A model generated the notes under the pieces. That model had not been told where the DNA came from and searched no databases. It worked only from the letters and a program-made list of their open reading frames with translations. Made by a program: the position numbers and the translations under genes. Below, one piece after another: positions 1 through 64,000 of a stretch of 64,000 nucleotides of DNA (position 1 is the stretch's first letter; every line of letters starts with the position of its first letter). This DNA is from a virus. The stretch covers positions 101,428 through 165,427 of IMG/VR virus record IMGVR_UViG_3300026512_000003; one strand, 5' to 3'.

Positions 1-1
1 C

Positions 2-427
2 GATGTTAAAATATTTCTAAGAGACTCTAAGACTTCTGGCTACAATGCAAAGATGAGACAGCTTCATCATCGGATTGATGATTGGGGTGCAGATATAACA
101 ATATCATTTCATTTTAATGCAAGTGCTAGTTCAAAAGCCTCAGGGTTCGAAGTACTTGCTTATGCAAAATCAGATGTTTCAAAAAAGATTGCGAAAATAT
201 TTATTGATGAATTTGAAAAAAATGAGCTTGGAAGAAATAGAGGTCTAAAACCTGTCACTAGAAAGGAAAGAGGAGGAGGATTTTTAGCCAAAGGAAAATC
301 AAAATGCATACTCGTTGAACCTTTTTTCGCAAAAGATCAAGGTGAATTTATGCCAAAAAAAGCCAAGCGAAGAGCTCTAGCAAAAGCTATTTCAGACGGA
401 ATAGCACAATCCCTAAACCTAGTATAA
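2..427 (+). CDS. N-acetylmuramoyl-L-alanine amidase (endolysin), 5' partial
   Basis: The frame is open from base 2, so the gene begins upstream and only its last 141 codons are visible. The visible part looks like the C-terminal half of an Amidase_3 zinc enzyme, which cuts the bond between N-acetylmuramic acid and L-alanine in peptidoglycan. The HFNA motif, with its zinc-ligand histidine, follows a DDWGADI stretch, and the catalytic-type glutamate is in LVEPFF near the end. The C-terminus is rich in lysine and alanine. As a phage amidase its likely role is host lysis. It stands at the left border of the window, upstream of a hairpin-rich intergenic stretch. An ATG at 53 is internal and unlikely to be the real start because the coding signal continues upstream. 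The family call is fairly sure; the role in lysis is inferred. Confidence 0.82.
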   Translation, partial: DVKIFLRDSKTSGYNAKMRQLHHRIDDWGADITISFHFNASASSKASGFEVLAYAKSDVSKKIAKIFIDEFEKNELGRNRGLKPVTRKERGGGFLAKGKSKCILVEPFFAKDQGEFMPKKAKRRALAKAISDGIAQSLNLV

Positions 428-442
428 TCACATAAAAACTAT

Positions 443-465
443 CTCCTGTGACTGCCTCACAGGAG
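443..465 (+). terminator. 9-bp perfect inverted repeat after the endolysin gene
   Basis: CTCCTGTGA and TCACAGGAG flank a 5-base loop, starting 16 bases after the amidase stop codon. The position suits a transcription terminator. The following bases (TACAACCC) are not T-rich, so an intrinsic terminator on the plus strand is uncertain. The rest of the gap up to 696 holds no convincing gene. Confidence 0.4.
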
Positions 466-696
466 TACAACCCACAAGCAAAAAACCACCACTTATCTAT
501 CAAAAAACCAACCAATAAATCTTGGGAAAAATCAACATTTTTGTGGCATATATAGATGTAAGAGATATACCTTACACAAGAATTTCTATTGTATAGAGAT
601 TGTACTGTGAGGTAAAAAGTGTTCTTTTTTAGAGGACGAAAATGGTCGTTGAGCGACAAAGGTTTCATAGCCTAAAACTTTTTGAAGGAGTAAATT

Positions 697-819
697 ATGA
701 GCGCACAAGAAATTAACCAAAGAGTAGAAGAAATTAAAAAATCTGCTGAGGCGAAAAACCTCAGAATATCAAAAGCGCAAATCAAAGCGCAACTGGTATT
801 ACAAACAGCTGGGATTTAA
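697..819 (+). CDS. Small hypothetical protein, 40 aa
   Basis: A 40-residue reading frame begins at an ATG placed 6 bases after GAAGGAG, a strong ribosome site. The product is lysine, glutamate and alanine rich and would form one or two amphipathic helices; no family is recognised. Its stop codon lies in the loop of a 7-bp hairpin (807-829). It is the first of several tiny genes separated by hairpins. Support comes from the ribosome site and regular spacing, not from homology. Confidence 0.6.
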   Translation: MSAQEINQRVEEIKKSAEAKNLRISKAQIKAQLVLQTAGI

Positions 820-829
820 AACCCCAGCT
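807..829 (+). terminator. Hairpin spanning the stop codon of the 40-aa gene
   Basis: AGCTGGG (807-813) pairs with CCCAGCT (823-829) around a 9-base AT loop that contains the TAA stop. No T-run follows. The AGCTG core recurs in the hairpins at 1149 and 2069, so this may be a processing or stability element rather than a terminator. Confidence 0.45.
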
Positions 830-841
830 TCAAACAAAAGC

Positions 842-889
842 ATAACATTAAAAATAAGTTTTTTACGAAAACCTTATTTGTGATGTTAT
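842..889 (+). promoter_or_regulatory. Long hairpin ahead of the 62-aa gene
   Basis: ATAACAT (842-848) pairs with ATGTTAT (883-889). Inside it AAATAAG pairs with CTTATTT, and after one mismatch TTTT pairs with AAAA. The result is an interrupted stem of about 18 bp. Two shorter hairpins follow before the next start codon: ATAGTAC/GTACTAT near 900 and CCCG/CGGG near 930. Together they form a structured untranslated stretch. Confidence 0.5.
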
Positions 890-954
890 ATCAAAGAAGC
901 ATAGTACTAAGGCTGTACTATTTACTACCCCGTCTAACGGGAAGAAAGGTCATC

Positions 955-1143
955 ATGAAAAAGTTTAATTCTAAACGAGTGTATGCTATGGCGGATAACT
1001 GCAATGTTATCCAATACTACGCATTTGGACGAGTAGATCGACTATATGCTGAGATAACCCTAGGTCTCAAAAGCATAGGAGATCGATTGATTGGTAAAGA
1101 TAATAAGTACGAAGCAAAAAGAAAATTAGCTGAAGAGCTCTAA
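955..1143 (+). CDS. Small hypothetical protein, 62 aa
   Basis: The ATG at 955 follows GAAGAAAGG at a good distance. An in-frame upstream start at 880 would lie inside the hairpin region and is less likely. The product is basic at its N-terminus (KKFNSKRVY), has an aromatic middle and ends in a charged helix (KYEAKRKLAEEL). No family is recognised. A hairpin of the CGCC-AGCTG-GGCG type begins 5 bases after the stop. Confidence 0.55.
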   Translation: MKKFNSKRVYAMADNCNVIQYYAFGRVDRLYAEITLGLKSIGDRLIGKDNKYEAKRKLAEEL

Positions 1144-1148
1144 TACTT

Positions 1149-1162
1149 CGCCAAGCTGGGCG
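1149..1162 (+). promoter_or_regulatory. CGCC/GGCG hairpin with AAGCTG loop
   Basis: The stem CGCC (1149-1152)/GGCG (1159-1162) encloses AAGCTG and is followed by TAAAAT. A near copy occurs at 2069-2084, also a few bases after a stop codon and followed by TAAAAA. The repeated design suggests a common RNA signal between small genes. Confidence 0.45.
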
Positions 1163-1175
1163 TAAAATGGAGCAA

Positions 1176-1218
1176 CAAAGAGGTCTTTTCTCCTAAGAGT
1201 TAAGGTGTCCCCTCTTTG
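1176..1218 (+). promoter_or_regulatory. 8-bp stem with 27-base loop
   Basis: CAAAGAGG (1176-1183) and CCTCTTTG (1211-1218) are perfect inverted repeats. The stem lies directly upstream of the much longer stem at 1219-1308, leaving the two helices nearly contiguous. Confidence 0.45.
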
Positions 1219-1308
1219 AAAAAAGCATACATTTAAGAACATCCTCGCTTAGTAATCTAGACGATGTGACTCTCAGACGAGAGGCGATGTTCTTAAATGT
1301 GTGTTTTT
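1219..1308 (+). terminator. Long stem (about 23 bp), A-run before and T-run after
   Basis: ACATTTAAGAACATC and its exact complement (ending at 1300) form a 15-bp core. G-U and A-U pairs extend it outward to about 23 bp, from AAAAAGCAT on the left to GTGTTTTT on the right. The 42-base interior can fold further. An A-run on one side and a T-run on the other make it a plausible terminator on either strand. The unusual stem length could also mean a processed RNA. Confidence 0.55.
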
Positions 1309-1380
1309 AGGCCGCATTAGTTTGCTACAAATCCACAAGAGTGGTCGCAGTCATGCGTTCCAAATATTAAGGAGGAAGAA

Positions 1381-1770
1381 ATGAAAGTAGAATTAAAAGA
1401 AACTAAAAATAGTTTTGGGGAAATGGTAAACCATATTTTTATAGATGGCGTAAAAAAAGCATCTCTTGTAATAGAAAAAGATGCTGTTGAGGTTGCTTTT
1501 TTAAGCGTAAACAACACAGAAATTGTGGATCGTTTTGAAATAGACAATCCAAACAGGAAGAATACAAGAGGGTACATGGATACCCTTATTGGTATTGTGG
1601 CTGCGAATAGCAGCAATCTCGGTGAAAAACACGCCGAGTACATAAGAAATAACCGAGAAACAATGTTATCAAATGATAACAGATGTTTCAGGATGGTTAA
1701 AAAAGAGGGGAGTGGGGAAGACTATGAAAAAGAGTACACTGTACTCTTGACGGGAGACTGTAATGACTGA
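1381..1770 (+). CDS. Hypothetical protein, 129 aa
   Basis: The start is supported by AAGGAGGAAGAA just upstream. The product is mixed alpha/beta by composition, with hydrophobic strands such as KASLVIEKDAVEVAFLSV and a charged second half; no family is recognised. It is the largest gene of the hairpin-rich cluster. Its stop overlaps the next small membrane-protein gene by 8 bases, so the two are probably translated together. Confidence 0.65.
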   Translation: MKVELKETKNSFGEMVNHIFIDGVKKASLVIEKDAVEVAFLSVNNTEIVDRFEIDNPNRKNTRGYMDTLIGIVAANSSNLGEKHAEYIRNNRETMLSNDNRCFRMVKKEGSGEDYEKEYTVLLTGDCND

Positions 1771-1879
1771 TGTAATAATTACAGGCTCCGTCCTGCTGAC
1801 AGTAGGTGCCGTGGGTTATATCCTAGGGCTTGTAATAATAGAAGCTTTTGGAGAAGATGCTCTTCAAAAGTTTTTTTAA
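1763..1879 (+). CDS. Small single-span membrane protein, 38 aa
   Basis: The ATG at 1763 overlaps the end of the previous gene and is preceded by CGGGAG. Residues 5-26 form one hydrophobic segment (IITGSVLLTVGAVGYILG followed by LVII), with an acidic then basic tail (EAFGEDALQKFF). A tiny phage membrane protein is likely; a holin or spanin-like role cannot be argued from sequence. The next ribosome site, AAGGAG, starts right at its stop. Confidence 0.55.
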   Translation: MTDVIITGSVLLTVGAVGYILGLVIIEAFGEDALQKFF

Positions 1880-1891
1880 AAGGAGTAGAGA

Positions 1892-2062
1892 ATGAAAATT
1901 TTTTATAAAAAAAAAGAGTTGGGAGAACTCTCTGGTGGTGATTTGCGCCACCTAAAAAAAACTCTTAAAAATGAGAGAGTCAGATACAATGACGACTCTC
2001 TCGTCATTCAAACAAAAAAAGGGCTGGAAATTGCCCAAAGAGAGTTCTGGGAACTCTCTTGA
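1892..2062 (+). CDS. Small hypothetical protein, 56 aa
   Basis: The ATG at 1892 follows AAGGAGTAGAGA. The product is basic and helical (KKKELGELSGGDLRHLKKTL) and is not recognised. Its DNA has two internal inverted repeats: GAGAGAGTC/GACTCTCTC in the middle, and AGAGAGTTC/GAACTCTCT at 2039-2059 next to the stop. The mRNA can therefore fold strongly at its 3' end. Codon choice may be constrained by these structures. Confidence 0.55.
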   Translation: MKIFYKKKELGELSGGDLRHLKKTLKNERVRYNDDSLVIQTKKGLEIAQREFWELS

Positions 2063-2068
2063 AAATCC

Positions 2069-2084
2069 CGCCCAGCTGAGGGCG
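2069..2084 (+). promoter_or_regulatory. CGCCC/GGGCG hairpin with AGCTGA loop
   Basis: CGCCC (2069-2073) and GGGCG (2080-2084) enclose AGCTGA; TAAAAA follows. It parallels the hairpin at 1149-1162 in stem, loop and downstream bases. Confidence 0.5.
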
Positions 2085-2100
2085 TAAAAATCAGCCTTAC

Positions 2101-2160
2101 CTTCCCCCTTCAGGGCGAGTGCTTTTTGCATTCGTTCTGGAGGGGGGGGAAGTGTTTTAT
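2101..2160 (+). terminator. Strong intrinsic terminator with a 22-bp stem
   Basis: The left arm 2101-2122 starts CTTCCCCC and ends GGCGAGTGC. It pairs, with several G-U pairs, to 2128-2152, which ends in a run of eight G then AAG. The loop is five T. TGTTTTATTTTCTT follows directly. This ends the small-gene cluster before the next ribosome site at 2181. Confidence 0.7.
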
Positions 2161-2188
2161 TTTCTTAGCTTACACGAAAGGAAAAGGT

Positions 2189-2587
2189 ATGCGATTAACT
2201 AATTTGACCCCACATAAAATAGTGATGATTATGGCTGGTGGAGAGAAAATAACTTTTAAACCTGCTAAAGTTGAGCAGTTATTAAGAGTTATTACAACAA
2301 GCGTTGTTACTGACAGAGTTGGAGGAATTTCTATTTTAAAGCCAACACATGAGGTAACTGGAAATATTCCAGAAGAAATAGAAGGTCACTATTATATTGT
2401 TTCAAAACAAGTGGCACAAGCGTTAAAAGGGCGAAAAGATTTTGTGTATCCAACAAATGTTGTACATAAAAAAGAACTCATTAGCGTTATTGATCAATAT
2501 GGAAAGGAAATTGTAGACAATGATGATATTCCGGTTAAGAAATTTGTTACTCATATTGATGGGTGTGGTGCACTGAGTTTGCCATGA
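2189..2587 (+). CDS. Conserved phage protein of the NLTPH...YIVS type, 132 aa
   Basis: The ATG at 2189 follows GAAAGGAAAAGG; a longer reading from 2126 would start inside the terminator. The product opens with LTNLTPHKIV and contains a GGISI patch, an IPEEIEG turn, YYIVSKQVAQAL and GRKDFVYPT. This order matches the gene at 12917 (LNLCPHSVEI, GLPDA, MYIVSGIVLNAL, RKRDVCAIG). The pair belongs to a family I remember as common in phages and plasmids, with no known function. Residues after about 90 are a separate extension. It overlaps the next gene by ATGA. Confidence 0.7.
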   Translation: MRLTNLTPHKIVMIMAGGEKITFKPAKVEQLLRVITTSVVTDRVGGISILKPTHEVTGNIPEEIEGHYYIVSKQVAQALKGRKDFVYPTNVVHKKELISVIDQYGKEIVDNDDIPVKKFVTHIDGCGALSLP

Positions 2588-2763
2588 GTAGTTTGAACTT
2601 AGAAAGATCTATCTGTACAGACTTAAAAAGAATATATGAGATAGACAAGGATTTATATAAAGCTGGAATTATTTCTAGAGATAGAGTAGATAAAAGCTTT
2701 TTAAAATACAATATACAAAAGGCTAAGGTACTTTTTGAATGGAGGAAAAAAAGTGAAAATTAG
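2584..2763 (+). CDS. Hypothetical protein, 59 aa
   Basis: The start overlaps the previous stop in an ATGA junction, so translation is probably coupled. The product is a charged, probably all-helical small protein (ICTDLKRIYEIDKDLYKAG) with no recognised family. It overlaps the following gene by 11 bases. Confidence 0.6.
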   Translation: MSSLNLERSICTDLKRIYEIDKDLYKAGIISRDRVDKSFLKYNIQKAKVLFEWRKKSEN

Positions 2764-3103
2764 TTTTAGAAAAATATTAACCGATTGGGTATATGAATGC
2801 AATGATTGCAACAATGTATCAAGTGATACTAAAGAAAGCAAACGCATATGGGAAAAAAATGGATGCCCAAACTGTAGTGGTGATAATTTTAGCAAATTAT
2901 ATGATCTCGTTGCTGTATTTAAAGATGATTTTGGTGAATTAGAAAGCTATATGCATGTTGGACAACATAGCGATGCTTCAAATTCATTCGTAAAAGAATG
3001 CACAACTGAATCTGATATAACAATTGATTGCCATGGTGATTTAAAAAAAGAACTAGAATCCATAGGGTATGATGTTGAAAAAGTTAATTATGAAGATTTA
3101 TAA
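2753..3103 (+). CDS. Zinc-ribbon hypothetical protein, 116 aa
   Basis: A GTG start at 2753 is chosen because GGAGG lies 8 bases upstream; the in-frame ATG at 2735 precedes that ribosome site. The N-terminal third carries a four-cysteine ribbon, ECNDC and GCPNC, separated by about 20 residues. The rest is acidic. No family is assigned. It precedes the recombination gene pair. Confidence 0.65.
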   Translation: MKISFRKILTDWVYECNDCNNVSSDTKESKRIWEKNGCPNCSGDNFSKLYDLVAVFKDDFGELESYMHVGQHSDASNSFVKECTTESDITIDCHGDLKKELESIGYDVEKVNYEDL

Positions 3104-3112
3104 GGAAAAAAA

Positions 3113-3667
3113 ATGACAGAAACAGAATTAGAGAGCTATGTTACGGTAGCAGAAAGAGTTAAGATATTTGTAAATGAATATCAGCCAAGAGGAATGTTTA
3201 TGAAAACATCTCACTATTGGCAGCCTGTAGATAACGATATGATGATAATTTTTACCACTGAAATTTTTGCTAGAAATTCAAAAGGCAAAGAATTTTTGTT
3301 AGTAAATGCAACAGCATGTGAAAATGTCTCTAGAAACAAAAACTCAACTGTCGATCCAGTTCGGTTTTGCGAGACTTCTTCCAGAGGTAGAGCCTTGAGT
3401 GCTCTCGGCATAGAAATCATCAAAGGGTTATCTTCTCTAGAAGATATTAGTACTGACAGGGATTATTCAGGGAAAAATAAAAAGAAAGAAACTGTGCCTA
3501 AACAGGATTTAGTTCCTCTTCTAAAAAGATTAAAGGTGAATTTTTTAGAAACAGATGAAACTCTTGAATTCAAAATAAAAGATGTCTCTGAAAAAACTCT
3601 TGACATATTAAAAAAGAAAGGCTTTTCTATTGGTGCAGTTACGGCAACATATATTAAAAAAGGATAA
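3113..3667 (+). CDS. Phage protein with CETSxxGRAL motif, candidate ssDNA-annealing/recombination factor
   Basis: The 184-residue product opens with VAERVKIFVNEYQPRGMF, shows a central beta-rich region with AxAxE-like residues, and carries RFCETSSRGRALSALG at about residues 83-98. The CETSxxGRAL motif recurs in many phage proteins encoded beside RecB-like exonucleases, and I associate it with recombination or ERF-like functions. One gene downstream is a Cas4-like nuclease, which fits an annealing protein plus exonuclease pair. The C-terminal 60 residues (after a lysine-rich linker) look like a separate small domain. The function is inferred from motif and neighbourhood only. Confidence 0.55.
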   Translation: MTETELESYVTVAERVKIFVNEYQPRGMFMKTSHYWQPVDNDMMIIFTTEIFARNSKGKEFLLVNATACENVSRNKNSTVDPVRFCETSSRGRALSALGIEIIKGLSSLEDISTDRDYSGKNKKKETVPKQDLVPLLKRLKVNFLETDETLEFKIKDVSEKTLDILKKKGFSIGAVTATYIKKG

Positions 3668-3670
3668 AAA

Positions 3671-3874
3671 ATGAAGGTGATATTGTTATTGTTGTGTACA
3701 ACTATTCTTTTTGGGCTTAGTGTAACTTTTACACTACCAAAGATTTGTACAGCAGAATTAATTCATAAAAAAAATGGAAAAGTGGTTTATGTAGAAAAAG
3801 TTGACTGTAAAACAGTTCAAACAAAAGAAGGTATAGTTTATCAAACTGCACCTAGAAAAGAGAAAGGCAAGTAA
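3671..3874 (+). CDS. Small secreted or membrane-anchored protein, 67 aa
   Basis: Residues 1-20 form a signal sequence or N-terminal anchor (KVILLLLCTTILFGLSVTF), followed by a short polar domain with two cysteines (PKICTA, KVDCKT). It could be exported to the periplasm. It sits oddly between two DNA-metabolism genes and shares one base with the next start (TAATG). Confidence 0.6.
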   Translation: MKVILLLLCTTILFGLSVTFTLPKICTAELIHKKNGKVVYVEKVDCKTVQTKEGIVYQTAPRKEKGK

Positions 3875-5022
3875 TGGATTTTTTTAACAATATAATGGGA
3901 AAAGCTTTTAAAGTAAGACAAGAGGATACTAAGTATTCTAGAATGACTCTCGATGGCATTAAAGCAAAACTAGGTGCGAGCGATATAGCACTATGTGCAA
4001 GAAAAGCGGCATATGATGTCATTGTTGGTTCAAAATCTAGAACCCTTTCGGAGTTTTTTAGAATGTCTAAAGGAAATATTGCTGAGGGTGTTGTAGAACA
4101 AAATCTAGACACTTTAAGCGTTCCTTATGAAAGACAAGGTGAGTATACAGGAAAAGGCACATATGATTTTATGGTAGTCCATCCAGATATACTGATAAAA
4201 GTTCAGGATTTGAAAAAAGTGGATGATCCAGAAGTTAAAAAATGGTATATTTATGCATTGAAAAACAAATACAAATATTTGTTAGTTGAATTAAAAACAA
4301 CTAATGGAATACCTGTTAATGTCCATGATTACTGGGAAAAACAAACTAATATTCAAATGGATATAATTGCCCAAGAAATTGGAATAGAGCCAGAGGAAAT
4401 TGGTACAATAGTTTATGCTATTGAACTTAATGATGGTAACACAAAAGAATTTCCAATCAAATATGATCTCGAGGTCACTACGCTAGCTTTAGAGGAAGCA
4501 ATGTTTTGTTTAGATGTAATCCAAGACTATTTCGATTGGTCTAATGGAGATAAAGAAAACAGAGAGTTTGAAATACAAAATGTTCCAAGAAGAGTTGGAA
4601 GTGCCTGTATGTTATGCGATCACACTGATGATTGTCTTTCAAAAACAGAAGCAATCGAACTTGAAGATAATTATAATTCAACTCTTGAATACATCGCTAA
4701 ATACAATGCTGAGAAGAAAAATATAGATAAAAATAAAGGCGATATTAAAAATCTTTTGCTTAAACTTGGTGCAAAAAAAGCCTTTACTAAGGATTTTGAG
4801 GTATCATTACGAGGTGGAAATAAAAAAAAAGTAATAGATCCAAGTAAATTTTCAGATAAAGAAAAACTGGAAATTGCAAAAAAACTTCCAGATTATATAT
4901 CAGTAAGCGCAAAGCTAGATGGAGCTAAAGTACCAAAAGATATGGAATGGATAAATTCTGATGATAAATATATAGACAAAACAACTTCTGTTTCTATGAT
5001 TATCAAAGATAAAAAAGGATAA
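3874..5022 (+). CDS. Cas4/AddB-like PD-(D/E)XK nuclease with Fe-S cysteines
   Basis: The 382-residue protein has the layout of Cas4-type nucleases: an early cysteine (C41 in IALCARK), GNIAEG with E71, an acidic D98 in GTYDFM, VELK (E139, K141), Q157 in the helix after it, and a C-terminal cluster C245-x2-C248-x5-C254. Four such cysteines bind an iron-sulfur cluster in Cas4 and AddB. The expected activity is a metal-dependent DNA exonuclease for recombination or end processing. Residues after 265 are a coiled, lysine-rich extension. The upstream CETSxxGRAL protein is a plausible partner. No cas1 or CRISPR repeats are nearby, so adaptation is not implied. Confidence 0.82.
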   Translation: MDFFNNIMGKAFKVRQEDTKYSRMTLDGIKAKLGASDIALCARKAAYDVIVGSKSRTLSEFFRMSKGNIAEGVVEQNLDTLSVPYERQGEYTGKGTYDFMVVHPDILIKVQDLKKVDDPEVKKWYIYALKNKYKYLLVELKTTNGIPVNVHDYWEKQTNIQMDIIAQEIGIEPEEIGTIVYAIELNDGNTKEFPIKYDLEVTTLALEEAMFCLDVIQDYFDWSNGDKENREFEIQNVPRRVGSACMLCDHTDDCLSKTEAIELEDNYNSTLEYIAKYNAEKKNIDKNKGDIKNLLLKLGAKKAFTKDFEVSLRGGNKKKVIDPSKFSDKEKLEIAKKLPDYISVSAKLDGAKVPKDMEWINSDDKYIDKTTSVSMIIKDKKG

Positions 5023-5025
5023 AAT

Positions 5026-6093
5026 ATGCATAAACTAGAGGAATTACTACTAACTAGTCAGCCTCTTGTGTTGAAGCCAGAGTTGGCTGTCGCTATTGGA
5101 TTAAATGAAGCCATAGCTTTACAACAATTACAATATTGGCTTATTATTAAGAAAAAATCAGGTGACCCAAGAGCTAAAATAGATGGATATTATTGGGTTT
5201 GGAATTCTATTGAATCTTGGTCAGAACAATTTCCTTTTTGGAGCAAAAGAACAATAAAAAGGACATTTGCTTCATTAGAAAAACAAGGTCTTATTTTAGT
5301 AAAAAAACTTTCTCTAGATAAAACAGATAGAACAAATTACTACACAATAAAATATGAATGTCTTGACCATGGGGACAAAATGACCCAATGGGAAAATAAG
5401 GGACAGAATGACCCAATCCCATTGGGACAAAATGGCACAATGCCATTGGGACAAAATGGCACAATGGATGGGGACAAAATGACCCAATCCAATTTAACAG
5501 AGACTACTCATAAGACTACAACAGAGACACCTCAAATTTCCGTAAGCGAAAAGTTTGAGCAAACTCCTCTTACTGAAATTCAAGAACAAGCTCTAGAAGT
5601 TGTTGAAAAACTTGAAAATAATTTACTATCTGAAGTTCCAAAGTTTAAACCGCTAACTGAAGCACAAAAAAAGAAGTGGATGAAAGACATTGATTTAGCT
5701 ATCCGTAAAGATAATATTACCAAGGAAGAAATCTTGGGAGTAGTAGATTGGATATACACAAATCCTAAAGGCTCATTTTGGATTCCAAATATAATGTCAG
5801 GAGCTAAACTTCGTAAACAGCTCCCTAAGCTTCTATACGACTCAAAAATACCTAAGCCTAGGAAAGACATTAAAGAGATGCTTTTCGAAGCGTATGGCAT
5901 AGGTAATGTGTTTTTAAAGGCTATTAATAGCAGAATAGATAGAACGATATCTGTTTGTCTTAACGGAGAGCACCCTTTTTTAGAATATACCAATTATAAT
6001 ACAGGTGATAAATTACAAGGCGAATTTCTAAAAAAAGTTGAAAAATATGTTGCTGAACACATAGATTCAATTATAAAAGGAGACAAACAATGA
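5026..6093 (+). CDS. Winged-helix replication initiator (phage O-like)
   Basis: The 355-residue protein begins with a winged-helix domain (about residues 15-110) containing LQQLQYWL, WVWNSIESW and FWSKRTIKRTFASLE, the pattern of phage replication O or DnaD-like initiators. Residues 115-150 are a low-complexity GQNGTM/GDKMTQ stretch whose DNA forms five iteron-like repeats. The C-terminal part (190-355) is helical and may contact the helicase. In lambda the origin iterons also lie inside the initiator gene, so this gene probably contains the origin. It is followed two genes later by DnaB. Confidence 0.75.
   Translation: MHKLEELLLTSQPLVLKPELAVAIGLNEAIALQQLQYWLIIKKKSGDPRAKIDGYYWVWNSIESWSEQFPFWSKRTIKRTFASLEKQGLILVKKLSLDKTDRTNYYTIKYECLDHGDKMTQWENKGQNDPIPLGQNGTMPLGQNGTMDGDKMTQSNLTETTHKTTTETPQISVSEKFEQTPLTEIQEQALEVVEKLENNLLSEVPKFKPLTEAQKKKWMKDIDLAIRKDNITKEEILGVVDWIYTNPKGSFWIPNIMSGAKLRKQLPKLLYDSKIPKPRKDIKEMLFEAYGIGNVFLKAINSRIDRTISVCLNGEHPFLEYTNYNTGDKLQGEFLKKVEKYVAEHIDSIIKGDKQ
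5372..5489 (+). repeat. Five iteron-like repeats inside the initiator gene, candidate replication origin
   Basis: Five 19-bp copies of GGGACAAAATGRCMCAATS start at 5372, 5400, 5424, 5448 and 5471, so the period is 23-28 bp, mostly 24. Copies 1, 2 and 5 read ATGACCCAAT; copies 3 and 4 read ATGGCACAAT. They encode the low-complexity linker of the initiator. Position and spacing match iterons bound by the initiator itself. Confidence 0.65.
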
Positions 6094-6572
6094 ATGTAAA
6101 CATGTTTCATATATTCTCACCTACAGAGGACGAAGATAAGACGATGATGGCAGATGGAGTAATTACCATGGCAAAAAATCAAACAGAAAAAGGAATTTTT
6201 ACTAACTATTCCTCGGTATATTATCTTAAGATACAAAGCAAAAAAAGAGTGCAGCTGTCTGGAAACAAAATAGATAATGCTTATCTAATAAATCTTAGTT
6301 CGAGGGATGTTAAAAGTATTTTAAAACAGTTTAATGGTGGTCATAAAATACAAATAGATAAAGTAGCAGAAGATAATACAAAAACTTTACATATGCTTAT
6401 TTCTCAGTCGGTAGTTGATATTACGGTATCAAAAAATGGTCAAAGCGATACATGTAGAATTAGCAAAAATGATTTAGAATTATTTTTGTCAGAATTGAAA
6501 GATTACATGTATTTGACCGAAACAAAACTTATAGATCTAAAAGCCATGGTAATTTTAAGGGCAAGTAGATGA
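6090..6572 (+). CDS. Hypothetical protein, 160 aa
   Basis: It is linked by ATGA junctions to the initiator gene before and the DnaB gene after, so it is embedded in the replication operon. The product looks beta-rich in the first two thirds (VYYLKIQSKKRVQLSG; LHMLISQSVVDITVSK) and helical at the end. No family is recognised. A helicase loader or other replication accessory is possible from position alone. Confidence 0.65.
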   Translation: MNVNMFHIFSPTEDEDKTMMADGVITMAKNQTEKGIFTNYSSVYYLKIQSKKRVQLSGNKIDNAYLINLSSRDVKSILKQFNGGHKIQIDKVAEDNTKTLHMLISQSVVDITVSKNGQSDTCRISKNDLELFLSELKDYMYLTETKLIDLKAMVILRASR

Positions 6573-7879
6573 TCAATACAGTCCCTATGGAAAAAACTAT
6601 AATATCAACAATAATGTCTGATGTTAAAATGATAGAATCAGTAATGGATTTTTTACATACAGAACATTTTTTTGATGAGGTATGTTCAGAATTATATGGA
6701 CTGGCTCTTACTGCGTATCTAGCAAAAGTTCCGTTTGATGAAACTTTTATAATCAGTAAATTTCCCGATAGGCAGGAAGATGTTATTGGAATAATGACTT
6801 TTACCCCAATTGGCAGAGAAAGTATTGTTAAACAAGCACAGCTAGTTATTAAAACAGCGAAAGATAGAGCAATTATTACTAATTTAGATAATGCGAAGGC
6901 TACTATCCTTGCTGGGAAAGACTATGATTTTTCATCGCTACTTCAGGTTGAAATGACTCAAAAATTGGAAATAAAATCTAATAAGGAAATCATTCATGAG
7001 ATGGAAGAGAAAATAAACAACCCTGTAAAAGATCATGGTGTAGGGCTCAACGATGTAGATAGGTTTATAACGATAGCGCCGGGATCTTTATGTGTACTAG
7101 CTGCTAGGCCAAGTATGGGAAAGACGGCTATGGTAATTACTACGATATTGCATCTCCTTAAAAACGGAGAAGGATCACTATTTTTTTCGCTTGAAATGCC
7201 AAGAGATACAATTATGGCGAGGGCTATTGCAAATAAGGCTGATGAAGATCTATCTAACATAAAAAAAGGCCAACTTAAAAATTACCAAGCGTATAAAGAG
7301 GCTAAAGATTATCTTGCAAATACAGATGATTTTATGATAGTTGACACAGCTTTAGATCATAACCAGATTTACAATCATGCAACAACAATTCTTCGTAGAA
7401 ATCCAAATATAAAAAATGTGTTTGTTGATCACATTGGATATATAAAAGATCCCGGTGGTTATCAAAATACACACCTTAGGATAGGAGATATAACAAAGAC
7501 ATTTAAGCGACTTGCAAAAGAAATGAATGTAAAATTCTGGGTATTATCTCAATTAAGTAGATCTATTGAAAGTAGACCAAACAAAAGACCACAGCTATCA
7601 GATCTTAGGGAGTCGGGTTCTATAGAAGAAGATGGCGATTTGATTATTGGTTTATATAGAGACAGCTACTATAAAGTGAGAGAGGAGGGTACAAGAGAAG
7701 AGTCAGTTAATCCCGCAGAGGTAATAGTTTTAAAAAATAGGGATGGCGAAGTTGGAATAGCTCATACGAAATTTGTTGGACCTACTGTTAAATTTACAGA
7801 TAGGGTTGCTGCAGTTGAAACTGTGTATGAATATATTCCTAATGAAGATGATTTAAAGATTGAGCTACCAATTCTATAA
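6569..7879 (+). CDS. dnaB: Replicative DNA helicase, DnaB family
   Basis: The 436-residue product has the two-domain plan of DnaB. An N-terminal helical domain runs to about residue 130. The RecA-like motor follows with Walker A ARPSMGKTA at 179-187, the FSLEM glutamate at 209, Walker B VFVDHIG at 284-290, SQLSR at 327-331, DLRESGSIEEDGD at 345-357 and an arginine in GLYRD at 364. It would unwind the lagging-strand template as a hexamer at the fork. It is slightly shorter than the 450-470 residues usual for bacterial DnaB. The ATGA junction couples it to the preceding gene. Confidence 0.95.
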   Translation: MINTVPMEKTIISTIMSDVKMIESVMDFLHTEHFFDEVCSELYGLALTAYLAKVPFDETFIISKFPDRQEDVIGIMTFTPIGRESIVKQAQLVIKTAKDRAIITNLDNAKATILAGKDYDFSSLLQVEMTQKLEIKSNKEIIHEMEEKINNPVKDHGVGLNDVDRFITIAPGSLCVLAARPSMGKTAMVITTILHLLKNGEGSLFFSLEMPRDTIMARAIANKADEDLSNIKKGQLKNYQAYKEAKDYLANTDDFMIVDTALDHNQIYNHATTILRRNPNIKNVFVDHIGYIKDPGGYQNTHLRIGDITKTFKRLAKEMNVKFWVLSQLSRSIESRPNKRPQLSDLRESGSIEEDGDLIIGLYRDSYYKVREEGTREESVNPAEVIVLKNRDGEVGIAHTKFVGPTVKFTDRVAAVETVYEYIPNEDDLKIELPIL

Positions 7880-7888
7880 GGAGAAAAT

Positions 7889-8098
7889 ATGGTAAACACA
7901 GTGAATATGAAAAATATTCCTCTTGAAAAAGTAGGGGAACAAGTGTCTGAAGTGATTAGAAAGACAGGACTAAAGCCAAAGTATATTGTGATTGATGAAA
8001 TTCAACATGGTGAACTTATTAAAAAAGAGGGGCTTGTTAAAGTAAAAGCAAAAAGAGTTGTTAAGTGGAAAGGTATGAGCGTGCTAGTAAGTAACTAG
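7889..8098 (+). CDS. Small basic hypothetical protein, 69 aa
   Basis: The product is basic and probably beta-rich (KYIVIDEIQHGELI, GLVKVKAKRVVKWKGMSVLV), with no recognised family. Its last codons overlap the end of the convergent HU gene by 4 bases. The overlap lies inside a symmetrical hairpin that may terminate both transcripts. Confidence 0.6.
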   Translation: MVNTVNMKNIPLEKVGEQVSEVIRKTGLKPKYIVIDEIQHGELIKKEGLVKVKAKRVVKWKGMSVLVSN

Positions 8099-8107
8099 CT
8101 CGCTTTT
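8078..8107. terminator. Bidirectional terminator at convergent gene ends
   Basis: AGCG (8078-8081) and GCTAGT (8083-8088) pair with ACTAGC (8094-8099) and CGCT (8101-8104), with one T/T mismatch and a 5-base loop. TTT follows on the plus strand. The element is built from the last codons of both the 69-aa gene and the HU gene. Confidence 0.6.
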
Positions 8108-8355
8108 ACTTTGTCTTTAAATGACTTGGATGATTTAAAGTGGATTACTTTTGAATCAATTTTATAGTCTTGGCCACCTATTGAACTTGTTCTTTTTAAA
8201 GAAGAAACATTAAAAGAGCCAAGATTTGGAATACTAAAGCCTTCTCTGTTGGCAACTTCTGATGTCAAAAGAGAAGTAAAAGTATCAACTGTTGTTTTTG
8301 CTTGCTTCTTAGTACAATTTAGTTTTAGAGCAAGTTTGTCAATAAAAGCTTTCAC
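8095..8355 (-). CDS. HU/IHF-family DNA-binding protein
   Basis: The 86-residue product matches HU in length and order. N-terminal helices (FIDKLALKLNCTKKQAKTTV) are followed by the conserved turn GFSIPNLGSFNV, and a lysine-rich C-terminus contains KVIHFKSSKSFKDKV. The DNA-binding arm segment (KRTSSIGGQDYKI) is short and atypical. HU proteins bend and compact DNA, and phage versions such as SPO1 TF1 act in phage DNA packaging or regulation. A GTG start is chosen with AAGGAT upstream on the minus strand. It is the only minus-strand gene in the left 50 kb. Confidence 0.85.
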   Translation of the reverse strand: MKAFIDKLALKLNCTKKQAKTTVDTFTSLLTSEVANREGFSIPNLGSFNVSSLKRTSSIGGQDYKIDSKVIHFKSSKSFKDKVKAS

Positions 8356-8418
8356 GAGATATCCTTGTTTTTTAAATATAGGGTATTTTATCGAAAAAAA
8401 TAATTAAAAGGAAGAGAA

Positions 8419-8856
8419 ATGAGTTTTTTAAGAGATGCTAATCTTGAAATTAGTAAAAAAACGAGTAATAATCTAGTTATTCTAATACAATATAGAACAA
8501 AAAAGGTAATTGAGGCTATAAGTAGTAATGATGCAAAAGAATGTTTGTATCGTCTAGCTAAGCTATCAATGATGTCAAATGATATCTATGTGCATAGATT
8601 TGCACTTGCTGAAGATTTAGATGAAGTAAGAGAGTATTCAGATGCAATGGATATTTTCTCAGAAAATGTACGGGAAGTAGCAAGTGCTTCTTTGTTGTTT
8701 TTAGAAGAGAAATACAAATCTTTTGTTACAAAAGAAAAATTGCAACAGTTTATTGACTATGCAAGCAAAAATAAAATCACAAGAAAAACAATAAAGAAAC
8801 AGTTGAAATTAATAATTCCAACAGCTGCTCCTATAAAAAAAAGAGGTGTTAGATGA
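8419..8856 (+). CDS. Hypothetical protein, 145 aa, upstream of nrdA
   Basis: The product looks all-helical (SNNLVILIQYRTKKVIEAI; LYRLAKLSMMSNDIY) with a basic C-terminus. It is not recognised. An ATGA junction couples it to the ribonucleotide reductase alpha gene. The start has AAGGAAGAG upstream. Confidence 0.65.
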   Translation: MSFLRDANLEISKKTSNNLVILIQYRTKKVIEAISSNDAKECLYRLAKLSMMSNDIYVHRFALAEDLDEVREYSDAMDIFSENVREVASASLLFLEEKYKSFVTKEKLQQFIDYASKNKITRKTIKKQLKLIIPTAAPIKKRGVR

Positions 8857-11153
8857 GTGAATTAGAAAAACTTTTCGAGAACCCACCAATAACACAAGTT
8901 ACAAAAAAAGGTGGTTATTTAGCAAATGTAGACATGAGTAAAATCACAGAAGAAGCAAAAGGTGCTTGTAAGGATTTGGAGCATGTTAATTATGAAGAAT
9001 TAATAATTGATGCACACATTTCATGGAAAGAAGGAATGACAACTTCTGAACTTCAAGAAGTGTTAATAAAAACAGCAATAAATAAAATCAGTGCAGAAAG
9101 ATCTAGTTGGACATTTGTTGCAGCAAGACTCACTTTAAGGAGGATGTATCATGATGTTGGAAGGTTGTATGGTAACAAGAAGGGTAAAAGATATCCTTCG
9201 CTAGAGCAATATATAAAAGTTGCAATGTCTACAGGAAAATACCACAAATCGTTTTGGAAAAAATTTGATTTAGAGTTATTAAACAAACAGATTGATGAGA
9301 CAAGAGATCTCCAGTTTAATTATCTTGGAATAAAAACATATTTAGATAGATATGCTATATGCAATATGAAAGGTGCCTTGGTAGAACTTCCTCAACATAT
9401 GTTTATGGGAATTGCAATGTTTTTAGCCCAAAAAGAGGATGATTGTAATAAGTGGGCAATAATTTTTTACAACAAAATAAGTAAGTTTAATGTCATGCTT
9501 GCAACCCCAACACTGTCTAATGCAAGATTAAACAGACATCAATTATCAAGTTGTTTTGTTGGAGGACACTCAGATAGTTTAAGTGATATTTTTAGAGGAT
9601 ATGACACAAAAGCAACAATTTCAAAATACGGAGGTGGAATAGGATGGGATTGGACTCAGACAAGAGCCTCTGGTGGTGATATTGATGGTTATATTGGCGT
9701 GGCAAAAGGTACAACATCTTTTCTTAAAATTGATAATGACATTGCTATTGCTGTAGATCAGCTTGGTGTAAGAAAAGGAAGCTTTGCTCCGTATATGCAG
9801 GATTGGCATATGGATATTTTCGAGTTTTTAAAACTTAAAGAGGCAGGTGGTGAAGATAGAAAAAGAGCGAGGGACCTAAACCTTGCTTTATGGATGTCAG
9901 ATGAATTTATGAGAAGAGAATCTGAAAATAAGGATTGGACATTATTTGATCCAGCAGAAGTTCCACATTTGAATGAGCTTCATGGTGATGCTTTTACGGT
10001 AGCATATTTGAAAGCTGAAAAAGATCCTACTCTTAGAAAAAGAGTAGTTCCTGCAAGATTGATTTTCGGAGAAGCGATGAGGCTTGCTTTTAAATTTGGT
10101 ATGCCATTTATAGGTTTTAAAGATGCTGTAAATAAAGGCAATATGAATTCAAATACAGGGATAATAAGATGCTCTAACTTGTGTACAGAAATACTTCAAG
10201 TAACCGAACCATCAAAAGATATTATAAAAATAACTTTTAATGATAATGAAAAAAGAGAATATCTTGAAAAAACAAGGCTGAAATCTGTAAAAGCTAAAGA
10301 TATTGAGCTAGGTGATATTATAGATGGTAAAATAGTTACTAAAAAAGAAAGCTCTTTTACTAAAGAAAGGATGGCAATATGTAATCTTGGTTCTGTCCAT
10401 TTAGCTAAATATGTAAAGAGTGCTCTTGCTGAAAGAAAAGATACTATTTTTACAATGATTAGAATGCTCGATAATGTTATAGATAATAATTTGTACACAA
10501 AAGACTCCATAAGAGACACAGCTTTTGCAACTAGAGCTATTGGAATGGGTGTGATGGGAGAGATGGAAGCTCTTGCTGATGCAAAAATTTACTTTGGAAG
10601 CGAAGAGCATTTGCTGTGGATAGATGAGGTTTATTCGGAAATAAGAAAATTTGCAGAAGAAGCGTCTCAAACTCTAGCAAAAGAAAAAGGTGTTTTCCCA
10701 GAATATTCTATGTCTGATTGGGAGAAACCAATGAGAAATGCGTATTTGATGGCAATCGCCCCAACAAGTTCAATAGCTATTTTTGTTGGGACAACTAACT
10801 GTATTGAGCCTGTTTTTGATAGATTCTGGTATGAGGAGAATATGGAAGGAATTGTTCCTATGACTGCTCCAGGGCTAAATGTAGAAAACTACGCATACTA
10901 TCAGTCTGCTTACGATATACCTTTTGAAAAACAAGCAGTTGCAGTAGCTACGAGACAAAAGTATATAGATCAAGGACAGTCATTTAATATACATATAAGA
11001 CCTGATGACATAAAAGAAGTTAGTGACATGGCAAAAATGTATAGATATGCATGGATGCTAGGTATAAAAACAATATATTATGTGCGATCTCAAGCACCAG
11101 AAGCTGACAATTTAGTAATAGATAGAAAAATGGAGTGTACAGGATGTCAATAG
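8853..11153 (+). CDS. nrdA: Ribonucleotide reductase class I, alpha (large) subunit
   Basis: The 766-residue enzyme reduces ribonucleoside diphosphates using a radical supplied by the beta subunit encoded next door. An ATP-cone-like N-terminus (about 15-95) precedes the barrel. Active-site residues are visible: C234 in LSSCFVGG, N442, C444 and E446 in SNLCTEI, C510 in AICNLGS, and the tyrosine pair Y742-Y743 in KTIYYVRSQ. The C-terminal C762-x2-C765 accepts electrons from a redoxin. Between the finger loop and C510 lies an insert of about 50 residues (454-505) absent from E. coli NrdA; it contains KSVKAKDIELGDIIDGK. Catalytic residues are otherwise intact. Confidence 0.95.
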   Translation: MSELEKLFENPPITQVTKKGGYLANVDMSKITEEAKGACKDLEHVNYEELIIDAHISWKEGMTTSELQEVLIKTAINKISAERSSWTFVAARLTLRRMYHDVGRLYGNKKGKRYPSLEQYIKVAMSTGKYHKSFWKKFDLELLNKQIDETRDLQFNYLGIKTYLDRYAICNMKGALVELPQHMFMGIAMFLAQKEDDCNKWAIIFYNKISKFNVMLATPTLSNARLNRHQLSSCFVGGHSDSLSDIFRGYDTKATISKYGGGIGWDWTQTRASGGDIDGYIGVAKGTTSFLKIDNDIAIAVDQLGVRKGSFAPYMQDWHMDIFEFLKLKEAGGEDRKRARDLNLALWMSDEFMRRESENKDWTLFDPAEVPHLNELHGDAFTVAYLKAEKDPTLRKRVVPARLIFGEAMRLAFKFGMPFIGFKDAVNKGNMNSNTGIIRCSNLCTEILQVTEPSKDIIKITFNDNEKREYLEKTRLKSVKAKDIELGDIIDGKIVTKKESSFTKERMAICNLGSVHLAKYVKSALAERKDTIFTMIRMLDNVIDNNLYTKDSIRDTAFATRAIGMGVMGEMEALADAKIYFGSEEHLLWIDEVYSEIRKFAEEASQTLAKEKGVFPEYSMSDWEKPMRNAYLMAIAPTSSIAIFVGTTNCIEPVFDRFWYEENMEGIVPMTAPGLNVENYAYYQSAYDIPFEKQAVAVATRQKYIDQGQSFNIHIRPDDIKEVSDMAKMYRYAWMLGIKTIYYVRSQAPEADNLVIDRKMECTGCQ

Positions 11154-12253
11154 AAAAAAAATATAATATGGTTAAAGCAAGTGAAGTAACTTTAGACACA
11201 GAAATTACAGAACTTGTTTTGTTTAATCCAGAACCAACAGTGTGTAACTCTTCTGCTGCTCCTATTGGTTCAAATGTTGATGGAATTATAGACACCTCAG
11301 TTGGCCCTCAATGGGCAATGAAGCTATGGGATGTAATGAGATCAAATGACTGGTTTCCAGCAGAAGCAGATACTAGCTCAGATGGTGCAGAGTATGTAAA
11401 GCTTGACGAAGCACACAAAAGAGCATATGATTTAGCTATTTCATCTCTTATATACAACGACAGTGTTCAGACTCGCAACCTTGCAAACAACATGATACCA
11501 TATATAACTGATGGTAAAATAGTCATGGTGCTCACAAGGCAAGCCTTTGAAGAAGCAAACCACACTATTTCCTATTCGGTGTTGCTAACAGATGTTTCCC
11601 CAAATAAAGATGAAATTTATGAGCTTTATCGAAAGGACGAATTTCTCAAAGAAAGAAACCAATACTTAGATGAGCTATATGGCGAATTAGCCTATTCAAA
11701 AGGAGAAAAAACAACAGTAAGAATCTTAATTAGAGCAATGATAGCAAATAATATTTTGGAGTCTATTATGTTTTATGCAGGTTTTGTGTTTTTTTGGTAT
11801 CTTGGAATAAGAATGCCTGGGACAGCAAAAATGATTTCTTTTATTGCAAGAGATGAGAGAACTCATGTTGTGCTATTTAGGCAACTTCTTAAAAGTACAT
11901 TAAAAAGTTACCCCGGAATAGACAAAGGCGAAGTTGAACAAATGCTTAGAGAAGAAGTACATAAAGCAACAGAAAATGAAAAACGATGGCTGAAGTACTT
12001 TACGGGTGGAAAAATTGCTGAATTTTCAGAAAAAGCTATCTCTGCATATATAGAAGATAAAGCTAACCAAATTACAGAAGGATTTGGCTTTAATAAAATA
12101 TATCCAAAAATAGGATATAATCCTTTAATGGCTTTTGAAAAGGCTTACGATAAGCCAAATGAGCAAAAGACAAATCAGCTAGAAATGAATCCTACAACAT
12201 ATGATGTAAGAACACTTCCTATGGAAGATTATTTAGAAGGGGGCGAAATATGA
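11144..12253 (+). CDS. nrdB: Ribonucleotide reductase class I, beta (small) subunit
   Basis: The 369-residue product holds all the di-metal ligands of class I beta subunits: D106, E137 and H140 (EEANH), E206, E238 and H241 (ARDERTH). A tyrosine at Y144, four residues after H140, is in the place of the radical tyrosine of E. coli NrdB (Y122), so a class Ia-type radical is expected. It would form the alpha2-beta2 complex with the upstream NrdA. The start at 11144 overlaps the nrdA stop by 10 bases and uses GGAG inside nrdA. A 7-codon frame (12250-12273) overlaps its end and is not annotated as a gene. Confidence 0.94.
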   Translation: MSIEKKYNMVKASEVTLDTEITELVLFNPEPTVCNSSAAPIGSNVDGIIDTSVGPQWAMKLWDVMRSNDWFPAEADTSSDGAEYVKLDEAHKRAYDLAISSLIYNDSVQTRNLANNMIPYITDGKIVMVLTRQAFEEANHTISYSVLLTDVSPNKDEIYELYRKDEFLKERNQYLDELYGELAYSKGEKTTVRILIRAMIANNILESIMFYAGFVFFWYLGIRMPGTAKMISFIARDERTHVVLFRQLLKSTLKSYPGIDKGEVEQMLREEVHKATENEKRWLKYFTGGKIAEFSEKAISAYIEDKANQITEGFGFNKIYPKIGYNPLMAFEKAYDKPNEQKTNQLEMNPTTYDVRTLPMEDYLEGGEI

Positions 12254-12298
12254 AAAAAATTATTGCATGCTAATTGCTTAAAAGATTTATTAATATGT

Positions 12299-12316
12299 GC
12301 TAGCTGAAAAGCTAGC
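12299..12316 (+). promoter_or_regulatory. 6-bp hairpin between nrdB and the next gene
   Basis: GCTAGC and GCTAGC (self-complementary) flank TGAAAA. No T-run follows. It may reduce read-through from nrdB or shield the mRNA end. Confidence 0.4.
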
Positions 12317-12347
12317 CAAATAAACAAAAAAACAATAAGGAAAAGAA

Positions 12348-12854
12348 ATGGATTTTAGTTACACAGATGGAGTACTGAAATATAAAGGCAAAAAATGTGG
12401 GACTGCTGTTGTTTATGAGGATGGAAAGGTTGATGTAGAGATTGTTGTAAAAACAGCAAAAAAAGCATGGGATGATGCAGCCTTGACTGAACAAGAAGTT
12501 TGGGATCTTGTCGATTATAAAGTTGAAGTTGGTTTAAAAAAAGAGACAGACTCTACAACTGAAGTTGAAACAAAAACTGAAGAAGCTAAAAATGTTGAAG
12601 AAGCTAAAAATGTTGAAGAAGCTAAAAATGTTGAAGAAGTTGAAAAATCTGAAGTGAAACCAGAAAATGAACAGCTTAAAAAATTAAAAGAAAGAGCAAA
12701 AGAAGAAAATCTAGTTTTAGCAAAAACAGAAGATGGCTTATACATGCTCCTTAAACCTCAGTTCGAAGATTATGATGGAGACGATATAATTGAAGCGTCA
12801 AAACCAGAAGAACTTATTGGAAAGAGTAATATTGTTGAAATTATCGTAGGGTAA
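12348..12854 (+). CDS. Acidic hypothetical protein with EEAKNV repeats, 168 aa
   Basis: The N-terminal 60 residues form a small globular-looking domain (YTDGVLKYKGKKCGTAVVY). Then comes a glutamate-rich linker with three exact EEAKNV repeats, and a C-terminal domain from about residue 110 (LKERAKEENLVLAKTEDGLYMLL). The linker is encoded by an 18-bp tandem repeat, which is prone to copy-number change. No family is recognised. An intrinsic terminator follows. Confidence 0.65.
   Translation: MDFSYTDGVLKYKGKKCGTAVVYEDGKVDVEIVVKTAKKAWDDAALTEQEVWDLVDYKVEVGLKKETDSTTEVETKTEEAKNVEEAKNVEEAKNVEEVEKSEVKPENEQLKKLKERAKEENLVLAKTEDGLYMLLKPQFEDYDGDDIIEASKPEELIGKSNIVEIIVG
12582..12635 (+). repeat. Three tandem 18-bp repeats
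   Basis: The unit GAAGCTAAAAATGTTGAA occurs three times without change at 12582, 12600 and 12618. The identity points to recent slippage expansion of the linker codons. Confidence 0.85.
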
Positions 12855-12863
12855 TTTTTAGTA

Positions 12864-12896
12864 AAAAGGGGGAAGAATGTTTTCCCCTTATTTTTT
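12864..12896 (+). terminator. Intrinsic terminator
   Basis: AAAGGGGGAA pairs with TTTTCCCCTT around a short loop and is followed by A then six T (12891-12896). It lies 10 bases after the stop of the acidic protein gene. Confidence 0.75.
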
Positions 12897-12916
12897 AAGA
12901 AAATAAGGATAGATAA

Positions 12917-13288
12917 GTGGAAGAAATTAAAGTAGGAGAATTGCTTGGATTTAAAAAAAAAGGAAGTAAACAAATTTTTTTAAATCTTTGTCCACACTCA
13001 GTGGAAATACTAACTGTAGAAGGTATTTTTAGTATACCCCAAAGTGGGACAGTAGCTAGAGTTGAAAAGAGATATTGCGAGGAAAAGGTGCATTCCGGAA
13101 TTCCAATTGAATCTCCAAAATTTGGAAAAGTACATGGACTACCAGATGCGAAAGAAAATGTTATGTATATAGTATCAGGGATAGTTTTAAATGCATTAGG
13201 TGATAACAGAAAGAGAGATGTGTGTGCTATTGGAAGTAGAATAACACAGGGAAATATTAAGGTAGCAACTTCATTTAGAATATTATAG
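12917..13288 (+). CDS. Conserved phage protein of the NLCPH...GLP...YIVS type, 123 aa
   Basis: A GTG start at 12917 follows AATAAGGATAGATAA. The order LNLCPHSVEI, SIPQSGTVARVE, GIPI, GKVHGLPDA, MYIVSGIVLNAL, RKRDVCAIG is the full pattern of a small family common in phages and plasmids, function unknown. The shorter motif set at 2189-2587 is a divergent paralogue. It lies just upstream of the primase. Confidence 0.7.
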   Translation: MEEIKVGELLGFKKKGSKQIFLNLCPHSVEILTVEGIFSIPQSGTVARVEKRYCEEKVHSGIPIESPKFGKVHGLPDAKENVMYIVSGIVLNALGDNRKRDVCAIGSRITQGNIKVATSFRIL

Positions 13289-13298
13289 AAGGACTACT

Positions 13299-14906
13299 AT
13301 GATTAGCAATTCTACAATTGAAGAATTAAAAAGCAAGATTGATGTCTTAGAAGTTGCAGAGCTATTTGTAGAGCTAAAAAAAGCGGGGAGTATATATAAG
13401 GGGCTGTCTCCTTTTGGTTTTGAGAAAACACCTTCTTTTGTTGTTTCACCATCAAAAAATATATGGAATGATTTTTCATCTGGAGTAGGTGGAGATGCAA
13501 TAAAATTATTTCAACTTGTAAACAATATGACTTTCCCTGAAGCTGTTGAAGAGCTTTGTGAAAAATATAATGTAACAATGGTTAATGACAATGTTACTAA
13601 AAATGTACTTTCTAGAAGTGAGTTAGAACAATATTCAAAATGGTGTTGTGAAAATTTGAAAAAAAGCGAAATACAAACTAAGTATTTAAAAAATCGTGGA
13701 CTAACTATAGAAACTATAGAAAAATTTCAAATAGGATTATCCCCATCTTCAAGAGAGGTTGTAGATTTTGTAAAAAGTAATTTTTTGAATGTGCAAAATT
13801 GTATAGATGTTGGGATTATAGACAATGGCGAGAGAGGTCTTTATGCCAGATTTATAGACAGAATAATGTTCCCAATTTTTGATGTAAGGGGAAAAATCTG
13901 TGGTTTTAGTGGTAGAACAATTAATGGTCATGTTGCAAAATACATTAATACTAGAGATACAGAACTGTTTAAAAAATCAGCTTTGTTATATGGGTTTAAT
14001 TTTGCAAGAGAAAAAATATCAAAAAAAAACTTTTTTATTCTGAGTGAAGGGCAAATAGATATTGCTTTGCAACATCAAGTCGGCATAAAATATGCTATAG
14101 CATCAATGGGAACAGCTCTAACAGAAATACATGTAAAAGCAATAAAGAGGGTTGCTAATAAAGGGATTGTTGCTTATGACGGGGATCCTGCTGGAATTAA
14201 GGCAGCTATAAAAGCTTGCGGATTGTTTATGAAAAACGGCGTTGAAGTTAGGGTTGTGTTGCTGGATGATGGTCAAGATCCAGCAGATATGATTTCCCAA
14301 GGAAAATCTCTAAAATATTGGGAACTTTTAAAAAAAGGAATAAAGGCAATAGATTTTTGTGTTGCGAGAATACTTGGGCAATTTGATATTAAAAACCCGT
14401 ATCAAGTAGAAGAGGCACAAAAAGAGCTTTCTCTTTTTGCAAAAAATATGCCAGAGGCAATAGAAAAAGAGATATTGAATATTGGGGAACAAAAAACAAA
14501 TTGTAAAATCCTTAAAACAGTTGAAAAGTATGTAAAACCCAAAAAAAGTACTTTGAGCTTAAAAGAAAAAGAACTTCTTAAATATGTGCTTGAAAATAAA
14601 CATGAACTTGGAAAAATAATTTCCATAAAAAAATGTTTCTCAAATATCGAAGTAATTCAACTTCTAGAAGATGGTAAATTTGAGGATACTAGGCTAACAG
14701 AAATAATACTCGATGAGGACATATGGTTACATGAGACTATTGATGAGGAGGTGTTGCTTTTTAAAATAGAATGTCTTCAAAAACATATTCAGAAACTTCC
14801 AAAAATGAAACTGTCTTCGATAAGAAGAGCAACTTTAATAAGGGATGGTCAAAATAAACTTAGAGGTTTAAGAAATGAGTTAAAGGAGCAAAGAGGTGAT
14901 AATTAG
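13299..14906 (+). CDS. DNA primase, DnaG-like, lacking zinc ligands
   Basis: The 535-residue product keeps the fold markers of the CHC2 zinc domain (YKGLSPFGFEKTPSF, then VGGDAIKLF). All four metal ligands are replaced: S37 and G40 stand for Cys and His, D58 and S61 for the two later Cys. The catalytic core follows with FPIFDVRGKICGFSGR, a TOPRIM domain with E250 in SEGQIDIAL, D294 and D296 in AYDGDPAG, and DDGQDPAD. It should synthesise RNA primers at the fork with DnaB. How template recognition works without zinc is unclear. The C-terminal 200 residues are helical and may bind helicase. The overlap with the next gene is 11 bases. Confidence 0.85.
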   Translation: MISNSTIEELKSKIDVLEVAELFVELKKAGSIYKGLSPFGFEKTPSFVVSPSKNIWNDFSSGVGGDAIKLFQLVNNMTFPEAVEELCEKYNVTMVNDNVTKNVLSRSELEQYSKWCCENLKKSEIQTKYLKNRGLTIETIEKFQIGLSPSSREVVDFVKSNFLNVQNCIDVGIIDNGERGLYARFIDRIMFPIFDVRGKICGFSGRTINGHVAKYINTRDTELFKKSALLYGFNFAREKISKKNFFILSEGQIDIALQHQVGIKYAIASMGTALTEIHVKAIKRVANKGIVAYDGDPAGIKAAIKACGLFMKNGVEVRVVLLDDGQDPADMISQGKSLKYWELLKKGIKAIDFCVARILGQFDIKNPYQVEEAQKELSLFAKNMPEAIEKEILNIGEQKTNCKILKTVEKYVKPKKSTLSLKEKELLKYVLENKHELGKIISIKKCFSNIEVIQLLEDGKFEDTRLTEIILDEDIWLHETIDEEVLLFKIECLQKHIQKLPKMKLSSIRRATLIRDGQNKLRGLRNELKEQRGDN

Positions 14907-15387
14907 CAATAAGTCAAACAGAGCATATAATGGGCTTTTGAATGAAATAAGAAAAAAGTTTTTTAAAGATTTTTCTGTTAAAGACTTTAGGAAGATGATA
15001 AAGCAAATGGATCCGGAATACCCAATTAATAGTGATGGTACATATATAAGTATGACTACTATTACTGAAGTACAGTTAAAAAAACATATGAGTTTTATTA
15101 AGCTATTTGCATACAAAAGAGGGTACCGAGTTGAAAGCTTAACTGAAGTGGAAAACATAATCTTTTTGGAGTCTAAAATAGATACTAGAATAATAGGAAT
15201 GCCTGTTGAAGAAGATGGAATGTATACAGCAGTAGTTGTGTGCTCTAACTGTGGTATGGCTACAAAAAAAGGACTTACTAAAAATAGGCTTAATCAACTT
15301 CGACGGATAGAAAAAAAAGAAGAAGCAGAGCAAAAAGGAGTGAATAGTTTTACTTGTATGTGTTGCTATGGAAAATATGGAGTATGA
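14896..15387 (+). CDS. Zinc-binding hypothetical protein, 163 aa
   Basis: A GTG start at 14896 is supported by AAAGGAG inside the end of the primase gene. The basic N-terminal half is followed by a long-spaced zinc ribbon: VCSNCGM, then CMCC near the C-terminus. It probably binds nucleic acid. No family is recognised. It overlaps the region of the next start. Confidence 0.6.
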   Translation: MIISNKSNRAYNGLLNEIRKKFFKDFSVKDFRKMIKQMDPEYPINSDGTYISMTTITEVQLKKHMSFIKLFAYKRGYRVESLTEVENIIFLESKIDTRIIGMPVEEDGMYTAVVVCSNCGMATKKGLTKNRLNQLRRIEKKEEAEQKGVNSFTCMCCYGKYGV

Positions 15388-15388
15388 C

Positions 15389-15691
15389 ATGATTATTGTT
15401 TTTATAGTTATACTTGGCTTGGGAATTATCTTTGGTGAAAAAACATTTATGATTCTAACAGGGTTCTTTTTGTTGTTGTTCGGAATAGAATTTGTATTTA
15501 AAGGGTTAACAGAATATACTGAAGCAAAATTAAAAATCATAGGTTTCTCTTTGATAGTTATAGGGTTCTTAACAATCTTTTTAACACAATTTTTTGGGCT
15601 AGCTTTATTTGCTACAGGAATATTTGCTTGCATTAAGGTACTTATAATATGGTTGATTATTATTGAAAGGAGATATTGTGACATGGGGTAA
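15389..15691 (+). CDS. Membrane protein with three to four hydrophobic segments, about 100 aa
   Basis: Hydrophobic segments cover nearly the whole length (MIIVFIVILGLGIIFG; FMILTGFFLLLFGI; LKIIGFSLIVIGFLTIFL; ALFATGIFACIKVLII). The ATG at 15389 has GGAG just upstream; an in-frame start at 15368 would add seven residues. The function is unknown; size and topology would allow a holin, but the position in the replication block argues against it. Confidence 0.65.
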   Translation: MIIVFIVILGLGIIFGEKTFMILTGFFLLLFGIEFVFKGLTEYTEAKLKIIGFSLIVIGFLTIFLTQFFGLALFATGIFACIKVLIIWLIIIERRYCDMG

Positions 15692-16223
15692 AAAAAAATA
15701 TAAGCCAGTGGACTTAAACGAACCAAATGATAATATTGTTATATATCCCTCTCTTAATAGGGAAGTTAGACATGCATCATTTCAAAACAAAAGAAATGCT
15801 GGGGCAAAAGTAGCGATTGAGCGTGGTATGAGAAAAGTTGCAAAAAAGAATGTCCTTATAATTAAGGAATATATGAGTTTTCTACACAGTATTAGTCACA
15901 TGAATATAGAGGTTCACCATTGGAAATTAAGGAGTGAGATACAAAGAAATGACTATTTTATATGTTGCCTTACGCCTGAGGAACACAAGGCAGTTCATGC
16001 GAATGGACCGAAGAAGTTCGTAGAAGATAGAGGTATGGAAAATTTACTTTTGGATTCTGCTAATTTGTTTGCTAAATGGATACAGACTGAGGAAGCACAA
16101 AAGCACAAGAACTTCGTTGAGTATTATGGAATGCTGAAAAACATACATCAGAAGCCAACAGATTTTGAGTATGTATTAGAATGTACAAGAGATTGTGTAA
16201 ATGAAATAAGGTATAAGAGATAA
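15678..16223 (+). CDS. HNH-like protein, 181 aa
   Basis: A GTG start at 15678 follows AAAGGAG. The centre shows EVHHWKLRSEIQRNDYFICC then TPEEHKAVH, which resembles the H-H...N...H spacing of HNH nucleases, though the usual cysteine pairs are missing. The N-terminus is basic. Possible roles are a homing or recombination endonuclease. The call is tentative because the motif is partial. Confidence 0.5.
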   Translation: MTWGKKKYKPVDLNEPNDNIVIYPSLNREVRHASFQNKRNAGAKVAIERGMRKVAKKNVLIIKEYMSFLHSISHMNIEVHHWKLRSEIQRNDYFICCLTPEEHKAVHANGPKKFVEDRGMENLLLDSANLFAKWIQTEEAQKHKNFVEYYGMLKNIHQKPTDFEYVLECTRDCVNEIRYKR

Positions 16224-16374
16224 GAGTAGAAATGAAAACCTATAATTAAATTAATGTAGGAATGGTAAAGAAAACAAGGACAGCTTCGATATTAAATAGA
16301 ATGCTGAACAAAAAAGGGTCTATTTGTAAAACAGAAGTAGATACCTAAAATATACAGTCTTAAAGGATAAATAA

Positions 16375-16647
16375 ATGGAAGTAAATAATATGAAAATAAA
16401 AAAAATAGATGACGAAATGTCTGTTGTTGAGGGTGTTATAAAAGGGGACAATGCTTTCATGTTAGCTCAAGGCTCAAAGTGCCTAATAAATGCTGAAATT
16501 ATAGATGAATTTTCTACTAGTAGTGCTTTAAAAATCACTTTTATGGGAGAAAAAGGATTAGTGACAGCGATAGTAAAGCCATGTTCAATAGCTAGAGTTG
16601 ATAGTAAAATTGGAAAAAAATTTTGTCAAATAAGTATCAGGTTGTAG
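16375..16647 (+). CDS. Hypothetical protein, 90 aa
   Basis: The ATG at 16375 follows AAAGGATAAATAA; a second ATG lies five codons later. The product is small and probably beta-barrel-like (VVEGVIKGDNAFMLAQGSKC; GEKGLVTAIVKPCSIARV). It ends three bases before the methylase start. No function is recognised. Confidence 0.6.
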   Translation: MEVNNMKIKKIDDEMSVVEGVIKGDNAFMLAQGSKCLINAEIIDEFSTSSALKITFMGEKGLVTAIVKPCSIARVDSKIGKKFCQISIRL

Positions 16648-16649
16648 CA

Positions 16650-17552
16650 ATGAATGTATTAAGTCTATTTAATGGAATTTCTGTAGGAAGAATGGCATTA
16701 GATAAAGCTGATATAAGTGTGTCTAGCTATTTTTCGTCAGAAATAAAACCAAATGCATTAGAATTTTGCAAAAGACATTTTCCTGAGGACGAAAAAAACT
16801 GTTTAGGAGATATCACAAAAATAGATAGTTCAAAATTGCCAAAGATTGATCTTCTTATAGGTGGTAGTCCTTGTCAAGATTTTAGTCAAGCCAATGCAAT
16901 AAGGCGTGGGGTGGAAGGGAAGAAATCAGGTCTTTTTTACGAATATGTAAGACTTTTAAATGAGCTGAAACCGAGATGGTTTTTACTTGAGAATGTTTCG
17001 ATGAAAAAAGAGCATGAAAATATTATTACCGAGGAACTTGGAGTGGAGCCAGTAGTAATCAACAGTAAGCTTGTGTCAGGGCAACTTCGCAAAAGGTTAT
17101 ATTGGACAAACATTCCACAAAATGAAGAACTCAAGGATAAGGGAATTATATTACAGGATGTATTGGACAGTGGATATACAGACAGAAAAAAAGCAAGATG
17201 CTTACTCGTGTCTGATAGTAGACCTTTGGCTACTCCTGTTAAAATGTTTCATAGATATCATGCAACAGGATTTACGACCCTTGTGTTTAAAGATAAGATT
17301 CATTACATAAAATGTATGGCACATTATAGAAAAAACTTTCCAGAAAAAACAGCGTTATCTATAGATAGAAGCAATATAGATACTAGTATTTACAATGGAA
17401 TAAGGTATTTAAATAAGAGGGAACGGGCTAGGTTGCAAAATATTGATGAAAAGTATGTAGAAAATATGGTAGAGAATGAAGTTTCTGGATTGTTAGGGGA
17501 TAGTTGGACCCTTGATGTAATAGTACACTTAATAAAAGGGATAAAAAAATGA
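16650..17552 (+). CDS. DNA (cytosine-5) methyltransferase
   Basis: Motif I is NVLSLFNGISVGRMAL, motif IV GGSPCQDFS with catalytic C75, motif VI LLENV at 112-116, and motif VIII GQLRKRLYW (145-152). The C-terminal RYLNKRERARLQN and GLLGDSWTLDVI correspond to motifs IX and X. At 300 residues it is compact with a short target-recognition segment. It transfers methyl from S-adenosylmethionine to cytosine C5. No restriction partner is visible, so it probably protects phage DNA from host restriction. The ATG at 16650 starts right at motif I. It overlaps the following ATPase gene by 4 bases. Confidence 0.92.
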   Translation: MNVLSLFNGISVGRMALDKADISVSSYFSSEIKPNALEFCKRHFPEDEKNCLGDITKIDSSKLPKIDLLIGGSPCQDFSQANAIRRGVEGKKSGLFYEYVRLLNELKPRWFLLENVSMKKEHENIITEELGVEPVVINSKLVSGQLRKRLYWTNIPQNEELKDKGIILQDVLDSGYTDRKKARCLLVSDSRPLATPVKMFHRYHATGFTTLVFKDKIHYIKCMAHYRKNFPEKTALSIDRSNIDTSIYNGIRYLNKRERARLQNIDEKYVENMVENEVSGLLGDSWTLDVIVHLIKGIKK

Positions 17553-18775
17553 AAATTGCAGGAATTAGGATAGAAAATTATAAAAACATAGAGTTGGCTG
17601 AGTTAGAACTAGATAGTAAAATGAATATTATTAGTGGGAAAAATGGAGCGGGCAAAAGCTCTGTAATTGAGGCTATGATAGATGCTATTAAAGGAAAACA
17701 AAGTTTAGGGAAAAACCCTGAAAGGAAAATAAACAAAGGTAAAGACAAAGCTGTAATACAGCTTGAGACAAACGAGTTGTATATAACAAGAACTATTACC
17801 CCAAAAGATGTGTATCTTAAGGCTGAGAGGATAGATGGAAAGCCTGTGACACAGACAGATTTAAACAACTTATTTGAAGAAAGTACAATTCAAATAACAA
17901 AAATGTTACATTTAAGTCCGAAGGAGCAAATCGACTTTGTTAAAGAAATTGCAAAGATAGATACTTCAGAGGTTGAAAATAAATACAAACAAGTGTATGA
18001 CGAGAGAACTTTCGACAATAGAATGCTTAAGCAAAAAAAAGCAATTCTTGATGATCTTGGCGAAGTACCAAAAGTAAAAAGTGTTGATTCTATGGAAATC
18101 AGTAATGGTCTTCAAGAAGCACTGGCGAAAAATGCTGCTATAACGAAAAAGATAACCAGGAAGAAAGAGCTTAGGGCAAAAATGGATGATACTACTTTGA
18201 AAATTGTAGAGATCCAAGCCGCTTTAAAAAAGCAAGAGGAATATCTAAAAGATCTTCAAAGACAAGAAATTGAAATAGTAGAAACAGAAGAGATGCTTAT
18301 AGACACTACTGAGTTTTCTAAAAAGCTAGAGCAGGCTGATGAAATAAACAGGCAAGCAAGAAAATATGCTGAGTATAAGAAGATTTCAATCGAAGTTATG
18401 CAGGCGAAGAAAAAAGTAGAGAAAAGAAATGATGATTTGGAAAATTTACTCAAAGAAAGAGAAGCTATTATTGCTAATGCAAATCTTCCTTTTAATGGAA
18501 TAGAATTTGATAAAAATCTTGGTGTTGTAATCAAAAGAATTCCATTTAGTGAACATTCTACAGCAGAAAAAATATCTATAATGGCGAAGATATACGCTAA
18601 GCAAAATCCATTACTCAAAGTCATATATATTAAAGACGGCTCATTGTTGGACAATGAAACGATGAAGGAAATAGTGGAAGACCAAGAGTTGGGGGATTAT
18701 CAGTTTTTGATTGAATTAGTTGGTGAAACAGAAAATTCAATCATTATAAGAGAGGGAGTTATTGTAGAGCAATAA
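17549..18775 (+). CDS. SMC/Rad50-like ATPase
   Basis: The 408-residue product starts IRIENYKNIELAELEL and has Walker A SGKNGAGKSS at 29-38, typical of AAA_23/SbcC-like ATPases. A coiled coil runs from about 190 to 320. The C-terminal part (STAEKISIMAKIYAKQNPLL, then VIYIKDGSLLDNETM) holds a degenerate signature and the Walker B and D-loop region. Such ATPases act with a nuclease in recombination or repair; a partner phosphoesterase is not seen nearby. It follows the methylase in an ATGA junction. Confidence 0.82.
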   Translation: MKIAGIRIENYKNIELAELELDSKMNIISGKNGAGKSSVIEAMIDAIKGKQSLGKNPERKINKGKDKAVIQLETNELYITRTITPKDVYLKAERIDGKPVTQTDLNNLFEESTIQITKMLHLSPKEQIDFVKEIAKIDTSEVENKYKQVYDERTFDNRMLKQKKAILDDLGEVPKVKSVDSMEISNGLQEALAKNAAITKKITRKKELRAKMDDTTLKIVEIQAALKKQEEYLKDLQRQEIEIVETEEMLIDTTEFSKKLEQADEINRQARKYAEYKKISIEVMQAKKKVEKRNDDLENLLKEREAIIANANLPFNGIEFDKNLGVVIKRIPFSEHSTAEKISIMAKIYAKQNPLLKVIYIKDGSLLDNETMKEIVEDQELGDYQFLIELVGETENSIIIREGVIVEQ

Positions 18776-18809
18776 GTACCAATATTGTTAAATTTATTAA
18801 GGAGACGAA

Positions 18810-20399
18810 ATGAAGTATAAAGAAAATGTCAGAGAAATGCACATAGGTGCGATAAAGTCTTTTTTCAAGGTGGACAAGTGCCCTAATAAAGAGCTAGAAA
18901 TAAGAGATTTGTCTACTGCCGTAGCATGTTGGTATGCGTATAAGTGGCAAACGGCAGAAGAGAAATTATCTTCTATCAAAGAATATTCTTCAAAGACAAA
19001 AAATGCGATTGTTAAGAACAAAAGAGATACTCTTTTTATATCAAGATGTACTATTGATGGGAAAGAATATTCTTTTGACGACTCACGAAGAGCAACAGAA
19101 GCTTTTGGTGAATATAGAATGAGAAAAATTATCGCAGAACCATGGAAGTATGTGTCTTCTATTAGCGTGTATAGAGACCAGATTGAACCAATTTGCATTG
19201 TTGATATTGGGTTCCCAGAGGATGCTACAGATACAAGCATTGAAGATACTGTACGAGGAGTTTTTGAGGAGGCAGGGTATACTGTAGTCGGAACTCAATA
19301 TGATATTTACGAATTAGAAGACATTGACGGAGTGTTTGGTATTAGCAATAGAGATAGATGGTTTGCTGAGGTTGGAGATAATACTGTCCTTAATCCTGAT
19401 TGGGAGGAAGTTGTAAATGTAGATTGTAGAGTCTATTACGCAACAAATACTGTAATAGACGATTATTGGAATTTTGAGCATCAACACAATATGGAATATA
19501 TTAGTGATTATCTTGATCCGGATGAAAAATGTTCTGTATATGAAAGAGCTGGAAAAGACTGGTATATTGCACCAACTCTTATTTCCGAAGAAAAAAATGT
19601 TGATTATATTCAAGAAAATGAAGGTGAGATAAATGAATCTGAATACAGCTTTGACGATTTAACAGAACAATCGTTTTTGACTATTGTTTATTTTAAAAAT
19701 AACTATAGAGAAGAACAAAATAAAATAGCAGAGTTTCTGAATGAGACAGTAACGGACCTAAATATGAAAGGTATTGTAGATAACTTTATAACTGACAATG
19801 AAGAACTCTTTGACTATTTAGAGGAAGAATATGGAATAAACAGATGGGATATAGCATCTGAAATAGAGCCTAAAGATGTCTTAGAAACAGCGGTGTTGTT
19901 AGCAATGGATAACTATATGACAACAGCAATAAACATTGAAAATGATCGTTTATTAAAAAAAATGTTTAGAGTTGTGGACCGTATAGGGATGGTTGTTCAA
20001 AAGGACGAATTTGGCTATTTTGTAGGATGGAATAATGAAAAATATCATTTTAGTATAACAGAATACCTTGTAGATGTTGTTTGTGGAAATGTTACAAACA
20101 AAGAGTTTATTCGTAAGATTATAAAAAGTACTTTGGCTAAAAAAGCAAAGAAGATAGAAGAGAAAGAATTGTGTGAAAAAGCCACTAAAGTCTTTGTGGG
20201 TATAGATGATTCTACATCTTCAGGAAATTGTTCTTTTGGTACAAGACAATTTGCTTATAGATATGGTATTGACACAACAAAAATAGGTGGAATAAGAGGA
20301 GATGTAGTTCTTGATTATGAGTTCACCTCTTATACAAAAAGAGCTGTTCAGGCAGCAATATTAAGGATGGAAAATGGAAACAATAACAGTATCAATTAA
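18810..20399 (+). CDS. Large hypothetical protein with DSTSSGNCSFGT motif, 529 aa
   Basis: The product is acidic in its first 300 residues, with many Asp, Glu and Tyr, and becomes basic near the end. The C-terminal region reads VGIDDSTSSGNCSFGTRQFA, followed by IGGIRGDVVLD and RAVQAAIL. I have seen a similar DS-x3-GNC-x2-GT-x2-F pattern in uncharacterised phage and bacterial proteins, but no function is attached. The start has GGAGACGAA upstream. It overlaps the next gene by 26 bases. Confidence 0.65.
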   Translation: MKYKENVREMHIGAIKSFFKVDKCPNKELEIRDLSTAVACWYAYKWQTAEEKLSSIKEYSSKTKNAIVKNKRDTLFISRCTIDGKEYSFDDSRRATEAFGEYRMRKIIAEPWKYVSSISVYRDQIEPICIVDIGFPEDATDTSIEDTVRGVFEEAGYTVVGTQYDIYELEDIDGVFGISNRDRWFAEVGDNTVLNPDWEEVVNVDCRVYYATNTVIDDYWNFEHQHNMEYISDYLDPDEKCSVYERAGKDWYIAPTLISEEKNVDYIQENEGEINESEYSFDDLTEQSFLTIVYFKNNYREEQNKIAEFLNETVTDLNMKGIVDNFITDNEELFDYLEEEYGINRWDIASEIEPKDVLETAVLLAMDNYMTTAINIENDRLLKKMFRVVDRIGMVVQKDEFGYFVGWNNEKYHFSITEYLVDVVCGNVTNKEFIRKIIKSTLAKKAKKIEEKELCEKATKVFVGIDDSTSSGNCSFGTRQFAYRYGIDTTKIGGIRGDVVLDYEFTSYTKRAVQAAILRMENGNNNSIN

Positions 20400-20670
20400 T
20401 TATGATGTGAAAATCCCAAAAAAATTTCAAGAAGCTTCTCCTGAAGAAATTCTAAGTTGGGTTGAAGAAGAATATTCCTTAAAAGGGGAAAGGTTACTTC
20501 AAAATATGGATAGTGAGCTGGATACAATAGAAGTAACACATATTGATGATAAAGAAATGGGAGGCATTGATACAGCATATGGGCAAGAGGTAGTTGAGAA
20601 GAGAAAATCAACTTATCGTTTAATCCTCGATGGTCAGCCAAATTCATATGCTATAAAAAAACAAATATAA
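20374..20670 (+). CDS. Hypothetical protein, 98 aa
   Basis: The ATG at 20374 lies inside the end of the previous gene behind AAGGATGG. The product is acidic (SPEEILSWVEEEYSLKGE) and not recognised. The long out-of-frame overlap suggests coupling with the large protein. Confidence 0.55.
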   Translation: METITVSINYDVKIPKKFQEASPEEILSWVEEEYSLKGERLLQNMDSELDTIEVTHIDDKEMGGIDTAYGQEVVEKRKSTYRLILDGQPNSYAIKKQI

Positions 20671-20687
20671 GATAACAGGAGAGGAAA

Positions 20688-21320
20688 ATGCCTAATTGGT
20701 CAAATACAACAATGGAATTTAAGGGCAACAAAAGTGTATTAGAAAAAATCGAGACAGCCGTAAGAGAAAATAATCTTAGTTGTTTAGGACTAGAGGAACC
20801 CTTGGATAATCCTAAATGGGAGAACTATGTTAATGAGAATGGAGAACCTTGCACAGGATTATGGCATGAATGGCATATTCAGTATTGGGGTACTAAATGG
20901 GAAATGGAAATATCAAACATAGAAAACATAGATGGAATTTTGACTATAAGTGGACAGTGTGCTTGGAATGGTCCAAATAAATGGTTTAAATATATTTCCC
21001 AAAAATTTAAGTTGTCATCTACATATACAGATTGGGAAACTGGGGCGGACTTTTTTGAGGTTATTGAATATAAAAAAGGCGAATTGATAAAAGAGGCTAC
21101 TGTAGAGTTACTATCGAAGGAAGCATACACTTATATCGCAACCGACGCTTTCTCAGGATATGAGTATGTGTTATATGAAAGTAAAAATCTTGAAGATGCT
21201 AGTCAAAAGTTTCCTGAAGTTTTCAATAAAGCAAAACTTATGGGGATTTCAAACAAGGAAGTCGAAAATATATTATTCGAAGTAGGAGCAGAATATGGGG
21301 AAGAAGAGCAAGTTTCTTAA
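20688..21320 (+). CDS. Api92-like/DUF1281-type protein, 210 aa
   Basis: The opening MPNWSNTTMEFKGNKSVLEK, then WHEWHIQYWGTKWEMEI and CAWNGPNKWFKYIS, match the phage family called Api92-like (DUF1281), in which a ferredoxin-like fold is followed by a short C-terminal region. The biochemical role is unknown. Proteins of this family are common in phage accessory regions. It overlaps the next gene by 26 bases. Confidence 0.65.
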   Translation: MPNWSNTTMEFKGNKSVLEKIETAVRENNLSCLGLEEPLDNPKWENYVNENGEPCTGLWHEWHIQYWGTKWEMEISNIENIDGILTISGQCAWNGPNKWFKYISQKFKLSSTYTDWETGADFFEVIEYKKGELIKEATVELLSKEAYTYIATDAFSGYEYVLYESKNLEDASQKFPEVFNKAKLMGISNKEVENILFEVGAEYGEEEQVS

Positions 21321-21546
21321 AAAAAATCCAAGACAAGGTGATTTGTTTAAGGGTACAGTGTTTGAAAGAGGTCCTGATGTCGATCCTGTGCAAGTATATA
21401 GAGATAATCTTGCTGTTGTTGGCTTTGAAGGTTTAATTAGTCTTGAAGTTGTCAATAAAAGTACTGGAAAGGTTGCAAAAATTGATTTAAAAAAAGATAG
21501 TATTAAAGCAATGCTAGAATATTTACACATTTTAAAAAAAGGATAG
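21295..21546 (+). CDS. Hypothetical protein, 83 aa
   Basis: The start lies within the previous gene behind AGTAGGAG. The N-terminus is basic (MGKKSKFLKKNPRQGDLFKG) and the rest beta-rich (LISLEVVNKSTGKVAKIDLK). No family is recognised. Confidence 0.55.
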   Translation: MGKKSKFLKKNPRQGDLFKGTVFERGPDVDPVQVYRDNLAVVGFEGLISLEVVNKSTGKVAKIDLKKDSIKAMLEYLHILKKG

Positions 21547-21550
21547 ATTT

Positions 21551-21715
21551 ATGAATTTGATATTGAAAGTTAAATTTGGGAAAGAAGTGGAGGAGATAGT
21601 TATAGCAGATGTGAAGTTTTATAGTTTCGAAAGAAATTTCATTGCTGTACATAGAAATAATGGAAAAAAAATATATATTAAGACAGGTGCTCTATATCAG
21701 CTAAAGGAGGAATAA
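21551..21715 (+). CDS. Small hypothetical protein, 54 aa
   Basis: A 54-codon frame starts 4 bases after the previous stop and shares one base with the next start. The product is beta-rich (VEEIVIADVKFYSFERNFIA). Its last codons form the AAGGAGG ribosome site of the next gene. The upstream ribosome site is AAAAGGATAG. Confidence 0.55.
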   Translation: MNLILKVKFGKEVEEIVIADVKFYSFERNFIAVHRNNGKKIYIKTGALYQLKEE

Positions 21716-21798
21716 TGTTAGAAAAGAAAACGATATGGCTTAGTGCAGTTGCGATAGTAATTGCTTCTTTGATTCAATTAATTTTAGAATGGAGTTGA
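21715..21798 (+). CDS. Tiny membrane peptide, 27 aa
   Basis: TAATG overlap and a perfect AAGGAGG support the start. Residues 7-24 form one hydrophobic span (IWLSAVAIVIASLIQLIL). The function is unknown. Other single-span mini-proteins lie at 1763, 25273 (interrupted) and 50608. Confidence 0.5.
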   Translation: MLEKKTIWLSAVAIVIASLIQLILEWS

Positions 21799-21799
21799 G

Positions 21800-22045
21800 A
21801 TGACAGATTGGATAAAAACACTCAATAATGTAATCTTTAGATGTCCTAAAGATAAAGTCACTATGTCAATAAAAGATGTTAATGAAATTAGAAGTGAACT
21901 AGTAAAGTTGACAAAAGATGTTGAATATAGAAAAAAAGAGATTGCGAGATTAAAAGCTGAAAACATGAGGCTTACAGGTAAAACAATAGAATTAGCAGAA
22001 GCTAATGAGGCAATAGACATATATAAAATAAACGAGGTGGTGTGA
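21800..22045 (+). CDS. Small coiled-coil protein, 81 aa
   Basis: Residues 28-70 form a charged coiled coil (EIRSELVKLTKDVEYRKKEI). The start is 1 base after the previous stop, with TGGAG upstream. It shares TGATG with the next gene. No family is recognised. Confidence 0.55.
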   Translation: MTDWIKTLNNVIFRCPKDKVTMSIKDVNEIRSELVKLTKDVEYRKKEIARLKAENMRLTGKTIELAEANEAIDIYKINEVV

Positions 22046-22257
22046 TGAAAATAAAAACATATGCAACGCATATCTTAAAGCAAAGAGATATGGAAAACAT
22101 AGAGATGACGATAAAAAAACTTGGATTTAAAAAACGAGACTACAGAATAGTGCATTTTGGCAATTTATGGGAGCTGAAAATCATAAATAAAGAGTTGCAT
22201 TGGCTTGTAAAATCTATCTCAAAGTTAGAGAGAATAAAAAAAGTAAAAAGGAAATAA
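22045..22257 (+). CDS. Small basic hypothetical protein, 70 aa
   Basis: The start overlaps the previous stop (TGATG) and is preceded by GAGGTGG. The product is strongly basic, ending LERIKKVKRK, and may bind nucleic acid. It immediately precedes SSB. Confidence 0.55.
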   Translation: MKIKTYATHILKQRDMENIEMTIKKLGFKKRDYRIVHFGNLWELKIINKELHWLVKSISKLERIKKVKRK

Positions 22258-22259
22258 AC

Positions 22260-22973
22260 ATGTTTAATAAAGTTATAATATTAGGAAATCTTACTAGAGA
22301 TATTGAGTTGAAGTATTTACAATCAGGTACAGCAGTAGCAGGCTGCGGAATTGCATCTTCTCGAAAATGGAAAAGTCAAGACGGACAACAAAGAGAAGAG
22401 ACAATGTTTGTCGACTTGTCTTTTTTTGGGAGAACAGCAGAAGTTGCGAATCAATATTTACACAAAGGTAGTAAATGTCTGATAGAAGGTAGATTAAAAT
22501 TAGATCAATGGACAGATCAAAATGGACAAAAAAGATCAAAGCATACCGTACAGGTAGAAGAAATGAAGATGTTAGACTCTAGGCCTCAGCAAAGTGGACA
22601 GCAACAAGGAGGATATCAACAACAAGGAGGATATCAGCAACAAGGCAACTATCAGCAACAAGGCAACTATCAGCAACAAGGCAACTATCAGCAACAAGGC
22701 AACTATCAGCAGCAACCACAAGCATACCAACCTCCACCAACGCAATATGTAGATGCAAATGGTAATCCAATAACTGAAGAGCAATATAAGCAGAATATGC
22801 AACAGCAAGCTCCACAACAGCAAGCTCCACAACAGCAAGCTCCACAACAGCAAGCTCCACAACAGCAAGATCCACAACAGCAAGCTCCACAACAGCAAGC
22901 TCCACAACAGCAAGATCCAGTTGTAGAAAATATCCCTGTTATAGATGTTGATGAGGACGAAATCCCTTTTTAA
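22260..22973 (+). CDS. ssb: Single-stranded DNA-binding protein
   Basis: Residues 1-105 are a clear OB-fold SSB (MFNKVIILGNLTRDIELKYL; VDLSFFGRTAEVANQYLHKG; EGRLKLDQWTDQNGQKRSKH). This core is closest, as I remember it, to Campylobacter and Sulfurimonas SSB. The linker (about 115-225) is built from GGYQQQ/GNYQQQ repeats and eight QQQAP/QQQDP repeats. The last residues DEDEIPF are the acidic tip that recruits host replication and repair proteins. It coats ssDNA at the phage fork. The ATG at 22260 follows AAAAAGGAAATAA. Confidence 0.96.
   Translation: MFNKVIILGNLTRDIELKYLQSGTAVAGCGIASSRKWKSQDGQQREETMFVDLSFFGRTAEVANQYLHKGSKCLIEGRLKLDQWTDQNGQKRSKHTVQVEEMKMLDSRPQQSGQQQGGYQQQGGYQQQGNYQQQGNYQQQGNYQQQGNYQQQPQAYQPPPTQYVDANGNPITEEQYKQNMQQQAPQQQAPQQQAPQQQAPQQQDPQQQAPQQQAPQQQDPVVENIPVIDVDEDEIPF
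22604..22717 (+). repeat. Tandem 18-bp repeats in the SSB linker
   Basis: Six near-identical 18-bp units, two of the GGATATCAACAACAAGGA type and four of the GGCAACTATCAGCAACAA type, encode the G(G/N)YQQQ repeats. Confidence 0.8.
22800..22919 (+). repeat. Eight tandem 15-bp repeats in the SSB linker
   Basis: The unit CAACAGCAAGCTCCA occurs six times, and CAACAGCAAGATCCA twice at units 5 and 8. The pattern suggests duplication of a multi-unit block. Confidence 0.85.
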
Positions 22974-23002
22974 TATTAGGTAACCATAAAGAAGGAGTAA
23001 AA

Positions 23003-23185
23003 ATGGAATATTGTACATCCCCTTTGAAAAAAAAGGGGCTATGTGATGATTGTAAAAGAGATATTAAAATTTGGGAAATGAATAATGAAACAAAAATTCT
23101 TCCAGATCCAATCGTCACAGTGGTAAAAAATTTAAAAACTAAAAAAAATGTTTGGAAATGCGAGAAGAAAATAAAAAAGGATTAG
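23003..23185 (+). CDS. Small cysteine-containing protein, 60 aa
   Basis: GAAGGAGTAAAA supports the ATG at 23003. The N-terminus carries EYCTSPLKKKGLCDDCKRDI, three cysteines resembling half of a zinc knuckle, and a fourth cysteine lies near the end (WKCEKK). It is basic and not recognised. Confidence 0.55.
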   Translation: MEYCTSPLKKKGLCDDCKRDIKIWEMNNETKILPDPIVTVVKNLKTKKNVWKCEKKIKKD

Positions 23186-23186
23186 C

Positions 23187-23438
23187 ATGACAATTTTAGA
23201 ATTTGAAGAATTTGTAATGGATGTTTTTGTAACTAAAGGTTGGGCTAAAGAGCATTTAGAAAGTGGACTTTCTACAAAAAGTTGGTTTAAAGTGAAATAT
23301 ACAAGTCTCTATAAGAAAAAAGAGATTGAAGTTATTAGAGAAATCAATAAAAAAACCATATGTCTGGTATCGGATGATAATTTTAATGATGCCTTCAAGA
23401 AATGTTTAAAAATGATAGAAAAAATAGAGGAGAAATAA
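23187..23438 (+). CDS. Hypothetical protein, 83 aa
   Basis: The product is mixed alpha/beta (ILEFEEFVMDVFVTKGWAKE; KEIEVIREINKKTICLVSDD), not recognised. It starts one base after the previous stop. Confidence 0.55.
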   Translation: MTILEFEEFVMDVFVTKGWAKEHLESGLSTKSWFKVKYTSLYKKKEIEVIREINKKTICLVSDDNFNDAFKKCLKMIEKIEEK

Positions 23439-23443
23439 AAGAA

Positions 23444-23974
23444 ATGAAAACACATCCATTGATAGAAAAAAATTGCACAAATGGACACAGTCAAAATATC
23501 CTAAATGAAGAGAGTTATTTTATAGTGCTAGAACAGTATGCTAAAAAAAAACAAGAACTTAGAGATATAAAAGAGAAGCTTGTTGAGTTAGGACAAAATA
23601 AAGTAAAAAAAGAGTTTCTTTTATTGTTACAGAAAAAAAGTTCCGAAGGAGATAAAAACGCTATTGTTATTATAAGCCAACTTGAAAAATTCTTTGGTAA
23701 GGAAAAATTTGATATTTCTATGAACAGAGATGAGTTAGAGTATGATAACTACATTACTAGATGTGAATATTTGACCTTTTCACAAGGTTTTACAGAGCGT
23801 TTTTTAATTATAAATAAAGACCTTGACTTTGAAATAACAGATATTACAGAGAAAGATGAATTGTTTCTTGACAAAGAAGGAGAAGAGATTGTTGATGGAG
23901 AGATAGATTGGTTAATAGATTTTTTCTATGCTCAAAACAATGAAATTATAGAAGTCTACGAAAAAAGGGGTTAA
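23444..23974 (+). CDS. Hypothetical protein, 176 aa
   Basis: The ATG at 23444 follows GAGGAGAAATAAAAGAA; a longer in-frame start at 23402 would overlap the previous gene and lacks a site. A helical first half (YAKKKQELRDIKEKLVEL) is followed by an acidic second half. No family is recognised. Confidence 0.6.
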   Translation: MKTHPLIEKNCTNGHSQNILNEESYFIVLEQYAKKKQELRDIKEKLVELGQNKVKKEFLLLLQKKSSEGDKNAIVIISQLEKFFGKEKFDISMNRDELEYDNYITRCEYLTFSQGFTERFLIINKDLDFEITDITEKDELFLDKEGEEIVDGEIDWLIDFFYAQNNEIIEVYEKRG

Positions 23975-23976
23975 AA

Positions 23977-24267
23977 ATGACAACAATAGAAGATGTAAGA
24001 AGAGTAGTACATGAAATGGACTTGTATCAAGTAGTGGTTATCCATATGACTGAGTTAGAAAAGCTATATCAATTTCTAACAAAAGAACAAGCGGAAAAAC
24101 TGTTTATAAAAGAGGCTAAGAGCTGGTACAATGAAGATGGGCTCGAAGAATTTGTTGGTGATGATGGTCAGTATGATATAGAAATTTTAGAAGAGTATTA
24201 TGGTAGCGAGCCATATCTTGACAATGAAGATCTGGCACATGTTTTCATGGAGCCAATGAATATATAA
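23977..24267 (+). CDS. Acidic hypothetical protein, 96 aa
   Basis: The product has many Asp, Glu and Tyr (GDDGQYDIEILEEYYGSEPY). Acidic small phage proteins can mimic DNA, but nothing specific supports that here. A terminator-like hairpin begins at the stop. Confidence 0.6.
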   Translation: MTTIEDVRRVVHEMDLYQVVVIHMTELEKLYQFLTKEQAEKLFIKEAKSWYNEDGLEEFVGDDGQYDIEILEEYYGSEPYLDNEDLAHVFMEPMNI

Positions 24268-24288
24268 GGCACTTTTGTGCCTTGTTTG
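24266..24288 (+). terminator. 7-bp hairpin followed by a T-rich tail
   Basis: AAGGCAC and GTGCCTT flank a TTTT loop; TGTTTGAT follows the stem. The stem overlaps the stop codon of the acidic gene. Confidence 0.5.
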
Positions 24289-24309
24289 ATAAGAAAAAAA
24301 GAGGTAAAG

Positions 24310-25218
24310 ATGAGACACCCAATATATAAATACGAGATGCTTCCAGTACAAAAGGCTGCGACGCTACTTGCAAACAATAAATGTAGTCTTGATACGGCTT
24401 GCAATATGGCTCTTCAAGGAGTTGGAGATATGACAGTGCTGTCTAAGAGGATGAAGAGTGCATCAGAAAGTCTTTTACGGGTAAAGTTAACAGCGCTTGC
24501 TCTAATGATTAGCGAAGGACATGTTTTTATAGATGCTGCATCAGACGATTGGAACTCAGCTGTTTCTCAAAACACTATAAAGAAAATGAGCCCAGCTTTT
24601 TTAAAATTTCCATTTACTAGTGGAGCTATTGAATTGAACGATATGGTCTATCATTTTGTAACAAAGGAAGATAGAATACTTCTTGTTTTTATGCATAGCA
24701 AAGAAATGGATAATATGATAAGAGATGGGTATACAGAAGAAGAGGTGATGAACAAAATAGAGAATGATGAGGAAATGCCTTTTTTTAACTGTATAGATAT
24801 AGAGTTTAAGGAAAAAACAGTAGAAGAAAGCATAATGAAAAGGAATACATATTTTGCTTCAAAGGACCGTTTAAAAAAAGTAGAAGAGGAAATCATATTT
24901 AACTTTTTGTCTGTAATGATGTTTATAACATTGAAAAGAAACACAGAGGAAGTGCGAGAAAAAATAGCAAAAGGAAAGCATAGCAAAAAGAGCAATGTCC
25001 CGAAACACAATATCAGAGTTGTAAATGTTAGGCAAATAGCAAAGAAAGGTTTGCCTCCGACAGGAAAGAAAAACCAAAAAAGCGATAAGACATGGATGGT
25101 GAGAGGGCATTGGCGAAATCAGTTTTATGCTTCAGAAGACATAAACAAACCAAAATGGATTGAGCCATATTGGAAGGGCGATGGAAAAGAAGTTCTTAGC
25201 AAAATTTACAAAACATAA
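24310..25218 (+). CDS. Hypothetical protein with RGHWR...WIEPYWKG C-terminus, 302 aa
   Basis: The ATG at 24310 follows AGAGGTAAAG. The first 230 residues are mixed alpha/beta and unfamiliar. The C-terminus reads WMVRGHWRNQFYASEDINKP then KWIEPYWKG, a module that I remember recurring at the ends of many phage and plasmid proteins. A lysine-rich linker (about 230-275) precedes it. The function of the module is not established; a link to anti-CRISPR AcrVA2-like proteins is a speculation to test by profile comparison. Confidence 0.6.
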   Translation: MRHPIYKYEMLPVQKAATLLANNKCSLDTACNMALQGVGDMTVLSKRMKSASESLLRVKLTALALMISEGHVFIDAASDDWNSAVSQNTIKKMSPAFLKFPFTSGAIELNDMVYHFVTKEDRILLVFMHSKEMDNMIRDGYTEEEVMNKIENDEEMPFFNCIDIEFKEKTVEESIMKRNTYFASKDRLKKVEEEIIFNFLSVMMFITLKRNTEEVREKIAKGKHSKKSNVPKHNIRVVNVRQIAKKGLPPTGKKNQKSDKTWMVRGHWRNQFYASEDINKPKWIEPYWKGDGKEVLSKIYKT

Positions 25219-25272
25219 AAAAGCAAAAGTAGTAAAGTCGAAAATAAACAATCCATAAAGGAGGGTTGGGAA

Positions 25273-25428
25273 ATGTTTTGTAAAACAAAAGAGTCTATCG
25301 TAGGAAAATTTTAGATATTCGTAACTTTTGTAATTGTAGCACTTACTATAAGTATATTGTTAAGTTTTGTCAAAAAAAGACAAGAGATAGTTTTAGATGT
25401 GAGTAAAAGATTAAATAAAAAAGGATGA
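25273..25428 (+). pseudogene. Small membrane protein interrupted by an in-frame amber codon
   Basis: AAAGGAGGG precedes the ATG at 25273. After 13 codons comes TAG (25312-25314). The same frame then continues for 37 codons with a clear membrane span (IFVTFVIVALTISILLSFV) and basic tail, ending at TGA 25428 just before the next ribosome site. A single change, for example TGG to TAG, would explain it. TAG is a normal stop elsewhere in this phage, so either the gene is broken or it depends on read-through. Confidence 0.55.
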
Positions 25429-25431
25429 GAC

Positions 25432-26103
25432 ATGCTTAGTAAAAAAGCAATTAGAAAACATATAAATATCATGAAATGGTGGTCTGACCAACCGTGTGAT
25501 TCACATTTGTGGGCGAAAGGTAAGCGTGATAAAAGTTGGAGAAGAGTGGATGAGCCTGATTGGCTTGAAGATGACATATATGTGCAAGGCGACTACAATG
25601 AAAATGCAAGAAAAGCACTTGTTGATGGGAAGAATATTATTAAAATATATCAAGAAGTTTCGGTAGATAGAAATATTGTAACTTGCAAAGAAAGAGCTTT
25701 TGAGATAGAAGATGGTTGGAAGTATCTTCCTGAAACTATTTTTAATCTTGATAGTGTTAAAGAGGGCGATTGGATAATCAACACTAAGGCTGGATGTACG
25801 AAGCGAAAGTCCCCGTTTAGAGCAGAAAAAAAATGGATCGAACAAAGACCAGGAGGGAATACTAAATTGACTGGAGATGATACAGATTTTGAATTCTGGG
25901 AGCCAAAAGAAGGTGAGCTTGCTTGGTATGGAGGAACATTGGCACGACACAAGAAAAAAGCAGGTGAACTGTATATTGGAGAGCCAGTAGCTATGGGTGT
26001 AGAGGTCTGTGCAAATATGGAAAGCCTTGAGCCTTTTTTTGGAAAGTTGCCAAAAGCATTAGAAACAGAGGAGGATATAGAAAATGGCTATATATGGGGA
26101 TGA
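25432..26103 (+). CDS. WxPxxGE-family paralogue, 223 aa
   Basis: The N-terminal part (KHINIMKWWSDQP; DDIYVQGDYNENARKALVDG) matches the gene at 62188 (KHREAIKWFCDNP; KDIYVQNDEYSEYRRALADG). The C-terminal part has VKEGDWIIN and FWEPKEGELAWYGG, matching VGDWVTD and LWKPQVGELCVFW there. The family is tryptophan-rich, present in at least four copies in this window, and of unknown function. Binding of a small ligand or a peptide is conceivable but unsupported. It overlaps the next gene by 20 bases. Confidence 0.65.
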   Translation: MLSKKAIRKHINIMKWWSDQPCDSHLWAKGKRDKSWRRVDEPDWLEDDIYVQGDYNENARKALVDGKNIIKIYQEVSVDRNIVTCKERAFEIEDGWKYLPETIFNLDSVKEGDWIINTKAGCTKRKSPFRAEKKWIEQRPGGNTKLTGDDTDFEFWEPKEGELAWYGGTLARHKKKAGELYIGEPVAMGVEVCANMESLEPFFGKLPKALETEEDIENGYIWG

Positions 26104-26326
26104 TAAACATTTAGACGGAGTTGAATACCTTTCTAGAGTAGAAGAGTTGACGAGAGAAGAGCAGGAAGTAGAAAATGCCCTCAAGTGGTTTGAAGAGAAT
26201 AATATAAAGGCATATAAAGATGGAGGAAATGTTTTTGTAGAGATGGACAATGAAAGAGAAACACACATAATGATTAGTAGTTCTGAAGTCTCTTACAGAA
26301 GCGATCTGTACTTAGAAGGAGACTAA
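26084..26326 (+). CDS. Hypothetical protein, 80 aa
   Basis: The start lies inside the previous gene, behind AGAGGAGG. The product is acidic with a helical core (EELTREEQEVENALKWFEEN). No family is recognised. Confidence 0.55.
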   Translation: MAIYGDDKHLDGVEYLSRVEELTREEQEVENALKWFEENNIKAYKDGGNVFVEMDNERETHIMISSSEVSYRSDLYLEGD

Positions 26327-26327
26327 A

Positions 26328-26765
26328 ATGTACAAGTATGTAAAGAACGGTGCTGCAGAAGTAGTAGAAGCCTTGGTGCGTGGTGAACTGATAATGCTTC
26401 CTCAACACTTCTATGCAGAGGCATTTAAAATGAAAGAGGATGGGAGTGGCAAAAGTCTCATAGTGGATGTTTCATCAGGTGAGAAAGTAGAAGACTTAGA
26501 GGTGCTTGGCCTTTTATTGAGTGATGATTCTTTAAAATGGAGAGTTCTTCCGAGTGAATTTGAGGATGCTACTTTAGAGGCATGGACAGAGTATTTCTCA
26601 AATGATGAAGCTATAGAATATACAGGGCCATTATTAACAGAATGTATTTGTAACAAATGTGGCAACAAAGTGTTGAGAGAAAATAAATCAAATTATCCTT
26701 ATTTTTGTATATCTTGTGATGAAAATAAATTTCAATTTGAAGTTATAGAAATTAAGACCACATAA
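26328..26765 (+). CDS. Zinc-ribbon hypothetical protein, 145 aa
   Basis: The N-terminal 100 residues look like a small alpha/beta domain (KNGAAEVVEALVRGELIMLP). The C-terminus is a zinc ribbon, ECICNKCGNK and FCISCDE. It precedes the MBL-fold gene. No family is assigned. Confidence 0.6.
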   Translation: MYKYVKNGAAEVVEALVRGELIMLPQHFYAEAFKMKEDGSGKSLIVDVSSGEKVEDLEVLGLLLSDDSLKWRVLPSEFEDATLEAWTEYFSNDEAIEYTGPLLTECICNKCGNKVLRENKSNYPYFCISCDENKFQFEVIEIKTT

Positions 26766-26779
26766 AAAAAGGAGAGCAA

Positions 26780-27520
26780 ATGAGGTATATACAACTAGGA
26801 AATGGTGGGGGGCTTGATGTGAGAAAAACAAACAGCAGCTTCCTTGTGGAAGTAGGGGAAAATGAGTATTTGTTGGTGGATTGTGGCTTTAATGTACCTG
26901 AGAAATTATTAGATCTTGAGGAGAATGATGAGCATTTTAGGATTGATCAGATTAAACATGTGTTTATTTCCCATACACACATGGATCATCTTGGAGGGCT
27001 TGAGACACTTATATTCATAAATTTTTTTAAAAACAATGTGAAAATGATTGTATATACAGGTAACATGGAAACAAATGATCAGATAAAACAGATGCTTCCA
27101 GACAGAGCTTTCAAAGGAGGACGGGAGAGTTGTATGGCTTTTGCGGAAGAGCTTATAAGTTTGCAAAATTCTTCTTATAGAAAGATTACAGAAAAAACAA
27201 AAATAAGAATTCTTTACCAGACATGGCATCCGTGTTCTAAGAACAATGGAATCATCATAGAAAAAGAAGGTAAATTTCTCGCAATAACTGGGGACACTAA
27301 AGCGTCAGAACTTTTAGAAGAAGAGATTATAGAGAAGGCTAGTGAATATAAGAATGAAAATATAGTTGTTTTTCACGACTACAGTTTATGGGATTGTCCC
27401 TCGAGAAATATTCATGCTTGTCGAACTGACTTTGAAGATGAGTATTCAAAAGAGTTTAAAGAGTTAGTAGTGAAGTACCATACAGGGCAAAAGTTTAATG
27501 AAAATTGGAGAGAATTTTGA
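26780..27520 (+). CDS. Metallo-beta-lactamase-fold hydrolase, 246 aa
   Basis: The metal motif HTHMDH (H65, H67, D69, H70) lies after a buried strand HVFIS. Later ligands are plausible in WHPC, GDTKAS and HDYSLWD, and a final histidine lies in IHAC. This is the two-metal MBL fold, whose members cut phosphodiesters, esters or lactams. Phage MBL proteins of this size include Apyc1, which degrades Pycsar cyclic nucleotides. The similarity claimed here is only fold and size, so an anti-defence role is a hypothesis. RNase Z or PhnP-like activity are alternatives. AAAGGAG precedes the start. Confidence 0.78.
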   Translation: MRYIQLGNGGGLDVRKTNSSFLVEVGENEYLLVDCGFNVPEKLLDLEENDEHFRIDQIKHVFISHTHMDHLGGLETLIFINFFKNNVKMIVYTGNMETNDQIKQMLPDRAFKGGRESCMAFAEELISLQNSSYRKITEKTKIRILYQTWHPCSKNNGIIIEKEGKFLAITGDTKASELLEEEIIEKASEYKNENIVVFHDYSLWDCPSRNIHACRTDFEDEYSKEFKELVVKYHTGQKFNENWREF

Positions 27521-27729
27521 TGACAGAAGGTGATGGAAATCTTGCAGCTCTTGCAAAATATGAGAAAGAGCAGGACAACAATGAAAGAGCATATGAATCT
27601 TTTCATAAAACAGTTGAGGATGAAATGCTCATGGAGTTAGAGGATTTAAAAGGTAGTTTTGATGCTATTGCAGAACGCTATGGTTTCGAAGAAGAAAAGT
27701 TTTATGAATGGGTAAAAAACAACATATAA
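27520..27729 (+). CDS. Acidic hypothetical protein, 69 aa
   Basis: The ATG at 27520 shares a base with the previous stop (TGATG). The product is acidic and helical (LEDLKGSFDAIAERYGFEEE); the last part resembles a small helix-turn-helix, but this is weak. Confidence 0.5.
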   Translation: MTEGDGNLAALAKYEKEQDNNERAYESFHKTVEDEMLMELEDLKGSFDAIAERYGFEEEKFYEWVKNNI

Positions 27730-27742
27730 AAAGGAAAAGAGT

Positions 27743-27994
27743 ATGAAAAATTTTGAAGTAGGGTTTTATTTAAGTGTATCAGGAAAAAGTATCGTTGAAG
27801 CAAATTCTCAGGCCGAAGCAGAACATATTATGAGAGAGTACATTGCTGAGAATGGGATAGATAATTTAGAGTACAAAGCATTTGATAGAGAATTTGATGC
27901 AACGGGTGTAACAGAGATCAAAGGGTATAAGGGCGTTGCTGATATTTCAAAAGAAAGCTTTAAGCCTTTTACTGAATTTGAAGAGGACGAGTAA
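27743..27994 (+). CDS. DpnD/PcfM-like small protein, 83 aa
   Basis: The N-terminal pattern (NFEVGFYLSVSGKSIVEANS then QAEAEHIMREYI) resembles the strand-strand-helix of DpnD/PcfM-type proteins, as does the gene at 39023 (KKFEVFATMLTSVRYEVVSS). The role of this family is unknown. One base is shared with the dUTPase start. Confidence 0.5.
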   Translation: MKNFEVGFYLSVSGKSIVEANSQAEAEHIMREYIAENGIDNLEYKAFDREFDATGVTEIKGYKGVADISKESFKPFTEFEEDE

Positions 27995-28653
27995 TGAATC
28001 TAATTATTGATTTATTGTTAAAACAGGACAGGTTAAATACGATCACAATTCCGAAGTGGAAAACAAAAGGGCTGAATTTTAGAAGGGCTATTAGGCAGGA
28101 ATGTGCAGAAGCGATTGACAGCACTGATTGGAAATGGTGGAAAAAAGGTGAGGTTGATGAAGAAAATTTAAAGATTGAAGCGATAGATATTCTACATTTT
28201 GCTTTATCAGTATTTATAATGGAGGATTCTTCTTTAAACTCTGTTGGTCTCGAAGAGCTGTTAAGTGGAGAAAAATATGTAGGAGTTAATGACTTGCAAA
28301 AACATATAGAAGTTGTTATCAAAGATAGTTTTAAGGAGAGCGCATCAATTCTGTTGTTAGATGCGTTACAGCTCTGTTCAATGGTTGGTTTTACTGAAAA
28401 AACATTGTTCCAAAAATATTCAACAAAGTACTTACTTAATGTATTTAGACAGCAAAACGGATATAAGGATGGTACATATATCAAAGAATGGTTGCTGAAC
28501 GGGAAAAAGGTAGAAGATAATGTTGTACTAACAAAGTGTGCAAAAGAAGTGTCTGAATCTGATAATTTTGAGGAAGATTTACTCTTGAAAGTGTGTGAAG
28601 CTTATACAGAAACAAAAGAAGCCTATGAAAAAGCAAAAGGAGATCAACAATGA
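27994..28653 (+). CDS. Dimeric all-alpha dUTP diphosphatase
   Basis: The metal site of the MazG-like dimeric dUTPases is visible: RQECAEAIDS (E36, E39), WKWWK at 46-50, and IEAIDILHF (E62, D65). The later segment VFRQQNGYKDGTYIKEWL and a following EDN match Campylobacter-type enzymes. It hydrolyses dUTP to dUMP, feeding ThyX (37531) and keeping uracil out of DNA. At 219 residues the length is normal for the family. Both ends overlap neighbours by one to four bases, placing it within a translation-coupled run. Confidence 0.88.
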   Translation: MNLIIDLLLKQDRLNTITIPKWKTKGLNFRRAIRQECAEAIDSTDWKWWKKGEVDEENLKIEAIDILHFALSVFIMEDSSLNSVGLEELLSGEKYVGVNDLQKHIEVVIKDSFKESASILLLDALQLCSMVGFTEKTLFQKYSTKYLLNVFRQQNGYKDGTYIKEWLLNGKKVEDNVVLTKCAKEVSESDNFEEDLLLKVCEAYTETKEAYEKAKGDQQ

Positions 28654-29369
28654 AAAAATATTTGGTGCCGTTTGAGGCAAAAGAGGTGTGTTGGAATGCG
28701 TGTCTTGCTAGAGTCGAAGCAGAGTCTGTTGAAGATGCATATTCTGAGGTAGAATCTGTTATAGAAGAAGGAGAAAACCCTTTTGTTGAATTTGATTGTG
28801 ATTGGGATGGAATAAATACAGTTACAACAGAAGTGGAAGAAACGGTAGAGTATAGTATAGAAGACGATTGTGATACAACCAAGATGAAAGCATATATAGC
28901 TCCTGAGATATTTAATTGTTGGAAAGACTATTATAAATATAGAATAAAAGATTTGCTAGAAGCAAACGATTTGCACGGGGATTGGGTAGATGATATTGTG
29001 GATATTAAGCTTTTTAAATATGAAAAAGATAGGGAAGTTCATTTTATTGGGAACAATCTTAGAGTTGACTTTATCTATCTTCATGGTAATTCGCAAGTTA
29101 ATATAACACAGATAAATAATGTTGTATCAAGAAAAAAAGTTCAAGCTCTTTCTCAGGAATTAAACGACATGCTTCGTGAAGACAATTGGTTTGTGGAATT
29201 TATATATAAAGAACTTGAAAGAATCTACAATATACAGTTTACTAAGACATCAAACGCTAATGTGGGTACAGATACTGTAAGGGAGCTAGAATTACTACTA
29301 GCTCGGGCAAAAGAAGCTTTAAGGATAAATCAGCTTGAAGAAATGAAAAAAATAAAAAAAAGAAAATAG
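28650..29369 (+). CDS. Hypothetical protein, 239 aa
   Basis: It overlaps the dUTPase stop by ATGA. The N-terminal 60 residues (NACLARVEAESVEDAYSEVE) recall the AxS-EDA strand-helix pattern of DpnD-like proteins. The middle is acidic and the end is a basic helix (LEEMKKIKKRK). No firm family is assigned. It ends the long operon; a promoter-bearing gap follows. Confidence 0.6.
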   Translation: MKKYLVPFEAKEVCWNACLARVEAESVEDAYSEVESVIEEGENPFVEFDCDWDGINTVTTEVEETVEYSIEDDCDTTKMKAYIAPEIFNCWKDYYKYRIKDLLEANDLHGDWVDDIVDIKLFKYEKDREVHFIGNNLRVDFIYLHGNSQVNITQINNVVSRKKVQALSQELNDMLREDNWFVEFIYKELERIYNIQFTKTSNANVGTDTVRELELLLARAKEALRINQLEEMKKIKKRK

Positions 29370-29473
29370 AATAAGCCCTGAATTAATGGAGAAAATAGCT
29401 ATTGAAGAGTTTTTTGTAAAAATAATCTTTGATAGCTATAGATTATTAATTAGCGCTTGTAAATTTTGTATTG

Positions 29474-29501
29474 TTGAATTTGCGTAAAGAAAAAGTATAA
29501 A
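29474..29501 (+). promoter_or_regulatory. Sigma70-like promoter at the start of the accessory zone
   Basis: TTGAAT (29474-29479) and TATAAA (29496-29501) are 16 bases apart, in the 188-base gap before the gene at 29558. Both boxes are near consensus. This is the first clear internal break in the rightward operon since 24.3 kb. Confidence 0.45.
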
Positions 29502-29557
29502 AAATTGACTATGTAGTTTTAGGCAACTTGAGAAAAATATACAAAAAGGAAAAAAGT

Positions 29558-30694
29558 ATGAAAAAATATAGATATGTTTCTTTAGAGAAAGTGTTTAATT
29601 GTGGGAGAGATATTTCAGATTATCGCATTGTAGATAATTTTGGGGTTAAAGATTGCATTGACTTGGACAAAGCATCAGCTTTTGCAAAACAGGAAAATAT
29701 TGGGACCGGACAGGGGCAGGTAAAAAGTATTGTTTCAGAAAAAAGAGACAACATGTTAATTGTAGCTACGAATGAGGTAGATGATATGAATTGTTTAACT
29801 GCTATTGTTGAATATGAGCACCCAGATTTTCTTCCAGAAGTTATAGATGAGCTAACAGAGGATATGTTTTACGACATAGTAAATAATCAATGTCTTGGGA
29901 TAGTGGACTCGGCAACAATGCTGAATGGAGATACAATTATTGTTATTGAGAGTACTACTACTGAAAGCGAATGGGGCCTTATTGGGGTTGATTTAAGCGA
30001 ATGGGCGACAAAACATGGGTACGACGATATGTACTACCAAGATGAAGTGTTTAGTTGTTCTGTATGTGGTGCGTACGATTTTTGTACTAGTGGTCTAGAG
30101 TATAATTATAAGATTGTTGACTATGGGATATTGGGAAAAAACTGCGGATGTGTAACTGAGTATGAATTAGAAAATTTAAGTGAGTACATAGGGTCTTTAA
30201 ACCTTTTAGATACTAGAACAATAAGCAAATTATATGAATCACCAGATGTTGACATTGAAAATGTTGATACGGGGGATTGTTTAATGTTTGAGAGGTGTAG
30301 ATGTCCAGAAGATATGATTAGCGAAGCGAAAGCAAAGTTTGGCGATAAGTTGTATTTTGGAGAAGGAATGCCTGAAGGAGTAGTGTTTGTTTTAGATAAT
30401 ATATATCAATTTGGTGTATCGTATAGTCTACACAAAATAAAGCTTTCTGTTGGCAAAGAGGACGATATGGTTCATGAGCTAGAAAGAGGAAATCAGTGCA
30501 GTATAGAGATAGAATATGATGAAGACGAAGGATTCTGTGGGGTAATTCGTAGAGACGACAGCTCAAATGAGTTTACAGAGTATTTTAAGACAAAAAGATT
30601 AGCCATTTTTGATGTTGCTGAAAGACTTAGCGAGGATTTGAGTATGTTTGCTATAGTAGAAGGAGCTAAGGGTGAAGATAGCAAGAGTAATTAA
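29558..30694 (+). CDS. Acidic hypothetical protein with cysteine motifs, 378 aa
   Basis: The ATG at 29558 follows AAAAAGGAAAAAAGT. The product is acidic, with SCSVCGAYDFC near residue 170, NCGC further on, and FERCRCPED near 250. It may hold two small zinc sites. A repeated alpha/beta pattern is possible but not clear. No family is recognised. It overlaps the next gene by 23 bases. Confidence 0.6.
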   Translation: MKKYRYVSLEKVFNCGRDISDYRIVDNFGVKDCIDLDKASAFAKQENIGTGQGQVKSIVSEKRDNMLIVATNEVDDMNCLTAIVEYEHPDFLPEVIDELTEDMFYDIVNNQCLGIVDSATMLNGDTIIVIESTTTESEWGLIGVDLSEWATKHGYDDMYYQDEVFSCSVCGAYDFCTSGLEYNYKIVDYGILGKNCGCVTEYELENLSEYIGSLNLLDTRTISKLYESPDVDIENVDTGDCLMFERCRCPEDMISEAKAKFGDKLYFGEGMPEGVVFVLDNIYQFGVSYSLHKIKLSVGKEDDMVHELERGNQCSIEIEYDEDEGFCGVIRRDDSSNEFTEYFKTKRLAIFDVAERLSEDLSMFAIVEGAKGEDSKSN

Positions 30695-30935
30695 AGAGAA
30701 AGTTTTTGCGTATTTAGCCAAATGCAAAAAGGATAAAAAAGATAAATTAATGAAAAGATATGGTTTTATAATATATTGCCATAATTGTAAGAGTATCATC
30801 AACGAGGACGAATTTGCTGTCGATAAAGAGGGATATTATATTTACAAGTGTAGTAAATGCTCAAAAAAAACAATTTTTAGATTTGATATTGCCCCTGTTC
30901 CAATTTGGTTTAAAAAAAACATAAAGGAATTTTAA
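30672..30935 (+). CDS. Zinc-ribbon protein, 87 aa
   Basis: GTG at 30672 is supported by AGGAG six bases upstream, inside the previous gene. The first 30 residues are very basic. The rest holds YCHNCKS and KCSKCSKK, a compact zinc ribbon. Nucleic-acid binding is likely. Confidence 0.55.
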   Translation: MKIARVIKEKVFAYLAKCKKDKKDKLMKRYGFIIYCHNCKSIINEDEFAVDKEGYYIYKCSKCSKKTIFRFDIAPVPIWFKKNIKEF

Positions 30936-31207
30936 TGGAAGATTACGAAATAGAAGAAGAAGTTGGATACCAACTTAGAGAAACTGAAGAAGTAGTGGAC
31001 GACTTGATTCAATGGATAAGCGAAACGCAATCAGAAGGAGACAGATGGTTAATGAAAGAAGACCTAGAATATTTATTTAGTCTTCCAGACGAGGAGATTT
31101 ATAGTTCATTGAATACAAATGAGTATATTGCTTACAGCGATGACGAGGAAGGATTTAACAAAATCAGAGAAGAGTTCCGAAAAACAAAGGAGAAAAATTG
31201 CAAGTAG
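30935..31207 (+). CDS. Acidic hypothetical protein, 90 aa
   Basis: The product is strongly acidic (DYEIEEEVGYQLRETEEVVD), helical, and not recognised. It shares one base with the previous gene and overlaps the next by 10 bases. Confidence 0.55.
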   Translation: MEDYEIEEEVGYQLRETEEVVDDLIQWISETQSEGDRWLMKEDLEYLFSLPDEEIYSSLNTNEYIAYSDDEEGFNKIREEFRKTKEKNCK

Positions 31208-31461
31208 ATGTAAAGTATTTAAACATGAGTGTTTTTCACAAAGCGATAGCGATAGTGGAGAGAGCAGATTTAGTCTCACAAGATCCTTTAGAAAGAAGAT
31301 GTGTACTGTATCGTAAAACATTGGCTGATTTTTTAGAGGAATGGGAAGAAGCTGAAATTGAGGAAGTTGAGAATTTCGACAGTTGGGACATGCACTACCT
31401 AAAAGAGGTATATGAAGAGGATAAAGACGGAATGTACACAGATTGGTATATTTTTGATTGA
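31198..31461 (+). CDS. Acidic hypothetical protein, 87 aa
   Basis: A TTG start is chosen because AAAGGAG lies just upstream. The second half is strongly acidic (LEEWEEAEIEEVENFDSWDM). No family is recognised. Confidence 0.5.
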   Translation: MQVDVKYLNMSVFHKAIAIVERADLVSQDPLERRCVLYRKTLADFLEEWEEAEIEEVENFDSWDMHYLKEVYEEDKDGMYTDWYIFD

Positions 31462-31490
31462 AGAAAGCAAACTATGAAAGAGAGAAGAAA

Positions 31491-31838
31491 ATGAAAGATT
31501 ATTATGAAGATTTAGATGAGTGGGTAGAAGAGTTTAGCCCATTAATGGAGTTTGATGAAGACCTTGAAGAAGAAACAGGACAAGAATTGTTTTACGACAC
31601 TTCCGAATGGGACGACATGGAAGCGATGGCGAAAGAGTTGATTGAGCCATATCAAAATGGGGATACAAAACTCTATCAGCATATTTGGACTAGAGTGGAT
31701 GGCGACAACGGGAAACTTGTTCTATTGAATGGGGTGCATTATGTAAACAGACTTGACTATGTATTATGTCAAAAACCATGGGGGACAGGTGCTAAAGAGG
31801 ACGAAAATATATATATCGAAGTCGCATACGGGGATTAA
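31491..31838 (+). CDS. Acidic hypothetical protein, 115 aa
   Basis: The ATG at 31491 follows AGAGAGAAG; an in-frame TTG at 31458 is the alternative. Residues 1-50 are very acidic ([20 protein letters not shown]). The second half has a beta-rich [20 protein letters not shown] segment. No family is recognised. Confidence 0.55.
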
Positions 31839-31840
31839 AA

Positions 31841-32365
31841 ATGAGTTTATTTATATGTAGTGAATGTCAATGTGTAGACAATACAAATTGTTGCACAATA
31901 GGGTTGGATAAATTTGAAGACTTTCCGAATTTAAGCAAGATGGATATGTATGGCTTTGATGAAGAGTATGATAAAACAGGAGTGCGAAGCGAACGAAGAT
32001 TTTTGTGTTCAGAGTGTAATACAGGTGAATGGCATGGTGAATTTTCGAAAGAGAAAGCTACAGAAGTGGAAATTGAAATGGGAAGACAGTTAAAAGGAGA
32101 CGAACATAACATCTTTACTTTTCATCCGCTATGGAGAATTTACAGTAAAGATCCAGACAACTTTAATATGAAGTTACTTGAAGATTATGTGTTTGATACA
32201 AAGACATATCAGATAAGGAATTCTATGGAAGAAGCCTTCAAGGGAATGTTCACTGGAGCTTGTGAACCTTTTATTAGAAAAGACCCAAAAGTAGGAAGAA
32301 ATGATAAATGCCCTTGTGGATCAGGTAGAAAATACAAAAAGTGCTGTTTGACGCGAGAAGAATAA
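31841..32365 (+). CDS. SEC-C motif zinc protein, 174 aa
   Basis: The C-terminus [19 protein letters not shown] is a textbook SEC-C zinc motif. The N-terminus has a second zinc cluster, [14 protein letters not shown] and [17 protein letters not shown]. The N-terminal cluster followed by WHGEFxKE recurs in phage and plasmid proteins of unknown function. The two zinc modules flank an undefined middle. Binding to protein partners or RNA is plausible. Confidence 0.75.
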
Positions 32366-32394
32366 AGTGATAAAAGTTAAAAAAAGGATAAAAA

Positions 32395-33027
32395 ATGGGA
32401 ACAAGTAATTTTTGTACAGAAGATGCAAGATGTGTGTACGCAATAGACACATCTTACGAAGATGAGAATGGAGAGCCTGTAAACGATGAGTTTATTATAG
32501 AAGACATGTGTGATAATGTATGGTATGAACTCAAAGATATTGTTAGCAAAAAAAATACAATGAATATTTCAGATTCTGTACATCATGGTTATGATTTTTT
32601 GCGAAGCTATCCAGGCCATAGTTTGGGTGAAATATCCACAAGTATAAACATTGAAGAAGTAAATATCGAGGTGGAAGTTATAATCGAAGTGCTTTGCATC
32701 AGTGGTTATTATGAAGGAGCTAATCTTGACTATATTGTGAAGTTTAGAGATGAGTTTGGACAATATTCAGATGATACAAAAAATACTATCCAAGAATTGA
32801 TTGGTTGTTTAAAGTACGGAGATATTGAGATACCTGAAGGAAAAACAAAAGAGGATATTGTAAATATTATCGAAGAAGCAGAGACAAAACTTAGAGAAAA
32901 AGAAGAAGAATTAAGAACAACTGTGGAGAATGTTTTTGGAATGTTCACAGATGCATACAGAGTTGCTGCACGGTTCAGTAATGGTGAAACTGTGTATGAA
33001 AAATGCGAAGACAAGGAAACGGCATGA
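32395..33027 (+). CDS. Hypothetical protein, 210 aa
   Basis: The start MGTSNFCTEDARCVYAIDTS follows AAAAAGGATAAAAA. The opening resembles small phage accessory proteins beginning MGTxNF. A coiled segment covers about 145-185 (KEDIVNIIEEAETKLREKEE). Overlap with the next gene is ATGA. The function is unknown. Confidence 0.6.
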   Translation: MGTSNFCTEDARCVYAIDTSYEDENGEPVNDEFIIEDMCDNVWYELKDIVSKKNTMNISDSVHHGYDFLRSYPGHSLGEISTSINIEEVNIEVEVIIEVLCISGYYEGANLDYIVKFRDEFGQYSDDTKNTIQELIGCLKYGDIEIPEGKTKEDIVNIIEEAETKLREKEEELRTTVENVFGMFTDAYRVAARFSNGETVYEKCEDKETA

Positions 33028-33260
33028 AAGAGATGGATTTACAGGGTTGTATACAAAAACCGAGTGATTTGAAAGTTTGTAAAAAGTGCAATAGGCTGAA
33101 CTGGTATGAAAATGAAACATGCATAAGTCAAGATTGTCGTTCTGAAGTATTTTTAGAAGATGAAGATATTATTGTGTGTGTAATTGAAGAAGAGTATAAG
33201 TTCTATAAAGAAGAGGGTTTTTCAGAAATCGAGGTGGATAATATATTTATAGAGGTGTAG
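33024..33260 (+). CDS. Zinc-ribbon hypothetical protein, 78 aa
   Basis: The ATG at 33024 forms an ATGA junction with the previous gene. KVCKKCNRLNWYENETCISQ followed by DC gives a likely four-cysteine knuckle. The C-terminal part is acidic. Confidence 0.55.
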   Translation: MKEMDLQGCIQKPSDLKVCKKCNRLNWYENETCISQDCRSEVFLEDEDIIVCVIEEEYKFYKEEGFSEIEVDNIFIEV

Positions 33261-33307
33261 ATGTGAAAACAAATCAGGAAGTTTGTAAAAAAAATCCCGA
33301 ATTGGAC

Positions 33308-33366
33308 GAGCTATAAAAAATATAGCTACTAAAAAAGGAAACAAAGATGGAATTAAAAATAAATGA
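33308..33366 (+). repeat. Leader and start repeat, copy 1 (second copy at 34380-34439)
   Basis: The segment GAGCTATAAAAAATATAGCT and the following ACTAAAAAAGGAAACAAAG, with the first seven codons (MELKIND), recur about 1.07 kb downstream with few changes. The copy thus contains the untranslated leader, ribosome site and first codons. It starts inside the end of a 17-codon GTG frame (33263-33316) too short to call. Confidence 0.7.
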
Positions 33367-34372
33367 TGTCCTATGGCAAAAGCCGATCAAAAAAAACTAT
33401 ATGGGAAGACACACTATGTTAAATCCCTGTAGGGATAGGTGTATCTTTTATTTAAAAAAAGGACAGATTATGACGGAAAATATATTCAATGGAAAACAAC
33501 TAGAAGTGATTGCAACTGAGGCAGAAGCGATCAATGACTATAGCTCAGTAAGATTTTGGGTAAATGGAAAAGAAGTGAATGCTGAAAATGTAAAAATGGT
33601 TGTTTATGTAGAAGATGAAGAGTTGGAAAACCAATGCATATATTGTGGAAAAAATGAATCAAAACACTTTCTTTGTGATGGATGTGGTGCTGGTATGTGT
33701 GATGAATGTTATGAAACAAATGAGCATACAGAACACTATAACCGACCACTAGAGGAATGCGAAGATGCACAAATTGATTTAATCAAGCATGTGTGCCAAA
33801 GCGACGATCCTCAATATATATGTGAAACATGTATGAAAAAAGCACTTTCTCTGACTCCTGATGATTTTGCAAAAGAAGCAAATAAAATTCTTGAGGGGTT
33901 AAATTTAAGAGCAGTAATCATTGAGACATCAGAATTATATGGTGAAAATAATGATGAGATAAAAAAAGGAGATCCATTCTATATGGCAGAAATGTACGAA
34001 GGGTATCTGGAAGATATTGAAAGTGAAGAAGAGATAGAAAATACAAGAACAGGAAGATACTGTTCTTTAGAATCTGTTTCAGAAGAGCTTGAAAAATTCG
34101 CACAAGAGGAAAAACTAGGTTTTATTTCTAAAGAGATAGAAAAAATAGTAGGTACTCGATGGGAAAACAGACAACAACTCAAAGATTATCTATCTGATGA
34201 ATTTAAAATGGATGTTTTACTAAGTGATGTAGATGAAAGCGGCCTAGTCTGTGATTATGCTTTTATTGGAAGTCTGTTTCAAGATTATGGATATTTGGAT
34301 ATTTATTATCTAAAAATTCCTCATGGAAAAAAAACAATATATATCACAGAAGTATCTACTTCAAATGAATAA
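33347..34372 (+). CDS. Zinc-finger hypothetical protein, 341 aa, or two fused frames
   Basis: The start at 33347 gives MELKINDVLWQKP, shared with the gene at 34420. A second ATG at 33470, preceded by AAAAAAAGGA, begins MTENIFNGKQLEV and may be the true start of the main protein. In that case the first 41 codons are a leftover of the duplicated neighbour, fused in frame. The main part has CIYCGKNESKHFLCDGCGAG then MCDECYETNEHTEHY, and YICETCMKKAL, a zinc cluster I recognise from phage proteins without known function. The C-terminal 180 residues are acidic and unassigned. Confidence 0.6.
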   Translation: MELKINDVLWQKPIKKNYMGRHTMLNPCRDRCIFYLKKGQIMTENIFNGKQLEVIATEAEAINDYSSVRFWVNGKEVNAENVKMVVYVEDEELENQCIYCGKNESKHFLCDGCGAGMCDECYETNEHTEHYNRPLEECEDAQIDLIKHVCQSDDPQYICETCMKKALSLTPDDFAKEANKILEGLNLRAVIIETSELYGENNDEIKKGDPFYMAEMYEGYLEDIESEEEIENTRTGRYCSLESVSEELEKFAQEEKLGFISKEIEKIVGTRWENRQQLKDYLSDEFKMDVLLSDVDESGLVCDYAFIGSLFQDYGYLDIYYLKIPHGKKTIYITEVSTSNE

Positions 34373-34379
34373 TTGGGAT

Positions 34380-34439
34380 GAGCTGTAAAAAAACATAACT
34401 ATTAAAAAAGGAAATAAAGATGGAATTAAAAATAAATGA
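34380..34439 (+). repeat. Leader and start repeat, copy 2
   Basis: GAGCTGTAAAAAAACATAAC and the following TATTAAAAAAGGAAATAAAG, with the MELKIND codons, match the copy at 33308-33366. Confidence 0.7.
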
Positions 34440-34839
34440 CACACTCTGGCATCCACTATCGTTGGATATTATAGAGCACAAAGTGATAAGCAAAATAGAG
34501 TTCGAAGATAGAATTATTTACATAGCGAAATCAGTACACGAGGTTGGTGCAAGTGGAAGAATAGAAGTCGAACTGTCCATAGATCGCAAAGGTGTAATAA
34601 GATTTATTGGACTTGCTGATGATTACGAGTACGACTTAGGGTTACAAGACTTTGTAGAAGGTATCTATTATAGAACTAGAAACGAAGCAAGAACTGAATA
34701 TTATATGATTCAAAAGACTTTGACTTTGGCTAATATGGAGGAAAAACAACGATTGTTCAAAGAAGCTCAAAAATCTTATGAGAGATGTTGTAAAGTCTTG
34801 GATGAGTTGAAACTTGAAAGGGAAGAAAATAAAAACTGA
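34420..34839 (+). CDS. Hypothetical protein, 139 aa
   Basis: The start MELKINDTLWHP is nearly identical to that of the gene at 33347. It continues as a beta-rich domain (HKVISKIEFEDRIIYIAKSV) and a helical C-terminus with a CC pair (YERCCKVLDEL). This looks like the intact member, the neighbour having only its first codons. The function is unknown. Confidence 0.6.
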   Translation: MELKINDTLWHPLSLDIIEHKVISKIEFEDRIIYIAKSVHEVGASGRIEVELSIDRKGVIRFIGLADDYEYDLGLQDFVEGIYYRTRNEARTEYYMIQKTLTLANMEEKQRLFKEAQKSYERCCKVLDELKLEREENKN

Positions 34840-34917
34840 AGAGGTTGGCGGTAATATTGAGCCTAAAAAAGCATGGTTAATTTTAAAATAAAAAATACCA
34901 ACAAAATAGGAGAATAT

Positions 34918-35421
34918 ATGAAGAATATATTGGTAGGGTTGTTACTTATAGTTGTCAACATGTATGCTTTATCTAAAGAGCAAAAAGATGTAGCGAGATT
35001 CGTGTACGAAAAAGGGAAGCCTTTTGATCTAGGCTATACGCTGGTTGCGATTGCTTGGCAAGAATCTAAGCTTGGAAAATACCCAATAAACCTAAGTGAT
35101 CCTTCTTGTGGAATAATGCATGTGATGCCTAGGTTCCTGATAAAAAGGACGAAAATGAAAGACACTCTATGGAATAGAAGTAGGTTGTGCGAAAGACTTA
35201 TTTCAGATAAAAGCTTCTCAATAGCTGCAGCAATTCTTGAACTAAAGTATTGGCAAAATTATTGGAAATCTAGAAAAGTAAACAGAGTGTGGAGCCATAT
35301 GGTTGCAAGTTATAATCAAGGATTTGCTTGTGATATAAACAGTGAGTATGTTAAAAGCATAAGGAAATATATAAAAAGGTTACGAGATAAAAAAGAAGTA
35401 TTGGCTATAAAAAACAAATAA
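34918..35421 (+). CDS. Secreted lytic transglycosylase-like protein, 167 aa
   Basis: The ATG at 34918 has TAGGAG upstream and starts a signal peptide (MKNILVGLLLIVVNMYA). The mature part shows VAIAWQESKLG with catalytic-type E49, SCGIMHVMPRFL and MVASYNQG, the three landmarks of the SLT/goose-lysozyme fold. It would cut glycan strands in the periplasm. Export by a signal peptide suggests a role in lysis, superinfection control or cell-wall remodelling, not a virion tail lysin. It is far from the amidase gene at the left edge. Confidence 0.78.
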   Translation: MKNILVGLLLIVVNMYALSKEQKDVARFVYEKGKPFDLGYTLVAIAWQESKLGKYPINLSDPSCGIMHVMPRFLIKRTKMKDTLWNRSRLCERLISDKSFSIAAAILELKYWQNYWKSRKVNRVWSHMVASYNQGFACDINSEYVKSIRKYIKRLRDKKEVLAIKNK

Positions 35422-35433
35422 AAAGGAAAAAAA

Positions 35434-35727
35434 ATGATAGAAGTATTAGTAACTAAAGGTAAAGAAAAAACAGCAACAATTGATCCTACTAGATTAGTTG
35501 GGGAGACATTATTGAGTTTAGTATCTGAAAAAGCAAAAAAAGAACTTTCTTCAGAGGATATAGTGTCATTTGATGGCAAAAAAGCAACCTACCGTGACGG
35601 AGAGATTATAAAACTAAGTGTTCCTGAGGAAGATCTGATTAATCAATCAATTACACAGTGGGTGCAAAAGCACCTCAAAAGTAAAGCGAAGTGTACGATT
35701 GTCGTTAGTAAACAGCGGGGAAAGTAG
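35434..35727 (+). CDS. Hypothetical protein, 97 aa
   Basis: The product opens MIEVLVTKGKEKTATIDPTR and ends CTIVVSKQRGK. Together with YRDGEIIKL it looks like a ubiquitin-like or small beta-grasp fold, but this is a weak impression. AAAAAGGAAAA precedes the start. Confidence 0.55.
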   Translation: MIEVLVTKGKEKTATIDPTRLVGETLLSLVSEKAKKELSSEDIVSFDGKKATYRDGEIIKLSVPEEDLINQSITQWVQKHLKSKAKCTIVVSKQRGK

Positions 35728-35738
35728 TTAAAGTAAAA

Positions 35739-35888
35739 TTGTCAAATTATCTATATGGATTGTCAAAAATAGAAAAGGAGTTTAGAGAAAAAGGACCATC
35801 AGAGTCTTTGTTTGCAAAAGCAGATACTCTTATGAGAATGTCACCGATAGAAAATCTGATAGACAGTAGAAAATATTTAGGGCGATAA
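35739..35888 (+). CDS. Small hypothetical protein, 49 aa, TTG start
   Basis: An open frame from TTG at 35739 encodes a helical, coding-looking product (KIEKEFREKGPSESLFAKAD). It fills the gap between two genes and ends 22 bases before the next start. GGGGAAAG lies 15 bases upstream, a long spacing, so the start is doubtful. Confidence 0.45.
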   Translation: MSNYLYGLSKIEKEFREKGPSESLFAKADTLMRMSPIENLIDSRKYLGR

Positions 35889-35910
35889 GCGCCAAGAAGA
35901 AGGAGTGAGA

Positions 35911-36348
35911 ATGAAACCAATGTTTTTAACGGAGAGAGTTAAGCAGGATATTTTAAAAGAGTGGATATTGTTTTGTCAAGATGAGAATACTTTTAGAAAA
36001 AAAGATGATAAACTCTATATAGAAACAGTAGATGATGCTAAAAAATTCATAAAATATCTTTTGGAAAAAGAGAAGCCATCTATTGAATTACAAGCTTTTT
36101 ATTGGTCTGCGAGGCTTATAATGGAGGATTTTCATCCAGAACATGAGTTGGAGATGTGTAGCTATGGCTTAGAAGTACCTAGGGATAAATGCCCTAATTG
36201 TCATAGTAATGATATTAGTGGAAGTTACTTTGAAAGATCAGGCGAAGAAGCATGGCAGCCAATAGTTTGTAATGATTGTGGTCATGAGTGGAATGAAATT
36301 TATGTGTTTGAAAAAAATGAAGATTCGGGAGAAGATTATGTACTATAA
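35911..36348 (+). CDS. Zinc-ribbon hypothetical protein, 145 aa
   Basis: AAGGAGTGAGA supports the ATG at 35911. A helical first part (ERVKQDILKEWILFCQDENT; KFIKYLLEKEKPSIELQ) is followed by a C-terminal zinc ribbon (KCPNCHSNDI, VCNDCGHEW), as in many phage accessory proteins. The end overlaps the next gene by 11 bases. Confidence 0.6.
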   Translation: MKPMFLTERVKQDILKEWILFCQDENTFRKKDDKLYIETVDDAKKFIKYLLEKEKPSIELQAFYWSARLIMEDFHPEHELEMCSYGLEVPRDKCPNCHSNDISGSYFERSGEEAWQPIVCNDCGHEWNEIYVFEKNEDSGEDYVL

Positions 36349-37009
36349 ACTTAAAGAAACAGACATTCCGAAAATGTCAAAATTAAACTGGGATGTGCAA
36401 CTTCAGAGCAATAGTTATTTAGAAGTTAATATCACTGAGGTCGGCTCAGAAAGAATGCCATATAAACAGTATGATTCAGAAGTAATTTTTCAGGATTATT
36501 ATGTGAAATATCAGGCATACATGCTACATATAGGTGATAATTCTAAGGTATATATATGTCCAAGAGATGAAGAGCCTACTATGGAGAATCTTAGGGAGTT
36601 TGATGCAAACGACTGGTCTGTATGGGGAGTTAAATGCTTCAATGCTGTTTATCGGGGGAAACATGGTTTTCGGACATCAGCAACTGCTCAAATTTATAGA
36701 AATGGAGTATTGTTTGACACTGTAGGTGGGAGAGACATGGCATATTCTCTGATAGAAGCTCAGGCTATAATTCATAAGCTTGACGATCCGAGATATCCAT
36801 GGTCATACTTTGAAATAAATTACGAGAAAAAAATAGTTGGATTAAAAGTAAAATGGAGAGGTAGGGATGCAGTAATAACTAGTTATATAGAAGGGCAAAA
36901 TGCTGTTATGTTAGATATTGTTGCTGAAGAAGATGAATTTGATACAGGTGAACATATAAAAGATTGGTTATTGAGTGATTCATTTGATTTTTGGCCAAAA
37001 GATAAATAA
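36338..37009 (+). CDS. Hypothetical protein, 223 aa
   Basis: The ATG at 36338 follows GGGAGAAG inside the previous gene. The product is tyrosine- and tryptophan-rich, with motifs such as AYMLHIGDNSKVYICPRDEE and FRTSATAQIYRNGVLFDTVG and no cysteine pairs. It resembles no family I know. Confidence 0.6.
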   Translation: MYYKLKETDIPKMSKLNWDVQLQSNSYLEVNITEVGSERMPYKQYDSEVIFQDYYVKYQAYMLHIGDNSKVYICPRDEEPTMENLREFDANDWSVWGVKCFNAVYRGKHGFRTSATAQIYRNGVLFDTVGGRDMAYSLIEAQAIIHKLDDPRYPWSYFEINYEKKIVGLKVKWRGRDAVITSYIEGQNAVMLDIVAEEDEFDTGEHIKDWLLSDSFDFWPKDK

Positions 37010-37022
37010 AAAAGGAAAATAG

Positions 37023-37541
37023 ATGCTAGAAGAAACAGTAATTGTGTTAGATTGTAGCACAGGAGAAGTGAGTTTTGTAGATGCAGTTTATGACCCAGAA
37101 AAAGAAGATATAGAAGATGTTGTTTTTTCTGAAGAGAGTGAGTTACACGAGTCTGATTGTAATTGGATGTCGTGTAATGCAAAACAAGTAGAGCAAAGTT
37201 TAAATGAGTATATGAAAAAAGAGGAATCTACTGAAAAAAACAAAGAAGACAAAGAGAAAGTAGTATCTGAGGTTCTAGATGTGTTTAACTTTGAAAAGGT
37301 TCATAAGACAATGGTGTTTTTAGATTGGAAATGGAAAAGTGGCAATGTTCCTACTGTGGAAGAGCTACACGAACAAGCAGAGATGTTGGTGCGAGAGAGT
37401 TTAGAAAGCGAGAGTATGATACTGTCAACAGGTGGTTTTACTGTAGTTAAAATTCCTGTTGAAAAAGACAAAGTCATGCTAGAACTAATGTTTAATGTTG
37501 AAAGTGCATACGATGTAATGGAGACTTCAAATGTTAGTTAA
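37023..37541 (+). CDS. Acidic hypothetical protein, 172 aa
   Basis: The N-terminal VIVLDCSTGEVSFVDAVYDP resembles a short strand-turn-strand module seen in other phage accessory proteins. A coiled acidic centre and a C-terminal alpha/beta part (MLVRESLESESMILSTGGFT) follow. It overlaps thyX by 11 bases. Confidence 0.6.
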   Translation: MLEETVIVLDCSTGEVSFVDAVYDPEKEDIEDVVFSEESELHESDCNWMSCNAKQVEQSLNEYMKKEESTEKNKEDKEKVVSEVLDVFNFEKVHKTMVFLDWKWKSGNVPTVEELHEQAEMLVRESLESESMILSTGGFTVVKIPVEKDKVMLELMFNVESAYDVMETSNVS

Positions 37542-38415
37542 AGGAGGGGTGAAATACACGAAGCCAAAAGCGTATCTCTTGAATGACACAGGGCTAGGTG
37601 TTGCGGAATTTGGAGCAAGAACGGCGTACAGTAGTTTTGATAAAAGTGAAAATGATGCCATACAAAATTTAGATCTTGTACTGAATAGTGAGATATTTAA
37701 CTCAGAATATGCAGAGACATCAATAGATAAAATAAAAGATATTGAGCACTCAAACCTGCTTGATAATTTAGCGTGGACATATTTTCATCATTCTGTGTTA
37801 GAGCACTGTATTTTACAATATATAATAAAAGGAATGAGTCGAGGATGTCTGCAGGAATTTTCACGACACAGGATAGCTTCACCAACCGTGCAGTCAACTA
37901 GATACACAATGAGCTTGGTTATCTACGCATACATAGCATCATTTTCTAACAATACTCAGAGGCAAGATTCATTGATATGGTTTATAGAAAAAATAAAAGA
38001 GCTAAATGTATTTGTTGTTAAAGGGTATGCTGAAGATATAGAGATTCGAAATCTGTTTGAAAAGCTTGATTGGCAAAGAGTTCATCTTGGAACAACCATG
38101 TTCGTAAAGATGGTTATATCTAAGGATGCTTTTACAAATGGCGTTCTTGAGAGAAAGACGCCAGAATTGATATACGATGGATTATTAATGTCAAAGGCAA
38201 AAAGGAATGCTGGAGATAATTTAAAATGGATTGTAACGGATAATTGGGCAGTTGATGTAGTGTGGACAATAAATCTCAGATCGCTAAAAAACTTTTTAGA
38301 ATTGAGAGATTCTGGAGCTGCATATTTTTTAATGAGAGAAGTTGCAATTGCTATAAAAAAAGCAACACCTAAAAAGTATCTTGAACTTATAATAAAAGGG
38401 GAAAGTAATGGATAG
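37531..38415 (+). CDS. thyX: Flavin-dependent thymidylate synthase ThyX
   Basis: The signature RHRIASPTVQSTRY (112-125) is the ThyX motif RHRxxSx4SxRY in exact spacing. Flanking elements HHSVLEH (86-92) and SRGCLQEF agree. ThyX makes dTMP from dUMP with methylene-tetrahydrofolate, FAD and NADPH. At 294 residues it is somewhat longer than bacterial ThyX; residues 40-80 contain an acidic insertion. It works downstream of the dUTPase at 27994. ThyX is also the usual enzyme in Campylobacter and Helicobacter. The start has GGAG upstream inside the previous gene. Confidence 0.92.
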   Translation: MLVKGGVKYTKPKAYLLNDTGLGVAEFGARTAYSSFDKSENDAIQNLDLVLNSEIFNSEYAETSIDKIKDIEHSNLLDNLAWTYFHHSVLEHCILQYIIKGMSRGCLQEFSRHRIASPTVQSTRYTMSLVIYAYIASFSNNTQRQDSLIWFIEKIKELNVFVVKGYAEDIEIRNLFEKLDWQRVHLGTTMFVKMVISKDAFTNGVLERKTPELIYDGLLMSKAKRNAGDNLKWIVTDNWAVDVVWTINLRSLKNFLELRDSGAAYFLMREVAIAIKKATPKKYLELIIKGESNG

Positions 38416-38599
38416 GTTTTACATAGTGAGAACATTTGACGGAGATTTCATAAATTTGCAAAAAATGAAATTAGAAACATGTAGATCAGTAAACCTTGCA
38501 ACAAGATTTACTGAAGTCGGAATTGAATTATTGAGAGAACAACATTGGCATGATATAGAATATCGCTTTGGTTTTCTAGAAATAATAGAAGTTGTGTAA
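38408..38599 (+). CDS. Hypothetical protein, 63 aa
   Basis: It overlaps the thyX end by 8 bases and has GGGGAAAG upstream. The product is mixed alpha/beta with no recognised family. Confidence 0.55.
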   Translation: MDRFYIVRTFDGDFINLQKMKLETCRSVNLATRFTEVGIELLREQHWHDIEYRFGFLEIIEVV

Positions 38600-38625
38600 A
38601 ATCAAATTAGAAAGGAGAATAGCAA

Positions 38626-39030
38626 ATGAAAACAGATAGTTTTAAAAAAGGCGATATTTTAAGAGTAAAGTATACCTTATTTACACATTATGGGATCTAT
38701 GCTGGTAACAATAGTGTAATTCATTATTCTGGGTTAGTAGGAAACGGAAAAATAGAAAAAACCTCCCTAGTAGATTTTGAAGACGGGCGAACTGCTGAAA
38801 AAATAAAAGTTGCTTCAAAGTTTTCAAAAAATGAAACTGTAAAAAGGGCAACTTTAAGACTTGGAGAGGATAAGTATAATGCGGTAACAAACAACTGCGA
38901 GCATTTTGTGCAATGGGCATGTAACGGGAAGCATAAAAGCAACCAAGTCAGAAAGGCAGCAATGGCTCTAAGTGCTATAGCTATCGGTGTTTTAAAAAAA
39001 AGTAATAAGATAAGGAAAAATTATGGATAA
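38626..39030 (+). CDS. LRAT/NlpC-P60-like thiol enzyme, 134 aa
   Basis: HYGIYAGNNSVIHYSG (H21, H33) and NNCEHFVQWA (C91) are the histidine and cysteine motifs of LRAT-like proteins, a circularly permuted branch of the NlpC/P60 papain-like fold. Members act as acyltransferases or hydrolases on lipids, amides or peptides. The last 25 residues are hydrophobic then basic (AAMALSAIAIGVLKKSNKIR), suggesting membrane contact. A role in altering host membranes or host signalling is possible; the substrate is unknown. Confidence 0.75.
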   Translation: MKTDSFKKGDILRVKYTLFTHYGIYAGNNSVIHYSGLVGNGKIEKTSLVDFEDGRTAEKIKVASKFSKNETVKRATLRLGEDKYNAVTNNCEHFVQWACNGKHKSNQVRKAAMALSAIAIGVLKKSNKIRKNYG

Positions 39031-39241
39031 AAAATTTGAAGTATTTGCCACGATGTTGACAAGTGTTCGATACGAAGTGGTGTCTTCTAGTGAGCAAGAA
39101 GCGATGGAAAAAGCCGAGAAAATGTTCAAGTACGATAAAGATATTCTTCTTGACGACTCTTCTATTCAAGGAGATATTGTTTCTGAGAATAGTGGGGTAG
39201 ATGACGCTATTGAGTATGTCGAAAGTAAAAGAAAGGAGTAG
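39023..39241 (+). CDS. DpnD/PcfM-like small protein, 72 aa
   Basis: KKFEVFATMLTSVRYEVVSS, then EQEAMEKAEKMF, fits the strand-strand-helix pattern typical of DpnD/PcfM-like proteins. The function is unknown. It starts inside the previous gene behind ATAAGGAAAA. Confidence 0.55.
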   Translation: MDKKFEVFATMLTSVRYEVVSSSEQEAMEKAEKMFKYDKDILLDDSSIQGDIVSENSGVDDAIEYVESKRKE

Positions 39242-39243
39242 TT

Positions 39244-39888
39244 ATGGAACTTAAAGAAGCAAGAGAATTTGTGATGTCTTTATCAAAAGAAATGAAAAGC
39301 CAAGATAGTAGAAGCACAAACAAAAATGCGTATGGGCTTATTTTACTTCAAGAGGAGACAATTCTCCGTCCAGATGGATATGGGAGTGAGCTGATGCTAT
39401 ATTGGAATGAGGAGGAGTATTTTGAATGGGATGAATTTATTGTAGACCTGAAAGAATATTATGACTATAATGGAGAAATATCTCTAGAAGATAAAAAACT
39501 CATCCATACTATAGAAGATTTTGGAGATTTCTATACTCTGAAGCACAGCACTGTTGTCGATAAAATAGATGGAATGATATTGGAAGTAGACAGAGAGAAA
39601 ATTGCTTGCAAATACAATGCTAATTTCTTTCTTACAGAAAAAGCATATGAGCAGTATGCAAAAGAAGATGGACACAATCTGAATAAACCTGAATCATATG
39701 GTATTTTTATGAGAAGAAACAAAGAAATGCAAGATTTAATTAAAGCTGTACACACTCTTGCAGAGTCATTTGAAAAAGAGCAGTCTGAGGTTAAAAAACT
39801 TGAAAGTATTTGTGAAGAACTTGTAAATTTAAAAAAAGGTGTAGAAAGTCATAGCTGGTCGGATTATAAAAGGGAGAAGATATGTTAA
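39244..39888 (+). CDS. Hypothetical protein, 214 aa
   Basis: The first half is mixed (YGLILLQEETILRPDGYGSE; YWNEEEYFEWDEFIVDLKEY). Residues 165-205 form a coiled coil (LAESFEKEQSEVKKLESICE). No family is recognised. It overlaps the next gene by 7 bases. Confidence 0.6.
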   Translation: MELKEAREFVMSLSKEMKSQDSRSTNKNAYGLILLQEETILRPDGYGSELMLYWNEEEYFEWDEFIVDLKEYYDYNGEISLEDKKLIHTIEDFGDFYTLKHSTVVDKIDGMILEVDREKIACKYNANFFLTEKAYEQYAKEDGHNLNKPESYGIFMRRNKEMQDLIKAVHTLAESFEKEQSEVKKLESICEELVNLKKGVESHSWSDYKREKIC

Positions 39889-40307
39889 CAATGGACAAGA
39901 CAATAAAAGACACAACAAAAAAACAAGCATTTAAAGTAGATGAGGACTGTTCTGTGTACGAAAAAGTGCAACAGATGTTAGACCTTAACAGAGAGCTGGA
40001 GGGCAAAAAAATACCTATACTAGTCAGTATTAGCTATGGTGCATTTAGGGTGCCAAAAGAAATGTGTAAAAAACTTGGAATCGAATATGACAAATATGAA
40101 AGTTTTGAGATTTTTTCTAAAGACAGAGCTAATAAAGGGCTTATTGAGGCGTATAAGGAAGTGAAGAGAAGCAACCCAAAAGCCGTAGAACATTTAGGGA
40201 TAGAATTTGTAGACTGTAACTCAATATTTTTTTGTGGTATTAAAACTTACGACGGGAAGGAACAAGTGGTCTCGTCTGGTTACGAGCCACTAGAGAGGTA
40301 TCTATAA
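39882..40307 (+). CDS. Hypothetical protein, 141 aa
   Basis: GGGAGAAGAT supports the ATG at 39882; another ATG follows three codons later. The product is basic-acidic mixed with strands KIPILVSISYGAFRVP and CNSIFFCGIKTYDG. No family is recognised. It shares a base with the next start (TAATG). Confidence 0.6.
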   Translation: MLTMDKTIKDTTKKQAFKVDEDCSVYEKVQQMLDLNRELEGKKIPILVSISYGAFRVPKEMCKKLGIEYDKYESFEIFSKDRANKGLIEAYKEVKRSNPKAVEHLGIEFVDCNSIFFCGIKTYDGKEQVVSSGYEPLERYL

Positions 40308-40579
40308 TGTTTGGAGAATTATACAGAAAAATAAAGACTTGTTTAGCTGTATTAGCTGAAAATAAATATTCTGTTGTAGACCACGAAAAATACAGCAAAG
40401 ATGGATTGATGGAGAAAACATGGACATTAATAGTAGAAAGAAAATGCAACGGAAAATGGGCAGGGTTTATTTACGATGATTTTTTGGATTCAACATTTGC
40501 TGTAACAGAAGAACACAAGCGAAGAATTGATGCTGTTGCAGAATCAAAAAAATATGCCGAAGATTTGAAAAGGATATAA
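40307..40579 (+). CDS. Hypothetical protein, 90 aa
   Basis: The product is basic in the middle (TWTLIVERKCNGKWAGFIYD) with a helical end. Not recognised. It ends 1 base before the start of the amber-interrupted gene. Confidence 0.55.
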   Translation: MFGELYRKIKTCLAVLAENKYSVVDHEKYSKDGLMEKTWTLIVERKCNGKWAGFIYDDFLDSTFAVTEEHKRRIDAVAESKKYAEDLKRI

Positions 40580-40580
40580 A

Positions 40581-40919
40581 ATGGATAAAGAGGAATTGGT
40601 AAAAGATGACTAGGTTATTATAGATGATGTTATTTTTAAGATAGACAATATTGTAGGACCTAATTTATATGGTTCTGAAATGACAGACAAGAGAGGATTC
40701 CATTATGAATATTATGGTTCAGAATTAAAACTATGGGAACCTAAAGAAGGTGAATGGTGCGTGTTTTGGGATTACGAAGAAGAATTAAACAGTGGCTCTT
40801 TAGTTATTAATCTTTTCAAAGAAGATCTATCTACAGGATATGTTTCTGAAAATATCTCAGGAGTTTTTAAATATGTTGCTCCACTAGAGATAATACGAAC
40901 ATTAAAAAGAAAGGAATAG
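40581..40919 (+). pseudogene. WxPxxGE-family gene interrupted by an in-frame amber codon
   Basis: ATG at 40581 follows AAAAGGATATAAA. After ten codons (MDKEELVKDD) comes TAG at 40611-40613, then VIIDDVIFKIDNIVGPNLYG and the rest in the same frame to 40919. Paralogues have GDW(V/I) at this place (VGDWVTD at 62188, EGDWIIN at 25432), so the amber sits exactly where a conserved tryptophan is expected; TGG to TAG is one base. The body has LWEPKEGEWCVFWDYEEE. A downstream ATG at 40680 lacks a ribosome site. Either a recent null mutation or a read-through site. Confidence 0.7.
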
Positions 40920-41035
40920 TGTCATTAAGAGTAATTATACAAAACTTTACATTTTTATATGATGTAGACAAGCCATAACTAGTTGTAAAAGCACAAGAGA
41001 TAAGTTTAGAAAAATGAACAAAAAAAGGAAATAAG

Positions 41036-41563
41036 ATGGGATATTTTAGCTGGATAACAGGTGATGAAAAAAAACAAATTAAAATAGAGGTACAAGAATC
41101 TGTATACTTGTTGCTTCCAGATGGAACGCACATACAAGAAGACTGCTACAGAGGCTATGGTGTTTTTGGGGAATGTGACGCATATGAGGAACTTGCTAAG
41201 ATGAATGGAATAACAAGTGAGGATGCAGAAAGAATGGGAATTCCTTTGCGAGAGCTTGGGATAGATCTTGAACACGGAAAGTTCTTATGTGATATAAAAA
41301 CGGGTAAATTTTATGCATACACAAGAGGAAAACAACCTTTCTTTGAATGGATAGAAAGCTTTAGTAGATACGATTCTGAGTTAGACAGTTTGTGTGGAGA
41401 AACGCCAAACGATATGCTTGAGAAAGGTGTGTTCGTTGAGGTGCCGGCACGAAACTTTATGTTAAGGGGAAGAAAATGGAAACCCATAAAGTTATCCTTT
41501 GACGAGGATGCTACTTATGATGAAACTCCACCTGCTACTGACGATATTCATCAAGGGTGGTAA
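41036..41563 (+). CDS. MGYFSW-type conserved phage protein, 175 aa
   Basis: The beginning MGYFSWITGDEKKQI, then YLLLPDG, EDCYRGYGVFGECDAYEELA and a C-terminal IKLSFD are typical of a widespread phage family with this opening, function unknown. AAAAAGGAAATAAG precedes the start. It stands after a 116-base gap without a clear gene. Confidence 0.65.
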   Translation: MGYFSWITGDEKKQIKIEVQESVYLLLPDGTHIQEDCYRGYGVFGECDAYEELAKMNGITSEDAERMGIPLRELGIDLEHGKFLCDIKTGKFYAYTRGKQPFFEWIESFSRYDSELDSLCGETPNDMLEKGVFVEVPARNFMLRGRKWKPIKLSFDEDATYDETPPATDDIHQGW

Positions 41564-41564
41564 G

Positions 41565-41861
41565 ATGAGCAATATGGCACAAAAGATCTGCATAAAAGAA
41601 GATGGTGAGATTATACACAGGTTCGGAAACATAAGCTGCTTAGACCAGAGCTATCCGTTGGGTGTGTATATCCAAATAAAAAAAATACTAAAAGAGAATA
41701 GCGCACTAAGAGGTATCACAACCTTGCAAGCACATTATATAGCGACATCTTTGATGCGTAAAGACGAAGCTGTTCTATTGTTCGACAACGCTGTAGAGAG
41801 ATTTATAGAAGAGCTTAAAAATACAAACAAAAAAAATTTGTATAAGATAGTAGAGGGGTAG
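41565..41861 (+). CDS. Hypothetical protein, 98 aa
   Basis: The ATG at 41565 follows the previous stop by one base. The product is mostly helical (TLQAHYIATSLMRKDEAVLL). Not recognised. Confidence 0.55.
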   Translation: MSNMAQKICIKEDGEIIHRFGNISCLDQSYPLGVYIQIKKILKENSALRGITTLQAHYIATSLMRKDEAVLLFDNAVERFIEELKNTNKKNLYKIVEG

Positions 41862-41864
41862 AAA

Positions 41865-42368
41865 ATGAGTTTAGAAGAAGAAGTTAAGGAAATAAAGGCA
41901 AAAGCAGTTGAAAGAATGTTTGAAAAGGAAAAACTTAAAGAAGATATTTCAAAAATAGTTTCACAAATTGAAGAATATATGAGTGAAAAATTTCTAGAAA
42001 AAGTAGCAATAAAGCATTTTGGAAAAAATAGTTTGTATTGTTCAAAACATCTTATAGAAAGAGGTATGTTTGAAATGAATGGTTCAAATATTATGCCAAA
42101 AAATGACTCTATTCTTAATAAAAAAATAAGTATTTTGAAGTCATGCATGGAAGGGCTAGGAGAGACTGTAAATGATATACTTAAATATACGGAATATCTT
42201 GAAGTTGGAAGAGTTAACAATGACTTTATTTTAGGAACAGTATATCTTAAAAAAAAACTAGAGCCATATCTTCAAAAAGCTGGATACAATGTAAGGATAA
42301 AAGATGGGTATTGTATAGAAGTTCGGATTGCACTGTCGAAAGAGGATGTGGGAAAATGGCATGTATAA
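41865..42368 (+). CDS. Hypothetical protein, 167 aa
   Basis: Helical and charged at the N-terminus (LEEEVKEIKAKAVERMFEKE), with an alpha/beta C-terminus (LEPYLQKAGYNVRIKDGYCI). Not recognised. It overlaps the next gene by 13 bases. Confidence 0.55.
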   Translation: MSLEEEVKEIKAKAVERMFEKEKLKEDISKIVSQIEEYMSEKFLEKVAIKHFGKNSLYCSKHLIERGMFEMNGSNIMPKNDSILNKKISILKSCMEGLGETVNDILKYTEYLEVGRVNNDFILGTVYLKKKLEPYLQKAGYNVRIKDGYCIEVRIALSKEDVGKWHV

Positions 42369-42793
42369 AATGTGGAAAAACAGAGAAAGATTCTTTTTTT
42401 GAAGAAGAAGAATATATTTGTATTCAATGTGCAAACGAAAAACTTTACGCAGGTGCAAAAAGTTTTTCACAGCTACAGAAAGAGAATCCCCAGTGGTATG
42501 GACCAGAAATAACCAACAAAGATTTTGAAAGACTAGTTGCTTGTCGCCAAAACGAATGGATTGATAGGTGGCTCAAGAAAGAAAATATACAAGTAGAGAT
42601 GTATAATTTCGAAAGGGACACTGAAAGTAGTGTTGGCTATATCCAAGCGTTAAAAAGAATTTTTGGAAGACGAGGAAAATGGAACCTGTCGATACCATCT
42701 TTAGGTGTATCAGAATACAACGAGACTGTTCAGCTTGGGCTGTCTGAGCAAATATTTAAAAAAATAAAGGAGTTTGAAAATGGAAGAAAATAA
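42356..42793 (+). CDS. Zinc-ribbon hypothetical protein, 145 aa
   Basis: The ATG at 42356 is chosen over an upstream in-frame start because AGAGGATGTGGGA lies before it. The N-terminus is a zinc ribbon (ACIKCGKTE, YICIQCANE). The remainder includes DRWLKKENIQVEMYNFERDT. No family is recognised. Confidence 0.6.
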   Translation: MACIKCGKTEKDSFFEEEEYICIQCANEKLYAGAKSFSQLQKENPQWYGPEITNKDFERLVACRQNEWIDRWLKKENIQVEMYNFERDTESSVGYIQALKRIFGRRGKWNLSIPSLGVSEYNETVQLGLSEQIFKKIKEFENGRK

Positions 42794-42968
42794 ATCAGAA
42801 GAAGAGGTAATCTCTGAGTCAGTAATAAACGGGCAATGGAAGCAGGCGGTAACGCAATTTCTTGAGTCAGATCTTGAAATAAGAGATTTGAAACATTATG
42901 GCATACTAGACAATGATGATTTGTGTACGCTTGCAGATATGGTTATTGTAAGATTGGAAGAAAAATGA
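42780..42968 (+). CDS. Acidic hypothetical protein, 62 aa
   Basis: AAGGAG inside the previous gene supports the ATG at 42780. The product is acidic and helical (DLEIRDLKHYGILDNDDLCT). It joins the next gene by ATGA. Confidence 0.55.
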   Translation: MEENKSEEEVISESVINGQWKQAVTQFLESDLEIRDLKHYGILDNDDLCTLADMVIVRLEEK

Positions 42969-43117
42969 ATAAAGTGGATATATTAACTACAAGTGCACTA
43001 CTTGGTTTATCGTGGATTTCACCAAACGAAATCCACAAAAAGAAGGTTGCTGATAAAAAAGCCAAAAAGAAAAAAAAGATGACAAAAGCATCAAGAAAAA
43101 AAAACAGAAGGAAATAA
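42965..43117 (+). CDS. Very basic small protein, 50 aa
   Basis: After a short hydrophobic start (DILTTSALLGLSWI), residues 25-50 are mostly lysine and arginine (KKAKKKKKMTKASRKKNRRK). It may bind nucleic acid, or charge-pair with its acidic neighbour at 42780. ATGA coupling supports the start. Confidence 0.55.
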   Translation: MNKVDILTTSALLGLSWISPNEIHKKKVADKKAKKKKKMTKASRKKNRRK

Positions 43118-43119
43118 AA

Positions 43120-43308
43120 ATGCAGGAACAAATAAGTGCTTGTGCAAATGCTGATCAAAAACTTTCGCTTTGCACTATATGCGAGCGAAACATAGACCCT
43201 GAACTACTCAAGGATGGGCAGAAAGTTGAGCAGTTTAAGATAGGAATAGTAGGCGATGAGCTACAGTGTAGCGGATTTAAGATTGCAAAAATTCACACAA
43301 GGAAATAA
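43120..43308 (+). CDS. Small cysteine-containing protein, 62 aa
   Basis: Contains LCTICERNI plus two further cysteines, one a possible zinc partner. The start at 43120 follows AGAAGGAAATAAAA. No family is recognised. Confidence 0.5.
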   Translation: MQEQISACANADQKLSLCTICERNIDPELLKDGQKVEQFKIGIVGDELQCSGFKIAKIHTRK

Positions 43309-43309
43309 A

Positions 43310-43891
43310 ATGGCATATGAAGTTAAAATTGACCAAGAAAGATTTACACTGTACGAAGACATAGAAAATTTAACAGAGCAAATGCTCTTGGATAACAACG
43401 AGCTTCTCAAAAAAAGTGAACAGTTTTCATATTGGACTAAAGATATGGATACATCAGAGATGGATGAAGATGAGATGATAGAATCATTCAAAGAAAGTAC
43501 TGCTTGTGACGAGCTAGTTAGAGGACTGGAAAGCCCTCTATATTATTGGGATCTTTTATCCTTTGAGCCAAGTGAAGACAGAATAGAGCTTGCATACAAG
43601 CTTGCTCCAAATTGTTCTGTTATGTATGTGGAACCATTAGATAGCCACTTCATAGCTTTGACAGGTGGTGGAATGGATATGAACGACACAATAGAGTTAG
43701 CTTATTATATATTGCAAGGAAAAAGCCCTGTAAAAGCAAGTGGTTTTTATACTATAGGTAAAGTTGGAGAAGATGTGTTGAAAAAATGTAGAGAAGCGGG
43801 AAGTCTGATTCTTCAATGTGAGATGGATAGTTTTATTCAAGAAGCAAAAGAAAAACTATTGGTTTGTTCTAAAAAAAACAATGAAGAATAG
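43310..43891 (+). CDS. Hypothetical protein, 193 aa
   Basis: The ATG at 43310 follows AAGGAAATAAA. The product is acidic at the N-terminus, with later SHFIALTGGGMDMNDTIELA and YYILQGKSPVKASGFYTIG. I remember a related LTGGGMDMSxxLA pattern in other phage proteins, function unknown. Confidence 0.6.
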   Translation: MAYEVKIDQERFTLYEDIENLTEQMLLDNNELLKKSEQFSYWTKDMDTSEMDEDEMIESFKESTACDELVRGLESPLYYWDLLSFEPSEDRIELAYKLAPNCSVMYVEPLDSHFIALTGGGMDMNDTIELAYYILQGKSPVKASGFYTIGKVGEDVLKKCREAGSLILQCEMDSFIQEAKEKLLVCSKKNNEE

Positions 43892-43926
43892 GACATCAAA
43901 AAATAAACATACAAAGGAAAATCAAA

Positions 43927-44175
43927 ATGTATAAGATACAAGATGATAATGGAACGATATTTAGTTCAAGTTCAATAGAAGAAGCTCAGTTTGAATTTGA
44001 CAGAATGAGTGGTGTAGAAATGCTTGTTTGTGAGAAGTGTGGCTGGGTTGGATACTACGAAGGAGCTAGTCAGTTTTGTCCTGAATGTGGTGAGGATTCT
44101 TTAATGGACTATATATCAACAGACGAGTGGAGTGGTGATCTCGAACTTGTTGAAGTTTTAGCCGCTACAAGATAA
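43927..44175 (+). CDS. Zinc-ribbon hypothetical protein, 82 aa
   Basis: VCEKCGWVGYYEGASQFCPE followed by CGEDS is a rubredoxin-like zinc ribbon in the centre; the ends are acidic. It is the last gene before a 383-base stretch without a confident gene. Confidence 0.6.
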   Translation: MYKIQDDNGTIFSSSSIEEAQFEFDRMSGVEMLVCEKCGWVGYYEGASQFCPECGEDSLMDYISTDEWSGDLELVEVLAATR

Positions 44176-44494
44176 AATAGGAGAAAAAAGAAAATAATAT
44201 TAAATGGAATAATATTATATGTGCTTTTTATTTTGATAACGCTGTTTCTTTTTTTTGGAGGCAGATAAAACTTATAATGTAAAATGCTACAGCTTTACAG
44301 CGAAAATAATGCTATCCGTATTATGGCCATATGTGTTTTTTGGAATACTTCAGAAGATTCTTAAATAGGAGAAAAAACGGAATACACAGCAATATTTTTA
44401 GACTTTAGTTTGTTTTTTAAGAATTAGTAAGTGATAGGCTAAACTAATTTAAACAATTAAAGTCGCCCATAAGAACTAATTTAAAGCAAAAACT
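44176..44494 (+). other. Gene-poor stretch with remnants of small membrane-protein frames
   Basis: No confident gene is present. AGGAG at 44179-44183 is followed at the right distance by AAGAAAATAATA without a start codon. The frame continues to a TAA at 44266-44268 and encodes a hydrophobic stretch (YVLFILITLFLFFGG). A second, shifted frame from about 44258 to 44368 encodes another span (KIMLSVLWPYVFFGILQKIL). Both look like small membrane genes that lost their starts. AACTAATTTAAA occurs twice, at 44442 and 44474. Confidence 0.45.
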
Positions 44495-44540
44495 AAGACA
44501 TACCATATCAGATCCTTATAGGGATTAGTATGTCTTTTTT
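44495..44540 (+). terminator. Intrinsic terminator before the 44559 gene
   Basis: AAGACATA (44495-44502) pairs with TATGTCTT (44529-44536) around an inner ATCC/GGAT hairpin; T-run 44535-44540 follows. It separates 44175 from 44559 and could act as an attenuator because the next ribosome site lies immediately behind. Confidence 0.65.
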
Positions 44541-44558
44541 ATTCTTACAGGAGATATT

Positions 44559-44936
44559 ATGAACAAAGAACAAATATTAGAATTATTAAAATCAGATTGC
44601 ACTTATCAAGAGTTGGAAGAATTATTAGGATTATCCAATGTTGATGCAATACTATTTAATGAAAATGATGAAGTAACAAATGTATATTTATATGAAGATG
44701 AATATGAGTTTAAAGAAGAAAGCGACGAGAACTCACATATGTCTGATGTTCTAAGTTTGGCAAGAATATGGCTAAACGATGGCAAAAATGGAAAAGAATT
44801 GCTTGAAATGAGTTTAAATTATATTTTTAATATAATCAAATTTCTTGAACAACAAAAAAATAAGCATAGTTGCTCACAGAATCAATTGTCCCTATGCGGT
44901 AAGATACATCAAAATGTCACCCATTATGTATGTTGA
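44559..44936 (+). CDS. Hypothetical protein, 125 aa, possibly frameshifted at the end
   Basis: The start at 44559 follows CAGGAGATATT. The acidic N-terminal part (LKSDCTYQELEELLGLSNVD) looks natural to about residue 98. The last 25 residues (after KFLEQQKNKHSCSQ) run through the same DNA as the next frame and look less protein-like. A seven-A run at 44855 lies at the transition, so a one-base indel may have split one gene into two. Confidence 0.5.
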   Translation: MNKEQILELLKSDCTYQELEELLGLSNVDAILFNENDEVTNVYLYEDEYEFKEESDENSHMSDVLSLARIWLNDGKNGKELLEMSLNYIFNIIKFLEQQKNKHSCSQNQLSLCGKIHQNVTHYVC

Positions 44937-45051
44937 CAAGGAATATGTTCAAGCAGGTGTAAGAACAGGCATTGAAGAAGATAAAAATCTTATTTTTGAT
45001 AAAGGAATATTTTATGCGGACAATGCAAGAACAGCCTATCTTAGTAAATGA
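44845..45051 (+). CDS. Hypothetical protein, 68 aa, overlapping the previous frame
   Basis: The frame opens at TTG 44845 inside the previous gene without a ribosome site, or at ATG 44911. It encodes a natural-looking sequence (KISIVAHRINCPYAVRYIKM; YVQAGVRTGIEEDKNLIF). It may be the true C-terminus of the gene starting at 44559 after a +1 shift. Confidence 0.45.
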   Translation: MNNKKISIVAHRINCPYAVRYIKMSPIMYVDKEYVQAGVRTGIEEDKNLIFDKGIFYADNARTAYLSK

Positions 45052-45081
45052 AATATAAATAAAAAACAGCAAAGGGAAAAA

Positions 45082-45660
45082 ATGGAATTATTTATAAAAG
45101 AAGAAGAAGTTGAAAATAAAAATATAGAGGAAGTAGAAGAGCCTGATTTAGAAATGACGGATGAGGAGTTTGACGAAGTGTTGGACGAACTATATGAACC
45201 ATATGAAATGGGATTTTTAACATTTTATGCTTCAGATATTTTAAAAGAAATGGACCCTATTGCGTACAGGGAAACAAAAAACAATTACGAGCCATCAAAA
45301 CTAGAGTATCACTGCCCTATTTGTAGCATGGAGTATTCGACAGAAGAAGATGCAAAATGGTGTTGCCAAGATGAAACAGTTACGATATATAAAATTGTTG
45401 ACAAAAATGACAATATTGTCGAAACATTTGAGACTAAAGAAGATGCTCAGGATTATGTAGACGAAAATGCTACATTTGAATATAAAGTCAGGGTTTTTTT
45501 AATGGACTTGGACGATGATGCATCCACTCCATATTTTGAGGATGTATTGTCTATTGAAGCATCAAATGAAGATGAAGCAATAGAAAGAGGTAAGGATTTA
45601 GCCTATGATCTTAAGGAGGCATCAGGGGTAAATGTAAGTGTAGGAGCACAAATAGAGTAA
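45082..45660 (+). CDS. Acidic zinc-containing hypothetical protein, 192 aa
   Basis: The centre holds YHCPICSMEYSTEEDAKWCC, a C2H/C-type zinc finger with EEDAxxCC spacing common in phage accessory proteins. The C-terminal part repeats the strand-helix pattern EYKVRVFLMDLDDDAS, then VLSIEASNEDEAIERG, like the DpnD-type module. AAAGGG precedes the start. Confidence 0.6.
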   Translation: MELFIKEEEVENKNIEEVEEPDLEMTDEEFDEVLDELYEPYEMGFLTFYASDILKEMDPIAYRETKNNYEPSKLEYHCPICSMEYSTEEDAKWCCQDETVTIYKIVDKNDNIVETFETKEDAQDYVDENATFEYKVRVFLMDLDDDASTPYFEDVLSIEASNEDEAIERGKDLAYDLKEASGVNVSVGAQIE

Positions 45661-45761
45661 AAACAGATTCTAGAGTAAGTTGCATAAGAATAACACATAG
45701 GAAGGAAATAGATTTTTTAAAAAAAATCTTAATAAAAATAACATAAAAAAAGGAAAACAAA

Positions 45762-46178
45762 ATGGGATATATGTATTATGGAGCACAAGTAGATAAAATA
45801 GAAAGAGAAAAGCTAGTTGAACTTGCTTCAAAAGAGCTCGAAGCGTTTGAGGATGAGTTAGCTAGATGGGAGATTGACCTTACAGATTGGGGAAAGTTTA
45901 TAGAATCTGGAGAGGACGAGTACTGGATAGAAACAGTACTAGAAGCAGAGTACGACTTAACAGGGACTATAAATGCAATTTATAAGAAATACCACAATCT
46001 GAAAGAAGCTACAAAAAGTAAGGGGCTTGAACTTAGTATGTTTGCACCTACAGCAGAGGTTTTATCTGGAGATGAGAGTGGCATTTACATTGTGGAAAAT
46101 GCATTTGTACCAAATCTAGAAATAAGGAAAGATATAAGAGAAGCTATCTACAAGACAGAAGTTGTAATGGGAGGTTGA
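45762..46178 (+). CDS. Hypothetical protein, 138 aa
   Basis: The product opens MGYMYYGAQVDKIEREKLVE and is acidic throughout, with a predicted helical core. AAAAAAAGGAAAACAAA precedes it. A 101-base gap with an A/T palindrome (AGATTTTT/AAAAATCT) lies upstream. Confidence 0.6.
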   Translation: MGYMYYGAQVDKIEREKLVELASKELEAFEDELARWEIDLTDWGKFIESGEDEYWIETVLEAEYDLTGTINAIYKKYHNLKEATKSKGLELSMFAPTAEVLSGDESGIYIVENAFVPNLEIRKDIREAIYKTEVVMGG

Positions 46179-46188
46179 AGCAAATATC

Positions 46189-46410
46189 ATGTTTTTTTTA
46201 AAAGAAAAAGTAGAACTAGAAAACGGAAATATTGCAGTCAAGGTTACTGTTCCATATAAAGCTGAATGTCGTATTCCAAAAGCAGAATTGGATAGAACGA
46301 TAGTGGATTTGCCAAAGTTTGAAGCACAGAAAATGGCTCAAAGAATAATAAATGCAATGTTTGAGGGTGTAGAAGAAGAACTCTTAGCAATCATAAAGGA
46401 TAGTTTATGA
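46189..46410 (+). CDS. Hypothetical protein, 73 aa
   Basis: Mixed strands and helix (NIAVKVTVPYKAECRIPKAE). Not recognised. The ATG overlaps nothing upstream; it joins the next gene by ATGA. Confidence 0.55.
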   Translation: MFFLKEKVELENGNIAVKVTVPYKAECRIPKAELDRTIVDLPKFEAQKMAQRIINAMFEGVEEELLAIIKDSL

Positions 46411-46835
46411 AAAGTATTGTAGAGCTGCCATTATTTGTAAAAGAGTATGGAGAAAACAAAAGTTTAAGGTCTATATATGTTCAAATGCATAGAAAGGATT
46501 TTCCATCAAATTTTCTCAAAAAGATCAACGGAAGACTGTATGTTATTGTTGAAAATGTCGTTAAGTACAACAAAGAGCATAACGAAACCATAGAAGAAGC
46601 TCACAGTCTGTATTATGAGCTAATAAAACACTATGAAAATGAATATGCATTTGCTAAAGAGCTTGCTGCTACAGATGATAAAAAGATACAAAGCTGGTAT
46701 ATGTGGTTAAGAGAAGGGCTTTTCTCTTACGGGGCAAAGGATGTTTTTCTTATGAGTACAAGAAAAAGAGAGAGAAAGATATCTGAATTTGTAGAGAAAG
46801 CAAAAAAACTGTCAAGAGATAATGAAAAAAACTAG
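46407..46835 (+). CDS. Basic hypothetical protein, 142 aa
   Basis: The product is largely helical and basic in the C-terminal half (STRKRERKISEFVEKAKKLS). The N-terminus (YVQMHRKDFPSNFLKKINGR then LYVIVENVV) recalls a small DNA-binding or excisionase-like fold, but this is weak. Confidence 0.55.
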   Translation: MKSIVELPLFVKEYGENKSLRSIYVQMHRKDFPSNFLKKINGRLYVIVENVVKYNKEHNETIEEAHSLYYELIKHYENEYAFAKELAATDDKKIQSWYMWLREGLFSYGAKDVFLMSTRKRERKISEFVEKAKKLSRDNEKN

Positions 46836-46862
46836 ACAAATATTGAAAACAAGGAGATAAAA

Positions 46863-47132
46863 ATGACAGCTAAGCAATTCTGGGAAAGAAGAGACACTGA
46901 TTTTTACGAAGCCACTTTTTTCGGATTTGAGTTTAGAGTCACTGTAGATGATCTTGGAGACGGGTGGGTTTTCTATATAGACGAAAGGTATGTTCCGACA
47001 GAGATAACGCCTTTTCTTGACATAAATCCAACTTTTAAAACACAAAAGCAGGTTGAGAGTCATATGGAAAAAGAGCGTAAAAGGATTTTGGAAGAGTTAA
47101 AAAAATTAGAAAGGAGATTAAATGTGTTATAA
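46863..47132 (+). CDS. Hypothetical protein, 89 aa
   Basis: AAGGAGATAAAA supports the start. The middle is aromatic (YEATFFGFEFRVTVDDLGDG), the end a basic helix (HMEKERKRILEELKKLERRL). It overlaps the next gene by 11 bases. Confidence 0.55.
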   Translation: MTAKQFWERRDTDFYEATFFGFEFRVTVDDLGDGWVFYIDERYVPTEITPFLDINPTFKTQKQVESHMEKERKRILEELKKLERRLNVL

Positions 47133-47817
47133 CAAGAAAGCAATAAAAAAGCAGTCTGAAGTAATACACCCACTTCTAGGGAAGTTCGTTGTTTTAGAAG
47201 ATGATTATGATTGCCCAGAAAAACTTACTAAAATAACTACTGTTCTTGGGAAAACAGAGCTTGAATTCGAGAGTGGAAAATGGCTAAAGGCAACAGAAAA
47301 TATAGACACTATCCTCACTCTGTGGGCACCTACTAAAAACGAATCAATTTGCTGGTTTTGGAATAGTGGGGGCGTCCCAGAGGTTGGAATGTTTCTGACT
47401 TTAGAAGATAATAAATATCACGCAAAGATTTCGAGTTGTGAAGGTTTTAAGGAAAAGGTTTTTGACTACTGTGAACCTTTTGTGGGAATTCTCCCAGATG
47501 TAATAAAAAAAGGATTAATTATGACAATTGAAGATATTAAGAGAGCAGAAGAAGATGTTCAAAAAAAAGAGGATAACCTTAAGGCGCTTGAAAAGATGAA
47601 GCGCATTCTAGAAGAGGAGGTCTTTGAGGAAAATGGGGATGTTAGAGAGCACTTAAGTCTAGGGGGTTACTGTTTTGGCAGTGAAAATTTATCAGGGGTG
47701 ATAACATTTAATGAATCATTAGTATATGCAAAAATAAATTTTGCCGAAAAAGAGCTTACTTTAAGTAAAAAGAGACTATATGAAATAGAGAGTATTCTAA
47801 AAAAAATAACTCTATAG
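47122..47817 (+). CDS. WxPxxxE-type protein fused to a coiled-coil part, 231 aa
   Basis: Residues 1-130 contain LWAPTKNESICWFWNSGG and FDYCEPFVG, related to the WxPxxGExCxFW family. At codon 134 (47521) an ATG is preceded by AAAAAAAGGATTAATT; it begins MTIEDIKRAEEDVQKKEDNL, which looks like the start of an independent small coiled-coil protein. Either two genes are fused by loss of a stop codon or both a long and a short product are made. AGGAGATTAA precedes the first start. Confidence 0.6.
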   Translation: MCYNKKAIKKQSEVIHPLLGKFVVLEDDYDCPEKLTKITTVLGKTELEFESGKWLKATENIDTILTLWAPTKNESICWFWNSGGVPEVGMFLTLEDNKYHAKISSCEGFKEKVFDYCEPFVGILPDVIKKGLIMTIEDIKRAEEDVQKKEDNLKALEKMKRILEEEVFEENGDVREHLSLGGYCFGSENLSGVITFNESLVYAKINFAEKELTLSKKRLYEIESILKKITL

Positions 47818-47826
47818 TAGTCAGTA

Positions 47827-47835
47827 TGATATAAT
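47827..47835 (+). promoter_or_regulatory. Extended -10 promoter of the HNH gene
   Basis: TGATATAAT (TGnTATAAT) lies 28 bases before the HNH start. No good -35 box is present, as expected for an extended -10 promoter. It would give the inserted endonuclease gene its own transcription. Confidence 0.5.
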
Positions 47836-47863
47836 TTGGGTATTTCTTTGAGGAGGTCGCACA

Positions 47864-48247
47864 ATGAGTGATAAAAAAAATGCATGGGTTAGAATTGATG
47901 ATTTTGATAGTTATGAAATTCACCCTGAGAATGGAATACGCAATGCTAAAACTCAAAAAGTGTTAAAAGGGCGAACTTGGATGGGGTATCCAAAAGTTAC
48001 ATTAATGAAAGATGGAAAAAAGCATGAGCGAAGAATACATAGATTGGTCGCTCAGCATTTCAAAAAAAACCCAGAAAATCATCCTATAGTTAATCATTTA
48101 AACTCAGATAGGTCCGATTATAGATTAAGCAATATGGAATGGGATACCTTAAGTGGAAACCAACTTCATAGGTGGAAGACTCAAAAAGAAGGTCTTTTAA
48201 AACAGAAATATTCTCCAGAATATACAACAAAAAATAAAGGAAAGTAA
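47864..48247 (+). CDS. Free-standing HNH homing endonuclease (NUMOD4-HNH type)
   Basis: Residues 7-45 (WVRIDDFDSYEIHPENGIRN; GYPKVTLMKDGKKHERRI) form a NUMOD4-like module. HRLVAQHF, PIVNHLNSDRSDYRLSNMEW is the HNH core with H-N-H/N. The length of 127 is short; the usual C-terminal NUMOD DNA-binding repeat is missing, though the protein may still be active. Such genes spread by cutting uninfected alleles. It carries its own promoter and GAGGAGG site and fits tightly between two accessory genes. Confidence 0.88.
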   Translation: MSDKKNAWVRIDDFDSYEIHPENGIRNAKTQKVLKGRTWMGYPKVTLMKDGKKHERRIHRLVAQHFKKNPENHPIVNHLNSDRSDYRLSNMEWDTLSGNQLHRWKTQKEGLLKQKYSPEYTTKNKGK

Positions 48248-48248
48248 T

Positions 48249-48749
48249 ATGGGATATACAACAGATTTTTCAGGTGAATTTGAGTTAAAATTCAAAGATG
48301 AGGCAACAAGAAAAAAAGTGACTGAGTTGGTAAATGGCTTAGCTGATACAAGAAGAATGAAACGCGATCTGAGCAAACTTGGATGTTATACAGAAGAGGA
48401 AATAAAAAACTTCGGGGAAGAGGGGGAATTTTATTATCCTACAGAGAAATCGGAGTATTGGAGTTTTGCAGGGCAAAATAGAGAAGATCCGAGCATCTTG
48501 GAGTATAACAAGCCTCCGAAGAGTCAGCCAGGTCTTTGGTTGCAATGGGTTATAGATGGAGATAGCTTAGTGTGGGATGAAAGTGAAAAATTCTATCATT
48601 ACACAGAATGGCTAAATTATTTGATTAAGAAAATTTTCAAACCAAATGGCGTAGAGATCTCAGGAGCCGTTACATATCAAGGTGAAGAATGCGGAGATGT
48701 AGGTAGAATAGAAATTATAAACGGAAGAGCTTATAAGGAGGAAATGTAA
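48249..48749 (+). CDS. MGYTTDFSG-type conserved phage protein, 166 aa
   Basis: MGYTTDFSGEFEL, TRRMKRDL, EYNKPPKSQPGLWLQWVI, KFYHYTEWLNYLIKKIF, and a final VTYQGEECGDVGRIEI are the successive landmarks of a widespread phage family. It is often found in accessory regions of large phages, and no function is known to me. It shares a TAATG junction with the next gene. Confidence 0.7.
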   Translation: MGYTTDFSGEFELKFKDEATRKKVTELVNGLADTRRMKRDLSKLGCYTEEEIKNFGEEGEFYYPTEKSEYWSFAGQNREDPSILEYNKPPKSQPGLWLQWVIDGDSLVWDESEKFYHYTEWLNYLIKKIFKPNGVEISGAVTYQGEECGDVGRIEIINGRAYKEEM

Positions 48750-49153
48750 TGTTTATAGCATCAATGTTAAATTGTGGGGATCTCGATATTGACTATATCA
48801 ATAGAATTGCTGAAGAGTATGGGGTTGATTTTGACGATGTAAAAGAAGCTTTGAGAGAGTATGAAGAAAAAAATGCAAATAATATTATTTATTGCATTAT
48901 GGATACTGCTGGAAGAATGTTTTTAAGTAGATGTGCAGATATCATAGAGGGGCTCAAGTTAAGTAAAAAAGCAAAAAAAGAAGCACTTAAAAAAGTTGAA
49001 GAATTTGAGCTAAACATATCTGAAAATTATCTTGCAAGTAGTTTTGATAGCTGTATAAATGATTTCATTGGTGATCTGTCTATGGAAAACATAAAAGAGT
49101 TTTTGCTTAAAGCAGAGATTCTTGAAGAAGATCAATTATGGATAGATGAGTAA
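48749..49153 (+). CDS. Hypothetical protein, 134 aa
   Basis: Helical and acidic, with AEEYGVDFDDVKEALREYEE and SKKAKKEALKKVEEFELNIS. TAATG couples it to the previous gene. A small CCTTA/TAAGG hairpin and a promoter follow. Not recognised. Confidence 0.55.
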   Translation: MFIASMLNCGDLDIDYINRIAEEYGVDFDDVKEALREYEEKNANNIIYCIMDTAGRMFLSRCADIIEGLKLSKKAKKEALKKVEEFELNISENYLASSFDSCINDFIGDLSMENIKEFLLKAEILEEDQLWIDE

Positions 49154-49164
49154 GCAAAAAAGCC

Positions 49165-49193
49165 TTAGTTAAGGTAAAATATGCTAGTATAAT
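49165..49193 (+). promoter_or_regulatory. Sigma70-like promoter upstream of the 354-aa gene
   Basis: TATAAT at 49188-49193 with TTAGTT at 49165-49170, spacing 17. The -10 is perfect, the -35 weak. Confidence 0.45.
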
Positions 49194-49219
49194 ATAAAAC
49201 ATAAATAAAGGAAAAAGGT

Positions 49220-50284
49220 ATGACAAAAATAGAAGCAATAGGGTTATTGCACAGTAGAAAATGCGATGTGATTTATAAAGGTTCTTCAGAGTTTATTTTA
49301 GACAAAGGAAGTATTATAAATAAAAGAAGTAAGAAAGCTCTTGATTTAAAAGACTTAAGTGAGGATGAATGGGAATCAAAATCATTTCCTAAATGGTACG
49401 ATGAGCTAAGCGAAAGAATGCTACTCGTAATGATAGAATCAGGAGGTATCCCATGTGTAGCAACAGGTGCTGTAACAGATGAGGAGTCTGGTGAAGTTAG
49501 TATTGTGGTTCAGGACGGTAGAATTTTCAATTGTGATGAGATATCACCTATGACTAGAGATGAAGCATCGCAGTTTTTAGTTAACGGTAAAAAGATAAAA
49601 GTTACCCCCAGAACAAAACCACAGCCTACAAGAAAAGAAGCCGTGGGAGATATCAATGAAAGAGAAGCTACAGAAGTACATCCACAATCTATAGAAGATA
49701 AAAAGGAAGGTTTAGAGCCTAAAAATGAAGAGATTCGAGAGGACATACAGGTAGAATTACCCCCAAAGGAAAAAACTGTGGAAATGACGCAACCCACAGA
49801 GAATATTGCAGAGAAAAAGGTAGAAGCTATTAATGAAGATGCAAAAAGGGCCGCAGTAATAAAAGCTGCTTCTGAAGGAGTAAGTGCTAGAGTTGCCGCA
49901 TTGAGAGAGAGATATGAAGCTGCTGGAGTGGAAAAAAATGAGTGGCATTTGTTTTATCAGTTTATGAGAGATGAATTGGGCATTGTAATTGAGCATACGA
50001 GTGGAACAGATGAAGATGTCGTCAACAATATAAAAACTTTTAGGGAATATTATGTTCCGGAAGATACTGAGACAGTTCAAGCTCCTTTACAACAAGAGGT
50101 ACCAGTAGAAAATAATATCCTGAAAGAATTGTTGCGTTTTGAAGATAGCGGGTTAGACATAGATGATAGAGAAGAGTTTATTGAGTTCTTTAAGCTTGAT
50201 AAATTTTCTTGGGATGATATGAAAAAACTAGGTGACAGTAATGTTGTAGATCAGATTGCTGTTTTTTATTCTTCAGTATCTTAA
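49220..50284 (+). CDS. Hypothetical three-part protein, 354 aa
   Basis: An N-terminal domain (1-130; IEAIGLLHSRKCDVIYKGSS) is followed by a charged, proline-containing linker (about 130-205) and a C-terminal domain with ASEGVSARVAALRERYEAAG and LGIVIEHTSGTDEDV. The layout resembles phage regulatory or structural adaptor proteins; no family is assigned. It has its own promoter. Confidence 0.6.
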   Translation: MTKIEAIGLLHSRKCDVIYKGSSEFILDKGSIINKRSKKALDLKDLSEDEWESKSFPKWYDELSERMLLVMIESGGIPCVATGAVTDEESGEVSIVVQDGRIFNCDEISPMTRDEASQFLVNGKKIKVTPRTKPQPTRKEAVGDINEREATEVHPQSIEDKKEGLEPKNEEIREDIQVELPPKEKTVEMTQPTENIAEKKVEAINEDAKRAAVIKAASEGVSARVAALRERYEAAGVEKNEWHLFYQFMRDELGIVIEHTSGTDEDVVNNIKTFREYYVPEDTETVQAPLQQEVPVENNILKELLRFEDSGLDIDDREEFIEFFKLDKFSWDDMKKLGDSNVVDQIAVFYSSVS

Positions 50285-50302
50285 GCAAGAAAGGAATAAA
50301 AA

Positions 50303-50605
50303 ATGAAAGAAGAATATTCACAAGCAGTTGTGTGGTTAGAAGACGAAAGCAAAGATGATGCTTTCGTTGTCCCTGTAAAAACAGTAGAAGAAGGCATGAT
50401 GACTTTAAGTGTTCTTGGTGCATACGACGACTTCAGAAAAAGAAACCACGAAGTCAAAACAAAGCATACAGGAAGTATGGCATTACTAGTGGAAGGTGAA
50501 TTGAAACCATGGAAATTTGTATCTATCGAAGATGGTGGAAAAGAGTTTACAGATCCGATGGAATATTTGATATCTAAATACAACAAGTACACTATCGTTA
50601 CATAG
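50303..50605 (+). CDS. Hypothetical protein, 100 aa
   Basis: Beta-rich and acidic (YSQAVVWLEDESKDDAFVVP). AAGGAATAAAAA precedes the start. Not recognised. Confidence 0.55.
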   Translation: MKEEYSQAVVWLEDESKDDAFVVPVKTVEEGMMTLSVLGAYDDFRKRNHEVKTKHTGSMALLVEGELKPWKFVSIEDGGKEFTDPMEYLISKYNKYTIVT

Positions 50606-50607
50606 AG

Positions 50608-50700
50608 ATGGAAAGTTCAGGGATTTTAGGTTTCACAGAACTTTTGCTAATATCAGTAATAGTCTTGGAACTACTTATTTTTTTTAATAACAATAGATAG
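50608..50700 (+). CDS. Tiny membrane peptide, 30 aa
   Basis: The frame starts two bases after the previous stop and encodes one hydrophobic span (LGFTELLLISVIVLELLIFF). The ribosome site is poor (CATAGAG). It ends in the shared terminator before the minus-strand block. Confidence 0.4.
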   Translation: MESSGILGFTELLLISVIVLELLIFFNNNR

Positions 50701-50721
50701 GGGTATAGCCCTTATCTATAA
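50694..50721. terminator. Hairpin between convergent operons
   Basis: ATAGATAGGG and CCCTTATCTAT pair with one bulged base around GTATAG. It lies between the end of the rightward accessory block (50700) and the end of the leftward block (50716). Confidence 0.6.
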
Positions 50722-51696
50722 TTCTGCGCTAGGAATTTGATATCCTGAGATCCTGTAAATTAAATGAGCAAAAAGCTGGATAGATTGCTCATAAGTCAAA
50801 AAGATATCATCGCCTTGAAAAAGAACAGAACCATTAGAAGATTCAAGAAAATCAGTTAGTTTTATAGAGAGCTCCTCAGCTGTAAGTAGATCTGTAAAAG
50901 CTAATTTTTTTTCAGCACTTGGTAAGGTGTAGTCTTTTGATAAAAGTTTTTCAAGAGTGAGAATATTAGATAATTCGTGAGACTCAGGAGACATTATTGC
51001 ATGCTCACTAATATATAAGTCTTCTTTTACGACAGGTTCTAATATTTGTTCTTTTGTTAAAGAAGAGTCAGTCATAGAAACACTTTTGGAAGAAATTATA
51101 CTAGAACCATCAATGTGTGATAAGTAACAAATATCTTTGTCCGGTGATTTTATAAATCGTCCATGTGTTCCTATTCCAATGTTAACACTCCATTGGTTAT
51201 CAGGGATAGTAATAGTTTCTCCCTGTTTGCTAAAATACCCATCATACACAGACAATGGAAAAAGAGTTAAACTACTGTCTTCAGAAAGATCAAAAGTAAT
51301 ATCTTCAGAATACGGTTTTCCGTAATTAAAAAATATATCTTCAGAAAGAAGACTATTGTTGTCCACATAATCTATACTCAAAAGATGTCTGTCAGTGACT
51401 TCTTCAAAAGTAGCTTTTGCCCCTATAATATTTGTAGGAAGTGCAAAGTATTTAGACAGTTCGAATGCTGAGTATTGAAAGAATTGATTAGGGGAGTAAT
51501 TTCCTAAATCCACAGATGGAGCATGTATTTCTATACCAGGGATATTTGAAATATTTACTTTTCCAAAAAAAGCATAGTTTTTTAAATAGTCAAGAGATAA
51601 TTCCACTCCAGCATCAGCTTGATTTACAAGAGTTTGAGAGTATTTGATTGCTTTTATTAGGGTATCAATATCCTCTAGTGATGTGTTTGGTTTCAT
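50716..51696 (-). CDS. Hypothetical protein, 326 aa (minus-strand block)
   Basis: The last gene of the leftward operon. The N-terminus (DIDTLIKAIKYSQTLVNQAD) resembles the C-terminal tail of the product of 53415-54059 (KLVLIQAIKYSKKALEKSKE). The rest is acidic and beta-rich, with a helical end. No family is recognised; a structural or assembly role is inferred from the block. ATGA joins it to the gene at 51693. Confidence 0.6.
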   Translation of the reverse strand: MKPNTSLEDIDTLIKAIKYSQTLVNQADAGVELSLDYLKNYAFFGKVNISNIPGIEIHAPSVDLGNYSPNQFFQYSAFELSKYFALPTNIIGAKATFEEVTDRHLLSIDYVDNNSLLSEDIFFNYGKPYSEDITFDLSEDSSLTLFPLSVYDGYFSKQGETITIPDNQWSVNIGIGTHGRFIKSPDKDICYLSHIDGSSIISSKSVSMTDSSLTKEQILEPVVKEDLYISEHAIMSPESHELSNILTLEKLLSKDYTLPSAEKKLAFTDLLTAEELSIKLTDFLESSNGSVLFQGDDIFLTYEQSIQLFAHLIYRISGYQIPSAEL

Positions 51697-52427
51697 AAGT
51701 ATTCTCCGTTATTTACAGGTATAGTCAGACCTATCGGCTCAACAGGTTGAAAAGTTAGTGCCTTTAAGCCATCTTTAACATTTTCTTTTTTTCTTTTGAA
51801 GGTATTATAAATACCATAGCCAGCTGCGAGAGTAACCAATGCTTTGAGAAGTTTTTCATCACTCGCTGTCTTTTGTAAAGCTTTTTTGTTTGAGTGAGTT
51901 CTCATATAGTAAGAGAGAGGATCCATAAGAGAAAGAGCTGTCATTCCCATAAAACCAATTTTTCCAATTTTTCCAGCGTCTTTGAATGATTTTCCATATT
52001 CTTTAAAAGAGTTTTTAAGCTCGTCTCTACTAATTAGCCTTTTGAAACTATTTTTCATAGGTTCTTGTTCTGCATGTGTCATTGCTTTTGCTCCGTGGTC
52101 CCAAAGCATTTGTGTAGTAGCGCCATCTATTACAGAAGGTGCAAGTATTTGTGCAAAATGAGATCCATTGAACTCTTGATCGCCTTTATATTTATTAGCG
52201 AGATAACCTGAGGCTATAGGCATAGCACCAGTAAGAGCACCTGCTCCAAGAAGAACTCCAGCTTTTCTCCCTAGAGTACCAAGATTTTTTCTGTTTTTGT
52301 ATGAATTTGAAGTTAGGAAACCTACTTTTCCACCTTTGGAAAGCATCCCTATACCTAGGGTTCCTGCACCAATCTCAGTGGCTCCATCTTGTAGTCCATA
52401 CCGTTCTTTTTGCTTTTTTTGAGCCAC
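51693..52427 (-). CDS. Glycine-rich hypothetical protein with KTA motif, 244 aa
   Basis: Residues 15-90 are rich in glycine and alanine (GAGTLGIGMLSKGGKVGFLT; LGAGALTGAMPIASGYLANK) and could form membrane-associating helices. Near residue 180 the sequence LQKTASDEKLLKALVTLAAG carries the KTA motif shared with the rightward structural-type genes. A GTG start is used with GGAGAAC upstream. A virion or injection-associated protein is plausible. Confidence 0.6.
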   Translation of the reverse strand: MAQKKQKERYGLQDGATEIGAGTLGIGMLSKGGKVGFLTSNSYKNRKNLGTLGRKAGVLLGAGALTGAMPIASGYLANKYKGDQEFNGSHFAQILAPSVIDGATTQMLWDHGAKAMTHAEQEPMKNSFKRLISRDELKNSFKEYGKSFKDAGKIGKIGFMGMTALSLMDPLSYYMRTHSNKKALQKTASDEKLLKALVTLAAGYGIYNTFKRKKENVKDGLKALTFQPVEPIGLTIPVNNGEYL

Positions 52428-52445
52428 AATGTTCTCCTATTAATT

Positions 52446-53060
52446 TTACTCAAGAATTGTTGCTAACATTATACCATAAAGCTTAGTTGTCTCCTTTGCG
52501 TTGGCTTTGTTAAAAATTTTTCTATGTAAGTAATGTGCTAAAAACTCTTCTTTTTGAGACGCTTTTGTTTGACAAATATTATTCCATGTTCTTGAGAAAG
52601 TACCACCTTCTTCTATTCTTTCGGATAAATTATCCCATAAAGTTAAACCTGCAACAATTGGAGATTGTCTTGTAAACCCTAATCCACCTAATCTGGAAAT
52701 TCTAATAATCTCTTTAGCAAGGAGGTCTTTATGGTATTTGTCAATATTGACTTTGTTTTCTTTAAGCTTGCCATTACATTTTTCTAAGAACATTTTATTT
52801 TTTTTGGAAAAGATACTTTTTATTAAAATATTTGAGATTGTAAAGATGTCTTCTTCTGTAAAGCCTATCCCTTGAAGAAATGTAGAAACTTCAGATGTGC
52901 GTATATCTTTTCTGAAAAGACCAAAACTCACGAAGGTTCCTGCCCCAGAATTTGTGAAAGCAAATCTATCTCTTTTAGGTGAGCATTGGCGAAAAGAAAC
53001 GGAATTCAAAGCATAATGTATCTTATTTATTTCTAATGATTTTATTTTGTCAGAAGCCAT
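52446..53060 (-). CDS. Hypothetical protein, 204 aa (minus-strand block)
   Basis: Basic and helical, with FRQCSPKRDRFAFTNSGAGT and LGGLGFTRQSPIVAGLTLWD. GGAAAATAAC precedes the ATG. It starts one base after the end of the GroES-like gene. Not recognised. Confidence 0.6.
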   Translation of the reverse strand: MASDKIKSLEINKIHYALNSVSFRQCSPKRDRFAFTNSGAGTFVSFGLFRKDIRTSEVSTFLQGIGFTEEDIFTISNILIKSIFSKKNKMFLEKCNGKLKENKVNIDKYHKDLLAKEIIRISRLGGLGFTRQSPIVAGLTLWDNLSERIEEGGTFSRTWNNICQTKASQKEEFLAHYLHRKIFNKANAKETTKLYGIMLATILE

Positions 53061-53061
53061 G

Positions 53062-53328
53062 TTATTTTCCTAAAATTCCAAGAATTGCACTCTCTGGTAC
53101 AAGATCTGCAATCTTACTATCAATAATATAATCTTCTAGTAAGGCACTTTGGTACAAAACCTTTTCGCCTACTTTAACCATTGAAAAATCTTGTGGGACA
53201 GATCTTACAATTCCTACTGCAGGGTATCTTGTTTTTTGCATAGAAACTACTATTCCTGTTTCAGAGGCCATCTCGTCTTCTCTATCTATTACCACTAAAT
53301 CTAAGAGTGGTCTAAATCCGTCACTCAT
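53062..53328 (-). CDS. GroES-like co-chaperonin, 88 aa
   Basis: The order FRPLLDLVVIDREDE, ETGIVVSMQKTRYPAVGIV, VKVGEKVLYQSA and PESAILGILG follows GroES from its first strand to the last (irPLxDrV, GIvlP, VkxGDxVlf, dIlavl). The mobile loop that contacts GroEL is represented by EDEMASETGIVVSMQK. Phage co-chaperonins such as T4 Gp31 fit host GroEL for capsid folding. The ATG at 53328 follows AAAGGATGTAGC; a longer start upstream is unlikely. A TATAAT on the minus strand at 53374-53369 may give it its own promoter. Confidence 0.8.
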   Translation of the reverse strand: MSDGFRPLLDLVVIDREDEMASETGIVVSMQKTRYPAVGIVRSVPQDFSMVKVGEKVLYQSALLEDYIIDSKIADLVPESAILGILGK

Positions 53329-53368
53329 GCTACATCCTTTGTCTATTATTTTTGAACACAATTGTAGC

Positions 53369-53374
53369 ATTATA
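53369..53374 (-). promoter_or_regulatory. -10 box (TATAAT) for the GroES-like gene
   Basis: On the minus strand TATAAT lies 41 bases before the ATG at 53328. A -35 box is weak (GGACTT, 17 bases upstream). The position between two minus genes suggests a secondary promoter. Confidence 0.45.
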
Positions 53375-53414
53375 AGTTTAATTAAGTCTAAAAGTCCCTT
53401 GTCTTCCGAAGAAA

Positions 53415-54059
53415 CTACTGTTTTTGGAGTTTTTCAAAAGAAAGGTCAGACTTTTTCTGTAGAAGTTCTTGGATTTCTTTCGACTTCTCTAAAGCTTTCT
53501 TACTATATTTAATGGCCTGTATTAGCACAAGCTTAGATATGGGTTCAACAGGAACAGGAAGTTTGAATAAAATATCTTTCTGATTGTAAAGACTACCATC
53601 ACAGTCAAAAAGTTTGCTATTAATGTAAGCAACGACATCTTTGTCTGACATCCAAATGGATAATGTGACAGCATCAACTATATCAGGGCATTGGATAAAC
53701 AGCATATTTTGACCAGCAAATACAGGATGCTTAGAGTTGGATATAAAATGGAAAGCTCCAACATACACTTTACCTGCAGGAATGACAACGCTAGAAGCTG
53801 TAAGAACATAGTTCTTTACTATAGAAGGAGTAACATCTCGCTTTGGATGTAAAGTTGCTCTAGATACATTAAATACTCCACCTTCAAAACAAGCATTAGT
53901 AAGAGTAAAGCAAGGAATAGTTTCATAGTTGTCTCTTATCCGAAGTTTTTTTAGTCTTGAGATCTTTGTACCTTTTTTAGAAAGGCTTATTTCTAGGTCC
54001 TGAAAAGAATAACCAAGTGAATGTAATTTTCTTCTAAGATCTGATAACGAAACAGACAT
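53415..54059 (-). CDS. Hypothetical protein, 214 aa (first gene of the leftward operon)
   Basis: A basic N-terminus (SDLRRKLHSLGYSFQDLEIS; KISRLKKLRIRDNY) precedes a beta-rich middle with VIPAGKVYVGAFHFIS and a coiled-coil tail (IKYSKKALEKSKEIQELLQK). The tail shares AIKYS with the product of 50716. It is the first gene after the putative operator pair. Not recognised. Confidence 0.6.
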   Translation of the reverse strand: MSVSLSDLRRKLHSLGYSFQDLEISLSKKGTKISRLKKLRIRDNYETIPCFTLTNACFEGGVFNVSRATLHPKRDVTPSIVKNYVLTASSVVIPAGKVYVGAFHFISNSKHPVFAGQNMLFIQCPDIVDAVTLSIWMSDKDVVAYINSKLFDCDGSLYNQKDILFKLPVPVEPISKLVLIQAIKYSKKALEKSKEIQELLQKKSDLSFEKLQKQ

Positions 54060-54085
54060 GCATAATCCTTGAGAAAAGTTGCGTT

Positions 54086-54091
54086 ATTATA
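54086..54091 (-). promoter_or_regulatory. -10 box (TATAAT) for the leftward operon
   Basis: TATAAT on the minus strand, 27 bases before the start codon at 54059. The -35 zone falls next to, and partly within, the first dyad site at 54112, so a bound protein would compete with RNA polymerase. Confidence 0.5.
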
Positions 54092-54111
54092 CCTAATTAA
54101 TGTTTAAATAA

Positions 54112-54170
54112 TGTCCGTATATACTACGAACAAGGGGGATATATATGTGTGTCCGTGCGATATACGAACA
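54112..54170. promoter_or_regulatory. Two 21-bp dyad sites, putative operators
   Basis: TGTCCGTATATACTACGAACA (54112-54132; 21 bp, half-sites TGTCCGTA and TACGAACA) and a second 21-bp copy at 54150-54170 (TGTCCGTG and ATACGAACA) are imperfect palindromes 38 bp apart, centre to centre. They agree at 17 of 21 positions by eye. They lie just upstream of the leftward promoter. The binding protein is unknown. Confidence 0.6.
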
Positions 54171-54450
54171 TAAATTAGCCTTGTCTCAAGAGCATAAAGA
54201 GTAGATGGTGCAAATACAGAACAGTTTTTTATAAGAAAAAGGGATACTAATAAAGAAAAGAATATTGAATGAGGGTATAACTAAAGTAGGTAGTCATTTA
54301 TTTTAAGGATTACATTGCACTACAGGTCACATAAAAGATATGGTTAAATAGAATATTTGTGTCTTTAAGGAAAAGCTGTCTAAAACAAGCAATAATATCT
54401 AATAAGAGTCTGTATAATCTAAAAAAAAGCTCGAAACTTAAGGAAACTTA
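54171..54450. other. Gene-free stretch between operators and terminators
   Basis: No supported gene on either strand. A plus-strand TATAAT occurs at 54414-54419 without a good -35; a transcript from it would run into the two hairpins at 54455 and 54518 and antisense to the gene at 54621. Nothing else stands out. Confidence 0.4.
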
Positions 54451-54454
54451 TAAA

Positions 54455-54487
54455 AAACCAACCCCCCTAAAATACGAGGTTTGGTTT
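54455..54487 (-). terminator. Second terminator of the 54621 gene
   Basis: On the minus strand AAACCAA and TTGGTTT form a stem whose end runs into TTTTTTATAAG. It follows the larger hairpin at 54518-54576 in the direction of transcription, giving a tandem terminator. Confidence 0.6.
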
Positions 54488-54510
54488 CAAAAATCCCAAT
54501 AGTGGTAACA

Positions 54511-54576
54511 AAAAGTAGGACTACAAGATTCTTAAGAAATAAAATTAAATAAAAATCTTAAGAAATGTGGTAGTCC
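54511..54576 (-). terminator. First terminator of the 54621 gene
   Basis: GGACTAC (54518-54524) pairs with GTAGTCC (54570-54576), and inside it TTCTTAAGA pairs with TCTTAAGAA. On the minus strand the stem is followed by TACTTTTTG. The stop codon of the minus gene lies 45 bases upstream. Confidence 0.6.
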
Positions 54577-54620
54577 CAATCACAAACCTTAAGCCAAAAA
54601 AAGAGCAATGAATGAACATT

Positions 54621-54851
54621 TTACCACTTTTGCATTCTTGCACCATGGATGCCCATTGACTTGCCAGCAATACGATGAGGTCTAGACATACCCTTCATTG
54701 CTCTAGCACTACGAGAAGACCTTTGCTTGTTCGCATTGTATGTACCAAGACTAAGTTTATCTTCTGTAAGTGGGATGTCTGTGCCATTTTCTGGTGTAAC
54801 CAAGTCTAAATCCCTATTTTTAGGCTTCTTCCGAGTAAAAGAATTTTTCAT
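54621..54851 (-). CDS. Small basic protein, 76 aa
   Basis: The ATG at 54851 follows CGGAGG on the minus strand. The product is basic, with NSFTRKKPKNRDLDLVTPEN at the start and an arginine- and methionine-rich C-terminus (RAMKGMSRPHRIAGKSMGIH). It could be a virion DNA-associated or scaffold-type protein. It is transcribed alone, divergently from the 54953 operon, and ended by two terminators. Confidence 0.6.
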   Translation of the reverse strand: MKNSFTRKKPKNRDLDLVTPENGTDIPLTEDKLSLGTYNANKQRSSRSARAMKGMSRPHRIAGKSMGIHGARMQKW

Positions 54852-54884
54852 AATGTCATACCTCCGATGTATATTGTAAATGAA

Positions 54885-54919
54885 AGTATATCGAATAATA
54901 GGAAAAAATATGCTATACT
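54885..54919. promoter_or_regulatory. Divergent promoter pair
   Basis: On the plus strand TGCTATACT (54911-54919) is an extended -10 box for the gene at 54953. On the minus strand TATACT (54890-54885) is the matching -10 for the gene at 54851. The two are mirror images 20 bases apart, so one regulator could control both. Confidence 0.55.
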
Positions 54920-54952
54920 TACAGCAAAACAAAACAAAAGAGAGGATATACA

Positions 54953-55726
54953 ATGAATGCTTTTACAAGAATGGCACCAGAAGACACCCTACTATTCCAA
55001 CAAGGTGGAGCAACACTAGAACCAAGATACCCAGACAGATATGAGCGTAAAGCTTTGCATAATACAGAAAGTAATGGTGATGAAGGTAGCGATAGTGCTG
55101 GTCGTGCTAATACTAAGGCTGATGGTGATTTTGGTGCTGAAGGGGTGGAGGACAAGGAAGCAGGGCTCCTGAGTGGCATGATGAACCTCGTGAAGAAAAA
55201 GCCATTACCTAGACCAATTCAATCTTTAGAGGCTAAACGCCTTGCAGAGCGTGCTGGAGGGTATGCTGACCAATCTAGAGATCTTGGAAAAAAAATTGAT
55301 ACAGTTAATATGCTTAAAGGCAACAGACCACTAGGACCAAAAGCGACAGAGTATCTAGCAAGACATGAGCGAGCTAAACAAGTGGCAGATGCAAATCTAA
55401 ATGGACTAAGAAAAAAAGTTCTTAAAACTGACCCTTCTTACCATCATCTCACTAATGGTACACAGGAGTTTAAAACTGGACTCAGACCAAAAATGAAAGG
55501 GTCCGACAGCTCACTAAAAACAAAAACTCCTAAGCCGAAGTTGAAAAGGTATGGTAATGCTAAAGATGTATTGTTTGAACAATCAAGAATGACAAATTCA
55601 ACTTTAACTAGACCTAAAAAAATTGGAACAGCTCAGACGGTGGGAGCAACAGGAGCAATGCCAGAGAAAAACCTAGCTCGCCCTATCAATAATTTTTCAA
55701 AGAGCCCTAACAGTGCAGTAGCTTAA
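54953..55726 (+). CDS. Putative structural-type protein with KEAGLL motif, 257 aa
   Basis: First gene of the rightward block. The first 60 residues are polar, followed by EDKEAGLLSGMMNLVKKKPL, the K(T/E)AG(L) motif seen in its neighbours. The rest is basic, with low complexity and prolines (KMKGSDSSLKTKTPKPKLKR). Such proteins occur among internal or portal-proximal virion proteins of large phages. No family is recognised. AGAGAGGATATACA precedes the start. Confidence 0.6.
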   Translation: MNAFTRMAPEDTLLFQQGGATLEPRYPDRYERKALHNTESNGDEGSDSAGRANTKADGDFGAEGVEDKEAGLLSGMMNLVKKKPLPRPIQSLEAKRLAERAGGYADQSRDLGKKIDTVNMLKGNRPLGPKATEYLARHERAKQVADANLNGLRKKVLKTDPSYHHLTNGTQEFKTGLRPKMKGSDSSLKTKTPKPKLKRYGNAKDVLFEQSRMTNSTLTRPKKIGTAQTVGATGAMPEKNLARPINNFSKSPNSAVA

Positions 55727-55735
55727 GGTTTTAAC

Positions 55736-55996
55736 ATGGATACAGTTAAAGAAGCAGGGTTGTTAGGAGCAGCTAAAGCTTTTTCAGTAGGAATAAAAGG
55801 ACTAGGAGCTAAGCCTCTTGGTTCTTCTTCAGTGAAAGGGCTAACAAGACCTCTTGGTGGAATTAAAAAAAGTTTAGTTCATCAGAAAATGCCAGTAGCT
55901 AAACCTAATGCATTTGCTAAGTTTAATACAAGTGTACCCACTGCTCCTCATACTCCGACAGCATTTATTCCAAGACCCACACTAAAATACAAATAA
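55736..55996 (+). CDS. Small basic protein with VKEAGLLGAAKA motif, 86 aa
   Basis: The N-terminus (MDTVKEAGLLGAAKAFSVGI) carries the shared motif right at the start. The rest is basic and proline-rich with repeated G-L-x-K/R-P units (GLGAKPLGSSSVKGLTRPLG). A minor virion protein or substrate of a prohead protease is plausible. Confidence 0.55.
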   Translation: MDTVKEAGLLGAAKAFSVGIKGLGAKPLGSSSVKGLTRPLGGIKKSLVHQKMPVAKPNAFAKFNTSVPTAPHTPTAFIPRPTLKYK

Positions 55997-56008
55997 GGAC
56001 AAAAAAAT

Positions 56009-58381
56009 ATGAAAAGTACAGTAACAGCACAGCTTCAAAAACTTATTCATGAAGAAGCAATGAAACAACTAGCTGAGAATTTCCAGGATTTGCTACCAAA
56101 ATTAGTTAAAATCGAAGTAGATCATGTAGAAGAGGATATGTCTTATGCAATTGGTGCAGCATATTTTCTTCTATCGGAAAGACTCGTGTTTATTCCTATT
56201 ATATATCGCAATGGTGGAGTTGATTCAATCTCTTATATTGGAGATGTGGAAAACGAAGCATTATATGGTCTTACTAAGAAAATGTATAAGAAAATGGTTA
56301 ACACTACAAAAATTGAGTTTGGTAAAGCAATCTCCGAGAAAGACCAAGAGAGATTACTTGTGGATAAAGGTATAATCGGAAGATTGTTTGCAACTCCACA
56401 AACGATGTCTCCTAAGGTTGCATCAGAAGGTGAAGATTCAGTTATGCTAGGTATGTTAAATAATGAAATCTTTGCAGCTGCTTTTGAAAAACTTGCTTCC
56501 GACGCAAAATTTAGTCCTGTTCTTAGGGATATATATCCTCAAGAAGTGTTCAATAAGCTAAGAGAAGTTAGAAGCATACAAAAAACGGCAGGTCTTGTAA
56601 ACTATGCATCAGACAGAGTTTATACAAAAATAGCAGAGCTCAAAGATATATCTCCCAAGTTGAGAAGACAAGCAGCTCACGAAATAGCAACAAAAGGTTT
56701 CTTTAAATTTGCATCAGAGAAGAAAGCCACTAAGGCTGCTTTGGCTCATATTCCATCATACGGTGAAATGCTTCTTAAGTCTAAATCAGAGCTGGAAGTT
56801 CTTACTGAACCTGGAATATACAATGCTCTCACTAAAGATTTGCGCCTAGAGCCAATCGTTATTGCAAAAGATTTAAGTAATGGTGATAAGGCAGCTTATT
56901 ATGGTGATGAACATTGGGCTGTTGGAAAAGATGTGTCAGAAGTGCGCCCTTATAGAATAAAATCAGCTTATTCAGACAGGGACAGAAGAGACAATGAAGG
57001 AAATATGCTTGGGATGAAAGCAGGTATGATTACTAAAGATCCTCGTGCTCATATTATTGGAGTGTTTGGAGCTGAAGTTAATCCCACTAAAGCTGATAAA
57101 ATAGTTCTCGTTCATAGTTCTGATGATATAGAGGTTGCAAATATTAGCACTGTAACAAAGGTAGGCTCAGAGTTGGTTGTGACTACTTGGGATGACATGT
57201 CAATAATTGTTGGTGATAAATACAGATATATGAAATCACAAGGCAATGTTTATATTCATCCACAGAATGTAATCTTTGTTGAGAAGATGAATGGCAATGA
57301 GGTAAAACCTGTGTCAGATTTTAAAAGAAATAAACCGAAAAGCAAATCAATCTTTTTATTAGATACTGAACTAGACGCTGCTCTTGTAAAAACAGCTAGT
57401 TTTGATGTTACATATACTGCTGGAGGCTTCCTATATAAAGGTGCTAAATATGCAAGAGAGGAGCTTTTCACGAAAATGGCAAGTGAAGGGTTTGATGATT
57501 TTAGTATTCATAATGTGATTAAAACTGCTTCTAAGACTCCGAATACTCCAAATGATTTTGCTGAGCTTTCCACAACACTAAAAGCGATACTTGCAGAACT
57601 TGCTGAGAATAAGGTTACTCTACAATCAGTAGGTCAAGCCCTTGGACAACTTGGACAGCTTCAGCAAGGTGGTGGAGTAGATCCTGTTACTAACCAACCA
57701 ACAGATATAGACCCTAATGCTCAACAACCTCAACAAGCACAAGAGCAACCTACTCAAGGTGGTGATGATCAACAAGTTCTTCAGCAGATACAAGAGTTAT
57801 GTCAGCAACTAGGGGTAGATCCACAACAAGTAATGCAAGCAGGGCAACAGCAAGGTATGGCCCCAGCAGACATACTTGCTCAGTTGCAACAAGAGGGTCA
57901 GCAAATGCAACAAGCTGCTCAAGAGCAACAACAGCAACCTGGTGAAGGTTCTCCGATGGAACAAGATCAACAAGCTACGCAACAACAAGATCCAAACGCA
58001 CAGCAAGATCCAAATGCTCAACAAAGTCCAATGACACAGCAAGATCCTAGTGCTCAATTACAGCAAGCTGGATACAATATACAAATGACTCCAGAGATGC
58101 TAGAACAGTTACAAGGGATTGCGGATAAAGATGTGTTGAATGCTTCTATCATTTCGTATCTTATTGATACTCCTGATGCAAAAGCAGTTACAATGGGTTA
58201 TATGGAAGATATCAAAAGAGGCGTAATAGGACTTGCGAAAACCTTATTGTTGATAGAGGTGCAAAGAAATAACTTCCGTGATCAAATCGGAGACAAGCAA
58301 CTAGATACTTTTATTTCTAGAGGTAAAACTCTGTTGAACAGATTAACTGACTTTACTATAGACGCAGCTATAATAGAATAA
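56009..58381 (+). CDS. Large putative virion protein with KTA motifs and Q-rich region, 790 aa
   Basis: Residues 1-490 look globular, with repeated K(L/T)A motifs (FEKLASDAKF, IQKTAGLVNYAS, VKTASFDV, IKTASKTP). Residues 520-690 are glutamine- and proline-rich (QQQDPNAQQDPNAQQ types). The last 100 residues are helical again (LLIEVQRNNFRDQIGDKQLD). Length, position and composition suggest a structural or scaffold-like protein. Portal or capsid motifs were not recognised. It is the largest product of the window. Confidence 0.6.
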   Translation: MKSTVTAQLQKLIHEEAMKQLAENFQDLLPKLVKIEVDHVEEDMSYAIGAAYFLLSERLVFIPIIYRNGGVDSISYIGDVENEALYGLTKKMYKKMVNTTKIEFGKAISEKDQERLLVDKGIIGRLFATPQTMSPKVASEGEDSVMLGMLNNEIFAAAFEKLASDAKFSPVLRDIYPQEVFNKLREVRSIQKTAGLVNYASDRVYTKIAELKDISPKLRRQAAHEIATKGFFKFASEKKATKAALAHIPSYGEMLLKSKSELEVLTEPGIYNALTKDLRLEPIVIAKDLSNGDKAAYYGDEHWAVGKDVSEVRPYRIKSAYSDRDRRDNEGNMLGMKAGMITKDPRAHIIGVFGAEVNPTKADKIVLVHSSDDIEVANISTVTKVGSELVVTTWDDMSIIVGDKYRYMKSQGNVYIHPQNVIFVEKMNGNEVKPVSDFKRNKPKSKSIFLLDTELDAALVKTASFDVTYTAGGFLYKGAKYAREELFTKMASEGFDDFSIHNVIKTASKTPNTPNDFAELSTTLKAILAELAENKVTLQSVGQALGQLGQLQQGGGVDPVTNQPTDIDPNAQQPQQAQEQPTQGGDDQQVLQQIQELCQQLGVDPQQVMQAGQQQGMAPADILAQLQQEGQQMQQAAQEQQQQPGEGSPMEQDQQATQQQDPNAQQDPNAQQSPMTQQDPSAQLQQAGYNIQMTPEMLEQLQGIADKDVLNASIISYLIDTPDAKAVTMGYMEDIKRGVIGLAKTLLLIEVQRNNFRDQIGDKQLDTFISRGKTLLNRLTDFTIDAAIIE

Positions 58382-58389
58382 GAGGCTAC

Positions 58390-59154
58390 ATGTATAGCCT
58401 TTCCGTTTTAGATAAGCATTGGGATTTAACGGGAACTCTAGAAAACGATGATCATTTTGATTACGCTCTAGAGTTGTCCGCATACTACAAGGGTCAAACT
58501 ACTGAAATAAGTGAGGTTGCTCAAGACATAGTGTGGATTAGAGAAACTACTTTTAGGCAGTGGTTTGTTGAAGCTATGCTATTTGTCGATGGGGACCCTG
58601 CTTTAATTGGACAGTGTATAGATATGAAGAAAGAATCTATTGAGGCATACAAAAGTATCTTCTTTGAAGTATCTAGGCTCCGAGGTCAACTTGGAAAGAC
58701 TGAGTATTATGAAATTATTATGTCTGAAAACGATAAGAATACACAAGAGTATTCAAGAGCTAGCATGTTAAGAGAAGCACATCTTGGTGGACCAGAGGTA
58801 ATAATGGAACAGTTTAACATAAATCTTTTTGACTACTCTCTATCAGCATATAAAGATACTGCACAGAAGGTACTCGCTTGGAAAGAGAAAGTGTTTGAGA
58901 GAGACGGTGGTGATTATGACCAATTTCAAAAAGGACTTAAAGCTAAATCGGAAACTCTTAATGTTATACAAAAAGCATCTGCGAATACAGACAGCAATAA
59001 GATGTCAGACATTGCTGCACTTACTCGTGTACTTGAAGAAATGCACGCCGAAGGTCTTGTGGAGGGCGAAATTGAACTTGACTCATACAATGTAGAGTTA
59101 GAGGAAGTAATAGGTCTTCCTGAGACTATAGAAGAAGAGGAACCAACAGAATGA
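58390..59154 (+). CDS. Hypothetical protein, 254 aa
   Basis: Helical and acidic (EISEVAQDIVWIRETTFRQW; YSRASMLREAHLGGPEVIME). Its C-terminal 40 residues are strongly acidic. A terminase-small-like or assembly role can be imagined from position after the large structural-type gene, but no motif supports it. It overlaps the next gene by ATGA. Confidence 0.55.
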   Translation: MYSLSVLDKHWDLTGTLENDDHFDYALELSAYYKGQTTEISEVAQDIVWIRETTFRQWFVEAMLFVDGDPALIGQCIDMKKESIEAYKSIFFEVSRLRGQLGKTEYYEIIMSENDKNTQEYSRASMLREAHLGGPEVIMEQFNINLFDYSLSAYKDTAQKVLAWKEKVFERDGGDYDQFQKGLKAKSETLNVIQKASANTDSNKMSDIAALTRVLEEMHAEGLVEGEIELDSYNVELEEVIGLPETIEEEEPTE

Positions 59155-60017
59155 ATCAGTTAGAAAAAACAGCAATATTAGAGTTGCTTGCCACAGGAGC
59201 TGCAGCACATGTAGCACAAAACATAGCAGCAAAAAGAACTTTGTTGAATAAAAAAGGTGGAGTAACTCTAGCTAGTAGATTTATTAAAGGTCAAACAAAC
59301 AAAAGAAATAGTTTTACAAGGGGATTGTCTAATGCAATCGTTCCTGAAAAAGCTATGCTTGCAGATGAATTACAACCTGTTGTGGGTTCTATTAAGACAA
59401 TGACAAGACCAGAAAGGGCAGTTGCTCAGCAAATAGGTCAAGGAAACATATCTAGAGCTGTTAATTCAAAAATATTCCGAGATAGCCCTGCACTAAATAG
59501 TATGCTTGGAAACGCACTTCCTGGAATGAATGTGAGTAGAGTACAAAATTACCTAAAAGCATTTCCTAAAAGAGCTCAGGCTTTTGATAATAACTTTAAG
59601 CAAAGCAAACTTGGTCAAGTATCTTCAGGCTTAACAGACGCTCTATCTAAACAGAAGCTTGACAATATTACAGTGGGTAATATGAACAAGATGGAAGCCT
59701 TAGGCGAGGGGGTAGGAAACTTTGCACTTCAGGTTGAGCCAGGTGCATTAGCAGTAAATAGTTTTAAAAGAGTAATAGGGAGTAAAAATGATGCTCCTCA
59801 AAGTGTATATGGAAAAATAAAAGGGTATGTAAAAGAACCTATAGAAAAGAAAATAGTACTAAATCCTGTGGAAAATGCATTTAATAACGGTTTGCAAGGT
59901 CAAGCAAATAATAGAATCAAGATGGGTACAAAAAGTTTGATTATGAATCCTGTAGCTGCGGCTGCTGAAGATCTTGCAAATAGCTCGGGTCTTATACTAG
60001 CGGGGCATAACAAATAG
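59151..60017 (+). CDS. Putative virion protein with LEKTAILELL start, 288 aa
   Basis: The start MNQLEKTAILELLATGAAAH contains the KTA motif within a hydrophobic helix. The rest is basic and helical with many asparagines and alanines (FPKRAQAFDNNFKQSKLGQV). A role as an internal or injected protein would fit the composition. No family is recognised. Confidence 0.55.
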   Translation: MNQLEKTAILELLATGAAAHVAQNIAAKRTLLNKKGGVTLASRFIKGQTNKRNSFTRGLSNAIVPEKAMLADELQPVVGSIKTMTRPERAVAQQIGQGNISRAVNSKIFRDSPALNSMLGNALPGMNVSRVQNYLKAFPKRAQAFDNNFKQSKLGQVSSGLTDALSKQKLDNITVGNMNKMEALGEGVGNFALQVEPGALAVNSFKRVIGSKNDAPQSVYGKIKGYVKEPIEKKIVLNPVENAFNNGLQGQANNRIKMGTKSLIMNPVAAAAEDLANSSGLILAGHNK

Positions 60018-60040
60018 ACATAATTAGGAGAGTAGGAGAA

Positions 60041-60655
60041 ATGGAAGATAAAGATACAAGAGGCCTTGTTATAAGAGGAGAAAAGACGCAAAACATAGGG
60101 TTAAGAAAAGCTTTTCATAAGGCTCTTAAAGACCATGGTGCAACAGGAATAGCTATAAATAATCCCTACAACAATACAGTGAATGCGTTTGTTAAGGCTC
60201 CTAAAAGCACAAGAGAAAAAGTATATAATGCTGTAAAAGAGCATGTTAAGAGTAGTACAGGAAAAACAATTAAGATTTCTGAAAAAAAAGGTGAAAAGCT
60301 ACAGAGGACATCTGTCTCTAAACAGAAACTGATGGATGTCGCAAATCAGCAATTCCTACTATATTTAATGAAAAATCCTAGTAGTGATAGGTCAAGCTAT
60401 CCTCAACTAACTGTACATAAAGCAGAAAGTGATATGATGCCTAGATTTAATCTACGGAAAAAGAATGGAAGGTATATTGGAAGTCTTACAGAGCAAGGCA
60501 AAAGACAGCTATTAGGGAAAACTCCGCACTATGGTAAGTTTAGAGCAAGGAACCTAGAAACTTCAATGGAAAATGCTCTTAGCCGTATGCACCCTAAAGA
60601 TGCAAGCATTACAAGAGGCCTACTAGATAGGACGAATTCGGTAATTTTGGATTGA
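60041..60655 (+). CDS. Hypothetical basic protein, 204 aa
   Basis: Basic throughout, with GLRKAFHKALKDHGATGIAI and FRARNLETSMENALSRMHPK. TAGGAG lies upstream of the start. It ends the rightward block, directly before the regulatory leader at 60669. Not recognised. Confidence 0.55.
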   Translation: MEDKDTRGLVIRGEKTQNIGLRKAFHKALKDHGATGIAINNPYNNTVNAFVKAPKSTREKVYNAVKEHVKSSTGKTIKISEKKGEKLQRTSVSKQKLMDVANQQFLLYLMKNPSSDRSSYPQLTVHKAESDMMPRFNLRKKNGRYIGSLTEQGKRQLLGKTPHYGKFRARNLETSMENALSRMHPKDASITRGLLDRTNSVILD

Positions 60656-60668
60656 CAGGGCATAAAAA

Positions 60669-60698
60669 TTAGACTTATTGTTCGAATTAGTGTATAAT
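60669..60698 (+). promoter_or_regulatory. Promoter of the Rha-type regulator leader
   Basis: TTAGAC (60669-60674) and TATAAT (60693-60698) are 18 bases apart. The -10 lies in the dyad CGAATTA/TAATTCG (60683-60701), which could bind a repressor. Transcription would start near 60705 and give a leader of about 235 bases. Confidence 0.55.
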
Positions 60699-60716
60699 TC
60701 GTTTGCAGGTGGCATG

Positions 60717-60757
60717 AAGCACTATGTATAAACAAAAGTGCTTTGTGTCTCTATTTT
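60717..60757 (+). terminator. Hairpin with T-rich tail at the 5' end of the leader
   Basis: AAGCACT (60717-60723) and AGTGCTT (60737-60743) pair. TGTGTCTCTATTTT follows. So close to the start of the transcript, it could act as an attenuator. Confidence 0.5.
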
Positions 60758-60794
60758 AAATTTTCTCATAAAAAACAAAGAATAATAAAATCAT

Positions 60795-60879
60795 TTCAGA
60801 GAGAGTAGAACAAAAGGTTTCCAAGCACCTGGCACAGCTACTCTCTCTGAAGTGTTTTATGTTGTGCCGAAGCTTGGAA
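60795..60879 (+). promoter_or_regulatory. Interleaved 14-bp and 14-bp inverted repeats, potential large pseudoknot
   Basis: Stem 1 is TTCAGAGAGAGTAG (60795-60808) with CTACTCTCTCTGAA (60838-60851). Stem 2 is TTCCAAGC plus GGCACA (60819-60826, 60831-60836) with TGTGCC plus GCTTGGAA (60863-60868, 60872-60879). The order A-B-A'-B' is that of an H-type pseudoknot, with loops of 10, 1 and 11 bases; the two helices might instead be alternatives. The gene at 60941 follows 61 bases later. No known RNA family comes to mind. Confidence 0.7.
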
Positions 60880-60940
60880 TCTCCGTACAACAACTCACAC
60901 TCAAAAGAAAAAACAAATCCTAAGATTCTGAAGAACGATA

Positions 60941-61594
60941 ATGGGTAATGCAATTGAACAAAATGCTCAGAATGACAAAAGAGTTGTAACATTAAAAGAA
61001 ATAGTTGATGTTATTAATATAGATAGAGCTAAGAGCAATGAAAGACCTCTTGAACACAGTAAGCAAATGAAAAAGGTTGAAGAGCTTATGAAACAGCCTA
61101 GTTTTGGGGCGGTCGCCAAAATGTCGACCGTGTACAACGAACAAGGTCAGAAGCTAGAAACATACTTTTTAACTAAGAAACAAGCAATGGCTGTTGGTGC
61201 AAAACTTGACAACAAAAGGTTGATGTTTGTGATAGATAAGCTTGAAGATCTCACAGCTGTAAAACAACTTACAGTGACAGAGCAAATTATACTTATTGCA
61301 CAAGGTCACACAGAGATTAATGAAAGAGTAGAACTAGTAGAGCAAAAGATGGATGACATTATTGCAAATAGAAAGATAGAGAACTGGCAACAGAAAGCTT
61401 TAACTGATGCAAAGAATGCAAAAGTGTACAGCTTAGCACAGGATGATAAAGAACTAGCTACAAAATTGCACCGAAAAGTATGGAGTCTATTTAAAAAGAA
61501 GTTCCACCTTCCTAGATACAATGAGTTGCCTGTTTCTAAATACGAAGAGGGCTTAGAATATATTAGCAATCTTACAATGGCTGACCTAGTATAA
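60941..61594 (+). CDS. Rha-type phage regulator with ORF6C-like C-terminus, 217 aa
   Basis: Residues 10-100 match the Rha/AntA pattern: FGAVAKMSTVYNEQGQKLET then YFLTKKQAMAVGAKLDNKRL. The C-terminal 80 residues (WQQKALTDAKNAKVYSLAQD; LHRKVWSLFKKKFHLPRYNE) are typical of the ORF6C or KilA-C type domains. Such proteins act as antirepressors or regulators in phages. It stands alone behind the structured leader, so its own expression may be under RNA-level control. No good ribosome site is evident: ACGATA directly precedes ATG, with GAAGAA upstream. Confidence 0.8.
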   Translation: MGNAIEQNAQNDKRVVTLKEIVDVINIDRAKSNERPLEHSKQMKKVEELMKQPSFGAVAKMSTVYNEQGQKLETYFLTKKQAMAVGAKLDNKRLMFVIDKLEDLTAVKQLTVTEQIILIAQGHTEINERVELVEQKMDDIIANRKIENWQQKALTDAKNAKVYSLAQDDKELATKLHRKVWSLFKKKFHLPRYNELPVSKYEEGLEYISNLTMADLV

Positions 61595-61617
61595 AAGGAA
61601 AAGAGAGGAGTAAAATT

Positions 61618-62163
61618 ATGACGGAACTGTGGTGTTCGTTTTTAGAAGAAGAAATAGATATAGGGCTTGATTGTCCTGAGTGCATCTACTATGAAGCAGA
61701 AGATCCAAGGAAAGAGTTATGGCTATGTAGAAGTGCACAACCTTTAGTAACAGGAGTAGATACTGTTAGTAGAGAAGACATAGTATCTTCTTATGTAGAT
61801 AGGGTACAGTCAGTATCAAAAAATATTGGTTGGAATGCAAGAGATATAGGTATTGATAGACTAGAGACAATCCTCAATACTATAAACAGCAATGTGGTTA
61901 AATTAATGAGAATTAATCCGGAAACAAATGGTGAAAACTACTTAGTGTCTGTAGTAGTGGCAATAGGTTCTCAATTATATAGAGTTGAAATGGATTTGGA
62001 GTCTAAGGTAGAGAGGTTGCGTGATGCTGTAATAAGTGTTGCTAAAGAAGATGGTGTCTATGTTGACCCTGTGTACTTTGAATATATAAGAGAGAATAGC
62101 AATATGAAACATGTGTTCGAAATTCCATTTAGAGGCGGGACTAAAAATGAGAAAAGTAGATAA
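61618..62163 (+). CDS. Hypothetical protein, 181 aa
   Basis: The N-terminus has LDCPECIYYEAEDP and LWLCRSAQP, three cysteines that may hold metal. The remainder is mixed with LNTINSNVVKLMRINPETNG. AGAGGAGTAAAATT precedes the start. Not recognised. Confidence 0.55.
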   Translation: MTELWCSFLEEEIDIGLDCPECIYYEAEDPRKELWLCRSAQPLVTGVDTVSREDIVSSYVDRVQSVSKNIGWNARDIGIDRLETILNTINSNVVKLMRINPETNGENYLVSVVVAIGSQLYRVEMDLESKVERLRDAVISVAKEDGVYVDPVYFEYIRENSNMKHVFEIPFRGGTKNEKSR

Positions 62164-62187
62164 TTTATTTAAGTTAAAGGAGAAATA

Positions 62188-62784
62188 ATGACACCCAAAC
62201 AAGTGAGTAAGCATAGGGAAGCCATAAAATGGTTTTGTGATAATCCAGATAAAATGGTATGGAAAAAGGATCATAAAACCAATAATTGGTATTTATGTGA
62301 ACAACCTGCATTTGACTATAAAGACATTTATGTACAAAACGATGAGTACAGTGAATATCGGAGAGCACTAGCAGATGGTAAGACAATTCAATTTTATTAT
62401 GAAATACATAATGTAGAACCTAAAATAGAAGGTGAATGGAGGGATTGGAGTTCTTATGGGCAATGTTTTGAAAATACTATTAAGTATAGAATAAAACCAA
62501 AAGAACCTGAATTTAAAGTTGGTGATTGGGTAACGGATAAACAAGACATATGGCAGCATTATGCTTGTGCTGATTATGATGTGGAAGTAGCCTTATGGAA
62601 GCCACAAGTTGGAGAACTATGTGTATTCTGGTATGAAATAGACTCTTACTATATAGGGAGATATTCAAGCACAGTTAAATGTGATACCCATCCATATAAA
62701 GATGCTGTTGGGTATAGTGCATCAGGATGGGATAATATAGCCCCATTAGAATTTACAAAAACATTAAAAACATTAGAAGGATAA
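62188..62784 (+). CDS. WxPxxGE-family protein, 198 aa
   Basis: The fullest member of the family: KHREAIKWFCDNP, KDIYVQNDEYSEYRRALADG, TIKYRIKPKEP, KVGDWVTDKQ and LWKPQVGELCVFWYE in order. The order suggests two modules, an N-terminal segment ending YRIKP and a C-terminal one starting GDWV. Function unknown. Relatives lie at 25432, 40581, 47122 and 63269. AAAGGAGAAATA precedes the start. Confidence 0.7.
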   Translation: MTPKQVSKHREAIKWFCDNPDKMVWKKDHKTNNWYLCEQPAFDYKDIYVQNDEYSEYRRALADGKTIQFYYEIHNVEPKIEGEWRDWSSYGQCFENTIKYRIKPKEPEFKVGDWVTDKQDIWQHYACADYDVEVALWKPQVGELCVFWYEIDSYYIGRYSSTVKCDTHPYKDAVGYSASGWDNIAPLEFTKTLKTLEG

Positions 62785-62825
62785 ATAAAATGAAAAACAA
62801 TAGAAGGATAAATAAAATGAAAAAA
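62774..62825 (+). repeat. 27-bp tandem duplication of a ribosome site and start codon
   Basis: TAGAAGGATAAATAAAATGA and the following AAAA occur at 62774 and again at 62801. Each copy contains the GAAGGA site and the ATG. The second copy overlaps the start of the next gene, giving two in-frame starts nine codons apart. Confidence 0.8.
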
Positions 62826-63269
62826 TACACAGTAGAATTAACAAAAGAACAGTTACAACAACTAGGAATTAAAGTAGAACCTGAATTCATATATCCATTA
62901 TTTAAAAGATGGAAAGATTCAGGAGAAGTTGTACTATTTACTGATATGACAGTGGGTATTACGGTATGGAACGGTAGTGAAGTTGAAAATGTAGGAAATG
63001 TTTCTGACACATTTATGAAACATACTGATAATAGATGGGAAGATGTGGCTTATGATCCTAAAAGAGATTTATGGGATGGACAGCCTATCGAATGTTGGGA
63101 TATTTGTTGCACTCATCAAAAAATTATTAAATTTTATGATGCTAAAAACAAATGTAGTTATTCCTATGATGGTAAAAGAAATGGTTATTCTTATAGCAAT
63201 TACAAAGCACTCTCATCAGATAGATATGATGAATGGACACTAGAAGCATATAAAACATTGGAGAAATAA
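62817..63269 (+). CDS. Hypothetical protein, 150 aa (or 159 aa from 62790)
   Basis: The start at 62817 begins MKKYTVELTKEQLQQLGIKV. The upstream copy at 62790 would add nine residues from the duplicated start. The C-terminal part has LWDGQPIECWDICCTHQKII and YDGKRNGYSYSNYKAL, a pattern seen in phage and Bacteroides-type proteins. Tryptophan- and tyrosine-rich like its neighbours. Function unknown. It shares a base with the next gene (TAATG). Confidence 0.6.
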   Translation: MKKYTVELTKEQLQQLGIKVEPEFIYPLFKRWKDSGEVVLFTDMTVGITVWNGSEVENVGNVSDTFMKHTDNRWEDVAYDPKRDLWDGQPIECWDICCTHQKIIKFYDAKNKCSYSYDGKRNGYSYSNYKALSSDRYDEWTLEAYKTLEK

Positions 63270-63766
63270 TGACTAATGAAGAATTAATGAAAGAATTTAA
63301 AAGATGGATGGATGCAGGAAGACCTCAAGTATATGTAAGGACTATAAGTCATTTTAAAGATGATATATGGAAATCTATATCTAATCCTATATGGTCTTCA
63401 AATGAATACTATATAGTAAACGATGAACAAGCAGAACTACGCAAATTGCAAATAGAAAAACCAGATACTCAATTTCAGTGGTTTTATGAAGAAGAGCGCG
63501 AATGGCTCGATCTTGAATGTTCACCACTTTGGGATACATTAGTTAAATATAGAATCAAACCATCAAAATGGTATGAAGACCCAAATATGTATAATAAACC
63601 TTGTTGGTTTAGAAATGATGAAGATGAAGAATGGGAATTACATATTTTCAAAGGTTATGGTATAGATGAAAGTTATCATTTTATTAGTAGCACAAATGTT
63701 TGGAAATACGCTAAACCAGTTAAATCAGAAGATTTATATCAAAGAGAAAATTATGATATTATCTAA
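63269..63766 (+). CDS. WxPxxGE-related protein, 165 aa
   Basis: EYYIVNDEQAELRKL and LVKYRIKPSKWYEDP correspond to IYVQNDEYSEYRR and TIKYRIKPKE of the gene at 62188. The C-terminal part KPCWFRNDEDEEWELHIFKG replaces the WxPxxGExCxFW strand. It seems to be a shortened paralogue. TAATG junction with the previous gene. Confidence 0.6.
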   Translation: MTNEELMKEFKRWMDAGRPQVYVRTISHFKDDIWKSISNPIWSSNEYYIVNDEQAELRKLQIEKPDTQFQWFYEEEREWLDLECSPLWDTLVKYRIKPSKWYEDPNMYNKPCWFRNDEDEEWELHIFKGYGIDESYHFISSTNVWKYAKPVKSEDLYQRENYDII

Positions 63767-63771
63767 AAAAG

Positions 63772-63787
63772 AGCTGAGTACTCAGCT
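63772..63787. terminator. 16-bp perfect palindrome AGCTGAGTACTCAGCT
   Basis: It lies five bases after the stop of the 165-aa gene, flanked by A-run and TTGTT. It can form a hairpin with a small loop, or serve as a protein site. Confidence 0.5.
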
Positions 63788-63822
63788 TGTTAAAAACAAA
63801 AGGGTAGATAAGGAGCTGTTAG

Positions 63823-64000
63823 ATGACTAGAGAAGAAGCAAAAGATTTTGAATTTTTTCAACACGACAGAGGGGACATAGAAAAACATATAGATAAAATC
63901 TATGACGACTTTGAGAAACAAACTTGCAATAATTGTAAATGGTACAACGAACCTATATGCGCAGCCTCTAAATGCGAAGATATTAATGAGCTAGGGCAGT
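63823..64000 (+). CDS. Zinc-binding hypothetical protein, 3' partial
   Basis: The ATG at 63823 follows AAGGAGCTGTTAG. The visible 59 residues include TCNNCKWYNEPICAASKCED, a four-cysteine cluster. The frame is open to the window edge. Not recognised; the metal site is the only clue. Confidence 0.6.
   Translation, partial: MTREEAKDFEFFQHDRGDIEKHIDKIYDDFEKQTCNNCKWYNEPICAASKCEDINELGQ

Follow-up and report, generated by a model that had tools for sequence, protein, structure and literature searches.

C4 is a textbook phage immunity system run by antisense RNA, in which the C4 RNA is processed by RNase P to approximately 77 nt and acts in trans. In satellite phage P4, prophage immunity depends on the CI RNA, a small RNA cut from the leader under its control, which pairs with nearby leader sites and acts by premature transcription termination, the genes concerned being different. 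C4 contacts its target through two loops, of which b′ masks the ribosome-binding site and a′ confers specificity (PMC5320573), and c4 represses the Ant proteins in trans (PMC8546580). In prophage Gifsy-1, short IsrK activates orf45-anrP (PMC4825925). The P1 record annotates c4 at 48343–48419, followed by a2 (48423–48429), b2 (48452–48459), icd and ant1. Folding of P1 c4 gave a long stem, the P2 hairpin, P3 with b′ TCACTAAC in its loop, seven unpaired nucleotides (CTGTCAA) that constitute a′, and the 3′ arm; a2 and then b2 lie downstream of c4.

We compared these systems with a leader in the window, the 64,000-nt stretch of DNA analysed here, which covers positions 101428–165427 of a 165,427-base contig (a 165-kb fragment). 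The preliminary description had reported a perfect inverted repeat interleaved with two further pairs of blocks in this leader, and every block it named was found where it had been placed. The element sits between the end of a structural-type gene block and an operon headed by an ORF6C gene. Its features, all on the plus strand, are as follows.

60670–60698, plus strand: promoter-like site TAGACT-17-TATAAT, by consensus match only, with TTGACA at 60652 as an alternative −35
60711–60749, plus strand: upstream hairpin GGCATGAAGCAC..GTGCTTTGTGTC, then TCTCTATTTT, from the fold
60785–60808, plus strand: 5′ arm of the enclosing stem P1, from pairing and fold; covaries in relatives
60815–60830, plus strand: P3-like hairpin AGGU[UUCCAAGC]ACCU with b′ in its loop, from the fold
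60819–60826, plus strand: antisense block b′, TTCCAAGC, the 8-nt loop
60831–60837, plus strand: antisense block a′, GGCACAG, 7 nt single-stranded in the fold, abutting the 3′ arm of P1
60838–60860, plus strand: 3′ arm of P1, from pairing and fold
60859–60948, plus strand: small ORF of 29 codons (Shine-Dalgarno −2.8 kcal/mol), beginning just before a2/b2, its stop overlapping the ORF6C start
60861–60891, plus strand: target hairpin T, showing b2 in an 11-nt loop (−9.1 kcal/mol for 60860–60892)
60863–60869, plus strand: target block a2, TTGTGCC, within the 5′ arm of T, by complementarity to a′
60872–60879, plus strand: target block b2, GCTTGGAA, by complementarity to b′
60941–61594, plus strand: gene for an ORF6C-domain protein (Pfam 3e-14), a putative antirepressor, first of the new operon

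The enclosing stem P1 comprises 23 bp (60785–60808 with 60838–60860) with one base unpaired, its inner part being the perfect 14-bp repeat (60795–60808/60838–60851), and the fold of 60785–60862 reaches −34.3 kcal/mol (z = −7.5). Inside it, the 4 bp of P3 between AGGU (60815–60818) and ACCU (60827–60830) close a loop that is exactly the eight nucleotides of b′, and both b′ and a′ stay single-stranded in the hairpin (computed unpaired probability 0.9–1.0). Downstream, b′ (60819–60826) pairs with b2 (60872–60879) and GGCACA (60831–60836) pairs with TGTGCC (60864–60869), or 7 bp counting a G·U at 60837/60863. These two pairings are mutually nested, forming one helix with an internal loop, and both are interleaved with the 14-bp stem; the predicted helices use disjoint bases and may be able to form together as an H-type pseudoknot. 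The a′b′/a2b2 duplex was computed at −24.4 kcal/mol, against opening costs of about 6 kcal/mol for P3 and 9 kcal/mol for T; when the downstream side was shuffled 5000 times, the duplex value was reached 4 times. No other interleaved pair of 12 + 8 bp or more exists in the whole contig, and twelve simulated genomes contained none, which bears out the earlier claim that the arrangement is beyond chance. A second interleaved pair, at window positions 25155–25284, was rejected as AT-rich chance. The b2 word GCTTGGAA occurs ten times on the plus strand of the contig and once on the minus strand, and the plus-strand sites inspected (window 226, 20961, 35070, 58876 and 59504) lie within ORFs.

It had also been proposed that the leader forms two mutually exclusive hairpins. 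Competition for bases does not occur in the window, because no base of the 14-bp stem belongs to any of the other helices; the true competitors of the a′/a2 and b′/b2 pairing are P3 (60815–60830) and T (60861–60891), two adjacent hairpins that display complementary loops, b′ in the first and b2 in the second. The window element is an RNA module rather than a lone pseudoknot. The proposal of a regulatory RNA element in the leader held up, with compensatory changes in relatives, but the terms 'large pseudoknot' and 'attenuator' probably do not describe it best, since the loop-to-loop layout, with b′ in one loop and its partner in the next, fits P1 c4 with its a2 and b2 sites.

As for the surrounding leader, the promoter assigned upstream does include a TATAAT-like site at 60693–60698, but such promoter-like sites are no more numerous than in shuffles; a −10-like TATAAT, read by eye, is often found upstream of the hairpin in related leaders. 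The hairpin at 60711–60749 is possibly the end of an upstream transcript or a stabilising 5′ hairpin, and leaders L109–L111 likewise have a hairpin between the −10 and the element. The expected regulator gene downstream proved to be the ORF6C gene, whose start codon lies 61 nt beyond the end of b2, so in the window the pairing is not directly over the ribosome-binding site. The 29-codon ORF at 60859–60948 is a possible, weak candidate for a coupling ORF, and a matching ORF is not consistently present among relatives. In related leaders, a conserved ACTCYYCTTRAA box and then YYGAAAG, between b2 and the start codon, replace the normal Shine-Dalgarno sequence; examples of the box, which is weakly boxA-like, are L118:1082–1093, L110:605–616 and L112:1168–1179. 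We considered ACTCTCCTTAAA as a boxA and found it unconvincing, host rrn leaders showing TGTTCTTT-type sequences.

A search of IMG/VR that ignored the RNA and took as queries the ORF6C protein plus four relatives already known yielded 19 loci; more came from a further scan and from 399 Campylobacterales genomes. About 12 further leaders have the same plan, before AntA-ORF6C, Rha-ORF6C and AntA genes. Their b′/b2 blocks are given below.

L118: TCCCAAGC/GCTTGGGA
L109–L111: GTCAAGC/GCTTGAC
L114: GTCTAGGCTCT/AGAGCCTAGAC
L115: GGGTCTCAAGCA/TGCTTGAGACCC
L112: GGTACCAAGTC/GACTTGGTACC
L113: GGGTACCAAGC/GCTTGGTACCC
L108: GGTTCTCAAGTCC/GGACTTGAGAACC
L116: GAGACCTACC/GGTAGGTCTC
L140, in a Campylobacterales genome, with an enclosing stem of about 26 bp: TTACCAGT/ACTGGTAA

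The genes behind these modules encode AntA with ORF6C, Rha with ORF6C, or AntA plus a KilAC match below threshold, and the proteins of L109, L113, L114 and L140 are AntA/AntB antirepressors, the domain being named for P1 Ant. An AGG..CCU hairpin of the P3 type also occurs in L109, L110, L118a and L118b, and in these four leaders, as in the window, b2 lies in the T loop. The plan is not uniform, because in L108, L112, L115 and L113b the b′ block adjoins or overlaps a P1 arm and b′–b2 is the most stable fold. L105 and L106, whose proteins are close to that of the window (49% identity for the L105 ORF6C protein), carry a variant: their loop CCTCC..AGTAC is complementary to GTACT..GGAGG, with CCTCC facing the GGAGG that forms the ORF6C Shine-Dalgarno sequence, and the pairing is predicted to cover the ribosome-binding site. 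The Sulfurimonas locus L124 encodes an ORF6C protein that is also 49% identical, yet it has no clear element. At the DNA level, a search of phage records with the window leader returned short chance matches only, searches with two related leaders returned no matches, and the exact stem pattern was not found in IMG/VR.

For each gene, the best interleaved pair in the preceding 190 nt was scored and compared with 40 shuffles. The score exceeded all 40 shuffles for the window, L108, L112, L115, L118, L105 and L106 (in the last two, the top-scoring helices are other than the a′/b′ blocks) and was reached by one or two shuffles for L109, L110, L113, L114, L116 and L140; seven leaders without the element remained at noise level. 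Outside the covariation set, pairing counts as evidence only through this shuffle test, because b′ was located by its complementarity.

Covariation was assessed in the window, L109, L110, L118a and L118b, where the register could be set without reference to complementarity because the AGG..CCU hairpin is shared and the a2–b2 spacing is 3 nt (4 nt in L118b). A MAFFT alignment lost the P1/P3 register, so pairs were counted on explicit segments. In this set, which has four clearly distinct members since L109 and L110 are nearly identical, all 35 cells of P1 were paired, with two-sided changes in five of seven pairs; a′/a2 was paired in 25 of 25 cells (two-sided changes in three of five pairs) and b′/b2 in 38 of 40 (five of eight). 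When the 3′ sides were re-dealt among the five sequences, the observed totals were reached in 4, 6 and 2 of 120 permutations for P1, a′/a2 and b′/b2, respectively. The covariation check suggested at the outset thus gave helices retained through compensatory changes, and the sequences give good support to a regulatory element that acts at the RNA level in this phage regulator's leader.

Further copies of the element precede other genes. Second elements were found at L118:3097–3231 before a small cysteine-containing ORF, at L113:2036–2167 before the gene for a 270-aa protein that has no Pfam match and at L108:2115–2255 before that for a 265-aa protein without assigned function, and in phage G454 (L152, L153) a 49-aa ORF is preceded by two copies that are nearly identical, with blocks AGCACCAC/GTGGTGCT and ACGCA/TGCGT. 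Each extra copy has its own loop sequence, except that the two G454 copies share theirs. In a Campylobacterales genome, a gene for an R.HinP1I-like restriction endonuclease is preceded by a strong hairpin (L141:950–1127) whose loop is complementary to sequence further downstream and which may be a further copy. Simulated sequence of the same size gave four matches of this loose kind, which makes single matches without the downstream box or P3 uncertain.

The phage itself was placed through its other genes. The gene order of the upstream block resembles the structural-gene block of Vibrio phage D69, with partial and weak sequence matches, and searches with the neighbouring structural genes gave no close relative. 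A protease-based search returned 80 related phages; ORF6C was absent from 50 of these that were searched and the p60041 gene from 20 that were searched. The closest two relatives, L095 and L096, have other genes at the syntenic place. The absence of the module from the nearest relatives by structural genes suggests that the window phage acquired it. Gene order breaks at about 59150, and two genes before the element (window 59151–60655) have no match in the closest relatives, where other genes follow the 58390 gene. L008 was discarded as a relative, its 12-residue match to an RNA-phage replicase being due to chance. A GroEL-like chaperonin is encoded on the minus strand at L005:4180–5601, contig 64180–65601 (phrog_5725, 3e-60). 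The proposed link to Campylobacterales rests on the protein relatives and L140.

We consider that the leader is probably a C4-type antisense RNA together with its target, controlling synthesis of the ORF6C antirepressor. The predicted helices, their order, their compensatory conservation and their position before antirepressor genes can be read from the sequences; release of a small RNA, action in trans, the sign of repression and the step affected, translation or coupled termination, are inferred by analogy. The leader transcript would fold into the P1 hairpin (60785–60860), displaying b′ in the 8-nt loop with a′ beside it, and the downstream mRNA would offer a2 and b2, the latter in the T loop. 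Loop–loop contact between b′ and b2 would come first, after which zipping of a′ with a2 would open T and yield a 15-bp duplex that blocks antirepressor expression. As for P1 c4, the hairpin RNA may be released and pair in trans with other transcripts; alternatively, the pairing may take place within the same transcript. As the duplex would lie about 60 nt upstream of the start, in the window it may act on the small ORF, at a standby site or through coupled termination. Counting against the C4-type reading, the contig lacks a recognised integrase or HTH_3 repressor, which leaves an antirepressor without an obvious opponent in this large phage.

A purely cis-acting element, in which an H-type pseudoknot or kissing hairpins within one transcript control ORF6C translation or termination with no small RNA, is unlikely in our judgement; it is nevertheless a serious rival, because b′–b2 is most stable and excludes P1 in some relatives. 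In L108, L108b, L112, L115 and L113b it is the minimum-energy fold competing with P1, which is switch-like, a single leader contains every part, each within a few bases of the next, and the extra copies within one phage (L118b, L113b, L108b and the two in G454) suit a cis device. However, b′ in a dedicated hairpin loop with b2 in a facing loop is an antisense/target arrangement, and the blocks change fastest yet stay complementary, as would be expected for immunity specificity. Far less probable is that a released RNA activates the gene, with the opening of T making the ACTCTCCTTAAA box, or else a weak start, available for translation or antitermination, in the manner of short IsrK on orf45-anrP in Gifsy-1 (PMC4825925). 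Besides this precedent, the 3′ arm of T is the ACTCTCCTTAAA box in most relatives and the ORF6C start has almost no Shine-Dalgarno sequence (−1.4 kcal/mol, the second weakest of 42 starts tested), but the box is only weakly boxA-like beside the TGTTCTTT-type sequences of host rrn leaders and is poorly kept in the window (CTCACACTCAAAAG). Very improbable is chance or a site that works as DNA, such as an operator palindrome, a cruciform or a recombination site. Long perfect inverted repeats can serve as DNA sites, but G·U pairs occur in P1, in the window stem and in a′/a2 (L110, L106), and the element, kept by compensatory change, always stands in sense orientation before its gene; chance is excluded by the leader shuffles and the scan of the contig and simulated genomes.

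Building on the C4-type reading, we tentatively propose a new family of antisense-RNA immunity systems in Campylobacterota phages, which we hold possible rather than probable. Its interchangeable leader cassettes would have fast-changing, self-matching loops that set superinfection specificity, and would also stand before replication or other genes as independent channels in one phage. If the C4-type reading is true, C4-like antirepressor control is more widespread than the Rfam model detects, and many natural block pairs become available for studying the evolution of loop–loop antisense specificity and superinfection immunity groups.

We finally compared the module with the described systems. 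The earlier statement that no RNA family matches stands as far as Rfam is concerned, no relevant family being found on the window, the element or its relatives, but the architecture fits a known kind, that of P1 c4. The C4 model (RF01695) gave no match at the gathering score on the window, none at E ≤ 5 on the element and none at E ≤ 0.5 among 15 related loci; P1 itself matched at 68.8 bits. The upstream a1/b1 sites (RF03163) had no Rfam match either; the loop can pair with the upstream leader (−17.4 kcal/mol), but not via the a′/b′ blocks in a2–b2 order. Reading of the element in the window found no CCA-like 3′ end as in c4. The P2 hairpin of P1 c4 is absent, whereas the P1 and P3 stems are present. 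Unlike in P1/P7 C4, the targets fold into their own hairpin T, b2 lies 61 nt from the start codon and some phages have more than one copy. The published range of C4 is Proteobacteria and their phages (PMC2864571); the module, by contrast, is linked to Campylobacterales. Compared with IsrK/orf45/anrP, the module would be alike in having leader RNA and mRNA from one promoter, a small ORF, a downstream antirepressor and alternative leader structures, but IsrK activates and ends at a terminator (PMC4825925). The likeness to the P4 CI RNA, compared by description only, would be a small RNA from a controlled leader with nearby pairing sites. Closest is P1 c4, which shares with the window the enclosing stem, b′ in the P3 loop, the 7-nt a′ before the 3′ arm, a2 and then b2 downstream, and a position ahead of an antirepressor gene or operon (ORF6C in the window, AntA- or Rha-ORF6C in relatives). 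Several relatives have AntA-domain antirepressors, as P1 Ant, and in both systems the specificity blocks differ between phages; icd overlaps ant in P1, and the 29-codon ORF overlaps the ORF6C start in the window. The phages linked to Campylobacterales would thus carry a C4-like design whose recognition blocks covary and whose sequence shows no similarity to C4.
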